A DNA stretch of 39,371 bases from a virus, in the IMG/VR virus record IMGVR_UViG_3300025769_000296, positions 1-39,371 of that record. The stretch is one strand, 5' to 3'. Position numbers and translations under genes: made by a program. Positions 1 through 39,371 of this stretch are shown here, piece by piece. Position 1 is the first letter of the stretch. The number at the start of each line of letters is the position of its first letter. The notes below the pieces were generated by a model. It was not told the origin of the DNA and made no database searches. It saw only the letters and a program-made list of their open reading frames with translations.

Positions 1-190
1 ATAGATCGTCAGTACCATCAGGTGCAAAGCTCTTCGTATTCGCTCCGAAGTTTATACCATCATTGTTATACCCCCTCCAATTAGAACCGTCCCAAAGGAT
101 AACATTCTTAGTGTCTGTTTCAAATAAAACATCGCCATTCGCTGGAGAACCAGGGCGTGTGCTTGAGGTGCAAGTGCTAAATGTACTCAT
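1..190 (-). CDS. N-terminal part of a small virion-region protein (runs off left edge)
   Basis: The reading frame starts at ATG 190 and stays open for 63 codons to the window edge. The product begins MSTFSTCTSSTRPGSP and carries a short aromatic module (ETDTKNVILWDGSNWRGYNN) that closely matches the C-terminus of the upstream gene at 199-873. Such WDGS-W segments are common in phage tail and decoration proteins; that role is inferred. It lies just after 199-873 and, if the molecule is circular, just upstream of the portal gene. The fragment at 39215-39371 is probably the other half of this gene. Joined directly, the two edges create a TAA; one extra base (mod 3) would give one continuous protein of roughly 115 residues. 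Confidence 0.6.
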   Translation of the reverse strand, partial: MSTFSTCTSSTRPGSPANGDVLFETDTKNVILWDGSNWRGYNNDGINFGANTKSFAPDGTDDL

Positions 191-198
191 AATTGTGT

Positions 199-873
199 TT
201 AAGAATCGTTGTTGTAAATATACCAAGCACTACCGTCCCAAACATACAAATCGTTCGTGTCCGTGCCGTAAGCATTAGTCACTTCTCCGCTAGGATTGCT
301 TGGTGTACTTGCTAGAATGTTAGCTTGGGTGTCTCGTGTGGTTACATTGTAGGTAGCGACTGTGTTTAATATAGTACCTGTAGCGTCAGCTGTAGTGAAT
401 GTACTAGAACTAACACTAACTGTCTTACCACTTTGTATTGAAGCTGAGTTAGTTAAAGTGAAAGTAATAACAGTATCTGAACCTGTTGGTAGACTCTGTC
501 CACCTGCTACTGTTAAAACTAAAGTACCTGTTGACTGTGTCCACGAACCACTAGACCCAAAGATTGCAGCTCCTGCTCCACCTACTGTTAACGAAGCATT
601 GTCAGCTGTTTGAGTTCCTTGCATTCCTGTTAAAGTCAAAGTACCACCAGCTGCTATTTCCACTGAAGGTTGAACTGTAAAGGTTATCTCTTCATCTGCA
701 CCTATAGCGTTGGTGTCTGTATCTGCTATTGTTAAAGTAGTAAATGTATTAGCAGGAGCTACAGCAGTAGCATCAAAACCATACAAAGCACCAAAGATAG
801 GACGCAGTAAATTAGACGGTTTAGACCTTAGCTGACTCGGTTTATCGAGTTGCTCTGTAAAGATCAAAGACAT
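199..873 (-). CDS. Probable virion structural protein, beta-rich, with C-terminal WDGS-W module
   Basis: This encodes 224 residues. The middle (about 40-180) is rich in Thr, Ser, Gly, Ala and Val in an alternating pattern typical of beta-sandwich domains (for example GGTLTLTGMQGTQTADNASL). The last 25 residues (GTDTNDLYVWDGSAWYIYNN) repeat the aromatic module of the next gene. The N-terminal segment (LDKPSQLRSKPSNLLRPIFG) is basic. It sits among late genes between the replication block and the portal, where T7 has genes 6.5-7.3 for minor virion and tail assembly proteins. No enzyme motif is visible. A tail or capsid decoration role is inferred from composition and position only. Confidence 0.7.
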   Translation of the reverse strand: MSLIFTEQLDKPSQLRSKPSNLLRPIFGALYGFDATAVAPANTFTTLTIADTDTNAIGADEEITFTVQPSVEIAAGGTLTLTGMQGTQTADNASLTVGGAGAAIFGSSGSWTQSTGTLVLTVAGGQSLPTGSDTVITFTLTNSASIQSGKTVSVSSSTFTTADATGTILNTVATYNVTTRDTQANILASTPSNPSGEVTNAYGTDTNDLYVWDGSAWYIYNNDS

Positions 874-877
874 CTAA

Positions 878-1195
878 TTAAAGAGAGTCAGTAGTACCAG
901 TTGCGTATACGCTGTAAGTACCGTCAGTTCTAGCTGATAGGTTACCTCTTATTTGTTCGTAGTGTCCGTGATCGTCTCTAATCATTACAGCACCGTCTGC
1001 TGTTACAACTTCAGAGTGAATGACATACCAAGCACCACCGATGTAGGCTTCTATGTCTACCGTACCTCCTGAAGTTACTGATGAAGAAGCGATTACAAAG
1101 GTCCAACCCTTAGAACGCTCTACTGAGAATGAACTGCCAGCCCCTGTTGAAGTAACAGATGATAGCAAAGTCTTTTTTGAGAGTGTGCGAAGCAT
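878..1195 (-). CDS. Conserved-looking hypothetical protein, likely minor virion component
   Basis: This encodes 105 residues beginning MLRTLSKKTLLSSVTSTGAG. The remainder is predicted beta-rich and acidic (VDIEAYIGGAWYVIHSEVV, then DDHGHYEQIRGNLSARTDG). It reads like a small compact beta domain, with no catalytic motif or membrane segment. It ends four bases before the start of 199-873 and follows the proline-rich gene, so it belongs to the same late transcript. Position suggests a small structural or assembly protein; family not recognised. Confidence 0.65.
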   Translation of the reverse strand: MLRTLSKKTLLSSVTSTGAGSSFSVERSKGWTFVIASSSVTSGGTVDIEAYIGGAWYVIHSEVVTADGAVMIRDDHGHYEQIRGNLSARTDGTYSVYATGTTDSL

Positions 1196-1218
1196 GATGA
1201 TATATAGTTATGTTGTTA

Positions 1219-1425
1219 TTAAGAAGACATGTAGACACCTGTACCGCCTGAAGTACCACCAAGTGTAGGTCTTGAAGATCGTGCTAACTGTGCTTGTGCT
1301 CCTCTTCTTCTCTTCTTAGGCTGTGTTTGTCTAACAGTCTTAGGTGCTTCAGCAACAGGTGGCGGTGGTGGCGGTGGTGCTGGAGGTGGAGGAGGAGGAG
1401 GAATATCTGGTGTTGACATACACAT
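1219..1425 (-). CDS. Proline-rich small protein with basic tail
   Basis: This encodes 68 residues. After MCMSTPD come two proline runs separated by one alanine (about residues 9-23). A basic patch follows (PKKRRRGAQAQLARSSR) and then a Gly/Ser/Thr-rich end. Translation could start at Met1 (1425) or Met3 (1419). The start lies two bases after the stop of 1428-1634. Small proteins with a polyproline head and a KKRRRG-type middle are familiar in marine podophage late regions, but I know of no proven function. A flexible virion linker or nucleic-acid contact is possible. Polyproline stretches commonly stall ribosomes and need EF-P. Confidence 0.6.
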   Translation of the reverse strand: MCMSTPDIPPPPPPPAPPPPPPPVAEAPKTVRQTQPKKRRRGAQAQLARSSRPTLGGTSGGTGVYMSS

Positions 1426-1427
1426 AG

Positions 1428-1634
1428 TTAGTCTTTTGTTAAAATGTTTTGTTGAAGCTGTTCGTTATAAGTTTGTCTAAGGAATCTAATTACAGACACT
1501 TGTCCACTTTTAAACCAAACATCTTTTTCTGTGTTCGTCAAGTCAGGACATTTGTCAGGAAATAGTTTCTCTAATCTTTTAACTAAAGTTTCACTTATAG
1601 CTGGTAGTAGTTCTTCTTCATTATTCATAGTCAT
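1428..1634 (-). CDS. Small hypothetical phage protein
   Basis: This encodes 68 residues, mostly helical and acidic at the N-terminus (MTMNNEEELLPAISETLVKR), followed by LEKLFPDKCPDLTNTEKDVW and FKSGQVSVIRFLRQTYNEQ. It overlaps the end of 1621-1875 by 14 bases; Met3 at 1628 is an alternative start. The FPDK-x-PD-L...KSGQ-x-x-V-I-x-FLR pattern looks like a conserved small protein of marine podophages, but I cannot name its function. It is the last gene before the late structural block. Confidence 0.6.
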   Translation of the reverse strand: MTMNNEEELLPAISETLVKRLEKLFPDKCPDLTNTEKDVWFKSGQVSVIRFLRQTYNEQLQQNILTKD

Positions 1635-1875
1635 TGTGGTCTGTATTAGTCCATATATATATTGGTGTCATCTCTCCTACATAAGCACATCCTATGTTGA
1701 AGTCAAAGTATTCTATTGCTTCTTCCATTGTCTTGTTATCAGGTTCTTGCATCATCTTCTCTAACATAAGTTCTATAGCATATACAAACTTACCTTGTTT
1801 ATAATCCACACCTATAATAGCTTCATCAAATCCATCCGCTTTTAAAGGTTCGTCATCTTTTATTGGTGCGATCAT
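1621..1875 (-). CDS. Small hypothetical phage protein (ADGFDEAIIGV motif)
   Basis: This encodes 84 residues, acidic, with the N-terminal motif ADGFDEAIIGVDYKQGKFVY that recurs in small proteins of many phages, followed by a helical stretch rich in Met and Glu (IELMLEKMMQEPDNKTMEEA). Its ATG overlaps the TGA of the DUF5664 gene (ATGA at 1872-1875), so translation is probably coupled. No catalytic signature is visible. It belongs to the end of the nucleotide-metabolism block; function unknown. Confidence 0.65.
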   Translation of the reverse strand: MIAPIKDDEPLKADGFDEAIIGVDYKQGKFVYAIELMLEKMMQEPDNKTMEEAIEYFDFNIGCAYVGEMTPIYIWTNTDHNDYE

Positions 1876-2237
1876 TTGTTTATGTAACTCCTGTCATCTA
1901 GTTCTTGTGGTAAGTTACCTTTATTAATTTGATCCTCTGTCCACAGGAAAGCACTGGCATTCCAAAGTATAGCACCTATGTGATCCTCCTTGTCATCTCC
2001 CTCGTTCAACGCTAACAGATGTCTATTCATACTATCTATTAATCTACTTAGTGGGAATCCGTTGTGCCAATTGTTGTCTCCATAGAGTCTGCCTCCATCT
2101 TCAAATCGTTTGGCAAGGGATCGAAGGGCGATTGGAGGAATAAGGCTGAATCGTCCTCGTCCAGTAGCCCTGTCACGCTGTGCACCTGTGATGTAATTCT
2201 CCTTTTGTCCGTGGTTTGGTAGTTCTTCGGTGTCCAT
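1872..2237 (-). CDS. DUF5664 family protein (dATP/dGTP diphosphohydrolase-like, MazZ-type)
   Basis: This encodes 121 residues. The core TGAQRDRATGRGRFSLIPP, then LRSLAKRFEDGGRLYGDNNW, SRLIDSMNRHLL, EGDDKEDHIGAILWNASAFL matches the DUF5664 pattern (Gly-Arg-Phe-x-Leu-Ile-Pro-Pro; a Glu-Asp-x-x-x-x-x-Tyr-Gly-x-x-Asn-Trp helix; His-x-x-x; Asp-His-x-x-x-x-x-Trp-Asn). This all-alpha family is related to MazG/dUTPase-type pyrophosphohydrolases that hydrolyse dNTPs to dNMPs. The conserved core already begins inside the stretch that also encodes the exonuclease C-terminus (190-base overlap), so the overlap is genuine coding on this side. A role in adjusting dNTP pools is inferred. No PurZ-like gene accompanies it. 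Confidence 0.75.
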   Translation of the reverse strand: MDTEELPNHGQKENYITGAQRDRATGRGRFSLIPPIALRSLAKRFEDGGRLYGDNNWHNGFPLSRLIDSMNRHLLALNEGDDKEDHIGAILWNASAFLWTEDQINKGNLPQELDDRSYINK

Positions 2238-2968
2238 AATTTTGTTATTTGTTTTTGTTTTTTATTGTATTGTTCTTTCCTTAGTAGTCTTGCCATCCAA
2301 GCATTTGTTAAAGCATCTTGTTCTGTTTGTCCCTTCTTCTCATACAAAGCAACAACAGATTCCCAAGTGTATCCGTTCGAGTTCAACCATTTCTCAGCTG
2401 CAACAGGACCGACTCCTTTTACCCCACTGAATCCATCAGTAGAATCTCCCATCAAAGTCTGTATCAAGTGGAAGTTATCTGCTTCTTGTTCTGTAGGTTC
2501 ATGGTATTCTTCTTTGTTATAATCGTAGTATATTCCTGGTACTCCTTTGAAGTCCTTGTCTATTGATACGATGATACGCTTGTCTTGTCTGTTAGGTCTT
2601 TCAGTAGCTAGGATACTTAACACATCATCTGCTTCTATGTTAGCCCACAACTGTGCGTCTAGTTCATTGATCATCCATTCCTTCATAGGTTTTAAGATGA
2701 CAGGTAACACTGACTTCCTTCTGTTAGACTTGTACTCAGGGAATAGTTTCCTTCTGAAGTTTGCTCGGTCACTAAGTGCTAACACTACTTCATCTGCTTT
2801 GAGTAAGTCCTTGAATTGTTCTATCCTTCCAATGACTCTGTTCTTTGCTACTGCCATGTCTGCGTGTACAGTCCAAAGCTCCTCTTCCCATTGTATATTT
2901 TCTTGTGCTATGATTGACGATTCAAATGCTAATACATCTGCGTCAATTAGTATGGTTGTTTTACTCAT
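2048..2968 (-). CDS. T7 gp6-like 5'-3' exonuclease (FEN/PIN superfamily)
   Basis: This encodes 306 residues. Metal-binding acidic positions are visible: D9/D11 (ILIDADVLAFE), E112 with D114/D115 (NIEADDVLSI) and D137/D139 (SIDKDFKG). A helix-hairpin-helix follows (DGFSGVKGVGPVAAEKWL, about 178-195). In T7 this enzyme removes RNA primers and degrades host DNA. Related T7-like exonucleases, as I recall them, end near a Leu-Trp-Thr-Pro motif; here that motif is at 244-247. A further ~60-residue acidic tail then runs out of frame over the DUF5664 gene. The start overlaps the preceding nuclease gene by 8 bases. It follows DNA polymerase as in T7. Confidence 0.9.
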   Translation of the reverse strand: MSKTTILIDADVLAFESSIIAQENIQWEEELWTVHADMAVAKNRVIGRIEQFKDLLKADEVVLALSDRANFRRKLFPEYKSNRRKSVLPVILKPMKEWMINELDAQLWANIEADDVLSILATERPNRQDKRIIVSIDKDFKGVPGIYYDYNKEEYHEPTEQEADNFHLIQTLMGDSTDGFSGVKGVGPVAAEKWLNSNGYTWESVVALYEKKGQTEQDALTNAWMARLLRKEQYNKKQKQITKLWTPKNYQTTDKRRITSQVHSVTGLLDEDDSALFLQSPFDPLPNDLKMEADSMETTIGTTDSH

Positions 2969-3437
2969 AGAATATGCTCCAGTTCTCTTGGTATTTTTTA
3001 TGTTTTGATTTACTATTTGGTAGGATGTTCAACTTCAATGTTAATCCCTTTATGTGTTCTCTCGGTATTAACCACCACATCTTTTCAGGTAACACATAAC
3101 AACCCACCACATCTATTGAGTCACACATAGCAACCTTTCCGTTACATCCTGTCCCACTATTTATAGTGTATGAATTAGCTGATGACTTCTTACTTGTAGC
3201 TTTGATCTGTACCTTTAAAGTACCTGCTGGACAAGTAACAATGAAGTCCCAAGGCATAGGTGTGGTAGGTACATGAGGCTCAAAGTCTCGCTCTAAACAT
3301 TCAGTAGTAAACCTTGACTCTGCTATTGCTCCGATTCTTTGGGTCTTTGATGAGGGCATAGGAAATGTAAGGTCAACTGTATCGTACAATTCTGCAACCT
3401 TCAAGTAGTAATCGTGTTCTAGTGTGTCTCTGCCCAT
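2961..3437 (-). CDS. Putative PD-(D/E)XK nuclease (Holliday-resolvase/intron-endonuclease-like fold)
   Basis: This encodes 158 residues. The stretch QRIGAIAESRFTTECLERDF, then PWDFIVTCPAGTLKVQIKAT, fits the PD-(D/E)XK order: Glu in the first helix, Asp on the first strand, then Gln-Ile-Lys. This resembles the PDDEXK_5 type, which has a Gln in place of the second acid. The C-terminus is basic (LNILPNSKSKHKKYQEN). It overlaps the DNA polymerase end by 19 bases and the exonuclease start by 8. A role in branch resolution or DNA processing during replication is inferred; it duplicates, at least nominally, the gp3-like resolvase encoded elsewhere. Homing activity is another possibility, but no intron is visible. 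Confidence 0.6.
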   Translation of the reverse strand: MGRDTLEHDYYLKVAELYDTVDLTFPMPSSKTQRIGAIAESRFTTECLERDFEPHVPTTPMPWDFIVTCPAGTLKVQIKATSKKSSANSYTINSGTGCNGKVAMCDSIDVVGCYVLPEKMWWLIPREHIKGLTLKLNILPNSKSKHKKYQENWSIFYE

Positions 3438-5293
3438 GACTTACCTATCTTGTATTCACCGTCCATAGGACAAAGTAACTTCAAGTCTTTACCTGCTTGT
3501 CTAATTGCTTCAACTGCTAACTGTCCGTATGTCTCAGCTAGGTCAGGTTTAACTTCAGCTTGGAACTCATCGTGTATGTTACCTACAAATGTGTACTCTC
3601 TACCGTGTGACCAACCTAAATCATTTAGTCTACGGTGTAATGTTATCAAAGCTACCTTCATAACCACAGCACCTGCTGATTGAAGTAACATATTAAGTGC
3701 AGCGTGTTCTGATCTGACTGGTAATACTCTACCATCTAGTCCTGTTAAACAAGCAGATCGTCTGACTTTCTCCTCTATCTTTAACTTTAATATCTTCAAC
3801 GCAGGTAAGTTAGACAGGAACTTCTTCTTTAAGATTGCTCCTTCCTTTGCACCACCATCTACAATCTCTCCTATCTTTGCAGGTCCAGCACCGTACAGGA
3901 ATCCATAGATGAATGTCTTTGCTTGGTCTCTAGTTTTTAAGTTAGCTGCTTTCTGATTAACCGTGTGTATGTCACCTTCTAATATATTCCTAGCGTACTG
4001 ACCCTTGTCCCAATTAGCTAGGTAATGTGCAAGCATTCTTAACTCAAGTCCACTAGCATCAACACCTACTAATACATTACCGTTAAGTGGAATGAATAAA
4101 CTTCTGCACTCCTTTCCGTACTCCGCTCTAGTAGCAGGTACTTGTGCTAAGTTAGGTTTGGAATGTGTACATCTACCTGTGACTGCACCGTTTGTATTGA
4201 CTCGTCCGTGTAGTCTCTTATCTTTAACTAATTTAAGCCACCCATTCTCGCCCTCCGCCAAAGCTCCTAGTCTTTTTACGACTAACAGATACTCTAGCAG
4301 AAGCTCGGCAGCTGGGTGGTTTATCTTTTTAAGAGTAGATTCATCCACCTTTATAGTCTTACCATCTTCACTGACAGGTATCTCATAGCCTAGTTCTTCA
4401 AAGCGTTCTTTGATTTGCTTCCTACTACCAGGGTTGAAAGGTATGACTTCCTCCTTTACATCGAGTGGTTCTGCTTTGTTAACTAAGTTCTGTACCATAC
4501 CTCTTTGTTTAAGGATAGCTTTTAACTTTACTTTAGTAGGTGCGTTAATTACTTCTACTCCATCCATGTGTTCAACAGTCAATGAGTATCCCTTCGGAGT
4601 CTTCATCTTCCTGATGGTAGGTTCAAACATAGCTTGTAGTTTATCTTGTAGCTTTGCTCTTAACAGGACTAGCTTTTGTTCTAACACTTCTGCTGCTGGT
4701 ATATCAAATCCAAACCCTGCTTGTTCTTGTAACCTGATGATGTAAGCGAACCAATGTTCTATGTCTACCATCTTCTTACTAGGTTCTTTACTTAGGAAGT
4801 GTTCGTACAAGGTCTTAGTGACAAGGACATCTCGTTCACAATACTTCTTCATCTCTTCATTGTAGCTATCCCAAGCATCTTCGTTCTCTCCGTAAGTAAG
4901 CTTTAACATCTTACCCATCCTGTGTCCCCAAGCTTTCAAGCTGTGACTACCAATCATCTTAGGATCAAAGTCCTTTCGCTTGAAGTCATCCTCTCTAAGG
5001 TCAGGGTATATACACCTACTCATTATCAATGTATCTTGTACTTGAACTAACGGAGGATAGAAGTCATACAACTTAGCTAACACAGGTAGATCAAAACCTA
5101 CGATGTTATGTCCTATGATCTTGTCAGCTTTTGCTAACATCCTTGTTCCTTCCTTTATCCCATCACCATTAAAGGTAATCATCTTACCTGCTATTGGATC
5201 GTAGATGGATAAGCAATGACAGACCTTGAGGTCACTCAGATTAGTGAAGTCCTCAATGCCATTTGTTTCTATATCAAAGAATAGTATTTTCAT
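3419..5293 (-). CDS. T7 gp5-like DNA polymerase (family A) with 3'-5' exonuclease
   Basis: This encodes 624 residues. The start is set at MKILFFDIET (ATG 5293) because the upstream 26 codons in frame lie inside the primase gene and lack conservation. Exo I is D7/E9, Exo II is GHNIVGFD (62-68), and Exo III is YCERD (151-155). Polymerase motif A is GVDASGLELRML (D412), motif B is RDQAKTFIYGFLYGAG (K459, Y463) and motif C is NIHDEFQ (H574-D575-E576). Proofreading and polymerase residues all look intact. It is about 80 residues shorter than T7 gp5, mainly in the thumb region (about 228-285), where T7 carries its thioredoxin-binding loop; processivity may not depend on host thioredoxin. It starts four bases after the primase-helicase stop. 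Confidence 0.95.
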   Translation of the reverse strand: MKILFFDIETNGIEDFTNLSDLKVCHCLSIYDPIAGKMITFNGDGIKEGTRMLAKADKIIGHNIVGFDLPVLAKLYDFYPPLVQVQDTLIMSRCIYPDLREDDFKRKDFDPKMIGSHSLKAWGHRMGKMLKLTYGENEDAWDSYNEEMKKYCERDVLVTKTLYEHFLSKEPSKKMVDIEHWFAYIIRLQEQAGFGFDIPAAEVLEQKLVLLRAKLQDKLQAMFEPTIRKMKTPKGYSLTVEHMDGVEVINAPTKVKLKAILKQRGMVQNLVNKAEPLDVKEEVIPFNPGSRKQIKERFEELGYEIPVSEDGKTIKVDESTLKKINHPAAELLLEYLLVVKRLGALAEGENGWLKLVKDKRLHGRVNTNGAVTGRCTHSKPNLAQVPATRAEYGKECRSLFIPLNGNVLVGVDASGLELRMLAHYLANWDKGQYARNILEGDIHTVNQKAANLKTRDQAKTFIYGFLYGAGPAKIGEIVDGGAKEGAILKKKFLSNLPALKILKLKIEEKVRRSACLTGLDGRVLPVRSEHAALNMLLQSAGAVVMKVALITLHRRLNDLGWSHGREYTFVGNIHDEFQAEVKPDLAETYGQLAVEAIRQAGKDLKLLCPMDGEYKIGKSWAETH

Positions 5294-5297
5294 ATTA

Positions 5298-6896
5298 TTA
5301 AAACGGATCGTTACCGTTGGTTGTTGTTGTTTTATCTTTGAATACATTCTCATCTTCCATGTACCTGCCACTGTCTTGATCGTAGTTCAAAGTAGTAGCT
5401 AGTCCAGTCTCACCTGAGAATCTATTCTTTAAGACTCTTACTTTTGTTTCGTTATTGTCTTCTTTTTGTTGGTTTCTCTCCAATCCTATTACCATATCAC
5501 TGAGTTGTGGTATCGAATGACTACCTCTCAGGTCTGATAACCTAGTGACTCCACCCTCTTCATGTCCTCCACCATTCGGTGGTCTTCTAAGGTGAGACAC
5601 TAACACCATTCCACATCCTGTCTCTTCCACTAAGCTCCTCAGTTGTGTCATCGTGTTATCAATTAACCTGCGTTCATCATCTCCTTGGATACCACTAACC
5701 ACAATAGATAGATGGTCAAGGAATATCCACTTACATCCTAATCCTTTGCACAGGTACTTGATCTTGCTTAACAAGTTATCACTCTCCGTACTTCCGAAGT
5801 GGTCATAGGTATAGAAGTTCTTGTTACCCATCGTCTCATCGAATGCTTGGCGTAACTCCTCCTCCTTCAAATCATTCTCTAAGTGCAACGGTTTATTCAG
5901 ATGAATGCCCATGATACCAAGTGCAGTTCTCCTTACCGATTCTTCCAGTGCTATGTATCCTACCGTCTCGCCAAGTCCAAGGAGATGGTGACAAACTTCA
6001 CGACAGAACAAGGACTTACCTATCCCTGATCCTGCACAAAGTGTCACCAACTCCCCTCTCCTCAGTCCGTGTGTCATGTTATTAAGTGAAGCATACGGAT
6101 AAGGCTGACATTCAGAAGTATCCTCCTTTATAACAGCTTGCCATATCTCCTCACCACTTACTATCCCATCAGGTCTGTACTCTCTAGCTTGCCACAGACA
6201 ATTCACCAACTCCTCGCTACGCTTTGCCACTAACATATCATTAGCATCCTTCAAAGGTAGTTCTGCAATGTACGCTTTACCAGGAGTCAGTAGTGCAGCA
6301 CATTTTGCTGCTCCATCTCTTCCTGGGTCATCGTTATCAAAGCAGAAGATTACCTTTTCAAAGGACTCTAACCAATCGATAGCTTGTGACACATACTTCT
6401 TTGCTCCACCTGCTCCGTTAGGTACAGATACTACAGCCCATTTGTTTCCGAAAGCTTGACTAACAGATAGTGCATCGATCTCTCCTTCACACACAACCAC
6501 TCTTCTTCCACCACTACTCCAAAGGTGCTGTCCATATAAGCCATACAGCTCTCCTTTGATTGAGAAAGTTTTGTTAGCGAATCGTAGTTTCTGTGCGACA
6601 AGTGCTCCGTTCCTACTCTTGTAGTTAGCAATGTGTACAGGTTCTCCGTTGTGCGTACCTATTTGATAGCCCCACTTCTGACAGGTCTCCTTAGTTAAGT
6701 TCCTCCTGGCAATCTCTTGTGCTTTACCTGTGAGAAAGGAGGTGTCGTTATTGGTTGTTGGTTGTGTCATAGTTTGTTGTCTGCCTCGACTGTATGTATC
6801 ACAGCTGAAACATTTTGTGCTTCCGTCTGTGTTGACTCCAAGAGCGTCACTCGATCCACACTTTGAACACTGCTGATGCGTACTAGTGAAAGCCAT
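5298..6896 (-). CDS. T7 gp4-like bifunctional primase-helicase
   Basis: This encodes 532 residues. A zinc-binding domain has Cys10-x2-Cys13 and Cys29-x2-Cys32. The Toprim core is VVVCEGEIDALS (E137, D141) with CFDNDDPGRDG (D187, D189). RecA-type hexameric helicase motifs follow: Walker A GSGIGKS (289-295), Walker B IFLDHLSIVV (391-400), then SHLRRP and LRGSHSIPQLSD. The acidic C-terminus ends in Phe, as in T7 gp4, where it contacts the polymerase. The first 130 bases overlap the endonuclease gene. Met43 (ATG at 6768-6770), just past the zinc finger, overlaps the endonuclease TGA, so a short form like T7 gp4B may be made. It unwinds DNA and primes lagging strands. Confidence 0.95.
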   Translation of the reverse strand: MAFTSTHQQCSKCGSSDALGVNTDGSTKCFSCDTYSRGRQQTMTQPTTNNDTSFLTGKAQEIARRNLTKETCQKWGYQIGTHNGEPVHIANYKSRNGALVAQKLRFANKTFSIKGELYGLYGQHLWSSGGRRVVVCEGEIDALSVSQAFGNKWAVVSVPNGAGGAKKYVSQAIDWLESFEKVIFCFDNDDPGRDGAAKCAALLTPGKAYIAELPLKDANDMLVAKRSEELVNCLWQAREYRPDGIVSGEEIWQAVIKEDTSECQPYPYASLNNMTHGLRRGELVTLCAGSGIGKSLFCREVCHHLLGLGETVGYIALEESVRRTALGIMGIHLNKPLHLENDLKEEELRQAFDETMGNKNFYTYDHFGSTESDNLLSKIKYLCKGLGCKWIFLDHLSIVVSGIQGDDERRLIDNTMTQLRSLVEETGCGMVLVSHLRRPPNGGGHEEGGVTRLSDLRGSHSIPQLSDMVIGLERNQQKEDNNETKVRVLKNRFSGETGLATTLNYDQDSGRYMEDENVFKDKTTTTNGNDPF

Positions 6897-7261
6897 GATT
6901 TTGGTATTTGTTTATGTGCATATAATATTCCTTTCTTTTCACACCACATTGCATAGGTAGTCTTACTACCCTTACGAATCTTGTTGTAAGCATTTTGAAA
7001 TAACAACCTAATATCTAAGTCAGGATGTTGTTGCTTGACTAACAGATGTTTTGTCCTGTCCTCCGTGACCCACCTCCCCTTGGTTTCAATAATGATTCCG
7101 TTGGGGAGGATGAAGTCAGGAGTGTAGGTACTTAGTTTCTTATACTCAATAACTAGTGATTCGTAAGAATACTTTATACCGTTCCGTCTGAGCTGTGATG
7201 CTATTCTCTCTTCAAATCCAGACCTAAAAGTCTGCTTTGATTTCTTCTTCGTCTTCGGCAT
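6767..7261 (-). CDS. T7 gp3-like endonuclease I (Holliday-junction resolvase)
   Basis: ATG 7261 (MPKTKKKSKQTFRSGFEERI) is chosen because T7 gp3 has a similarly short basic lead before FRSG; longer in-frame starts up to 7354 would only extend into the SSB gene. Catalytic residues are all present: Glu in RSGFEERI, Asp in TYTPDFILPNG, and Glu/Lys in IIIETKGRW. The KHLLVKQQHPDLDIRLLF and KIRKGSKTTYAMWCEKKGI segments also match the family. The family domain ends near IPKSWL (about base 6896); 43 more residues continue over the primase zinc-finger codons. It cleaves branched DNA and host DNA. The start lies inside the SSB gene (38-base overlap). Confidence 0.9.
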   Translation of the reverse strand: MPKTKKKSKQTFRSGFEERIASQLRRNGIKYSYESLVIEYKKLSTYTPDFILPNGIIIETKGRWVTEDRTKHLLVKQQHPDLDIRLLFQNAYNKIRKGSKTTYAMWCEKKGILYAHKQIPKSWLSLVRISSVQSVDRVTLLESTQTEAQNVSAVIHTVEADNKL

Positions 7262-7850
7262 CGAGTGCTTGGTCAAGTGTTTCCCCTCCGTTAACATAAC
7301 CCCCTTCAACTTCAGTAAAACCAAAGCTTTCAGCAGCTTGTTCAGATACTCCACCTTCAGCTAACTCGATAACTTGTAAAGCCATGATCTCAAGTGTGAT
7401 ACCCACTCCAAGCAACGGTGCAAACCAAACCTTCGGACGCAAGTTCAAGCGTACCTTTGAACCACCTCTTACAAGAACTGATTTATCCCAAGGGTTTCCT
7501 TTTGAATCAAACAATCCAATTGATCGAGTGTAACTAGTACCGTCCTTTCTTGTACCGTTCACTGGTTTCAACTTACTCTTTAACTTGTAAGTATCTCCAT
7601 CCAGCTCCAAAGGTAACTCGTAAGTCTTTACCTTCTTACCTAACTCCTTTGCTTTCTCAGCGTTTGCTTCCTCAAGAAGAGGTGTTAATTTAAGGATGAT
7701 TGCATCTCCTTCTTCCTTTGTTAATATAAGACCACAACTATACTCACCTTCTGGTACAAACTTTGTACTCGGTGTGTTAACCCAAGGGTAGTGTGCAGTA
7801 CCTATCGGTGTAGTGAATGCTTCCTGTTTCTCTCTCGTTTTATTCGCCAT
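7224..7850 (-). CDS. T7 gp2.5-like single-stranded DNA-binding protein
   Basis: This encodes 208 residues. It is recognised by position and by the hallmark acidic C-terminal tail ending in phenylalanine (ETLDQALDAEDEEEIKADF), which in T7 gp2.5 binds polymerase and helicase. The body contains KLRNL-type beta segments of an OB-fold (GSKVRLNLRPKVWFAP, then GVGITLEIMALQVIEL). Upstream of ATG 7850 lies a good Shine-Dalgarno stretch (AAGGAAGAG), stronger than for most genes here, fitting a protein needed in quantity. It coats ssDNA during replication and recombination. It follows RNA polymerase and overlaps the endonuclease gene. Confidence 0.85.
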   Translation of the reverse strand: MANKTREKQEAFTTPIGTAHYPWVNTPSTKFVPEGEYSCGLILTKEEGDAIILKLTPLLEEANAEKAKELGKKVKTYELPLELDGDTYKLKSKLKPVNGTRKDGTSYTRSIGLFDSKGNPWDKSVLVRGGSKVRLNLRPKVWFAPLLGVGITLEIMALQVIELAEGGVSEQAAESFGFTEVEGGYVNGGETLDQALDAEDEEEIKADF

Positions 7851-7878
7851 TATATCTCTTCCTTCTATGTGTTTATTA

Positions 7879-10257
7879 TTAAGAGAACATATAAGTGCAG
7901 TCGTTTAGTGCCGACACATCTAGTGTGCCAAGTTCAAAGCTGTCTGTCACTTCGGTGTTCCCTGATTGTTTCAATAACTCACTCTTGAACTTTCCTGTGA
8001 GGTCTTGATTAAATATCTCGTGGTAAATCTCTCTTAAATCTGTGTGCATCTTCGGTGCGTGTGGGCTTTGAGTAGCAAAGCAGTCATGTATAGTTGTGAC
8101 ATCGTAGTCAGATTTGCAAGCTAAAAAATGTACTACACTTGCATCGATACTGTGTATGTAGTTGGCAACCACTGCTTTAGCTTGTCTTTTAGGATCAACT
8201 TTATCTGTGTTCTTTCGATAGTTAAGTGTGGTCTTTTCCATTCCTAACACAGAGAACAATCCAATCTGTACGGTCTCGTAGATGTGTTGTTGAATCTCTA
8301 TTCCGAATGGTGTCTCCCACTTCAAAGTATCCTCGCAAGTAAGAACTTGTGCTTTGATCCACTTCATAAAGTTGATGTGGTTCTCTAACACAATATTAGT
8401 TTGCTTGTTAACAATTGTGGACAGGTAAAGTAAAGCTTCCAAGTACTCACTCTTTCCAAACGGATTACTCCTACCATTCTTTACCTCTTTTAAAAACACA
8501 CTCTCTAACTCAAAGGTACTAGTGTATCCATTCATACCGAAAGGCTTAGTCATTACTATTCTTTTCGTGTACCTTCTATCTATCCCCCACTTTAACCAGT
8601 CACCTGCCAAGCTATTTTTACTCTTTTGTTTGTGCAAGCTTTCATTCACTCGATCTGCGATGTGTTGATATACATCCTGTGGTGGTAGGTCAGGTACTAG
8701 GTTAGTTAGCTTGCCTATCTTCTCGTCCTTTAACAACAGCGATAGTATTTGAATGCCGTTACAACTTGCATCCATCCTACAAGGTAGGTGAGTAACAAAT
8801 CCATATCCCTCCTTCTTGTATCCTGCATATTCAAAACAAAAAGCCAGGAAAGCCCACGGCTCAGATGCGTCTTGCCATAGCTTATAGGTTCTAGGGTCTT
8901 CAGCTATCCTAATAATCTCTTTTGTGTTGTTTTCTATCCAAGCTATGCGATCCTCAAATGTACCCTTTCTCCCCCATACATTCGCTCCGTGTATCTTTAA
9001 CCATTTAGCATCTTCCTCACACTTAATTGGTACACCTCGGTAAAACTCCAAGCAACTCCTACCTAGGTCACAGCTTTGAGGACTGACAAAGGAAGGTACA
9101 CTATACACTCTACCTCGGTAGTCTACCTGTAATGGAAAGTAAAACTTCTCCATCTTTTCATACAACTTTGCAACATACATGATCCGTAGTGACCTCATCC
9201 TTCTACCACTAGTCTCTAAGTTCCAGTCGTGTACATACTTTGCTTCTCTTTTCCACGCTGTGAATGCTTCAGGGTCTGTCTGTTTGAGGTTCTCAATAGG
9301 TTCAAGGACAGGTAACAAGTCTCGCTTTTCCATAGTACCTATTGATACATCTCCCTCCCAAGCCCATTGCATTATCTCGTACACCTTCTTGTTTATTCGA
9401 TAAGGTACTTCTTGCAGTCGGTTAAGTGGTTCATATAGCTTACTCAAGTCTCTGTTCCTCAAGTCAAATGCTTTCTTCATGATTGGAAGGACAGGTAAAT
9501 CATCACTCAAGTATCCACCTCCGTAATTACTCTCCCATCTCAAAGGTTCTTCAGGTGTAGCCAACCAAAACGGACGGAGTGACTCACTATTCTCATCAAA
9601 TTGCTTGACCCATTCTTGTAGCTGTGGATTAGGTGCAATCTGTTTTATCGTTGATCCCTTCCTAGTCAAGGTACTCTTCAAAGTGAATAGGTTTGTTTGC
9701 ATACGGATAATCTCCAGTAACCAAGCACCTATCTTTCCTTTGTTTGTCTGTGTCCACAGCGTGAAGCGTTCGTACCTACCCTTACTATGTAAGTTCTTTT
9801 CTCTGTCCCAAAACTTGGACATATACTGCTGTCTACTACGGACATTTTTCCTGTCCCTTTGCAGTAGCTTCCAAGTATTCTTATCTACATACTCTTTAAA
9901 GTAACGGACTCGTACTTCATCCTCGATAGACTTAGCTAATTCAAATGCAACATAAGCAAAGGTCATGTCGTTACCGTCCAGTAAATCAAACGATCTTTTA
10001 ATAGCTAACAAAGCTACTTCATCAGGTTCTAATTCCCAAACTAAAGGTAACCAAACAGGACAAGGAGCGTGGACTTGTGAGCAATCATCGAAGAACTTTT
10101 GTATTACACCAGCTACACCTTCGTGCATAGAATCAGCAAGCTTGATATAAGCTGGTGTCTCGGAGGCTAATTGGTTCTGTGTTCGTAACTTCTTAGCGTT
10201 CCTATACCTAGCCTTGCCAAGCTCCACCATTGAAGCAGTTAAGTGTTCACTACTCAT
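7879..10257 (-). CDS. T7-type single-subunit RNA polymerase
   Basis: This encodes 792 residues (T7: 883). Motif A is CRMDASCNGIQ (catalytic D496). Motif B is KRIVMTKPFG (K565, R566, M569, F573, G574). Motif C is TTIHDCFATQ (H724-D725). The DYRGRVYSVP segment (379-388) and the YIHSIDAS helix also match the family. The residue matching T7 Tyr639, which discriminates ribose from deoxyribose, is Phe573 here. The C-terminus is MFS rather than T7 FAFA. The shorter length falls in the N-terminal promoter-binding domain. It transcribes middle and late genes from phage promoters. Its ATG overlaps the preceding TGA (ATGA), so it is probably translated by coupling at the end of the early operon. Confidence 0.96.
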   Translation of the reverse strand: MSSEHLTASMVELGKARYRNAKKLRTQNQLASETPAYIKLADSMHEGVAGVIQKFFDDCSQVHAPCPVWLPLVWELEPDEVALLAIKRSFDLLDGNDMTFAYVAFELAKSIEDEVRVRYFKEYVDKNTWKLLQRDRKNVRSRQQYMSKFWDREKNLHSKGRYERFTLWTQTNKGKIGAWLLEIIRMQTNLFTLKSTLTRKGSTIKQIAPNPQLQEWVKQFDENSESLRPFWLATPEEPLRWESNYGGGYLSDDLPVLPIMKKAFDLRNRDLSKLYEPLNRLQEVPYRINKKVYEIMQWAWEGDVSIGTMEKRDLLPVLEPIENLKQTDPEAFTAWKREAKYVHDWNLETSGRRMRSLRIMYVAKLYEKMEKFYFPLQVDYRGRVYSVPSFVSPQSCDLGRSCLEFYRGVPIKCEEDAKWLKIHGANVWGRKGTFEDRIAWIENNTKEIIRIAEDPRTYKLWQDASEPWAFLAFCFEYAGYKKEGYGFVTHLPCRMDASCNGIQILSLLLKDEKIGKLTNLVPDLPPQDVYQHIADRVNESLHKQKSKNSLAGDWLKWGIDRRYTKRIVMTKPFGMNGYTSTFELESVFLKEVKNGRSNPFGKSEYLEALLYLSTIVNKQTNIVLENHINFMKWIKAQVLTCEDTLKWETPFGIEIQQHIYETVQIGLFSVLGMEKTTLNYRKNTDKVDPKRQAKAVVANYIHSIDASVVHFLACKSDYDVTTIHDCFATQSPHAPKMHTDLREIYHEIFNQDLTGKFKSELLKQSGNTEVTDSFELGTLDVSALNDCTYMFS

Positions 10258-10463
10258 GTTCTTTTTTTCTTGTTCTTATTGGTGAAGTCAAACTCATGCT
10301 TAGGTTTCTTCCTTGGTCTATCCGTTCGGATTAACTTACCATTCTTATCATAGCCAAGCTCATTGTTCTGCCAAAAGAGATCAAACTTCTCAGCTACTTC
10401 GTAAGAGAACTGTCGAGAGTCAGCAAAGAAATAGGATTCAAAGTCCTCGTAATTATGTGTCAC
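10254..10463 (-). CDS. Small early protein with LGYDKNGKLIRTDRP motif
   Basis: This encodes 69 residues from a GTG start at 10463 (GTGACACATAATTACGAGG); no ATG lies nearby. The N-terminus is acidic and aromatic (YEDFESYFFADSRQFSYEVA). The middle reads NNELGYDKNGKLIRTDRP and the C-terminus is very basic (KNKKKRT). The LGY...DK-D/N-G...R-x-DRP segment recurs at the end of 11949-12143, which suggests paralogy or a shared fold. It overlaps the acidic gene upstream by 11 bases, and its TGA overlaps the RNA polymerase ATG. Function unknown; an early host-takeover or RNAP-associated role is only positional guesswork. Confidence 0.65.
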   Translation of the reverse strand: MTHNYEDFESYFFADSRQFSYEVAEKFDLFWQNNELGYDKNGKLIRTDRPRKKPKHEFDFTNKNKKKRT

Positions 10464-10596
10464 TATCTTCTTCTTCCTCTTCTTCGTAGTCTATATCAAA
10501 GTCAATGAGTCCTCTGTGTCTACTGATGTCTCTTCTTGTTTCCTGTGCGTACTCCCATCGAAGTTCTTCTCTTTCTATATCGTTATCTTCGTCCAT
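10453..10596 (-). CDS. Very acidic 47-residue early protein
   Basis: This short gene encodes MDEDNDIEREELRWEYAQET at the start and ends in a run of Asp/Glu (IDFDIDYEEEEEEDSDT). About half of all residues are acidic, with a small basic island in between (RRDISRHRG). It starts six bases after the stop of 10602-11216 and overlaps the next gene by 11 bases. The charge recalls DNA-mimic inhibitors such as T7 Ocr, but it is much shorter and has no recognised homology. Acidic composition and tight packing in the operon are the only evidence. Confidence 0.5.
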   Translation of the reverse strand: MDEDNDIEREELRWEYAQETRRDISRHRGLIDFDIDYEEEEEEDSDT

Positions 10597-10601
10597 AATA
10601 G

Positions 10602-11216
10602 TTATTTAATTATACCTCCTGTTGCTAAAGCTTGAAAGAATGCTGTCGTTTCTACATCAGGTGTAACACCTCTAGTTCTGTACTTTCTCTCAAGAATTTT
10701 AATTTCTTTGTGGCGTTGTTGTTGTCTTTCTTCTAACTCTTTTAACCAGCGTTTCCTTTCTTCTTCCTCTTTTTGTTTCTCGACACCTATAAAGTGATCT
10801 AAAAACTTGTCAATCTTTTCTCCGTAAACCCATTCAAACCATTTTACAATAGCGTTGCGTTGATGCTCAGGGAATCCTTTAGCACTTGCCCTACACTTCC
10901 AAAGATCACGAGGTTTTTTCCTTTCTTCTATTCTATAGTAACCAGGGAAATATAAAGTCCAAGAACCCCAAACACCTGAACTATTTTCTATGAATACACA
11001 AGGGTCTTCACGATGAGGTGAGTTCAATGCTTTTTTATAATCTTTTATTTCTTGCTCAGATACATACCTCATAGGACTCCACCATCTTGTAGATTTTTCT
11101 GCTTCCTTGCACAACCACTTACCGAACTCCCTTCTTTCTCTGTTACAATTTCGATACCATATATTGTTGTGCATTTTTCTCGACATATATCTACGCTCGT
11201 AATCCTCGTAGCTCAT
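10602..11216 (-). CDS. Early hypothetical protein, Trp-rich with charged coiled coil
   Basis: This encodes 204 residues. The N-terminal half is rich in Arg, Trp and Tyr (ERRYMSRKMHNNIWYRNCN, WGSWTLYFPGYYR). Residues about 145-180 form a long charged helix (VEKQKEEEERKRWLKELEER) likely to be a coiled coil. The ATG overlaps the TGA of the upstream gene (ATGA at 11213-11216). I recognise no family. Several Trp and Arg residues near the N-terminus could suit nucleic-acid or nucleotide binding, but this is not demonstrated. Confidence 0.7.
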   Translation of the reverse strand: MSYEDYERRYMSRKMHNNIWYRNCNRERREFGKWLCKEAEKSTRWWSPMRYVSEQEIKDYKKALNSPHREDPCVFIENSSGVWGSWTLYFPGYYRIEERKKPRDLWKCRASAKGFPEHQRNAIVKWFEWVYGEKIDKFLDHFIGVEKQKEEEERKRWLKELEERQQQRHKEIKILERKYRTRGVTPDVETTAFFQALATGGIIK

Positions 11217-11800
11217 AGCTGAGAAAGTAATTGTTTCATTTCAGCACGAGTCAACGACACATTCTTACGGAATGTAATCTTCCCTCCAATGATATGATAA
11301 GGTAACTCTTCAGGTTTGATTTCTTGTTTTACTTTTTGTTGCTCAAGCCAAGACTTTTGCTCAGATAATGAACGCATAAAACCATCACCACACAACTGTT
11401 TGCATTGCTCGTATGTAGCATCAAAGAAACTAACTTCTAGGTAATCACCACCAGAGACAAGTAATTGGAAACGATCACCATTAAATATCTTATTCTGTAC
11501 GCTATAAGGTAACCTCTTTACTAAGTTTGTTTTCTTAGGATCAGACATACCACCAAGCACGAGCTTTGGGTGTATCCATTTCCTACCTAGTGCTTCTAAT
11601 TGATTCCAAGCTTTAGGTGGAACCATATCAGAAAACTCCTCCTTTAATCTCTCTCCGTAGGTGTAATCTTTCTCAATCGCTTTAACATATATTTCTCCAG
11701 CTTTCATAAAGCCATTGATTCCTTCGTGTAAAGCTTCCTTGAAGTCAGTTAATATTTTATCGTATGTGATTTCTAATTCTGCAATCATAGTAGTATTCAT
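11213..11800 (-). CDS. Early hypothetical protein (helical N-terminus)
   Basis: This encodes 195 residues. The first ~60 are helical (ITYDKILTDFKEALHEGING, FMKAGEIYVKAIEKDYTYG), followed by WNQLEALGRKWIHPKLVLGG and a mixed C-terminus ending SLTRAEMKQLLSQL. The N-terminal helix pattern (start of a long helix, then GEIYVKAI) resembles small phage proteins built around a DNA-binding four-helix segment, but this is not secure. It begins six bases after the 48-residue upstream gene; its leader contains AACAACCAAAAATAAAAAC. Translation is coupled to the next gene by ATGA. Confidence 0.65.
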   Translation of the reverse strand: MNTTMIAELEITYDKILTDFKEALHEGINGFMKAGEIYVKAIEKDYTYGERLKEEFSDMVPPKAWNQLEALGRKWIHPKLVLGGMSDPKKTNLVKRLPYSVQNKIFNGDRFQLLVSGGDYLEVSFFDATYEQCKQLCGDGFMRSLSEQKSWLEQQKVKQEIKPEELPYHIIGGKITFRKNVSLTRAEMKQLLSQL

Positions 11801-11805
11801 TGTTT

Positions 11806-11952
11806 TTATTTTTGGTTGTTATTATTATACTCATCCAACAGGTGTTGTAAGGACAGGTACAATGGAAAGTATTTATGGTTGTGGTACTCGTTATTCTCTA
11901 GTTTATCTTTAAAGTAAGTGTCAAAGATATAGTGCATGGTTTCTTCTATCAT
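11806..11952 (-). CDS. Tiny early protein, 48 residues
   Basis: The gene starts at ATG 11952, overlapping the TGA of 11949-12143 (ATGA), and ends six bases before the next start. The product begins MIEETMHYIFDTYFKDKLEN and ends LDEYNNNNQK; it is acidic, rich in Asn, Tyr and His, and probably one or two helices. Its 3' codons supply the AACAACC leader of the following gene. Tight coupling on both sides supports it as real despite its size. Function unknown. Confidence 0.55.
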   Translation of the reverse strand: MIEETMHYIFDTYFKDKLENNEYHNHKYFPLYLSLQHLLDEYNNNNQK

Positions 11953-12143
11953 AGTGGTCTATCCTCCCTTTCTATCTCTCCATCTTTATCATAACCATAA
12001 CCTAGTTCTTCCATGATCCATGCCATGCCAGTCTTAACATCATCTTCACTATATTCTTTATCAGATGCTTGTTCATTCCATTCATGTATCGCTTCCCATA
12101 CTACCTCTAAGGATTCTTTAATACTAAAGTTTGTTGGTTTCAT
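11949..12143 (-). CDS. Small early protein with LGYGYDKDGEIEREDRP motif
   Basis: This encodes 64 residues, beginning MKPTNFSIKESLEVVWEAIH, then acidic (SDKEYSEDDVKTGMAWIMEE), ending ELGYGYDKDGEIEREDRPL. The end shares the LGY/DK-D-G/R-x-DRP signature with 10254-10463. The leader before ATG 12143 holds both a Shine-Dalgarno-like TAGGAG and the ACCAA element seen at other early genes. It lies 15 bases after the stop of 12158-12799. Function unknown. Confidence 0.65.
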   Translation of the reverse strand: MKPTNFSIKESLEVVWEAIHEWNEQASDKEYSEDDVKTGMAWIMEELGYGYDKDGEIEREDRPL

Positions 12144-12157
12144 ATTTGGTTTTTCTC

Positions 12158-12799
12158 CTATAGTTTAGTTATTTCTATTAATTCTTTTTTGATAACATCA
12201 GACGGACGATCAACTTCGTACTCGATCATACACTTGAAAGAGTTGTCCGTCACTTCGTAGCAAGCATCGTATAAATCTTTCCGTTGTATGCCATCTAAGT
12301 AGTATCGGCAATTAGCGTATTCTATTAATAGGTAATCTTTAACTTTGCTAGGCAATTTATGAATCTCTAAGCGTCCATAGGTAACACCTTCAAACTCTAC
12401 TTGTGTGACTTGTAAACCTTGCTCTTCTACTCCAATATATAATCCATATTGAACTTTGACCTCACTCTTTTTAGTTTCAGTTCGGTTTACATAATAATTT
12501 CGAAGAGGGTCTGTTCCAGTTTTATGCACAAATTGAGCATACTCTTTAATTCGTTGTTCATGTTCATCGCAATACTCGTCTGCTTCTTCCTTGGATATAT
12601 CGTAGTGATCATCGTATTGATGAATTGTATAGGTATCATCAGTGAAGTAAAGTATGGTTGCGTTGTGCCAATTCCCTTTGTCTTGAAAAGGAAACGAACA
12701 TAAGTCTATTTGGTCAGGTAATATTTTCATAGGTTTTGGTTTTTTTATTGGTTGTTTGGTTGTTTGTCGGATCACTCCTTCGATTGTGGAGTAATTCAT
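12158..12799 (-). CDS. Early hypothetical protein
   Basis: This encodes 213 residues from ATG 12799, which overlaps the stop of the 23-residue gene (TAATG). A second likely start is Met24 at 12730 (MKILPDQIDLCSFPFQDKG, 190 residues). The 23 codons between are Thr/Gln/Lys/Pro-rich and coincide with repeated ACCAA elements resembling the leaders of other early genes, so 12730 may be the main start. The body is mixed alpha/beta and acidic (DDTYTIHQYDDHYDISKEEA, VKVQYGLYIGVEEQG). No family recognised. Confidence 0.65.
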   Translation of the reverse strand: MNYSTIEGVIRQTTKQPIKKPKPMKILPDQIDLCSFPFQDKGNWHNATILYFTDDTYTIHQYDDHYDISKEEADEYCDEHEQRIKEYAQFVHKTGTDPLRNYYVNRTETKKSEVKVQYGLYIGVEEQGLQVTQVEFEGVTYGRLEIHKLPSKVKDYLLIEYANCRYYLDGIQRKDLYDACYEVTDNSFKCMIEYEVDRPSDVIKKELIEITKL

Positions 12800-12870
12800 T
12801 AGTCTTTATATAAGAATCCAAGCGAGATCAAGAGAATAATTATATACATTAGTAACATCTCTAAGCTCAT
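12799..12870 (-). CDS. 23-residue single-helix membrane peptide
   Basis: The frame starts at ATG 12870 inside the methyltransferase stop (TAATG) and ends at TAA 12799, itself overlapping the next ATG (TAATG). The product is almost all hydrophobic (LLMYIIILLISLGFLY) with a short Lys-Asp end, so it is a single transmembrane helix. The double stop-start overlap is what supports translation. Function unknown; a small inner-membrane effector is possible. Confidence 0.5.
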   Translation of the reverse strand: MSLEMLLMYIIILLISLGFLYKD

Positions 12871-13769
12871 TATATTAGTTCCAGTTGTTTAGTTGTTTTT
12901 AGTTTTATTGGTTCATCTGCGTATCTCATTTCATTTAGAATGTGAGCAATAACATCGATAGTCCATCCGTTACCTAGCATCTTGAACCTTTGGGTATTAC
13001 TTACTCCTTCAGTATAATTATCTGGTACACTTTGCAATCGTTCACATTCTACAGGTGAAAGTCTACGCTTTAGTTCTTTAATGACTCCATAAGGTACTCC
13101 TTTGTACATATTAGCAGTGAGACAAGCTGACTTGCCATCTAATGGATTTGTGTGGTATTGCCATCTAGGTTTTCCGTTTCTTAATCGTGACATATAATCA
13201 ATCGCTTTATCAGACAAGTAAAACTTTTCCTCCACTTCATCTTCTAATATATCTTTTAACACAATACCTCGATCAATAGGTTGTACGACATTAGGTATAT
13301 TAGTCCAGTAAAGTCTTGGTCTATTCTGTGCAGTAAGTAAGCGAGAATTAATTGCAATAGGTTCAACTCCTAAAGTGTCGGTTATTATTTTCTCCCACTC
13401 CTTTTTCATCTTTACATTTTCAAGTAAAAAGTAGGTAGGTTTTGTCTCTTTCAGTACACGTACAAATTCCCAAAACAATTTACTCTTTCCTTCCATTCCA
13501 CTACCATCTCCAGCGTTAGAGAAAGATTGACAGGGACTGCCTCCGATTAACAAGTCTATCCTGGGCAAGTCACTACCTCTCACATCAAGTACACTTCCGA
13601 TATGTTTTGTGTTAGGATAATTCTTTTTAGCTATTTGCATAGCGTGTGGATCAATCTCACTGGCAAAGTATTTGTTAACTTTAATACCTAAAGTATCCAA
13701 AGCTAATTGACCACAGGACATTCCATCAAATAAGGATAGTACATTGTCTATTTCTAAATCGTATTTCAT
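12870..13769 (-). CDS. Orphan DNA (cytosine-5) methyltransferase
   Basis: This encodes 299 residues with the C5-methyltransferase motif order: motif I LSLFDGMSCGQLAL (11-24, SAM binding); motif IV GGSPCQSFSNAG (catalytic Cys80); motif VI FLLENVK; motif VIII LLTAQNRPRLYW; motif IX RRLSPVECERLQSVPDNYT (235-253); motif X MLGNGWTIDV. The target-recognition segment between VIII and IX is short (about 153-234), typical of phage C5 enzymes; target site unknown. No restriction endonuclease is adjacent. Early expression suggests protection of phage DNA from host restriction. A strong Shine-Dalgarno (GAGGAGG) lies inside the upstream coiled-coil gene, and ATGA couples the two. Confidence 0.92.
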   Translation of the reverse strand: MKYDLEIDNVLSLFDGMSCGQLALDTLGIKVNKYFASEIDPHAMQIAKKNYPNTKHIGSVLDVRGSDLPRIDLLIGGSPCQSFSNAGDGSGMEGKSKLFWEFVRVLKETKPTYFLLENVKMKKEWEKIITDTLGVEPIAINSRLLTAQNRPRLYWTNIPNVVQPIDRGIVLKDILEDEVEEKFYLSDKAIDYMSRLRNGKPRWQYHTNPLDGKSACLTANMYKGVPYGVIKELKRRLSPVECERLQSVPDNYTEGVSNTQRFKMLGNGWTIDVIAHILNEMRYADEPIKLKTTKQLELI

Positions 13770-13936
13770 ACAACAACCTCCTCAACCTTTGCCAATTCTT
13801 TCTCTAGTTCCTTAATTTCTTTTTGATACTTTTTTAATTGTTTTTCTGCTTTTCGCTTTTGATTTTCCCAATATGTTATCTTGTAATTTATTTCTCTTCT
13901 TTGGCAGTTAAGTACAGCAAGTTCTATTACTTTCAT
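13766..13936 (-). CDS. 56-residue basic coiled-coil protein
   Basis: The frame starts at ATG 13936 (overlapping the previous TGA) and its TGA overlaps the methyltransferase ATG. From residue 12 onward it is one charged helix (QRREINYKITYWENQKRKAE, then KQLKKYQKEIKELEKEL) with heptad spacing, so probably a coiled coil. Its last codons contain the Shine-Dalgarno of the methyltransferase. Coupling on both sides supports translation. It may partner the methyltransferase, but nothing proves this. Confidence 0.6.
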   Translation of the reverse strand: MKVIELAVLNCQRREINYKITYWENQKRKAEKQLKKYQKEIKELEKELAKVEEVVV

Positions 13937-14100
13937 ATCGTTTTTTCCTTTGCTATTTCTTTTTCAATTAGTTTGTAACCATTAACTTTGACATAATCAC
14001 GAATAAATTCGTGTGCCATTGAGTCCAATGAAACAATCATCGATTCGCTTTCCTTATTCTCAAAATAAATTGTTAATTCGATTAATTCGTAATTTCTCAT
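13933..14100 (-). CDS. 55-residue acidic early protein
   Basis: ATG 14100 is directly preceded by AACCAAC, the element also found at 14404 and 15165. The product begins MRNYELIELTIYFENKESES, a likely pair of beta strands, then a helix (LDSMAHEFIRDYVKVNGYK) and a Lys/Glu end. Its TGA overlaps the next ATG. It could be a small beta-beta-alpha fold. Not recognised. Confidence 0.6.
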   Translation of the reverse strand: MRNYELIELTIYFENKESESMIVSLDSMAHEFIRDYVKVNGYKLIEKEIAKEKTI

Positions 14101-14121
14101 GTTGGTTTTATTGGTTATATT

Positions 14122-14244
14122 TTAGTGGTTAAGGTTACATATAGGACAGAGTCCATGACCCTTGTCGCTACATCTGTCGGTTAGTCTAGGTGATTTGCAA
14201 CTCGATAAGACGAGTAACAAGATAAGTATGATTTTAGTTTTCAT
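14122..14244 (-). CDS. 40-residue putative lipoprotein with Cys-x2-Cys
   Basis: The gene starts at ATG 14244, inside the end of 14234-14404 (11-base overlap). The N-terminus MKTKIILILLLVLSSC is a textbook lipoprotein signal with lipobox LSSC (lipidated Cys16). The predicted mature part is only 25 residues, with CPIC and another Cys (RCSDKGHGLCPIC). It would be anchored in the envelope. Small early phage lipoproteins include superinfection-exclusion factors that block receptors (T5 Llp, for example); an o-spanin is less likely at this early position. No family match claimed. Confidence 0.6.
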   Translation of the reverse strand: MKTKIILILLLVLSSCKSPRLTDRCSDKGHGLCPICNLNH

Positions 14245-14404
14245 CGTCCTGTTCAAATATAGTTTTATATATACCTTTCAATTCATCTTCATTCATATCT
14301 TGATAACCTTTAATGCCATACCTAAACAGGTCATAAAAGTCTCCCATATCGAAGTTCTCTGAATCGTACAAAGATAATTTATGTATCATTTCTTCTTTAG
14401 TCAT
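14234..14404 (-). CDS. 56-residue acidic early protein
   Basis: ATG 14404 abuts AACCAAC. The product begins MTKEEMIHKLSLYDSENFDM and continues GDFYDLFRYGIKGYQDMNED to an acidic end (FEQDDEN). It looks helical. The next gene, a lipoprotein, begins within its last codons. No family recognised. Confidence 0.6.
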   Translation of the reverse strand: MTKEEMIHKLSLYDSENFDMGDFYDLFRYGIKGYQDMNEDELKGIYKTIFEQDDEN

Positions 14405-14410
14405 GTTGGT

Positions 14411-14605
14411 TTATTTCTTTATATTCATTTTCTTTAGTTCCTTAGCAACTTGTTTAAATTGCTCTATTAATTCCTCTTTAGAACTAGCTTTGCCAGTAAA
14501 TAAGTCAGGGCATGTTCTACAATGCCATCTGTAATAGACCTCCTTATAATCGCTTACAACTCTGTAAACGAAAGCTTGGTCTTCAATATATTCTGTAACA
14601 CTCAT
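14411..14605 (-). CDS. 64-residue early protein with WHCRTC motif
   Basis: ATG 14605 overlaps the TGA of the RMF/CrpP-like gene. The product begins MSVTEYIEDQAFVYRVVSDY, has a central WHCRTCPDLFTGK and ends in a helix (ASSKEELIEQFKQVAKELKK). Only one Cys-x2-Cys pair is present, so a full zinc ribbon would need a dimer. Its stop is followed by the AACCAAC leader of the next gene. Function unknown. Confidence 0.6.
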   Translation of the reverse strand: MSVTEYIEDQAFVYRVVSDYKEVYYRWHCRTCPDLFTGKASSKEELIEQFKQVAKELKKMNIKK

Positions 14606-14775
14606 ACGCTTTCCTCTTCTTCTATTTCAATGCAATAGTCATGCACGCCAGCGTCATAACCTTGTTTATAATGGACTCTGTTTATGTCGTCATGTTCGTA
14701 AGGATTTTCGTCCACCCCATGTTCGTATCCACATAAATAGCCAAGTTGGTAAGATTCTGTTTCTGTATTTGTCAT
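14602..14775 (-). CDS. RMF/CrpP-like 57-residue protein
   Basis: The product contains GYLCGYEHGVDENPYEHDDI then KQGYDAGVHDYCIEIEEE. This matches the core pattern of ribosome modulation factor and CrpP-type phage/plasmid proteins: Gly-Tyr-x2-Gly-x3-Gly, then (Cys/Asn)-Pro-Tyr, then x-x-Gly-(Trp/Tyr)-x2-Gly. RMF dimerises ribosomes in stationary phase. The role of phage homologues is unsettled, and an effect on host translation is an inference. The gene follows an AAATAGAAAGAAAA leader and is coupled by ATGA to 14411-14605. Unlike RMF it is acidic, which argues against simple RMF-like rRNA binding. Confidence 0.6.
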   Translation of the reverse strand: MTNTETESYQLGYLCGYEHGVDENPYEHDDINRVHYKQGYDAGVHDYCIEIEEEESV

Positions 14776-14791
14776 ATGATATGTTTTCTTT

Positions 14792-15019
14792 CTATTTGTG
14801 GTAGTTATTAAGCCATTTAAGTAATTGTTTTTTATTGGTAGGAATATCGACAGGTGTTACCTCATGTAATAATTCCTCAGTCCAGTTAGGTGTGCCCTTT
14901 TCTTTCAAGACATCTCGGTTGAGTTCGTTACAATATTTTTTAGCCTTAGCCTTGCAAGTAAACCAAGTTGTCATTAACTCGCTAACGTCACTCCACTCTT
15001 CTACTATATAAAATCTCAT
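14792..15019 (-). CDS. Small early protein, 75 residues
   Basis: The start is placed at ATG 15019, which overlaps the TGA of the membrane-peptide gene (ATGA). The in-frame extension to 15139 is covered by that gene and looks like shadow sequence. The product begins MRFYIVEEWSDVSELMTTWF and continues TCKAKAKKYCNELNRDVLKE; it ends LLKWLNNYHK. It looks like a small alpha/beta domain of a strand followed by helices. Family not recognised. Confidence 0.55.
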   Translation of the reverse strand: MRFYIVEEWSDVSELMTTWFTCKAKAKKYCNELNRDVLKEKGTPNWTEELLHEVTPVDIPTNKKQLLKWLNNYHK

Positions 15020-15165
15020 TGCGAGCAAATCCAAATTAAGACAGCCCAACTGGTCAACACTATTACTGGCGATATAAGCCATATAGCTATCTGTTCTTTG
15101 CGTGAAGGTTTTAATGTATCCCATGTTTGTTTGGGACATGCATGATTTATATTTTGTTTTTTCAT
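15016..15165 (-). CDS. 49-residue single-pass membrane protein
   Basis: ATG 15165 is directly preceded by AACCAAC, with a second AACCAA copy upstream. The first 26 residues are polar and basic (MKKQNINHACPKQTWDTLKP), followed by a transmembrane segment (IAIWLISPVIVLTSWAVLIW) and a short end ICSQ. By the positive-inside rule the N-terminus would be cytoplasmic. The TGA overlaps the next ATG. An early inner-membrane peptide could act in superinfection exclusion or host takeover; a holin is less likely because of early expression. Confidence 0.6.
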   Translation of the reverse strand: MKKQNINHACPKQTWDTLKPSRKEQIAIWLISPVIVLTSWAVLIWICSQ

Positions 15166-15184
15166 GTTGGTTAAATTTATTGGT

Positions 15185-15412
15185 TCATCTTACATACACT
15201 TTACCACCATGTGACCAAGTGCCTAAATCTCTAGACTTGTGAATTTTATACCAGTTGACATCTTGTAATTCCTTATGCCCTCCTTTGATGCTACAAGCTA
15301 CATTAAATAAGGTGTGAGGTATCCTACACCAGTTTATTGCAAACCTCATTTTATTGTCATCATCTAGGCTTTTCATCCAGTTATGTATTTCTGTAGTTTT
15401 ATCTTTTTCCAT
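15185..15412 (-). CDS. Small early protein, 75 residues
   Basis: The gene has one of the clearest Shine-Dalgarno sites in the early region (AAGGAGG upstream of ATG 15412), located in the last codons of the previous gene. The product begins MEKDKTTEIHNWMKSLDDDN and ends DLGTWSHGGKVYVR. It starts one base after the upstream TAA. Not recognised; no membrane segment. Confidence 0.6.
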   Translation of the reverse strand: MEKDKTTEIHNWMKSLDDDNKMRFAINWCRIPHTLFNVACSIKGGHKELQDVNWYKIHKSRDLGTWSHGGKVYVR

Positions 15413-15413
15413 A

Positions 15414-15758
15414 TTATGCTACCTCCTTTACTTGTGATTCATACTTTTTAAGAGTTGCTACCTTTAGAATATTGAAAGCATACGTCATCATATAATCATT
15501 CAAGGTAATATCATCAGTATTATGATCATTGTCTTGAACTTCTCTTTCTACTTCGTCAAAAAGGGTATCATCATAGGAGCCGTGATCAAACTTAACAAAG
15601 TTAACTAATTGCCACGCTTTGTAATAAACAAATGAATGATCGCAATTTGAACATATCTCTACAATGGCATCGTAATGGTCGAATGAATCATCGAGGTTAT
15701 AGTCTTTAACAGACTCTACAAGTGAGTCTATTAGCGAATCGTATTGGTTTTGGTTCAT
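15414..15758 (-). CDS. Acidic early protein, 114 residues
   Basis: The product is strongly acidic (VKDYNLDDSFDHYDAIVEIC, then DDTLFDEVEREVQDNDHNTD), with Cys and aromatic residues in the middle (SNCDHSFVYYKAWQLVNFV). The leader holds AAATAGAAAGAAAA rather than a good Shine-Dalgarno. Its size and acidic charge resemble Ocr-type DNA mimics, but no homology is claimed. Followed directly by 15185-15412. Confidence 0.6.
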   Translation of the reverse strand: MNQNQYDSLIDSLVESVKDYNLDDSFDHYDAIVEICSNCDHSFVYYKAWQLVNFVKFDHGSYDDTLFDEVEREVQDNDHNTDDITLNDYMMTYAFNILKVATLKKYESQVKEVA

Positions 15759-15791
15759 TATATATTTTTTCTTTCTATTTTGATTTGATGG

Positions 15792-15980
15792 TTATATTAA
15801 GTTGGTTTTATTGAATCGTTGCATAGTTGCAAGAATAAATTTCTTAGGCTGTCTTTGCCATTTTGTCACAGCATTACCATCTATTATTTGGCGTTGGTAA
15901 AAGTGATAACAAGTTGATTGTTTGAATTGCACCATTTTTAATTGATTGAATGGACATTGAATTGAAATTATGTTTTTCAT
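15792..15980 (-). CDS. Basic early protein, 62 residues
   Basis: ATG 15980 is chosen over the longer in-frame start at 16052, which lies inside the preceding gene. The leader contains AAATAGAAAAAC, similar to two other early leaders. The product begins MKNIISIQCPFNQLKMVQFK and ends in a basic region (AVTKWQRQPKKFILATMQRF). Lys, Arg and Gln content suggests nucleic-acid or protein contact; not recognised. Confidence 0.55.
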   Translation of the reverse strand: MKNIISIQCPFNQLKMVQFKQSTCYHFYQRQIIDGNAVTKWQRQPKKFILATMQRFNKTNLI

Positions 15981-15988
15981 ATGTTTTT

Positions 15989-16306
15989 CTATTTTATTGC
16001 TTTGATGATATCTGCGAATGAATTGGATGATATGAGCAAATCTGCACCCCATCCCGTTTGATCATAATTTTTGCTTTCAATATCGTAATCATATCGGAGT
16101 AGGTGATACCTCATGAACGGATCACTTGGTGCATCACTTAATTCTTCTTGATAATCGACATGTAGATTCAATCCCTGTTTTTCATTCTCAAAGAACGGAC
16201 ATCCATCATTGTGCCATGATATATCCTCAAATCCTAGTTTTTCTAATTCATTCAAGTTAAAGTCACTTGGTGCGATCCAATCGGGATGTTCTTTTTTGTA
16301 ACTCAT
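15989..16306 (-). CDS. Early hypothetical protein, 105 residues
   Basis: The product starts MSYKKEHPDWIAPSDFNLNE and is acidic and aromatic (EKLGFEDISWHNDGCPFFEN, HLLRYDYDIESKNYDQTGWG). Its start is just after the stop of 16308-16511. It looks like a compact alpha/beta domain, with no enzyme motif visible. Expressed early by position. Confidence 0.6.
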   Translation of the reverse strand: MSYKKEHPDWIAPSDFNLNELEKLGFEDISWHNDGCPFFENEKQGLNLHVDYQEELSDAPSDPFMRYHLLRYDYDIESKNYDQTGWGADLLISSNSFADIIKAIK

Positions 16307-16307
16307 A

Positions 16308-16511
16308 TTAAAGGTAGGCTTTCTCCCAACGTGTAATGAATTTTCTAAGCCATGTCTTTTGTTCTTTATTAAGTTTTAATGCTACGCTATCCCACAAGAT
16401 GGAATCAGCACTACAACATTGAGTCTCAATGTATTGTTTATCTATGTTTTCAACGAGCCAATCGGTATACTCGTTTGCTAATAATTCAACTTTGGATTTT
16501 TCTTGGTTCAT
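16308..16511 (-). CDS. First gene after the long non-coding region, 67 residues
   Basis: ATG 16511 (MNQEKSKVELLANEYTDWLV) is preferred to the longer frame from 16556, whose extra residues fall in AT-rich leader sequence containing ACCAAATTATTAATTAC. The product is helical, with CCSADSILWDSVALKLNKEQ in the middle and a basic Trp-rich end (WLRKFITRWEKAYL). It is the first gene below the control region and so probably heads an early transcript. Function unknown. Confidence 0.55.
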   Translation of the reverse strand: MNQEKSKVELLANEYTDWLVENIDKQYIETQCCSADSILWDSVALKLNKEQKTWLRKFITRWEKAYL

Positions 16512-16594
16512 AATATTTGTAATTAATAATTTGGTTCGATTTCTACTATATACCACCTGTCAATACCCTAAACTATAAAATAAGTACTTAAAGT

Positions 16595-16607
16595 ATTGAT
16601 AATCAAT
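16595..16607. repeat. Perfect 13-base palindrome ATTGATAATCAAT
   Basis: The arms ATTGAT and ATCAAT flank a central A. The core TTGATAATCA reappears, inverted, at 16993-17002, and a TGATAA/TTATCA pair lies at 16820-16835. Three related dyads in one non-coding block suggest an operator or origin-type binding site. The protein is unknown. Confidence 0.4.
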
Positions 16608-16819
16608 AGAGATAAAAATATTAAAAAAAGTTTTAACAAGATAGTTTTTATAGAGTTAAAGCGAAAAGATTTCTTGTAAAGCTATACCTGGCAATGTGTT
16701 ATGAAAAGATTAAAGGATAATTTGTAGTGTTTAAGCGGTGTGGAGTAAAGATAAATAGATTTCAATGATTTCAAAAAAGATTGAAAAGTTAAACAAATAA
16801 AGAAATAGAAATTCATAAA

Positions 16820-16835
16820 TGATAACGCATTATCA
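16820..16835. repeat. Inverted repeat TGATAA-N4-TTATCA
   Basis: The two six-base arms match perfectly around CGCA. The arms equal the half-sites of the palindrome at 16595-16607 but with wider spacing. It may bind the same regulator or form a small cruciform; chance is possible in such AT-rich DNA. Confidence 0.35.
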
Positions 16836-16903
16836 ATAGCGAAAAACATTACATTGACGCAAATAACCCTGTTGATCTGTTGATTTGCGAAAGATAACAA
16901 TAA

Positions 16904-16932
16904 ATTAAACTATCCTATCAAAACATTGACAA
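16904..16932 (-). promoter_or_regulatory. Candidate early sigma70-type promoter (P2)
   Basis: On the minus strand TTGTCA is followed after exactly 17 bases by TTTAAT, in AT-rich DNA upstream of the first block of early genes. Transcription would start near 16897, giving a leader of almost 390 bases before ATG 16511. The -35 hexamer is identical to that of the second candidate at 17445-17473. Similar to T7 early promoters A1-A3 in role; the match is by eye only. Confidence 0.35.
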
Positions 16933-17059
16933 CAATCTATTTATTTTGCGTACAATATGCGTTATGTCTAATTGTGTTTTGTCGTATCTCTACTGATTAT
17001 CAACACTTTACGCAAACCAGTAGCTGTGTTAATAATTTATATTAGCAACACTATCCAAT

Positions 17060-17104
17060 AATACCCCACCCCCAGTAGAAAAACGCAGGCACGCACGGGG
17101 TATT
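17060..17104. repeat. Inverted repeat AATACCCC / GGGGTATT around GC-rich ACGC block
   Basis: Eight-base perfect arms at 17060-17067 and 17097-17104 enclose 29 bases rich in ACGC/GCAC. Further copies of ACGC follow to about 17126. This is the most GC-rich stretch in the non-coding region. It could fold as a hairpin in RNA from either strand, or mark a replication or packaging site near the genome end. No known signal is matched. Confidence 0.4.
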
Positions 17105-17167
17105 TTAACGCACGCGTATATAGCGTAACCCCTTCAGATTTTTTCACCAAAAATTAAAAAGCATTAC

Positions 17168-17368
17168 TTACTTATCATCACTGTCATCTTCTAGGTCTAT
17201 ATCCCCTTCAAAGTCGATAGTGAAAGAATCTATAATAGCTAACTTGGAAGCTTCGATGCAGCCTATAAGTGTTTCATCGTGTAAGTCGTACTCACTTTTA
17301 TAACGATAAATTAAGTTCTGTAAGTCGTTGTTAAACAAGTCGATCTGATCTTCATACGGAGTTGTCAT
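17168..17368 (-). CDS. Small acidic early protein, 66 residues
   Basis: The product begins MTTPYEDQIDLFNNDLQNLI, then HDETLIGCIEASKLAIIDSF, and ends in an acidic tail (EGDIDLEDDSDDK). The layout of helix, ETLIGCIE-type helix, then acidic tail is reminiscent of small early proteins of marine podophages, but I cannot name a family. It stands alone between candidate promoter P1 and the long non-coding region, so it is probably the first or second protein made. No Shine-Dalgarno is obvious upstream of ATG 17368. Confidence 0.6.
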   Translation of the reverse strand: MTTPYEDQIDLFNNDLQNLIYRYKSEYDLHDETLIGCIEASKLAIIDSFTIDFEGDIDLEDDSDDK

Positions 17369-17444
17369 AAATTTAAAGCTTTACATTTTTGAAATTGTGA
17401 TATAATCCTATTTGTAGGTAGTAAGAGAAACATAGCTTGTTATA

Positions 17445-17473
17445 ATACTACTCTATTACCTGGACCTTGACAA
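17445..17473 (-). promoter_or_regulatory. Candidate early sigma70-type promoter (P1)
   Basis: On the minus strand TTGTCA is followed after 17 bases by TAGTAT. It would start transcription near 17438, about 70 bases before ATG 17368, at the expected left end of a T7-like genome. It overlaps the last codons of the 53-residue frame at 17448-17609. Both -35 hexamers in this region are TTGTCA, which supports the pair. Confidence 0.4.
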
Positions 17474-17609
17474 TTAACTTCTGTTTAATAAAGTCGATAC
17501 TTCGTTCTTCTCCTTTATAGATCAAATACGACAAGAATAGACCCTCAACTATAACCTCTATGTTTTTAAATATGAAAAGATTTTTAAGGACAGGTGTGTC
17601 TATTGACAT
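17448..17609 (-). CDS. Possible 53-residue protein downstream of TerL
   Basis: The frame runs from ATG 17609 to TAG 17448, beginning MSIDTPVLKNLFIFKNIEVI and continuing VEGLFLSYLIYKGEERSIDF. It reads like a small beta-rich domain rather than random AT-rich sequence. An ACCAAC element lies about eight bases before the ATG. Against it: no Shine-Dalgarno, and it covers a candidate promoter. If real it is the last late gene or a first early one; function unknown. Confidence 0.4.
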   Translation of the reverse strand: MSIDTPVLKNLFIFKNIEVIVEGLFLSYLIYKGEERSIDFIKQKLIVKVQVIE

Positions 17610-17732
17610 AGAGTTGTTGGTCACGGTCTATATATTGTATAAACTATTTATGTATCTGTACTAACTATCGCAGCACTTATATTAACACTTATATTATCTA
17701 CGATAAAGATTTGTTAATAAGGAGTAGCGAAG

Positions 17733-19415
17733 CTACGACCAAAGCATTGCTCTAGGACCTTTAACACTTCTTTTATAAAAGCTATCAGTAAAGGATGTTA
17801 ATTCTTTATCAAGTAGTTCCTGTTTCCTATCAGATATGTTATTGTCTACTACCTGATTCATTTGTTCTACCCAATAAGCTACAGCTATACTTAAAGCATC
17901 TAATCTATCATCGTGTATAAGACTGCCTTTATCTTTTGTTATTCTACTGAGTTGATACATTAACATATACTTAGCTTGATGTTCTATAGGATAGCTTTGA
18001 GCACTTTTATAGTCGTGTTGAACTACAGAAGGATCAACGATAAGTTTATGTTGATTAAGAACAGGTTCTAGTACATCAATGATCCTGAGTTCTTTTTGTT
18101 TACTGTGTCTTACTTCTTCAACAGAACAAGGGTATAAAGTAAACAGTAGTGGTTTAAGTAGTTCCTGGAACATACCATCACCAAAGTTAGACTCTACAAT
18201 GATCTTATTTACTTTGTTATCCTTTGCTATGTTAACTAGTAGTTTAAGAGTTTGTTCATCGTACCCACCTTTTAGACCACCAGCTTGAGGAACAAAGAGT
18301 TGACCGTTAAGCATCTTAACAACAGCGTACCCTGTTTCATCCTTTCCTCTACCGCTAGGGTCAATGGACATAACAGAACCTGTATATGGAATCATATCAC
18401 CTATAGTCTTAGATGGTTTATGATACCTGTCCCCACCTAGTCCTACATTAGGAAGGTCTTTATTTTCGTTATCTCTATCTGAGGACCAAATGATTTTTTC
18501 AGGAGCTAGGTCTGTATCAATATCTGTTATAACAAGGTCATTTATCTTTAGTGGGTATCTATCAGCATCAGACAGCCTAGGATTGAGCATGAACTGTAAA
18601 GCATACCCTGTTCTACCGTATGACATCTTACGCTCTTCTAGGTCAAGGTCAGAGAATCTAGTAGGTTCTGTAGTAGTACCAACTGACTCATTTGTTATCC
18701 TATTTGTTATAAAGGGTGCTATGTCGTTGTCATAGTTCTTTACCACTAAATCCTTACCTGGGTATTCAGAGGTCCATATACGAGCGTTGTAGCCCCTTTC
18801 TCGGAGCTTATTATAGATACTGTCTTCACACTGTGGAGTACCTAGGAATAATATTCTGGATGTATCGAGTGGTTTAATGATAGCTTCAAACTCTTTTACT
18901 TGTTCATCTAGCTTATCTCTCATACCTTGAGTGGCAGAGTTGTTAGGTACTTCTATGTCGTCAGCAATGATTATATCTGCACGAGAACCTGTTAGCTGAG
19001 AGGATATACCTAGTGACTTAACAGAGGGAGCGTGAGCAGCAGGAGCAGGTCCTACATCAAAAGCTATCTTAGAGAACCGTTGATCGTTCTTAGGTATTAA
19101 GTCTTGAAGAACAGGAATGTCGTGGATGATCTTTAATGTGAAGGTGGAGAAGTCATCAGCACGGTTTTTAGAAGCAGAGACAACAAGTATGTTCTTTGTT
19201 GGGTCTAGGAGTAGTTGATGTACAGCATAGGCAGAACATATCCAAGACTTACCTACTCCACGGAACGCCATGATAACAGATCGTTTAGGACCGTCTTGCA
19301 TGAAGTCTGCAATGTCGTACTGTAACGGTGTAGGATCAGGTAGATTCAAGTGCTTCCAAACTAGATATAAGAAGTTACGGAAGTCCTTGAGTTGATGAAT
19401 CTTTGATTTACTCAC
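17733..19415 (-). CDS. terL: Terminase large subunit (T7 gp19-like)
   Basis: This encodes 560 residues (T7: 586), read from GTG 19415 because the family's N-terminus (DFRNFLYLVWKHLNLPDPTP) begins right after it. The ATPase has Walker A FRGVGKS (51-57), Walker B IIIADDIE (D152/D153, E155) and the C-motif FLGTPQ. The RNase H-like nuclease has SIDPSGRGKDE (D352) and LIHDDRLDALS (D502/D503, D506). The holoenzyme docks on the portal, pumps DNA into the prohead and cuts concatemers. It follows the small subunit gene by 39 bases; a small hairpin (GTAGC-TTC-GCTAC) overlaps its stop. Confidence 0.95.
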   Translation of the reverse strand: MSKSKIHQLKDFRNFLYLVWKHLNLPDPTPLQYDIADFMQDGPKRSVIMAFRGVGKSWICSAYAVHQLLLDPTKNILVVSASKNRADDFSTFTLKIIHDIPVLQDLIPKNDQRFSKIAFDVGPAPAAHAPSVKSLGISSQLTGSRADIIIADDIEVPNNSATQGMRDKLDEQVKEFEAIIKPLDTSRILFLGTPQCEDSIYNKLRERGYNARIWTSEYPGKDLVVKNYDNDIAPFITNRITNESVGTTTEPTRFSDLDLEERKMSYGRTGYALQFMLNPRLSDADRYPLKINDLVITDIDTDLAPEKIIWSSDRDNENKDLPNVGLGGDRYHKPSKTIGDMIPYTGSVMSIDPSGRGKDETGYAVVKMLNGQLFVPQAGGLKGGYDEQTLKLLVNIAKDNKVNKIIVESNFGDGMFQELLKPLLFTLYPCSVEEVRHSKQKELRIIDVLEPVLNQHKLIVDPSVVQHDYKSAQSYPIEHQAKYMLMYQLSRITKDKGSLIHDDRLDALSIAVAYWVEQMNQVVDNNISDRKQELLDKELTSFTDSFYKRSVKGPRAMLWS

Positions 19416-19454
19416 AACTCTATGTGTCTCTCTTAGGTGTTGTTATTACAGTAA

Positions 19455-19697
19455 TTACTTAACTTTAGCTTTTAGCTCTTGGTCTTCTTCAAAAGGTAGT
19501 ACAACATTTAACAAGTCATTAATAGGAGTGTCTTTACCTGCTGTAAGAACTATCTCGTTATCCTTTAGAAGTTGTCTAGCACCGTTCAGGAGGGATGGAT
19601 TGTATTCACCAGTCTCGTGCATTTGATCGATTGCAGCACGGTATGTATCTGCTATGTATCCTTGTAAGTTACCTAGTTCTTCAAATGTCTTCATCAT
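19455..19697 (-). CDS. terS: Terminase small subunit (T7 gp18-like)
   Basis: This encodes 80 residues: MMKTFEELGNLQGYIADTYR, then the helix-turn-helix-like NPSLLNGARQLLKDNEIVLT, and a C-terminal acidic part (LLNVVLPFEEDQELKAK). The pattern of N-P-x-x-L-N-x-A-R-x-x-L-K-D-N is characteristic of T7-type small terminases. Position directly before the large subunit confirms the call. Met1 and Met2 are both possible starts. It recognises concatemer DNA and regulates the large subunit. Confidence 0.85.
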   Translation of the reverse strand: MMKTFEELGNLQGYIADTYRAAIDQMHETGEYNPSLLNGARQLLKDNEIVLTAGKDTPINDLLNVVLPFEEDQELKAKVK

Positions 19698-19710
19698 ATT
19701 AATAATATTG

Positions 19711-19953
19711 TTAACACTTCCACCTTCTAAGAGCTAAAGCTTTTCTAGTGGGTCTACCTTTACTATCTTTCATTGGTCCTTTGTTACCACTCATACGAGC
19801 ACAGAAGCTACGCTTTCTAGGACCACCACCAGGTTGAGGGGCTTTTAAGTTAGAACCTGTAGCTCTGTTATACTTAGCTCTTCCCTTTGCAGTGAGACCA
19901 CCTTTACGACTCTTCTCACCTCTACCTAGAGATAGTGATACACTCCTAGCCAT
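19711..19953 (-). CDS. Basic DUF6321-like protein of unknown function
   Basis: This encodes 80 residues from ATG 19953 (MARSVSLSLGRGEKSRKGGL), one base after the preceding stop; an in-frame start at 19974 would overlap the upstream gene. Motifs LTAKGRAKYNRATGSNLKAP, RKRSFCARMSGNKGPMKD and RPTRKALALRRW form a conserved, very basic, Gly-rich small protein found in many phages, which I associate with DUF6321. A nucleic-acid-binding role near packaging genes is inferred from charge. It lies between the lysis-like gene cluster and the small terminase. Confidence 0.7.
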   Translation of the reverse strand: MARSVSLSLGRGEKSRKGGLTAKGRAKYNRATGSNLKAPQPGGGPRKRSFCARMSGNKGPMKDSKGRPTRKALALRRWKC

Positions 19954-19954
19954 C

Positions 19955-20080
19955 TTACTTCTTTTTAAACCCACGCTTCATATTAGCGTATGACTGAGGT
20001 GATATAGTAGACTTCTTCTTGCTACGACTAATGCCTAGCTTTCTTCTTCTGTTTATGTTTGCGTATAATCCTTTTTTCAT
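19955..20080 (-). CDS. 41-residue highly basic peptide
   Basis: ATG 20080 overlaps the TGA of the membrane coiled-coil gene (ATGA). The product begins MKKGLYANINRRRKLGISRS and ends KKKSTISPQSYANMKRGFKK. It closely resembles small KKGLYANI-type peptides I recall from marine podophages. Over a third of residues are Lys or Arg, suggesting nucleic-acid binding. It pairs with the basic DUF6321-like gene that starts one base later. Confidence 0.65.
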   Translation of the reverse strand: MKKGLYANINRRRKLGISRSKKKSTISPQSYANMKRGFKKK

Positions 20081-20328
20081 TTTCTCATTAACATCTCCAT
20101 CATTCTATCTAGTTTACCGTTAATCTCTTTAACCGTAGTTTCAAGACCACTCATTCTATTCTCCACAGCAGTGTCTCGTTCTCTTTGGGTAGCAAGTTCT
20201 ACTTCAATCTTTGTTAATCGTTCTTCATCTTTATCCAATCGATCAGCAAACTTTTTTACTATCCAACCAAAGACACCAATTATAATCGCTAGTGCAGTGT
20301 CAAGAAAGTGTGATATTGTTTCAGTCAT
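20077..20328 (-). CDS. Membrane-anchored coiled-coil protein (holin or i-spanin candidate)
   Basis: This encodes 83 residues with one N-terminal transmembrane segment (FLDTALAIIIGVFGWIVKKF, about 8-27) and then a long charged heptad helix (ADRLDKDEERLTKIEVELAT onward) to the end. This topology fits an i-spanin (Rz-like) or a small holin-type protein; T7 has its holin (17.5) and Rz (18.5) in this same fibre-terminase interval. No Rz1-type partner is nested inside. The first codons lie in a 19-base repeat that is duplicated upstream at 21041-21059. Confidence 0.65.
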   Translation of the reverse strand: MTETISHFLDTALAIIIGVFGWIVKKFADRLDKDEERLTKIEVELATQRERDTAVENRMSGLETTVKEINGKLDRMMEMLMRK

Positions 20329-20338
20329 TGTGTGTTAA
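20320..20338. repeat. 19-base direct repeat, copy 1
   Basis: The sequence TTCAGTCATTGTGTGTTAA is identical to 21041-21059. On the minus strand it carries the stop of the fibre-like gene and the first codons (ATG ACT GAA) of the membrane coiled-coil gene. The two copies bracket the 230-residue fibre-like gene exactly, as if it had been inserted or duplicated by recombination. Confidence 0.85.
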
Positions 20339-21027
20339 GTTGATATAGTTGCTCCTGGGGTTGCCAATACTTTCCAAGAACCACCTGATCCAGCCACTCC
20401 TGTGTACATCGCTAGACAAATAGAACCAGAGTTTCCATTAGATACAACTGCAACTTGACCCTCTAGAGCACCATCTGCTGCTGTTAAAGCATTCATTTCT
20501 GCTACTGTACCACCTGCTAAAGTTATGTTTCTACCAAACACTGCAAAAGCTTGGGTACTAGGTGCATCTTGAAAACCAAACCTTAATGCTTTTGCGTTAA
20601 GGGACATAGCAATTTCCGTAGGAGTACCTGCCTCATCTGTATCTTCAAAGAATAATTGAGTAGCAGTTCCTTTAAGTTTTACCTTTGTTGCAGTTAGATC
20701 GTACCCTGTTTCATTTAAAGTGCCTATACCTACACCACCGTTAGAATAGTTTAACTCAGTATCTGTAGCACTTATCTTAGCAGCTGTAACAACACCGTCT
20801 GAAAGCGTAAGAGTAGTTGCACCTGTAACATCCCCTGTATGCGTAGCATTTGTAACCTTTGCTGTGTTAGCTGCAACAGCAGCATTTGAAGCTACATCTG
20901 AATCTGTAATGTAATTAGCACCGTTAGTAAGTTGATTATTGTTTGTAGGTACTGAAGCTGCTGTAGCGTAAGTTGAACCAGCGTCCAAATCGCTAATCAT
21001 ATTAGAGTTTGTTTTTGTAATAGCCAT
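20335..21027 (-). CDS. Second tail-fibre-like or tail-associated protein
   Basis: This encodes 230 residues. The N-terminus (MAITKTNSNMISDLDAGSTY) is followed by a repeat-type segment AANTAKVTNATHTGDVTGAT (about 53-72) nearly identical to one in the main fibre, then TLTLSDGVVTAAKISATDTE and beta-rich sequence with a Gly/Ser-rich end (YTGVAGSGGSWKVLATPGAT). There is no chaperone domain, so trimerisation would have to come from the partner or another region. It may be an accessory fibre, short spike or fibre-tip protein. It is flanked by perfect 19-base repeats, suggesting acquisition as a cassette. Confidence 0.7.
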   Translation of the reverse strand: MAITKTNSNMISDLDAGSTYATAASVPTNNNQLTNGANYITDSDVASNAAVAANTAKVTNATHTGDVTGATTLTLSDGVVTAAKISATDTELNYSNGGVGIGTLNETGYDLTATKVKLKGTATQLFFEDTDEAGTPTEIAMSLNAKALRFGFQDAPSTQAFAVFGRNITLAGGTVAEMNALTAADGALEGQVAVVSNGNSGSICLAMYTGVAGSGGSWKVLATPGATIST

Positions 21028-21040
21028 AGTTTTAAAGTTG

Positions 21041-21059
21041 TTCAGTCATTGTGTGTTAA
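21041..21059. repeat. 19-base direct repeat, copy 2 (with vestigial start)
   Basis: This copy is identical to 20320-20338. On the minus strand it holds the main fibre stop TAA and then ATG ACT GAA CAA CTT TAA, a five-codon remnant that copies the start of the membrane coiled-coil gene. This implies that the coiled-coil gene once followed the fibre directly and was displaced when the 230-residue gene entered. Confidence 0.8.
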
Positions 21060-23035
21060 AGTGCTGAGATGATAAAAGCAAGTAACTCAGAATATCGCAC
21101 AGACATTTCTGTTACCTCTGAATATCCTTCTTGCTCCTCATTGGATACTGACCTTTTACCATCTACTGTTTTCTCCCACCAAGTATTCTCAGCTATTATA
21201 CCATACCGCATTGGATCGAGTCCCTCTGCTTGAAACGCTCCTTGTAACTCTTGAGCTATGATTCCGAAGTGATACCTTGCATTTGACCCTTTTTCTTCAA
21301 CTGCTTTTTTAAGTCTGTATTTTTTAAGAAGACCTTTTGCAGTTACAGCTACTTTTTTTTCTGCTTCGCTAAGTTCTTCGATGTCCTGTTTTAAATTTAA
21401 ATCAGAACCATTAAAAGCACCTGTAGACGAATATACATCTTGCCATTGTAAACTAGATTTACCTAAATCATCTTGTGCAGTTGTGTTTGGGAAAAGACTA
21501 CCACTAAACGAAATATCACCATTAGCGGCAAAAGCGGTTGGGTAACTAGTTGCTGTTCCTTTAAAAATTCTGCATACTTTAGCGTCAATACCGTGGTTGT
21601 GGATATTACCAGTATCTTTAAAAGTATCTAATAGAAAGGACTGACTCTCATCAATAACAGGTGAGTTAACGCCAGGTTCATTGAGGTAGAGTTGTCCACC
21701 TTCTGTTGATGAACTTGAATCATACAGTACGATGTTAGTTGATTTAATTACAACTCCATCAGCAATCTTTGCAGTAGTTATTGCATCGTCTGCTATCGTC
21801 AGTGTAGCATCTCCTGTAACATCTCCTGTGTGTGTAGCGTTAGATACCTTAGCTGTGTTAGCAGTAACAGCAGAGTTATTAGCTACCTCAGTATCAAAGT
21901 CAGATATAGTTGAAGCAAGTTGAGTACCTGTGTGATTAGCTCTGTTCTTTAAGTTAGCGTCTGAATCATTCGCTGTAGAACCATCTGCTACATTTAAAAC
22001 CGTCCTTACTTCAGTCGATGTCAAAGCTTGCGGAGCAGCACTACTACCACTATCGTTACCTAGTAAAGTGTTATTGGCAATATTCTCGATGCTAGATAAG
22101 GTAAGACCAGCTGAAACAGGAACTGAGTAACCTCTTTGTATAACAACAATGTTAGAAGTGTTAGGAGGAGCACTAGTAAAAGTAATTGTGTTTGCTGTAG
22201 AATCTATGGCATAGGCAACGGTAGGTTCTTGCATTACACCATCAATAGCTACTTCATACATTGTATCACCGTTTAAATCAATCCCTGGACTAAATGTAAA
22301 AGCAGTTGTAGAACCATTACCTGCAAAAGTGTATTTAGACGAAGCAGTAGAAGACCCTGTTATTTGATTGGATATTTGTTGGTTAACATAAGCTTCAGAA
22401 GCCCCAGAGAAAGATAGACTATCAGCGTATGATTTATTTACCGCATCAGTTGTTGCTGTGGGAGTAGCTAGACCTGTGATCTTATTGTTCCCCATTGCTA
22501 ACGCACCAGTCATAGAGTCCCCAGTCTTGGTAACTTGTAGAGCATCTTGTGTGTCCACATAGTTCTTAGTGGCAGCATCCTGTGCAAGAGTAGGATCAGC
22601 TACATCAACTATCTTAGCTAAGTCAGCTTCAAAGTTACCTGCACTGTTCTTAGTCATTACATTCTTACCACTACCTTCTTCTATCTCTTCGTTAAGATAT
22701 AAGTTGTGTAAGTAAGCACGGTCTAGTTCTACTTCAGTAAGTACACTACCGTTTTCAAAGTCTACTAGAGCAGTATCAGATGCACTGTCTCTTTTAATTC
22801 TTATCCTGTCAGCTGAAGCAGGTGCAGATACAAACCTGATAAGCTTAGAAGGAGAGGTTACTATTGTATAGTCTGTGGTTAAAGCTTTAGTAACAAAAGC
22901 ACCACCTGGTACACTCGCTTGATCTACTTGTACAACAATGTGAGAGTCATCAAGATAAGGAAATGAAAAAGCGAAATCTTTGTTGTCAGTACCTGTTCCG
23001 TCAGCACCTGTGTAATCTACGAATGTATTAGCCAT
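21056..23035 (-). CDS. Tail fibre with T7 gp17-like N-terminus and S74 intramolecular chaperone
   Basis: This encodes 659 residues. The N-terminal ~130 (FVDYTGADGTGTDNKDFAFS, then RIRIKRDSASDTALVDFENG and LTEVELDRAYLHNLYLNEEI) match the T7 gp17 tail-attachment domain. The middle has phage-tail repeats (ANHTGTQ, NATHTGDVTGD). The C-terminal ~115 is a peptidase S74 chaperone: FNGSDLNLKQDIEEL (Ser544-Asp545, Lys549), YHFGIIAQEL, ending SVRYSELLAFIISAL. Such domains trimerise the fibre and cut themselves off at the Ser. It binds the host receptor. The shared NATHTGDVTG module links it to the next gene. Confidence 0.9.
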   Translation of the reverse strand: MANTFVDYTGADGTGTDNKDFAFSFPYLDDSHIVVQVDQASVPGGAFVTKALTTDYTIVTSPSKLIRFVSAPASADRIRIKRDSASDTALVDFENGSVLTEVELDRAYLHNLYLNEEIEEGSGKNVMTKNSAGNFEADLAKIVDVADPTLAQDAATKNYVDTQDALQVTKTGDSMTGALAMGNNKITGLATPTATTDAVNKSYADSLSFSGASEAYVNQQISNQITGSSTASSKYTFAGNGSTTAFTFSPGIDLNGDTMYEVAIDGVMQEPTVAYAIDSTANTITFTSAPPNTSNIVVIQRGYSVPVSAGLTLSSIENIANNTLLGNDSGSSAAPQALTSTEVRTVLNVADGSTANDSDANLKNRANHTGTQLASTISDFDTEVANNSAVTANTAKVSNATHTGDVTGDATLTIADDAITTAKIADGVVIKSTNIVLYDSSSSTEGGQLYLNEPGVNSPVIDESQSFLLDTFKDTGNIHNHGIDAKVCRIFKGTATSYPTAFAANGDISFSGSLFPNTTAQDDLGKSSLQWQDVYSSTGAFNGSDLNLKQDIEELSEAEKKVAVTAKGLLKKYRLKKAVEEKGSNARYHFGIIAQELQGAFQAEGLDPMRYGIIAENTWWEKTVDGKRSVSNEEQEGYSEVTEMSVRYSELLAFIISAL

Positions 23036-23075
23036 GTTAATATATTATTAGTTTGTTTGTGATAAAGTTCAAGCA

Positions 23076-26000
23076 CTATTGATTAGGTCCAAATTTGTCG
23101 AATGGTCCTTCCACCTTTCTACGCTTCCTCCTAATTTGGGTTGGTTCTTCTTTTACAATAAAACTTAACCAAGATTTTCCATCTGAATTAACAAAGTTTT
23201 TATACCTTGGGTTTTCTTGCATAACAGTCCAGAAATGATTTCTATATTCACTTAGTTTATCTTTTATAAGTTGACTCCTAGATTGCTCTCCCTCTAAGGG
23301 TTCTCCGTATTGTATAGCTTCTTTATACTCCTCGCTCTTTATCAATCTGTTTAGAGCTTGTCTTAGGTTTAATTCTTGGGTATCTGTTCCTATAGTTGTC
23401 TCTTTCTTTTTTCTTGATACTAAATCCGTGTAAGCTTGAAACAAAGGATAGTCGTTAGATTTATTCCTAAACTTTCTCATATCTATGCCGCCTCTAGTAT
23501 AAAATGTTTGATAGTTGAACTTCTCGCTAAAGTTAGCAATCGTTTCCATTACTCTATCATCTTTAATCTCAGAAGCATAAATGGGGCTTACTAAACCGTA
23601 TAGACCTTCGTTGGTGTATTTCCTTTTTACCTTTTCACCTAACATATTACGCTCTATACGCTGCGTATCTAAACCTACTTTCATCTTTAAACGCTCAACA
23701 AAACCTATAGCCTTCTTCTGATATTCTTCATTAGCTGTTGCTATTTCTCTCAATGCTCTCGGAAAAAAAGTACCTGCTAAATTGGCGAAGAATGTTTCTA
23801 ATCTACCTGTAGGATTCCGTTCATCCAGAAGATCAAACATCTCTTGAATGCCTCTAAGAAAGTATTTATCCTTAAAGTTGGTTATAAAGGAAGACCACAC
23901 AGTATTAAACAAACCTTGGTACTCTTCTGTGTCTTCATCTCCTGTCATTATTAAATAATGTAAACCGTCAGCGTAAGCCGATACAATCGTAGAGAACGGT
24001 TCAAATTTACTGTAATCAATAGCCTGATCTCCTATAAATATAGTATTAGGTCTCCAACCTGCCTCTATCATTCTCTCCCTTTGATCTGGAGTTAAGTGAG
24101 CACCTGTACCTGTTATGTTGTTATTTAGAATTGGTAAAGTAACACCAGCTGTAATCGTTAAGCCTAACATTGTATTAGCAGTCGATTCAGCTCGTACTTC
24201 TATAGTCTTTAAGATTAAGTCCTCTTTTTGTTGTAACAGAGCAGAACGGTCTGCGATTAGTTTATCCTTTATCTCTTTACTTATAGGTTTAGCGGTCAGT
24301 CCTTCTGTTAATTCAGCTATATGCTCATCTATTTTATTAATCCTAAAATCGAACTTAGTATTACCTAATCTAGTTAAAGCCCAATATGGTACAGCAGTAC
24401 CAGGAAAAGTATCAACAGTCCACTGAGCAATAGCTGTAGGTGTTTTAATAAAAGCAGTCATTAACCTAGTAAAAATTTTAGCAGGATTAATGTAAGGATC
24501 GTTATAAGCTGCGTTTAAGAATCCACCACCTGCTGGACCTCTAGTTCTACTCCAATTTGCAAACGACTTGGCGAGCATGGAAGTCCATTTATCAGCATAA
24601 CCTTGTTGGAATGTTATAGACAATGCCATCTCTCTGATGTCCTCAAAGTCTTCGTGGTTAGCCCAAGTCAACATATCACCTTCTTTATTCAAAGCTTTAT
24701 CTGCTTCTTCCTTTACAAACTTTTCTAAAGCATCACCTGTTAGACCCTGCTTCATTCCTTTCTTCATACTCTCGGCACGAAGATTACGCATAGCTCCTAA
24801 AAATAGAAACGGTTGGTCAGCTGTACTCATTGCTCTAAAGCTTATAGAAAACAAAGGGTCAAACAGTTTGCTGATCTTAGTAGTAGGTTCTCCTATAGCC
24901 ATGTCTTCGAAGAATCTACGCATCCGATTTGTGCTTTCAGCTGTTTCTACACCGTATGCTTTGTAAAGTTTTGAAAGCTCTTTTTTGTTCTTAAAGCTTA
25001 ATTTAAGAGGGTTTTCTACCATTGATGTTAAATCATCAGCTGCACCTACCAAATCTTCTTCGTGTCTTTTTAGATTGCTAGACATAAAAGAACCTTCACC
25101 GCCTTGTTTAAATGTTTGTTTTAAAGCACGCCAAGCATCACCGAAATGTGTCCAATACAAAGACATCGCTTTTATGTCTTCTAGTGCTACTTCTAGTGCT
25201 TTAATATCACGGTTCATCTTACCTAGCTTTTGTAGCTGCTTGATAGACGAATACTCTTGCAGTGCCTTTCGGAGAGGTTGTACTACATTCATTATAACAG
25301 CAGAGGGTATACCCACAGTCCAAGTTCTTACACTCATAAGTAACCCTGTATTCATCCTCCACTTCTCAAGCACTCGCAGAGATAACTCTAGGTTAGCCAT
25401 ATCAGAAGCACCTTTACGATTCATGTCGTAGTAAGCTTGTAGAAACTGTTTATTAAAAAGATTCTTAGCAGCTATCTCTTCATTTTTTATTTGATCTGTA
25501 AGTTTCTTCCTAGATTCTCTAGCTTGCTTCTTTAGTATCTTAATACCTTCTGGATCGTTTTGTATCTTCCTGCTTTCTAATTTAAGATACTCTTTGATTT
25601 CATTAATACTCTTGTTAGACATTTCATCCAACTCCTGTATCTTCTGTCTCAAAGCATACTGCTGGAATATTTCTTTAGACTTAAACCTACTTAGTATATC
25701 ATCTCTAACAGTTCCTATAGTGTTAGCTAATTCTACTCTGATAGTATTAAGTAAAACTGTACGCTCTGTACTACTGAGGTTTTTAAGCTTATCAGATATA
25801 TCTTTGATTACATCATCAACTAACTTCCTTTCCGTACCAAACTTAACAGCATCTCTTATCTTCTTGCCTATGTTATCAATTTCTTCTTTTAGTATTTTTT
25901 GTACGAATTTACTACGATTTGGCAAACTATCTATAAATCTTTTACTATTAACACCATTCTTTAAATCTTCCAATACAGACAGTGCTTTCTCTGTAGCTGC

Positions 26001-27857
26001 TGGTTCTAAGTTCTTAGCTTGATTGATGTCTTTGATAATAATGTCGATAGACTCCTTGTACTTCTCTGGGTTCTTAATTATATCCTGAACATCGTCTAAA
26101 GTTTTATTGACCTTTTTAGTTATGTTCTTGTTTACTTTAACAGCATCTTTAAGCGTAGTAGTAACTCTGTTAGAAAATAATTCTAAAGAAGCTTTATTCT
26201 TAGGTGATGATACTCGTAGTGTTTTGAGTACTTGATCACTAATTCTTTTTTTGTAACGACCCCATATAGTATTTAAACTATCTTCTAATGTTAGATTAAA
26301 AGACTTGTCTAAGGCTTTAGATAAATCGCCTGTAGTACCCAACTCCTCGATAAACTCTATTTCTTTTTTAAAGTTATTTAGTATGTCAGCGTTACCTGCT
26401 TTACCTGTTTTAGCATCGTCTATCAAAGCTAACAGAGAATCTATACTATTTATCTGATTCCTAACTGCCGAGTTGTATTCAAATGGATTGGTTAAATCTA
26501 CTTTCTTCTTCCTGAAGCCAGCTAACAAACGACCTGCTATATTAGCTGTTCTAGCTCTTATGTCTATTAGTTTACGGTTTCTTCTTAGATCATCTTCTAT
26601 ATTAACTATTTTACTTTTGATATTTGAGAACTCTTTTCCTACATCTACAGTAGAACCTGCATTGATGGCATCGTCTAGTTTAATTAAGTCAGCAGCTAAA
26701 CCATTAACTTTAGGAGTCATCTGATTGCTCAACTTCCTAGTCTCCCTGACCATAGCTTGTACCTGTTGAGGGAAATCTTGTTTATCTTGTATGGCTCTTT
26801 CTATTTCGTCCTCTGGGTTTAACTTAGGCTTTGGTTTCTCAACAATAGGTATCTCTCCTTCAGGTTTCTCAGTTACAACAGGTTTTTCTGCTTTGGGTTT
26901 AGTTTCAAGGGTTGGTGCTTCTGGTTCTTCTAATCCTAACTCTTTATCTTTAGGATCAATCTCAATCTCTAGTTCTTTTCTAACAGCTTCTTCTTCTTCA
27001 ATAGCTTTCTTTAAATCTTCTACTGCTTCTTTAGGATCGGCTTTACCTTCTTTAGCCATGCGGACTTTCTTTAAAGCTTTTATCTTACTCATCTGAGAAG
27101 TTATAAGCCTACCTGCACCGTATGTTGTTAAGTTAAGAAGTGTACCATATACACCTCCCTCATATAGTTCCTGAAATCTTTTCGATATAGCTTGTTCAGT
27201 TTCGAGATCATCAACATCAGTTCTTATATAGTCAGCTACAGCTCCTTTAAGAAATCCTTCTAATGCTATCTTAGTACCTTTTAAAGCTTTCCTGCCCAAC
27301 TCACCGCCCTCTATGACTTTCTCTAAAGCTTTACCTGTCTTCTGTATTTTAGAAGCTTTAGATAGTAATTTAACTCCACCTGCTAACGCACCCCCTGGAC
27401 CTGCAAAAGACATGATCCAAGATAACATATTAGAGGATACCTCTTCTACAGTAGACTTAGGGTCACTCAAGAATTGATCTTCTAAAGATATTTTAGTACC
27501 TAAAGGGATAACCTCATTAACACTGTTGTATAAATCATCTACAGTTCTAAGAGTACTTCTTTTAATAATCCTATCTACTGGTTCAACTCTAGCTGCTGTA
27601 CTTAAACCTATACCTATAACCTGCCTAGCAAACGGATGCCAAAAAGCTTCGTCTTCTTTACTTCCTACACTTTCTTTTTCTTTATCTATATCTACAGCTT
27701 TGCCTTCATCTCCTGTCAGGTTTAAATCAACCCATCCATCTTGTGGTTCAGGCTTAGGTGATACTGTTGATTTTGTAACAAATGGTTTGCCTACTTTCTC
27801 TTCTTTTTTTTCTTCTTCAGCAAATAAAACAACCCACCCATCTTTGTCTACCTTCAT
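23076..27857 (-). CDS. Internal virion protein D (T7 gp16-like), very large
   Basis: This encodes 1593 residues (T7 gp16: 1318). It is assigned by order: the last and largest of four internal core genes, before the fibre. The N-terminus has two copies of a DGWV motif (KVDKDGWVVLFAEEEKKEEK and EPQDGWVDLNLTGDE). Residues about 280-720 are mostly charged helices. Weakly hydrophobic segments occur (for example ANTMLGLTITAGVTLPILNN). I do not see the lytic transglycosylase (SLT) motifs that occupy the N-terminus of T7 gp16. In T7 this protein is ejected to form part of the trans-envelope channel. It starts three bases after the gp15-like stop. Confidence 0.8.
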   Translation of the reverse strand: MKVDKDGWVVLFAEEEKKEEKVGKPFVTKSTVSPKPEPQDGWVDLNLTGDEGKAVDIDKEKESVGSKEDEAFWHPFARQVIGIGLSTAARVEPVDRIIKRSTLRTVDDLYNSVNEVIPLGTKISLEDQFLSDPKSTVEEVSSNMLSWIMSFAGPGGALAGGVKLLSKASKIQKTGKALEKVIEGGELGRKALKGTKIALEGFLKGAVADYIRTDVDDLETEQAISKRFQELYEGGVYGTLLNLTTYGAGRLITSQMSKIKALKKVRMAKEGKADPKEAVEDLKKAIEEEEAVRKELEIEIDPKDKELGLEEPEAPTLETKPKAEKPVVTEKPEGEIPIVEKPKPKLNPEDEIERAIQDKQDFPQQVQAMVRETRKLSNQMTPKVNGLAADLIKLDDAINAGSTVDVGKEFSNIKSKIVNIEDDLRRNRKLIDIRARTANIAGRLLAGFRKKKVDLTNPFEYNSAVRNQINSIDSLLALIDDAKTGKAGNADILNNFKKEIEFIEELGTTGDLSKALDKSFNLTLEDSLNTIWGRYKKRISDQVLKTLRVSSPKNKASLELFSNRVTTTLKDAVKVNKNITKKVNKTLDDVQDIIKNPEKYKESIDIIIKDINQAKNLEPAATEKALSVLEDLKNGVNSKRFIDSLPNRSKFVQKILKEEIDNIGKKIRDAVKFGTERKLVDDVIKDISDKLKNLSSTERTVLLNTIRVELANTIGTVRDDILSRFKSKEIFQQYALRQKIQELDEMSNKSINEIKEYLKLESRKIQNDPEGIKILKKQARESRKKLTDQIKNEEIAAKNLFNKQFLQAYYDMNRKGASDMANLELSLRVLEKWRMNTGLLMSVRTWTVGIPSAVIMNVVQPLRKALQEYSSIKQLQKLGKMNRDIKALEVALEDIKAMSLYWTHFGDAWRALKQTFKQGGEGSFMSSNLKRHEEDLVGAADDLTSMVENPLKLSFKNKKELSKLYKAYGVETAESTNRMRRFFEDMAIGEPTTKISKLFDPLFSISFRAMSTADQPFLFLGAMRNLRAESMKKGMKQGLTGDALEKFVKEEADKALNKEGDMLTWANHEDFEDIREMALSITFQQGYADKWTSMLAKSFANWSRTRGPAGGGFLNAAYNDPYINPAKIFTRLMTAFIKTPTAIAQWTVDTFPGTAVPYWALTRLGNTKFDFRINKIDEHIAELTEGLTAKPISKEIKDKLIADRSALLQQKEDLILKTIEVRAESTANTMLGLTITAGVTLPILNNNITGTGAHLTPDQRERMIEAGWRPNTIFIGDQAIDYSKFEPFSTIVSAYADGLHYLIMTGDEDTEEYQGLFNTVWSSFITNFKDKYFLRGIQEMFDLLDERNPTGRLETFFANLAGTFFPRALREIATANEEYQKKAIGFVERLKMKVGLDTQRIERNMLGEKVKRKYTNEGLYGLVSPIYASEIKDDRVMETIANFSEKFNYQTFYTRGGIDMRKFRNKSNDYPLFQAYTDLVSRKKKETTIGTDTQELNLRQALNRLIKSEEYKEAIQYGEPLEGEQSRSQLIKDKLSEYRNHFWTVMQENPRYKNFVNSDGKSWLSFIVKEEPTQIRRKRRKVEGPFDKFGPNQ

Positions 27858-27860
27858 ATA

Positions 27861-30239
27861 TTATTGAATACCTTTCAGGAGTGCAGCTTGTGCTAATCCT
27901 ACAGTATTAATATCCTCTTGAGTCAAAACACCAAAAGCTTGATTCCATTTTTTAAAAATAGGAAAGTCATCTAAGTTTCGTTCTGTTTCTCCTAACTTAG
28001 AGTAAGTACTCCACTCGTTTCTGATTAGATCAAACTCTTCACCTAACATGACTTGTGTTTCAAAATAAGGAGTCTCCCTGAAATCTATTCTCAATACAGA
28101 TTCTCCCCTAGATGCTTCTAAATCAATAGCTTCTTGTGGGTTTCTAAATCCCCACTTCCTGTGTATTAATAATTCAGTGTCTTCTAAGTCTAAAGTATCA
28201 CCGCTAGTATCTTCTTCTATTGTACTTCTGATAACTCCTACTTTTTCCCATGCTATGTTACGACTGTCAATATCTAGTTTACCTAGTTCATCTAAGTCCA
28301 CATCGTAAATAATCTCTTGTTTTCTTTGTTCTTCGTTATCAGGTGCAAATGCTGCATACTTCTGCTGCAAATAACGCCAGTATGTACCTACTGTTTTCCT
28401 AAAAACTTCTTCCCCTTTTTCTAGAGTTATTTCAGTAAGCGGGTCTACTTTAAATTTTTTGTCCTCTTGTATTTCCTCAAGGAAGCTTTCCTTATAATTC
28501 TTTTCAGCTTGTTTTATATCACGAAAGTTACCTATTACTTCTTTCTTTATTTTATTAAAAGCTTTAATTATTTCTTCGTCTCTATTAGGAGCACCTTTTA
28601 ATTCAGTCTGCTTTTCTTTTAGTAACTTATTATATCTTTCTTTGAAAGGTGCTGTTTCTCTAACGACCATCTCAGAAACATCTTGGCTGCTCATATTTTT
28701 ATATAAATCTTGTATTACCTCATTGAATCCAGACTCAAACTCATTCTCTCTAGCTGAGTACATTTCCGAACGCTCAAACCATGTGTTAGCTACTTGTTCT
28801 TCTTCAATTTTAGCAGCTTCAACTTTCATGGATAAATCTGTTATAGGCACATTTCCTATTTCACCTCCAGCATTTAATACCTCCTTAGCACTTCTGCCTT
28901 CCTTTACAGCTTTTCTCATATTTTCTGTTACTATCTTCTTTTGCTCCTTAGATAAATAAGAAGCAGATCGCTGTGTAATCTGTAAAGCGGAGTAATCTAT
29001 TTTATTTGCAGCTAAACCGTAAGCCTCCCTTTTCGCATCGTTACCGTAATACAACCTAGTGTAATCTAATAGTCTAGAGGTTGCTTTGTTTTCTAATAAA
29101 CTTCTAGCTTCCTTTTTAATGTCCCCCTCAAATCCTACATCCTTTAAAAAATCTTCAACACTTGCAATACTGATTGCATCTAATTGTTCTATACCTGTTA
29201 TACCATCGTTAACTGATTGTAAAGCAGGATTAACAACAGCCATTATATCATCAGCGTCAAACTCAACATCCGCTTTGATAGCATCCCTTACTTGTTGTAT
29301 TTGAGATTTAAAGCCTAAAGTTTCTTTTCTGATCTCAGCGTTAGGTCTATTTATATTTCCTAATTTACCGCCATCTCCTGTTAAATCTACATCTGTTATA
29401 GCATTTAAAATCTTTTCAGCTTTGTCTGGTTGTTTTTGAAATAACAAATCACTTACAGCTGTCTTAGCCATGCCGTTCCAAATTAACTCGACCATCCTAG
29501 ACCTTGGTATGCGATCCTTTAGCGACCTTTCTTCCATCCAAGTTTTTAAGTTATCCTCAAAGTCTTTATAGTCTTCCTCTACATTAGCTTCTAACATCTG
29601 ATTGGGAAATGTATCATTAGCATCCTCAATGACCATCCCCTCATTAAAATCCTGAACAGCTCTGTCTCTCTTCTTAGTAGCGTTAGCAAAGAAACTGTTA
29701 TCTATAGAATCAGAATACTTAGAAAAACCTTGTAAAGCTAAAGGCGAACCACCTAACTTCTGTAAAGATTTCTCTCTTTCTTCAGCTATGATAGTACCTA
29801 CTATATCTTCATCACTCTCTAGGTTCTGAGTTACTTCGTTAATCCTATCGTTTAAATTCTTAAAATAAGAAGACTTAGCTTCTCGTTGTCCTATTCTTTC
29901 CCTAAAAGCTCGTTGATAACCTACTAGTTGTGATCTAGGTAACAGTCCTTGTTCTACTAACTTCTCTCCTGTTTTATCTAACTCAGTAACAGAAGCTTCT
30001 AAGTCAGCAGTCGCTGCTTCCATTGCTCCTCTCTCTGCACCTTCTTGGAATTGAAACTCCTGTACTTGACCGTAAGCTTGTAAAGCAGGATTAACTTGAC
30101 CTAGAGCATCAGCAAGGTCCATCAACTTATTCCTTGGTGCTCGTACCTGTGCTACACTGTACTGACCTGCTCGTTGAATAGTAGGTTGAATGCCTGGAAC
30201 TGCACCTCCTAATCCTTGTACTTGTACTCGTTCTGCCAT
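27861..30239 (-). CDS. Internal virion protein C (T7 gp15-like)
   Basis: This encodes 792 residues (T7 gp15: 747), almost entirely predicted alpha-helix with many Glu, Lys, Arg and Gln. The N-terminus VQGLGGAVPGIQPTIQRAGQ, then QYSVAQVRAPRNKLMDLADA and LGQVNPALQAYGQVQE, is typical of internal core proteins of podophages. In T7 the homologue forms the periplasmic tunnel after ejection. Its ATG overlaps the stop of the gp14-like gene (TAATG), so the core proteins are translated in a chain. Confidence 0.8.
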   Translation of the reverse strand: MAERVQVQGLGGAVPGIQPTIQRAGQYSVAQVRAPRNKLMDLADALGQVNPALQAYGQVQEFQFQEGAERGAMEAATADLEASVTELDKTGEKLVEQGLLPRSQLVGYQRAFRERIGQREAKSSYFKNLNDRINEVTQNLESDEDIVGTIIAEEREKSLQKLGGSPLALQGFSKYSDSIDNSFFANATKKRDRAVQDFNEGMVIEDANDTFPNQMLEANVEEDYKDFEDNLKTWMEERSLKDRIPRSRMVELIWNGMAKTAVSDLLFQKQPDKAEKILNAITDVDLTGDGGKLGNINRPNAEIRKETLGFKSQIQQVRDAIKADVEFDADDIMAVVNPALQSVNDGITGIEQLDAISIASVEDFLKDVGFEGDIKKEARSLLENKATSRLLDYTRLYYGNDAKREAYGLAANKIDYSALQITQRSASYLSKEQKKIVTENMRKAVKEGRSAKEVLNAGGEIGNVPITDLSMKVEAAKIEEEQVANTWFERSEMYSARENEFESGFNEVIQDLYKNMSSQDVSEMVVRETAPFKERYNKLLKEKQTELKGAPNRDEEIIKAFNKIKKEVIGNFRDIKQAEKNYKESFLEEIQEDKKFKVDPLTEITLEKGEEVFRKTVGTYWRYLQQKYAAFAPDNEEQRKQEIIYDVDLDELGKLDIDSRNIAWEKVGVIRSTIEEDTSGDTLDLEDTELLIHRKWGFRNPQEAIDLEASRGESVLRIDFRETPYFETQVMLGEEFDLIRNEWSTYSKLGETERNLDDFPIFKKWNQAFGVLTQEDINTVGLAQAALLKGIQ

Positions 30240-30772
30240 TATGATTTCATCCTACTTTTAATATCCAACCCTGTCCTGTATCCACTAAGTCCACCACTAA
30301 CAGCTTCAAGACCTGCTGTTAAGAAACTAGGTTTATCTATAGGTTGATTAATACTGATAAGTCTTTGTTGAGAAGCTAATCCAGCTTGTTCTAATCCTAG
30401 CTGTGTACCTAATGCACTCATCTCTTGTTGTCTTAAAGTTGCTGCTCTATACCCTGCTTCTTGTCTAGTATAGTCATCCATCAAAGCTTGTACACTAGCA
30501 CCTGCAACACCTGCTTCCCCTGCTGAAACTCTAGCTCTAGCTAACGCTTCTTGGGATTTCCTACTGACTTGTTCAAGTTCCCTAGCCGTAGCTTCTTGCT
30601 CTTGTGCTTGTCGCATACGGATTGAGGTCTGTTCCTGTAACGCTCTTTGACGCTCCGCTGCTGCTGACTGTGCTTGATAGGCTGCTTGTGCTTTAGCTTG
30701 TTGTCGTGCACCTGCAAATTGAACTCCTGCTTGGAGACCTCCTACTATTGCTAATGCTGCTGGATTACACAT
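30239..30772 (-). CDS. Internal virion protein B (T7 gp14-like)
   Basis: This encodes 177 residues (T7: 196). It starts MCNPAALAIVGGLQAGVQFA, a Gly/Ala-rich membrane-like segment, and continues as a long Ala/Gln/Glu-rich helix (AERQRALQEQTSIRMRQAQE, LARARVSAGEAGVAGASVQA) ending near SGGLSGYRTGLDIKSRMKS. This composition is characteristic of gp14, which forms the outer-membrane pore of the ejection channel. It lies between the gp13-like and gp15-like genes. Confidence 0.85.
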   Translation of the reverse strand: MCNPAALAIVGGLQAGVQFAGARQQAKAQAAYQAQSAAAERQRALQEQTSIRMRQAQEQEATARELEQVSRKSQEALARARVSAGEAGVAGASVQALMDDYTRQEAGYRAATLRQQEMSALGTQLGLEQAGLASQQRLISINQPIDKPSFLTAGLEAVSGGLSGYRTGLDIKSRMKS

Positions 30773-30778
30773 AATAAA

Positions 30779-31219
30779 TTACTTCCTCTCTATCTTAAAT
30801 GACTTATAACCAGGATAATTGCAATCTTCAAAAGTAGCACCTAACCAAGTTAACCACCTGACACTAAGTGTATTAGCTTCCATGACATAGTTTGTTAAGT
30901 AGTCAAATCCATCCATCAAGTCATCTATCCACTCTTGTGATTCTTTAACAAATTTCTTCTTTATCGTATAAAATTTCCTAGTACCTAACAACCAAGCTAT
31001 ACCTACATTCCCTCTCGGACTAACTCCAAAGCAAGCTAATAGACCGTCTTGATCTGTCTTGACGCTGTAGCATTTACTGCTTGATTCAAATGATCCGTAC
31101 ACAGCATCTCTAGGGTGGTGCATCAATCCAATACACTCCATCATATCCTCTTCTCGTAAGTCCTCATATAACATAGGAGCATCGAGGTCTGCCATACTAG
31201 GTTCAATCCTAACCTCCAT
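30779..31219 (-). CDS. T7 gp13-like protein (GNAT-like fold, virion assembly)
   Basis: ATG 31219 (MEVRIEPSMADLDAPMLYED) is chosen because TCAAGGAG precedes it at good spacing; the frame from 31252 would overlap the tail tubular B gene by 44 bases. Segments MMECIGLMHHPRDAVYGSFE, LLACFGVSPRGNVGIAWLLG and ANTLSVRWLTWLGATFEDCN match the gp13 (DUF2833) pattern, which has an acetyltransferase-like core. T7 gp13 is needed for assembly of the core and tail. No evidence of enzyme activity. Confidence 0.8.
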   Translation of the reverse strand: MEVRIEPSMADLDAPMLYEDLREEDMMECIGLMHHPRDAVYGSFESSSKCYSVKTDQDGLLACFGVSPRGNVGIAWLLGTRKFYTIKKKFVKESQEWIDDLMDGFDYLTNYVMEANTLSVRWLTWLGATFEDCNYPGYKSFKIERK

Positions 31220-34200
31220 ATCTTCTACTCCTTGATATAATTGTTGATTCAAACTCTGCTGCTAACAGTTTTACTGGTAAAGCACTAGAAGATTTAATTT
31301 CGATAGTGGCATCATTAGGTTGAGCTTGTACAGCAAACTTAAAGAATCCAGTCTCAGGTGTGAATTTACTAAGTGTACTGACAGAGGCTAACAAACTTGG
31401 GTTGTAAGTGTAAGTGTATTTATCTCTAAATTTAGGTGTTACTTCTACAGTGAAGTGTCCTGTGTCTGCATATTCAATACTACCGTTACGAATAGTTTGG
31501 AATGTGTAATCAGATGCTGACCGTCCACCTCTCTCTGTAGGTTGTTTTAAGTTTTGCTTAGAGAACCTGTATAACATATCATATTCAAATCCTATGAAGA
31601 AATCTTTATCACTTAGGTACTCGTGGCTATTCTCACTCCAAGTTGTAGCAGATAAAACTTCAGAAGTTAGTTCCCATTTTTGTGTGTCTGTCTCAGGAAG
31701 TATAGTACCAGATGATGTGTGTCCTTCGATACACTTGTATAAAACATCTGTCTGATAACTCTGACTTAAAGCCCAAGCAGGAGCTACTATAGTTGTTGAG
31801 TCTATTCTTTCCCAATAGGTTTCCCAATCAGCACCTGTGCCTGGTTCTTTGGCTGCATCTGATGTGTGGGTTAAAATACATTTATATGTATAACTATCAT
31901 TTGTCACATAATTAGAATACTTAACATAAGCTACTAACCTACCATCAACTATAGCTTCTGTATTAACAGAGTTACTAATAGTCAAAGCTCTTCTGTTACC
32001 ATTCTTTGTGTACACTGCCATACCATCTCTGAATACAAATCCTCCAGTGGATACTATCTTAGTAACATCAAATTTAGGATCACCGTTAAATATTAACCCA
32101 GATCCACCACTCCTCGTGTAAGCAACAGAACTGACATAGGTAGCATTTGAACTTGCAATCCTGCTGTCTAACAATAAAGCATAGCCTCTGTCACTCTCAA
32201 CAAGTCCATTCTCCATTGGTATCTTCTCTACATAAGTACCTACTGAATCGGTGGTTATGACATAAAGTGTAGCTTCAATAAAGAAGAAGCTTCTAACATT
32301 CCTAGCAAAGGAGAAAGTCATCCAGGAACTCTGTATCTTCTCGTTCCCTTGCCAAAAGTACTTATATACATACAGCTTCTTATAGTCACTGTCTGATTGT
32401 ACAACCACCATATTCTCAGCTGCACTACCTTCCATCCTGACTATGTTAGTAGGTATGTACTTGTTTATCTGTTCTGTTATCTCAGCTGCTCTGTATGTCT
32501 CAGTGTTATTATCTACTGTGTATTCAAGCAGTCCTTCAAAGTTATTTCTTTTAAAGTTAAAGTATATATAACTACTAAGTGCTAACGGACGAATAGTATC
32601 CGATACATCAAACTCAGTCACAGGTGATATAGTAACAGTCTTAGGTGTTAACAAATCTCCACCTCTAAGTACAAACTGAGTCTTTGGAGAGAACAACATT
32701 AACTTCTCTTGGAAAGCTTGTGCGTGTTTAAGAATACTAATCTTAGTGTGTGATACACCTACATCTATTGGAGCAGAGTCTAACAGAGATTGTGTGGTAG
32801 TCCTAAAGAAATTAAAGTATTCATCTGCTTCAGAGAACACTACAGAGTCATCAGTCAAGAATCCTAACCTGTTCTTAAAGAAGAAGATGTCGTTTATTTT
32901 CTTGTCTGTAAAGGTTGGGAATGGATTACTGTAATCATCTCCTGCATTCCTCCCTACCCACTCAACTTCTTTTAAAGTAAAGCTTGTTATCTTACCTGTT
33001 GCTTGGTCAGGGACTAATCTTACTGGCATCGTACCTCTATCTAAAAACCTGTCAATACCTACGCTAACATCTTTATCTGTATCTTTTTGAGTCCACCCTA
33101 CTTCTTCTATCCAACTTCCTTCTCCAAAGTTTTCGTTGTCTTTCGTCTTGAACCTGACATAGTAATCGTCTTGGTCTAAATCAGCATCTCCAATGATCTT
33201 AACTCTAAAATTATTATAACAAGATTTAGGTAAGTCAGTGATGCTGTCTACTTCTTTATATATAACACCTAACGCTTGGTCAGCTAATCCATCCGAAACT
33301 CTAAGTCTAAAATCAGAATCAGCTGATATTTTTATAATGCTACCATTTCTTTCTGTAGTGAATTTAGTGGCAGAACCAGCCACAGTAACAGAGGATATAG
33401 TAGGCATAACAACACCAGCTGATAGGTAATTAAATTCAAGTACGCTAACAGTTTGTTTCTCTCTTGAGTTCCTTGCGTAGTTTATTTGTACTCTCTTAAC
33501 AGTAACTAACATCCCACTACCTGTAATTGGATCATACGCAGCAGTAGAAACTGTACTACTATATCCTGTTCCTTTGAAATTTAAAACAGAAGATACTACA
33601 CCACCATTGATAAGAAGTAAACTTCCTCCTGCTCCTGTGCCTATTTTAGTACCACTATCGAATTGATCGACTGAAAAAGTAAAATTTGTAGAATAGTATC
33701 TATTAGAAGCTGTACTACCTCCCATTCCTGATCCTCCTGTCAAAGAAAATACTTCGACAGTACCTGCACCTGAAACAAAAGCATCTAAACAAGCAGTAAG
33801 GTCTTTAGCTATGTATTCAGTATCTGCGTACTTACCGTCACTGTGTCCTGCCCTTCCACTTATATAAGTAGCAGGAGCATCACCGTGTGTAGTGTAATCA
33901 TGTTCAGAAGCTAAACTACTAGCAACAGGAACTAACTGACCGTCTAAGTAAATACTGTAAGCTTTATCATAGTCTCCTAGCTTAACAAAGATCAAAGCAT
34001 CTTTCTCTAACGGTTGAGTCTTTAACTCTGAATCTGTAACTTTAGCTACATCCGTAGTTTTATTAACAAGAAAGGTAGAGTCTGCAATGGTTAACGCTCT
34101 GAGGTCTTTGACAGGATTAGTAGCACCTGTAAGATACAAACTAGCAGCAGAGTCCTCTACATAAATAGAAAGAGTTGCAGCACCTATACTTACAGCAGTC

Positions 34201-34475
34201 AGATCAAATGCTTTTAACTTATTAGTAGAGTCATAGGTAATCAGGTATTGGTTCTCATCGTCCCTGTCCACATAATGACTGAATAAATTAGTGTTAATGT
34301 CAGCACCTAGTCCTGTGTCATATAAGAACCTACTGTTAGGTCTTTTAACAAGTCCCTCTACTACAGTTGACCAAGCGTTTATCTGCTCATCACACTGTCC
34401 AGGGTATCTTAAATTGTCAGGTTGTTGTGATACACCTTGGGCAAGGTTAGGAATACTGGTGTTAAGCAGTGGCAT
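31209..34475 (-). CDS. Tail tubular protein B (nozzle, T7 gp12-like) with extra domains
   Basis: This encodes 1088 residues, against 794 in T7. The N-terminus MPLLNTSIPNLAQGVSQQPD, then YPGQCDEQINAWSTVVEGLV and KRPNSRFLYD, is diagnostic; FFFKNRLGFLTDDSVVFSEA (531-550) and the C-terminal beta domain also match. Two insertions explain the length: a Gly-rich beta region (about 205-350) and two tandem modules at about 848-888 and 901-936 with the pattern W/Y...SY-x-x-D...YKCI-x-x-HTS...P...W, similar to small carbohydrate-binding (CBM5/12-type) modules. It forms the distal tail nozzle; the inserts may contact surface glycans. Confidence 0.92.
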   Translation of the reverse strand: MPLLNTSIPNLAQGVSQQPDNLRYPGQCDEQINAWSTVVEGLVKRPNSRFLYDTGLGADINTNLFSHYVDRDDENQYLITYDSTNKLKAFDLTAVSIGAATLSIYVEDSAASLYLTGATNPVKDLRALTIADSTFLVNKTTDVAKVTDSELKTQPLEKDALIFVKLGDYDKAYSIYLDGQLVPVASSLASEHDYTTHGDAPATYISGRAGHSDGKYADTEYIAKDLTACLDAFVSGAGTVEVFSLTGGSGMGGSTASNRYYSTNFTFSVDQFDSGTKIGTGAGGSLLLINGGVVSSVLNFKGTGYSSTVSTAAYDPITGSGMLVTVKRVQINYARNSREKQTVSVLEFNYLSAGVVMPTISSVTVAGSATKFTTERNGSIIKISADSDFRLRVSDGLADQALGVIYKEVDSITDLPKSCYNNFRVKIIGDADLDQDDYYVRFKTKDNENFGEGSWIEEVGWTQKDTDKDVSVGIDRFLDRGTMPVRLVPDQATGKITSFTLKEVEWVGRNAGDDYSNPFPTFTDKKINDIFFFKNRLGFLTDDSVVFSEADEYFNFFRTTTQSLLDSAPIDVGVSHTKISILKHAQAFQEKLMLFSPKTQFVLRGGDLLTPKTVTISPVTEFDVSDTIRPLALSSYIYFNFKRNNFEGLLEYTVDNNTETYRAAEITEQINKYIPTNIVRMEGSAAENMVVVQSDSDYKKLYVYKYFWQGNEKIQSSWMTFSFARNVRSFFFIEATLYVITTDSVGTYVEKIPMENGLVESDRGYALLLDSRIASSNATYVSSVAYTRSGGSGLIFNGDPKFDVTKIVSTGGFVFRDGMAVYTKNGNRRALTISNSVNTEAIVDGRLVAYVKYSNYVTNDSYTYKCILTHTSDAAKEPGTGADWETYWERIDSTTIVAPAWALSQSYQTDVLYKCIEGHTSSGTILPETDTQKWELTSEVLSATTWSENSHEYLSDKDFFIGFEYDMLYRFSKQNLKQPTERGGRSASDYTFQTIRNGSIEYADTGHFTVEVTPKFRDKYTYTYNPSLLASVSTLSKFTPETGFFKFAVQAQPNDATIEIKSSSALPVKLLAAEFESTIISRSRRYGG

Positions 34476-34477
34476 CT

Positions 34478-35056
34478 TTACCTGTCAAGTACTCTTAGTA
34501 CGCTGTAGTTATCAAATATAGTTCTATCTGCATTCTCAGAGTCGCTCTCAATAGCTCTAGCTTTTGCTTCTATCTCATCTCTCAAAGCAAATCCTTCTAT
34601 CTCACGACTGCCTAAGAACCTAGCTGCAAAGATTCTAGCTGATTTAACAGCTATGTAATGTCTAAATTGTTCAGGTAGTTCTTCAAAGTCTAACTCAAAA
34701 GTAATGATAGCTTTCAAGTCCTTGGTCCAAGTTTCCCTGTGGTTCTTCCTGTCGTATAGCTTAGTACCTCGTTGTACAGGATCAGAGTCCGTGTATATCT
34801 CAGGGTCTAAGTCTACCTTTAAAGTGTTAAGGGGAAGAGTAATCTTACTAGTACTAGCATCTGGTACTAACGGATAATCATACTCTGTATTAAAATGCCA
34901 TCCTTCTGATTGGATAGCTTTACTAGTTTCGTCTAACGCATGGACTGCTTGTGTAACGGTTACAGGAACGCTTGTTCCACTTAAAGTATTAACAGGTGAC
35001 TCTCCTATTACAGAGATCATTATGTTTACCGCTTCTAGTTTCGTTGTCAGTGCCAT
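34478..35056 (-). CDS. Tail tubular protein A (T7 gp11-like)
   Basis: This encodes 192 residues (T7: 196). MALTTKLEAVNIMISVIGES, then SEGWHFNTEYDYPLVPDAST, LPLNTLKVDLDPEIY and FELDFEELPEQFRHYIAVKS are the family hallmarks. It forms the dodecameric ring between portal and nozzle and holds fibre bases. It starts downstream of the Tphi-like hairpin that follows the capsid gene and is two bases from the tail tubular B start. Confidence 0.92.
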   Translation of the reverse strand: MALTTKLEAVNIMISVIGESPVNTLSGTSVPVTVTQAVHALDETSKAIQSEGWHFNTEYDYPLVPDASTSKITLPLNTLKVDLDPEIYTDSDPVQRGTKLYDRKNHRETWTKDLKAIITFELDFEELPEQFRHYIAVKSARIFAARFLGSREIEGFALRDEIEAKARAIESDSENADRTIFDNYSVLRVLDR

Positions 35057-35066
35057 AGCTTAATAA

Positions 35067-35111
35067 ATAAAAATATCAGTGAAGGGGAGTGGAACGAATC
35101 CAAACCTCCCC
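35067..35111 (-). terminator. Tphi-like hairpin downstream of the capsid gene
   Basis: On the minus strand GGGGAG (35111-35106) pairs with CTCCCC (35089-35084), and inside it TGGA pairs with TCCA with a five-base loop and a three-base bulge. A T-rich stretch (TATTTTTATTTATT) follows. The hairpin starts 24 bases after the capsid TAA, the same place as the T7 RNA polymerase terminator Tphi after gene 10. It would reduce tail-gene expression relative to capsid. Confidence 0.6.
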
Positions 35112-35134
35112 AACACCGAAGAGAGAATCCTAAG

Positions 35135-36211
35135 TTAGGAAACAAGTTCGATAGCACACTCAGGACGGAGGATTCCGTGTCCCATAGCATACTTAGCAAC
35201 GAACAATGTACCTTGACGCTCAATCTGATATTCAGACTCAGTAGCAAGATCAAGCAACTTAACTGTTCCAACAGCAGCTGAGTGTCCTACGATACCCAAG
35301 CTATTGCGGAAGTCACCGTTGTATCCTACTCCACTTGCACCGAAAATATCATTGCTTGAAGCACCGTCTCCAGTAGAAACAGCTGACAAGTCAGTTGATG
35401 GAATGTGAGTTGACTTATAGATTTGAATACCAGCTACTTGTGCAATGCTACCAGAAGCAAGTGATCCTGAACCTCCTACATCTTTATTAGCAGCAGAAGT
35501 ATTGATAGCAACTGCACCACTACCTCCTGTAATAAGTTTGTAGTATTCACTAGGACGAAGAACTGCAAAGCGTCCATCACTAGGAATATCGTTCTCGTCA
35601 AGCTTTTGAGCAGCTGTGAACAAAGCAGTAATTAACTCTGCACCTGTAACAGCAGCTGGAGTACCAGCAACATCACCTGCACTGAAGTCATTGTTAGCAA
35701 CATCAAGTTGTCCACCTGTCTTACCACCTGTGATAACAGCAGAGCTACGAGCAGCAGCAATGAATGTCTTAGAGATAGCAGTGTCAAAACGAAGTGCAAG
35801 AGCCTTACCTAACTCGTTAGCGTAAACTGAACGAATGTCGTAGTGATTCTTTACATCATCAATGTTAGCTAAGAAAGTAGAAGCAACAAGCATCTTATCG
35901 ATAGTTATTGTCTGTTCAGCTTTCTTAATGTCGCTGAGGTATGTGCTACTAGAACCACCTTCTTCAGCGATGTTCTCGCCTGGTGTGTGGTAATTAGCTG
36001 TTGCAATACCTGTTACTGGGAACTGAGCGGATTTACCGTTCTCAATTGTACGAATAGTGTGTAAGGGTTTGAAAACATTGGACTCCTCAAAGGTCTGTAG
36101 AATTTCTCCACTGAACTTTTTAAGAAACAACGCATTGTCAGCAGCATCTGAGCCACCAACAGAATTAATCTGACCTACACGACTGGGGTCTGTTATACCT
36201 TCTCCTGCCAT
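35135..36211 (-). CDS. Major capsid protein (T7 gp10A-like)
   Basis: This encodes 358 residues. MAGEGITDPSRVGQINSVGG, FLKKFSGEILQTFEESNVFK, RTIENGKSAQFPVTGIATAN and YHTPGENI fit the HK97-fold capsid proteins of T7-like phages; RFAVLRPSEYYKLI and GIQIYKSTHIPSTD also match. The gene has a clear Shine-Dalgarno (TAGGAGATC), a candidate phage promoter about 100 bases upstream and a strong hairpin downstream, so it is set up for high expression. I see no frameshift site for a 10B-type minor form. Confidence 0.94.
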   Translation of the reverse strand: MAGEGITDPSRVGQINSVGGSDAADNALFLKKFSGEILQTFEESNVFKPLHTIRTIENGKSAQFPVTGIATANYHTPGENIAEEGGSSSTYLSDIKKAEQTITIDKMLVASTFLANIDDVKNHYDIRSVYANELGKALALRFDTAISKTFIAAARSSAVITGGKTGGQLDVANNDFSAGDVAGTPAAVTGAELITALFTAAQKLDENDIPSDGRFAVLRPSEYYKLITGGSGAVAINTSAANKDVGGSGSLASGSIAQVAGIQIYKSTHIPSTDLSAVSTGDGASSNDIFGASGVGYNGDFRNSLGIVGHSAAVGTVKLLDLATESEYQIERQGTLFVAKYAMGHGILRPECAIELVS

Positions 36212-36300
36212 AATATATGATCTCCTATTTTAAGTTTATAATTGTGTATGTATTTGTTGTGACTTTCGTTAGAACCTTTGATCGAGATTGTCCACCGCAG

Positions 36301-36327
36301 TGGGTCTTGACATTAGTCGTACTAATT
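36301..36327 (-). promoter_or_regulatory. Candidate phage RNAP promoter upstream of capsid (phi10-like)
   Basis: The minus strand reads AATTAGTACGACTAATGTCA followed by AGACCCA. The first 13 bases differ from the T7 class III promoter (AATTAATACGACT) at a single position, and AGACC follows as in the T7 initial transcript. It sits about 100 bases upstream of the capsid ATG, as phi10 does in T7. The -5 to +3 region differs from T7, as expected if the polymerase specificity loop differs. It also contains a small dyad (TTAGT-N3-ACTAA). Confidence 0.4.
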
Positions 36328-36332
36328 GTCGT

Positions 36333-36437
36333 TTAAAGTAAATTTAGTATTATAATTCCACCTAAACACAGAACAGTCAAGACAATAGCTTTTTCCTTTT
36401 GTGTAAGTGAGTTATAAATTTTTATGAGTTTATTCAT
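36333..36437 (-). CDS. 34-residue single-pass membrane peptide
   Basis: ATG 36437 overlaps the TGA of the lipoprotein gene (ATGA). The product starts MNKLIKIYNSLTQKEKAIVL, with a basic N-terminus, and continues through a transmembrane helix (IVLTVLCLGGIIILNLL) to the end. Stop-start coupling supports translation. Together with the upstream lipoprotein it forms a two-gene membrane module between scaffold and capsid. Function unknown. Confidence 0.6.
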   Translation of the reverse strand: MNKLIKIYNSLTQKEKAIVLTVLCLGGIIILNLL

Positions 36438-36850
36438 TTGTTTTGTGCTTTATTGTGAACATAGCGAGTGTAGATTAACGGTACTACATTCCAAAGGATA
36501 ACACCGATAAGACATAGTTTCAAGAACCCATATATCTCATCTAACATAGAATCAAAGAATCCATTATCCATCTCTTCATTGAGTTGTTGTTGTACAAGTT
36601 TTTGTACATCTCCTTCAGTGATTGCTTTTACTTTGTTAGCTAATCCTTTATTCTCTTCCATCAATTTAGCACCCTCTCCTATTCCCCATCCAAGGGCAGC
36701 ACCACCAGCAGCAGGACCAGGACCACCTAAAGCACCCACTGTTGCTCCTCCCACACTTCCTGCTAACGGATAAAAAGAAGCCTTGGAACATCCACCTAAA
36801 AGAACCAGAACCAACACTGGCAAGAAAAAAGATGGAGTCCAAGGCTTCAT
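36434..36850 (-). CDS. Lipoprotein with glycine-zipper segment and C-terminal membrane helix
   Basis: This encodes 138 residues. The signal LPVLVLVLLGGC has a lipobox (LGGC, Cys21). Residues about 30-60 are glycine-zipper-like (LAGSVGGATVGALGGPGPAA, GGAALGWGIGEGA). An acidic/Gln helix follows (VQKLVQQQLNEEMDNGFFDS), then a transmembrane helix (FLKLCLIGVILWNVVPLIY) and a basic tail. Such a protein would be lipid-anchored at one end and membrane-spanning at the other. It sits between scaffold and capsid, where T7 has none, and is coupled to a 34-residue membrane peptide. It could act in lysis, superinfection exclusion or entry. Confidence 0.7.
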   Translation of the reverse strand: MKPWTPSFFLPVLVLVLLGGCSKASFYPLAGSVGGATVGALGGPGPAAGGAALGWGIGEGAKLMEENKGLANKVKAITEGDVQKLVQQQLNEEMDNGFFDSMLDEIYGFLKLCLIGVILWNVVPLIYTRYVHNKAQNK

Positions 36851-36873
36851 ATATATGAACCTACCAAATAAAA

Positions 36874-37647
36874 CTACAGGTAATTGTGACTAACTGCGAT
36901 GCGTCTGTCAATCTCTTCGTGATAACTTTTGTCACCACTTTTGTATCGAGGATCAGACATTGCACGAGCAAGTTCTTGATTAGATTTAAAAGGCATTGTA
37001 GATGAACCATTTACAGCACCTTGTACCAACTTAGGACTAACTCCGTTCTCTGCTTTAAATTGTGCGTATAATCCTTTGGCAGCAAGTTTAGCTTGTTCAA
37101 CTGTACCGTTCTGTACGATTTCATCAAAAGTATTTACTTCTTCAGGAGATAGATTATTAGCAGCCCACTCAGCCATTTGATCCCAATTACCTTCAGTAAC
37201 AGCTTTGATACTACCTTCTTCACTTTGTTGTAGTGCTTGTTGACCAGCAGCGTAGCTATCTACTAACTCCTTCGGTAACCCAACCTCAGCAAGATTCTTA
37301 TAGGTCTCTTCAGATATAACACCGTCATTCTCAAAGAACTCCTTACTAGCTTCAGCAATAACAGTATTAGTATTCGTATCTTCTGTAGTGTCGTCCTCTT
37401 GTTGTTCATCGCTTTGTGGTTGTTCTTGTTCTTGTTCTTGTTCGTTAGATCCCAATTTCGCTTCCAACTCAATATATGACTTTGCCATAGCTTCAGCAGA
37501 TGCGAATTTCTCAGGCAACCACTCAGGTCTATCCTCTTGCGTTTCTTGTGTTTGTTCTTCAGATACTGCATCAACAGCTTCCTCTGACTCTGGGTCAATC
37601 TCCTGTGGTGCTCTCTCATTTATCTCTACTCGGTGTAATTCTGCCAT
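36874..37647 (-). CDS. Capsid assembly scaffolding protein (T7 gp9-like)
   Basis: This encodes 257 residues, very acidic in its N-terminal half (INERAPQEIDPESEEAVDAV), then RPEWLPEKFASAEAMAKSYI, a segment shared by T7-type scaffolds, a low-complexity EQEQEQEQ/QQ tract (about 69-83), helices, and a basic C-terminus (YHEEIDRRIAVSHNYL) that should bind the capsid. It is internal to the prohead and lost on maturation. It lies directly after the portal gene. The Gln/Glu tract is encoded by a TTGTTC hexanucleotide repeat near 37420-37443 that could change length by slippage. Confidence 0.88.
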   Translation of the reverse strand: MAELHRVEINERAPQEIDPESEEAVDAVSEEQTQETQEDRPEWLPEKFASAEAMAKSYIELEAKLGSNEQEQEQEQPQSDEQQEDDTTEDTNTNTVIAEASKEFFENDGVISEETYKNLAEVGLPKELVDSYAAGQQALQQSEEGSIKAVTEGNWDQMAEWAANNLSPEEVNTFDEIVQNGTVEQAKLAAKGLYAQFKAENGVSPKLVQGAVNGSSTMPFKSNQELARAMSDPRYKSGDKSYHEEIDRRIAVSHNYL

Positions 37648-37653
37648 ATCTCT

Positions 37654-39213
37654 TTACTCTTCTTGTGGTTGTTGTTGACTAGCCATGTACTGCTCTTGTG
37701 CAGCATTGATAGCAGGTGCTACAGCAGGTTGACCCAACTTCATCATCATCTCTTGTTGTTGTGCCATCTGCATAGCTTGTTGAATTTCTTCTTCTGTCTT
37801 GATTAATCCCTCAGTCTCTATACCTAACGCTGTGGCTCTTCTTTTGAAGTAGTCAGATACATTAACATATTCTGCAACTGCTTGAGGACCAACGATTTGA
37901 TTAGCTCCTGCAAGGAATAGATCAAGCTTTTGTAAATCATTACCTCGTCCTAGTGCTTCAACACCAGTAACAATAGTAGGTTTAACAATGTCTTTAGGTA
38001 ACTTAGGAAGTCTTCCTTCTTTCCCCATCCTTGCCATTAACCTAGTAACGACAGGCATTTGAAACTCTTGTGACAATAACGAATACAAACCACCAAGTGC
38101 AGCTTCCAGCTCTTGAGATAACATTCTTATCTCCTCTGCTGTTACTCGTTCTGCATCTCTGACTACACCACTGTTAAGTAGGAAAGCTTGAGATAGTCTA
38201 TCACTAATCCCATTCATTACTCCTTGTGCAGTACGGAAGTCATTGAACTTGTTAAGTTGTAAAACAGATACATCTCCATCACTACCTTGTACGATTGCAC
38301 CGTTAGGAGATTCAGATAAAGTCTTAGCTCTAGTTGTACCGTTAGGATTAACCATGAACAATACCTTAGCTGCTGCTGCACTACCTTCGACTATCGCTTT
38401 TGTTAACGACTCTAAAGATTTAAGATCACCGATGTACTCCTCTACAAATCCACGACCATAGTCTTCACCATCTATCCTGGTATATCTAAGAGGTAGGAAT
38501 GGAGTCTTCTCGATAGGATACCTACCCTTTGACTCTTCAATAACAATTCCTTTTACATCTTGTTGTACTACAAATTCATTACCTTCTCTAATTACAGAGG
38601 TGTACAAGTCACAACTGTTCTCTTTCTCTTGACGATATACTTCCTCTCTTACAGACTCAGGTAACATCATTGGAGCAACAGTTTCTTTAATAGCTATGTG
38701 TGTTACATTACCCATTGGGTCTCTTTTTACACAGTACCTATCAAGTCTGAATACTCTCATCCCACCGTCATCAGGTAAGTATAACAAAGTATTTCCTGTC
38801 ACTAATAAATTCTTTAACGCTTCAAACACTCCCACTCGAAATGCTTCTACTTCTACTTCTTGAGATACACTTCGTTCTACATCTGCTAGTGCTTTCTCTA
38901 AGTCAGATCGTAACTGCTCTCCTCCCTCTGGTCCTAACTCCTGCTTTGCTTTATCTAATTCATACCTGTCAATAACAAGACGGAAGAATGGTGCGTTAGG
39001 TGGTAACAGTGCTAACAATAACTTAGAAGCTAAGTTGTTCACTCCTCTAGCTCCTACTCCTTGATATGGTGTGTAGTACTTAGTAGCGTGACTGTGACCG
39101 TCAGGTGGCATTATGTAAGGTATAGTCAACTCAGATGAGGTACGACCTCGATCCAAGAAAGACCACCTTTGGTTCTCTAAGGAGTTGTATAGACCTTGTG
39201 CTGTTTCTTGCAT
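37654..39213 (-). CDS. Portal (head-tail connector) protein, T7 gp8-like
   Basis: This encodes 519 residues (T7: 536). LENQRWSFLDRGRTSSELTI, TPYQGVGARGVNNLASKLLL, ALLPPNAPFFRL, NTLLYLPDDGGMRVFRLDRY and VRDAERVTAEEIRMLSQELE are diagnostic. The C-terminus is Gln/Met-rich (EEEIQQAMQMAQQQEMMM), as in related portals. It forms the dodecameric DNA entry channel, nucleates the prohead and docks the terminase. No good Shine-Dalgarno is visible before ATG 39213 (leader CCTGTATAAT); it starts one base after the upstream stop. Confidence 0.95.
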   Translation of the reverse strand: MQETAQGLYNSLENQRWSFLDRGRTSSELTIPYIMPPDGHSHATKYYTPYQGVGARGVNNLASKLLLALLPPNAPFFRLVIDRYELDKAKQELGPEGGEQLRSDLEKALADVERSVSQEVEVEAFRVGVFEALKNLLVTGNTLLYLPDDGGMRVFRLDRYCVKRDPMGNVTHIAIKETVAPMMLPESVREEVYRQEKENSCDLYTSVIREGNEFVVQQDVKGIVIEESKGRYPIEKTPFLPLRYTRIDGEDYGRGFVEEYIGDLKSLESLTKAIVEGSAAAAKVLFMVNPNGTTRAKTLSESPNGAIVQGSDGDVSVLQLNKFNDFRTAQGVMNGISDRLSQAFLLNSGVVRDAERVTAEEIRMLSQELEAALGGLYSLLSQEFQMPVVTRLMARMGKEGRLPKLPKDIVKPTIVTGVEALGRGNDLQKLDLFLAGANQIVGPQAVAEYVNVSDYFKRRATALGIETEGLIKTEEEIQQAMQMAQQQEMMMKLGQPAVAPAINAAQEQYMASQQQPQEE

Positions 39214-39214
39214 A

Positions 39215-39371
39215 TTATACAGGGTCAGGTGAAGTCCACTCGTTAGTAGCTAATATAGCTAATATTTCAGAGTGGGTGTACTCGGTCTTACCTTCCAAAA
39301 AGCTAGGCGTATCGCCTTCGTACTTGAGTAGGAACTTACTGCCGTCTACTGAGTATCTCAAGGAATCTATT
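39215..39371 (-). CDS. C-terminal part of a small virion-region protein (runs off right edge)
   Basis: An open frame enters from the right edge and stops at TAA 39215: IDSLRYSVDGSKFLLKYEGD, TPSFLEGKTEYTHSEILAIL, ATNEWTSPDPV. The DGSK-x-x-L-KYEGD...YTH-x-EIL-x-IL pattern is a familiar short tail of proteins encoded directly upstream of the portal in marine T7-like phages. No upstream start codon lies in the window. It is probably the rest of the gene that begins at 190; the frames join if one base (mod 3) is missing at the contig junction. Confidence 0.6.
   Translation of the reverse strand, partial: IDSLRYSVDGSKFLLKYEGDTPSFLEGKTEYTHSEILAILATNEWTSPDPV

Follow-up and report, generated by a model that had tools for sequence, protein, structure and literature searches.

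A retained internal start codon suggests a 4A/4B-type dual product from the primase-helicase gene of T7-like marine phages

Results

The endonuclease I/primase-helicase locus

The window, a 39,371-base virus record, carries on its minus strand the genes for SSB (7850-7224), endonuclease I, a primase-helicase and DNA polymerase, in the same order as in T7. The primase-helicase (5298..6896, minus strand; Pfam PF21268, PF13155 and PF03796; PHROG 239, 6e-188) is a full-length T7-type gp4 of 532 aa that unites a C4 zinc finger, the T7 N-terminal primase fold, a Toprim domain and a DnaB-type helicase in one protein; its nearest counterparts in the phage collection, from Roseobacter and Pelagibacter phages, are about 54% identical. 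The endonuclease I ORF, T7 gp3-like (6767..7354, minus strand; PF05367, 6e-51; PHROG 945), has two candidates for its true start, which is likely either ATG 7261 or TTG 7276. On the other side of the helicase, the open frame of the DNA polymerase extends back to GTG 5371 and overlaps the helicase end (5293-5371, minus strand); since MKILFFDIETNG, its likely start, is encoded from about 5293, the true start is probably directly after the helicase stop.

The endonuclease and helicase genes overlap by 130 nt (6767..6896, minus strand), the C-terminal tail of the endonuclease being read in the helicase +1 frame over the zinc-finger codons. The full-length helicase ATG is itself embedded in a conserved endonuclease I motif, IPKSW (TCA TGG, 6893-6898, minus strand), so that the conserved core of the endonuclease ends where the helicase starts, clade-wide. 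At the far end of the overlap the endonuclease TGA (6767..6769, minus strand) shares an ATGA with an in-frame ATG (6768..6770, minus strand), Met43 of the primase-helicase, a site at which nearly all relatives keep ATG or GTG. The ORF coordinates thus confirm what a sequence-only reading of this DNA had pointed out, namely that the endonuclease stop overlaps an in-frame ATG past the four zinc cysteines (C10, C13, C29 and C32; 6801..6869, minus strand), the last of which lies 11 codons before Met43. Initiation at this conserved codon would yield a short form of 490 aa (residues 43-532; 5298..6770, minus strand; predicted start MTQPTTNN), deprived of the zinc-binding domain and analogous to T7 gp4B. 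The internal initiation region falls in a hypervariable, A-rich linker (6738..6788, minus strand) that connects the zinc finger to the RNA-polymerase domain.

The same reading had placed a GAGG about ten bases upstream of the internal ATG; the actual separation is 13 nt (6784..6787, minus strand). Its pairing with the anti-Shine-Dalgarno (SD) at proper spacing is weak in the window (-3.1 kcal/mol), and the spacing is not conserved, the ATG being 6 nt more distant in relative L261; the GAGG is probably not the main initiation signal. The internal start of the window has no strong SD, and among relatives a strong SD is found solely where the start is GTG. Elsewhere in the window, many genes lack an SD, including the full-length helicase, and others have a very strong one, as if two initiation modes coexisted. 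A DNA methyltransferase gene with a strong SD (PHROG 116; 12870-13769, minus strand) is located upstream of the genes for RNA polymerase and replication.

Retention of a start codon in the linker

Any helicase-frame ATG that is followed by A automatically reads as TGA one frame over (+1). A single ATGA is therefore unremarkable, and one at an internal Met calls for no explanation once the +1 frame is open; what matters is if relatives retain the internal start. We collected 583 loci from IMG/VR and phage records and clustered their helicases at 95%, which gave 33 lineages whose helicase is at least 58% identical to that of the window. The linker was taken to run from the zinc finger to the conserved F-[ILV]-x-G motif, and expected counts were derived from codon usage in the remainder of the helicase gene. 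Nearly every one of the 33 lineages has a linker of its own in length and sequence, a region that is hypervariable, indel-rich and hardly alignable. It usually holds exactly one ATG or GTG, and at least one is present in 32 of the 33 lineages (ATG in 23, GTG in 9) against 15.3 expected (P = 2.5e-10), in 14 of 15 after clustering at 85% (6.8 expected, P = 1e-4) and in 5 of 6 at 75% (2.5 expected, P = 0.046), P-values that overstate independence because the lineages are related. The exception is L546, whose linker contains neither codon. All 64 distinct sequences with at least 84% identity to the window have ATG or GTG in the linker.

The constraint bears on start codons rather than hydrophobic residues, given that ATG and GTG make up 33 of the 56 M/V/I/L codons of the linker compared with 512 of 3499 outside it (P = 5e-14). 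As a control, the variable C-terminal tail of the helicase, treated in the same way, showed no excess (15/31, 14.9 expected). A looser first boundary of the linker gave a weaker excess (32, 17.6 expected) because it included the conserved F-I-x-G motif. A test of the density of start-plus-SD combinations in the linker relative to the gene remainder was not clear in the window clade at 90% clustering and was replaced by the start-codon retention test. What goes beyond chance, as far as these comparisons indicate, is the retention of ATG or GTG in the linker across relatives and not the ATGA itself. An internal start is thus conserved between the zinc domain and the RNA-polymerase domain, at the position characteristic of the 4A/4B arrangement, and the comparison strongly supports it as an ancient feature that selection has maintained in this phage group.

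Changes at the site were followed on a tree of the lineages built without the zinc finger and linker. Start presence changes once (the loss in L546), ATG and GTG interchange at least seven times, and the SD state changes six times. An SD is present at GTG sites in 7 of 9 lineages versus none of the 23 with ATG (Fisher, 1e-5), while tree-independent pairs (three in the same direction, none opposite, one without difference) are too few and the association is not significant on them. The two GTG lineages devoid of an SD, L437 and L445, both have GTGA shared with the endonuclease stop. In L566, L047 and L262, ATG is lost and replaced by GTG with a strong SD; this compensation among close relatives argues for function. 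Loss of the ATG in close relatives, which the sequence-only reading would have counted against its proposal, thus gives a mixed answer, and its 4B-type internal start is strongly supported by the relatives.

The start region also folds less stably than other in-frame ATG/GTG codons (-1.6 vs -6.0 kcal/mol) and is more accessible (0.66 vs 0.39), a comparison that is confounded because polar, A-rich linker sequence would be weakly structured in any case. Synonymous choice is less exposed to this confounding by linker composition: in the 58-68% identity group, 55 of the 65 Lys, Gln and Glu codons preceding the start have A at the third position, compared with 839 of 1606 in the remainder of the gene (P = 9e-8).

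Overlap of endonuclease I with the helicase gene

Among the lineages with 58-68% identity, the endonuclease mostly ends within the zinc-finger codons, at -29 to -41 nt when counted from where the last Cys codon ends; its stop lies about 55-92 nt upstream of the internal start, which is still kept. In L511 and L512 it ends at +10 from the same point. The endonuclease frame reaches the linker only in the clade with at least 84% identity and, separately, in L437 and L445, which requires two changes on the tree. Within the clade, the endonuclease stop of all 64 distinct sequences lies in a range from 23 nt upstream to 1 nt downstream of the start's first base. Of these sequences, 37 form ATGA or GTGA, 4 form TAATG or TAGTG, and in the remaining 23 the stop lies 5-23 nt before it.

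Two observations bear on the origin of this extension. Divergence at helicase fourfold sites is 0.126 inside the overlap versus 0.418 downstream, and 8 of the 11 lineages of the clade have a +1 frame that stays open across the zinc finger, versus 1.4 expected from synonymous shuffles. Together they imply that the extension is selected, and the overlap is genuinely dual-coding; the selected cause could be either the tail protein or coupling. The endonuclease was modelled with AlphaFold to assess disorder of the overlapping tail, and the model was too poor to be informative (mean pLDDT 44.9). The start is directly followed by A in 10 of the 11 lineages of the clade and in both L437 and L445, compared with 3 of 19 in the remainder, an association with endonuclease reach for which the tree provides two independent pairs only, too few to give a tree-based test any power.

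In the window, the ATGA brings stop and start as close as in a termination-reinitiation pair, and within the clade the two shift together; sister lineages keep the start with no stop nearby. Since the start persists where the endonuclease stops earlier, it is independent of the overlap, and coupling would be a derived and secondary feature. The idea from the sequence-only reading that coupling to the upstream gene drives the start is therefore supported in part only: it agrees with the stop/start proximity of all 64 clade sequences and not with the sister lineages, in which the start stands without the overlap.

Other phage groups

In cyanophage S-CBP-type helicases (L353-L432), an ATG is found in the linker of 49 of 50 lineages (9.9 expected), with no Shine-Dalgarno, and it is kept despite indels immediately upstream; the linker is the same one as in the window group, but the endonuclease overlap is absent at that point. 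The excess of linker starts is weaker in pelagiphages (7/11, 2.8 expected) and lacking in roseophage CRP-type helicases (26/43, 22.1 expected), suggesting that the feature is widespread and not universal. Start presence alone is uninformative in the T7 and CRP groups. In T7 relatives, the combination of a strong SD and a start is what marks the linker, with 10 of 541 linker codons vs 4 of 5833 elsewhere at -8 kcal/mol. The T7 4B ATG (11754) also overlaps a stop, the TGA of gene 4.1 (11755-11757), as ATGA. We considered gene 4.1 (L085, 1836-1958) as a selected ORF and rejected it: the +1 frame is open in 10 cases in the T7 group, the expectation from synonymous shuffles being 9.5, and gene 4.1 thus looks like a by-product and not a gene. 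The open-access literature, to which our survey was confined, provided the facts on T7 4A/4B and no report of an internal start in marine relatives.

Discussion

We propose that the primase-helicase gene of this phage yields two in-frame products, like T7 gene 4: the full-length primase-helicase from ATG 6896 and a 490-residue form, presumably a helicase only, from ATG 6770. The internal start would work either through an A-rich unstructured leader and an ATG or through a Shine-Dalgarno and a GTG, the window phage relying on direct initiation at ATG 6770 in an A-rich leader. In the clade of the window, the endonuclease I frame would have been secondarily lengthened through the zinc-finger codons so as to end on or just before the internal start; from that position, ribosomes completing the endonuclease are probably able to reinitiate at the internal start, adding to the synthesis of the short form. 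Taken as a whole (dual product, secondary extension and probable reinitiation), this is our best explanation and a likely one. Its parts do not stand equally: we are quite confident, from the comparison of relatives, that a short form exists, while the chances that coupling makes a real contribution are about even. It is also conceivable that marine T7-like phages have reshaped the 4B start, with termination-reinitiation from the overlapping endonuclease I gene setting the ratio of primase-helicase to helicase-only form and the dual-coded overlap selected to link production of the helicase-only form to that of the endonuclease, a suggestion that we put forward only tentatively.

The most serious alternative accepts the internal start and regards the overlap as incidental: initiation would be independent, and the endonuclease frame, once deprived of its former stop, would simply run to the first stop in the +1 frame, which ATG plus A supplies automatically, with no coupling. 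The sister lineages whose endonuclease ends some 55-92 nt upstream of a start that they keep fit this reading, as do the 23 of the 64 close relatives with a non-overlapping stop and the T7 gene 4.1/4B ATGA, which exists with a +1 frame open by composition only. Against it, both the excess openness of the +1 frame and the constrained fourfold sites mark the extension as selected, and the A after the start accompanies the overlap in the clade and in L437 and L445 far more than in the remaining lineages. The alternative survives if the tail protein is what is selected, and we give it a substantial probability, somewhat below even.

A second possibility is that there is no short form, Met43 being an ordinary residue of a low-complexity linker and the ATGA a product of chance. 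Start-like Met/Val codons are indeed common, at about 3% of codons, and L546 does without any in its linker; however, retention at roughly twice the expected frequency that is specific to ATG and GTG codons, with a control region at expectation, and the switching between ATG and GTG with SD compensation make this unlikely. Finally, Met43 could be the main start, with the upstream zinc-finger stretch little used and the +1 endonuclease frame the chief reading there, as the position of ATG 6896 inside the endonuclease gene and its want of an SD (+2.4 kcal/mol) might suggest, but this is very improbable given that the C4 zinc finger is conserved, including in relatives whose endonuclease stops earlier, that the full-length start, like the internal one, lies in accessible, A-rich sequence, and that many other genes of the window phage likewise have no SD.

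The generality of the T7 4A/4B pair among T7-like phages has so far been unclear. Across these marine phages it is the start codon and not the amino acid that is kept in a freely changing linker, which suggests that natural phages benefit from retaining a short helicase. The natural variants of the clade (ATG without SD, GTG with SD, with or without endonuclease overlap) further make the initiation mechanism directly testable.

The dual product itself is not unprecedented. T7 gene 4 is also initiated at codon 64, producing a 56-kDa protein that lacks the ZBD, acts as a helicase but does not synthesize primers, and is equimolar with the 63-kDa form (PMC9198812), and the M64L substitution prevents the formation of gp4B (PMC12658067). 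The comparison of relatives gives good support for extending this arrangement, known in T7, to marine phages. The likeness is close: a homologous helicase with a C4 zinc finger, an in-frame internal start directly after the zinc domain, and a +1-frame ORF (gene 4.1 in T7) that ends on this start as ATGA. There are also key differences: (i), T7 has a strong SD (GGAGG) whereas the window has no good one, a strong SD being true of T7 and its near kin while a dual product as such does not need one; (ii), the T7 +1 frame is open by composition alone and no essential gene ends there, whereas that of the window is the conserved endonuclease I gene, apparently held open by selection. The sequence-only reading had called the arrangement different from that of T7, which overstates the case as far as the ATGA is concerned and holds for the selected, conserved gene in the +1 frame. 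In one clade the arrangement is varied in that the upstream endonuclease gene ends at the internal start, a variant that is apparently new and well supported by the sequences. For such a junction, overlapping cellular gene pairs offer a second precedent, with strict translational coupling in 13 of the 14 tested (PMC6728339). These ATGA- and TAATG-type pairs resemble the present case in their stop-start overlap of 4 nt or 1 nt and in having the upstream gene in another frame; in contrast to them, the downstream start of the window is internal to a longer gene that begins 126 nt upstream, so that coupling would here set the ratio of two isoforms and not tie together two separate genes.

Follow-up and report, generated by a model that had tools for sequence, protein, structure and literature searches.

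A truncated foreign gene start ahead of a second fibre-like gene in an uncultured T7-like phage: a probable scar of a join between a one-fibre and a two-fibre phage

Among the closest described systems is a T3/T7 recombinant phage whose crossover falls in an 8-bp stretch of fibre gene 17, and for which models have been put forward that combine cleavage by endonuclease I, non-equivalent sites included, with annealing (PMC3276506). In temperate phages, phage-borne annealing recombinases are described as driving mosaicism by relaxed homologous recombination, fibre genes such as those of the stf/tfa side-tail-fibre regions included (PMC3945230), and a survey of receptor-binding proteins reports conserved N-termini combined with other domains that are variable and shuffled (PMC10684548).

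The locus analyzed here lies on a viral record 39,371 bases long, the whole of which is referred to below as the window. The phage is a T7-like podovirus (Autographiviridae-like), as it encodes a single-subunit RNA polymerase (phrog_414, E=2.5e-172), a T7-type terminase (PF22530) and a fibre with the T7 tail-fibre N-terminus (PF03906); a DNA polymerase and a helicase are also encoded. Its TerL is closest to those of uncultured phage MedDCM-OCT-S45-C18 (Ayaqvirus; 64.9%) and Roseobacter phage CRP-171 (61.2%) and, judged by these closest terminase relatives, the phage belongs to an uncultured T7-like clade that is presumably marine. Neither a megablast search of 24 kb nor a tblastn search with the 83-aa and 230-aa proteins described below gave a match among named phages, and the junction comparison was therefore made without any named relative.

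The two fibre genes, the 83-aa gene and the repeat copies are all on the minus strand. The main tail-fibre gene, F1 (21056-23035), encodes a 659-aa protein that combines a T7 tail-fibre N-terminal domain (PF03906, E=1e-24, residues 1-162) with a Peptidase_S74 tip of the endosialidase-chaperone type (PF13884, E=3.4e-9, residues 544-605). It is followed by a second fibre-like gene of 230 aa, S (20335-21027), which has the N-terminal module MAITKTNSNMISDLDAGSTY, a shaft motif in common with F1 and a tip ending KVLATPGATIST; its shaft segment at 20774-20904 is 73% identical over 131 nt to positions 21765-21895 of F1 (family D1). Next comes an 83-aa gene (20077-20328), located between the fibre genes and the terminase and by position a probable holin, with weak matches to PHROG holins (phrog_1296, E=0.0016, among them). 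We take the T7 gp17.5 holin to be its positional counterpart. A gene for a DUF6321 protein (19711-19974) lies between the 83-aa gene and that of the terminase small subunit.

The sequence TTCAGTCATTGTGTGTTAA is present exactly twice in the window, at 20320-20338 and 21041-21059, with one gene in between, which confirms the perfect 19-base direct repeats reported in a preliminary description of this DNA; no other match was found in the window, even with three mismatches allowed. Dinucleotide shuffles gave an expectation of 0.01 matches, and two matches were reached in 0 of 100 shuffles; with so low an expectation a chance origin of the pair was set aside. The pair can be extended to 32 nt at 81% identity, strong identity ending at about 19 nt. 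Read on the coding strand, the repeat is TTAACACACAATGACTGAA, in which a stop and a spacer are followed by the three codons that open the 83-aa gene. The downstream copy thus holds the stop of S, a spacer and the start of the live 83-aa gene, and the upstream copy the stop of F1, the spacer CACACA and a vestigial ATGACTGAA. The latter runs on as ATGACTGAACAACTTTAA from 21049 to 21032 to form the ORF MTEQL*, which terminates 4 nt ahead of the S ATG, in agreement with the earlier statement that each copy spans an upstream stop and the first codons of MTE and that the upstream one encodes just five codons. Beyond the common MTE the alleles of the two copies differ, being MTEQL in the vestige and MTETI (MTETISHF...) in the live gene, and this difference decides the origin of the vestige. 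Compared over 14 nt, ATGACTGAACAACT agrees throughout (0 mismatches) with the allele found in relatives L023, L043 and L045 and differs at 3 positions from that of the window itself; the vestige is what remains of an 83-aa allele foreign to the window.

In viral contigs 204 relatives of the 83-aa gene were found, of which 80 were kept. Itself conserved, it forms the right-hand anchor of a variable region, the sequence preceding it being highly variable. A set of 114 distinct segments from the F1 start to the 83-aa gene, biased in that S had served as a query, contained 67 with F1 alone, 30 with F1 and S (start MAIT) and 17 with other genes in this interval, no fewer than 5 of them resembling S with a mis-called start. 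In the subset of 53 loci fetched with the 83-aa protein alone these numbers were 35, 15 and 3, respectively. Three genes are present in the region of eight loci (L199, L205, L210, L214, L221, L226, L230 and L231), which have a different split-fibre layout: first a short fibre gene that terminates in ..YGGIA or a similar sequence, then a gene of 181-207 aa with the ending ..TTLDFGS.., and lastly a tip gene.

Relatives with a single copy of the repeat, which the preliminary description had proposed to look for, were found: L084, L085 and L086 each contain one exact copy of the 19-mer. In L085, which is the same contig as L023, L099 and L180, it follows an S74 tip, and in L086 and L084 an S-type tip. 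The repeat is perfect because the same leader pre-exists on both sides. The event did not copy the leader, which is the one that ordinarily precedes the 83-aa gene among relatives on either side. The alternative that had been envisaged, a leader copied many times elsewhere, holds to the extent that the leader is conserved, but apart from the relics it occurs once per genome. Two copies each are present in L083 and L087, which are 99.7% (over 4342 nt) and 99.99% (over 8801 nt) identical to the window. These two are also the only contigs in which the junction with S was found, and the exact 721-base deletion product expected from excision across the repeat was not found in viral_contigs, an absence that is weak evidence; a deletion-product pattern with one alternative base matched L013 only, a diverged relative. 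Excision, which would restore the one-fibre layout, is thus possible in principle, and its earlier proposal is so far unsupported, both near-identical contigs having kept their two copies.

The window junction can be rebuilt from two other phages. In L180/L023 an S74-tipped fibre is followed directly by the live 83-aa gene, TTAACACACAATGACTGAACAACTCTCACAC, and the S-carrying L091/L003 have a sequence ahead of S that ends AACTTTAAAACTATGGCTATTAC. The 57-nt window junction is identical to L023 up to nt 30 and to L003 thereafter, with 0 mismatches, whereas 15 shuffled controls had a minimum of 19 mismatches (mean 20.8) and the best single S upstream needs 23. L023 and L003 were the best pair among 111 x 39 candidate junctions and, being uncultured contigs, stand as proxies for the parents. 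L180 and L091, joined at the microhomology AACT, also reproduce the junction with zero mismatches. The probable crossover point is accordingly placed at this 4-nt stretch (21036-21039), common to both presumed parents; a 4-nt microhomology is found at 2.9% of random joins, and AACT is thus suggestive only. To the left of the vestige the sequence runs collinear with that of other phages, where this tip adjoins a live 83-aa gene: alignment of left flank plus vestige to the live start gave 90.6% for the window with L092, and 95.4%, 89.7% and 94.2% for the pairs L017-L116, L043-L104 and L143-L081, respectively. In the two-fibre proxy L091/L003 the 83-aa gene has a different leader in place of the 19-nt one, and the S tip is also different; one or more additional exchanges on the S side, with an L086-like lineage, would therefore be needed. 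The direction and order of events proposed below are inferred. Our preferred reading, to which we assign a probability of about 0.85, is that the 19-nt pair is the scar of a join between a one-fibre and a two-fibre phage at a 4-nt microhomology, and not of a duplication.

Relics of the 83-aa start recur ahead of S at other loci. A weight matrix built from 64 alleles of this start was run on the 80 nt ahead of S, upstreams shorter than 80 nt and matches without a start codon being left out, which gave 39 distinct upstreams (a slightly different filter gave 41 distinct starts). At a threshold of at least 8 bits, relics were found in 7 of these 39, against 0/39 when the upstreams were reversed and 0/39 when they were reverse-complemented. 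After clustering at 90% identity they were present in 7 of 35 S clusters at this loose threshold (shuffle mean 0.88, maximum 3; another shuffle run, mean 0.875, maximum 5), in 5 at the strict threshold of at least 11 bits (mean 0.18, maximum 1) and in 4 at 14 bits or more (mean 0.07, maximum 1). When the starts of DUF6321, TerS, TerL and F1 were used as controls on the same 35 upstreams, 2, 0, 1 and 0 matches, respectively, were obtained at 8 bits or more, and 1, 0, 0 and 0 at 11 bits or more. Conversely, the 83-aa matrix gave 0/106 matches upstream of these four genes (6, 26, 22 and 52 upstreams, respectively). A scan of the whole F1-to-83-aa region at 11 bits (119 loci, 244,662 bases) showed no excess, with 15 matches in the sense orientation, 24 in reversed and 16 in reverse-complemented sequence, and the relic signal is therefore specific to the gap before S.

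The relic is nearer to a foreign allele than to the locus's own in 6 of 8 scars (the window, L267, L024, L043, L143 and L272), and tied in the other two (L017 and L020). For 13 of the 35 S clusters a relative exists in which a similar F1 tip adjoins a live 83-aa start, and a relic is present in 4 of those 13. Two-parent rebuilding left 6/71 mismatches for L017 and 7/56 for L043, with shuffled minima of 24 and 17, respectively; from known parents it was poor for L024 (18/78), L267 (37/105) and L020 (14/70). At the L024 join the stretch common to both sides is CAATATCA, of 8 nt. A different type of scar is present at the same place in the one-fibre relative L143 (2505-2640), where a stranded 45-nt 83-aa start has 1 mismatch to a foreign and 12 to its own allele and, after it, the terminal part of the fibre tip of L143 is repeated.

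Other origins of the pair have to be weighed against the join. The preliminary description had offered a cassette inserted, or tandemly duplicated, at the fibre 3' end. Duplication in place of the fibre end together with the 83-aa start, S being a diverged fibre copy, would account for copies that are perfect over 19 nt and for the 131-nt shaft segment that F1 and S have in common at 73%, and L143 demonstrates that a stranded start beside a repeated tip end can arise. Such a duplication should leave the same allele in both copies, but the vestige is of a foreign one (0 versus 3 mismatches; MTEQL versus MTETI), as is the stranded start even in L143 (1 versus 12). S moreover has its own N-terminal module, seen in 35 locus clusters, and its tip does not resemble the S74 one on F1; two other phages suffice to rebuild the junction exactly. 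Allele identity thus largely refutes tandem duplication, which we consider very improbable. What stands of the earlier interpretation is the vestigial start and a footprint of insertion or recombination at the fibre 3' end; its duplication variant is contradicted by the foreign-allele vestige and the collinear left flank.

Even less credible is a mobile cassette integrated by a site-specific or transposase mechanism with duplication of its target site. One gene between short perfect direct repeats is what such an element would produce, but the duplications should then be of constant length, and the relics elsewhere vary in sequence, in length and in where they end; no same-length duplications at unrelated targets were seen around S. 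Furthermore, the repeat is the 83-aa leader that pre-exists in one-copy relatives, and S is all that lies between the copies, with no integrase or transposase there. The vestige might instead be retained as a functional short leader ORF from which ribosomes would be passed to S by re-initiation, given that it ends 4 nt ahead of the S ATG and that S has no Shine-Dalgarno-like motif. This motif is, however, absent in 17 of the 23 window genes looked at, S included, relics of this kind are missing from 28 of the 35 S clusters even when the loose threshold is applied, and the relics of L024 and L020 have lost their start codon (ATT and ATA, respectively), so that we regard a role of this kind as quite improbable.

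The 230-aa S protein matched no Pfam or PHROG family, and AlphaFold gave a poor model of it (mean pLDDT of 47). Common to S genes is an N-terminal module of 20 residues, MAITxTxSxMxxDxDAGSTY (window 20926-21027 and 52 loci; 12 invariant positions in 13 sequences), which is perhaps a virion attachment peptide; in CRP-171 neither of the two genes after the fibre gene starts with it. The S tip corresponds to the C-terminal end of a T7-tail-type F1 in relatives, and the C-terminal part of S is about 70-90% identical to the F1 C-terminal end of other loci, or to another S; tips therefore seem to travel between the positions of F1 and S. We infer that S is a virion fibre. The backbone-nearest relative, L090/L011 (one contig), which is 98% identical to the window over 658 nt at the F1 start and 98-100% in 100-nt bins downstream of the 83-aa start, has a single fibre gene, an F1 that ends in an S-type tip. 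In the window the S74 tip is on F1, and S carries the type of tip that ends F1 in L090. The body of the F1 tip of the window aligns over a greater length with L092/L095 than with L023/L180, and F1 itself is therefore mosaic.

For the join of two parents we propose the following course. Parent 1 would have been a one-fibre phage in which an S74-tipped F1 was followed directly by an MTEQL-type 83-aa gene, and it would have been joined just inside its 83-aa start, at the 4-nt microhomology, to a two-fibre phage just upstream of S. The recombinant would have retained the F1 tip and stop of parent 1 and acquired S, while the live 83-aa gene remained downstream of S, with the first 83-aa codons of parent 1 left stranded as MTEQL*. 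As selection would demand that the F1 stop and the S start both stay intact, only joins within the short gap would be viable, and a further tip exchange would have taken place on the S side. Strand annealing at the microhomology may have involved three candidate recombination factors that the phage encodes, also on the minus strand: a gp2.5-like ssDNA-binding and annealing protein (7224-7850; phrog_112, E=6.4e-23), an endonuclease of the T7 endonuclease I/resolvase type (6767-7354; phrog_945, E=3.8e-51) and an exonuclease (2048-2968; phrog_107, E=1.1e-65). The best reading of the locus from sequence comparison is that an optional second fibre gene was gained by short-homology recombination.

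Stranded 83-aa starts could in addition act as docking sites, that is, as reusable anchors for swaps of receptor-binding tips during which the second fibre is kept. A one-fibre relative would then donate a new F1 tip via homology of its live start to the relic between F1 and S. As this idea predicts, the window and L043 have the same right-hand junction, AACTTTAAAA, and different F1 tips. These two cases do not separate docking sites from repeated use of one microhomology, and we consider the idea unlikely. Read as the scar of a two-parent join, the pair would be a nucleotide-level record of a marine T7-like lineage gaining a second receptor-binding-type gene by an imprecise join. Such scars would allow gains of fibre genes to be counted from metagenomes without isolates, and they bear on whether phage mosaicism arises from homology or from random joining.

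None of the titles retrieved in a literature search describes such scars, which is no proof of their absence from print. The kind of process is already known, and the new details are the recurrent stranded start and the pool of tips that F1 and S have in common. Compared with the accessible part of the temperate-phage report, the window would likewise owe the mosaicism of its fibre genes to phage-borne annealing; relaxed recombination as described there concerns temperate phages and needs stretches of partial homology, and that part does not mention a scar in a neighbouring gene (PMC3945230). The receptor-binding protein study, as far as its accessible text goes, has in common with this locus the conserved N-termini and shuffled other domains; it is a domain-level survey that leaves the genetic process open, whereas the window junction is resolved at the nucleotide level (PMC10684548). 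As in a T3/7-type recombinant, the window junction resolves into two (proxy) parental sequences at a short common stretch (0 mismatches, AACT), and endonuclease I, an exonuclease and a gp2.5-type annealing protein are phage-encoded, their part in the window join being presumed. According to the available sections of the T3/7 report, that case too concerns a T7-type phage whose fibre region was exchanged via very short homology (8 bp in T3/7), with endonuclease I and gp2.5-type strand annealing proposed, and the exchanged part extends from gene 17 into 18.5, nearly the same part of the genome as in the window (PMC3276506). The T3/7 exchange described there is an allelic swap of equivalent genes, whereas in the window non-equivalent sites appear to have been joined, giving an extra fibre gene and leaving behind the truncated start of a neighbour (PMC3276506).
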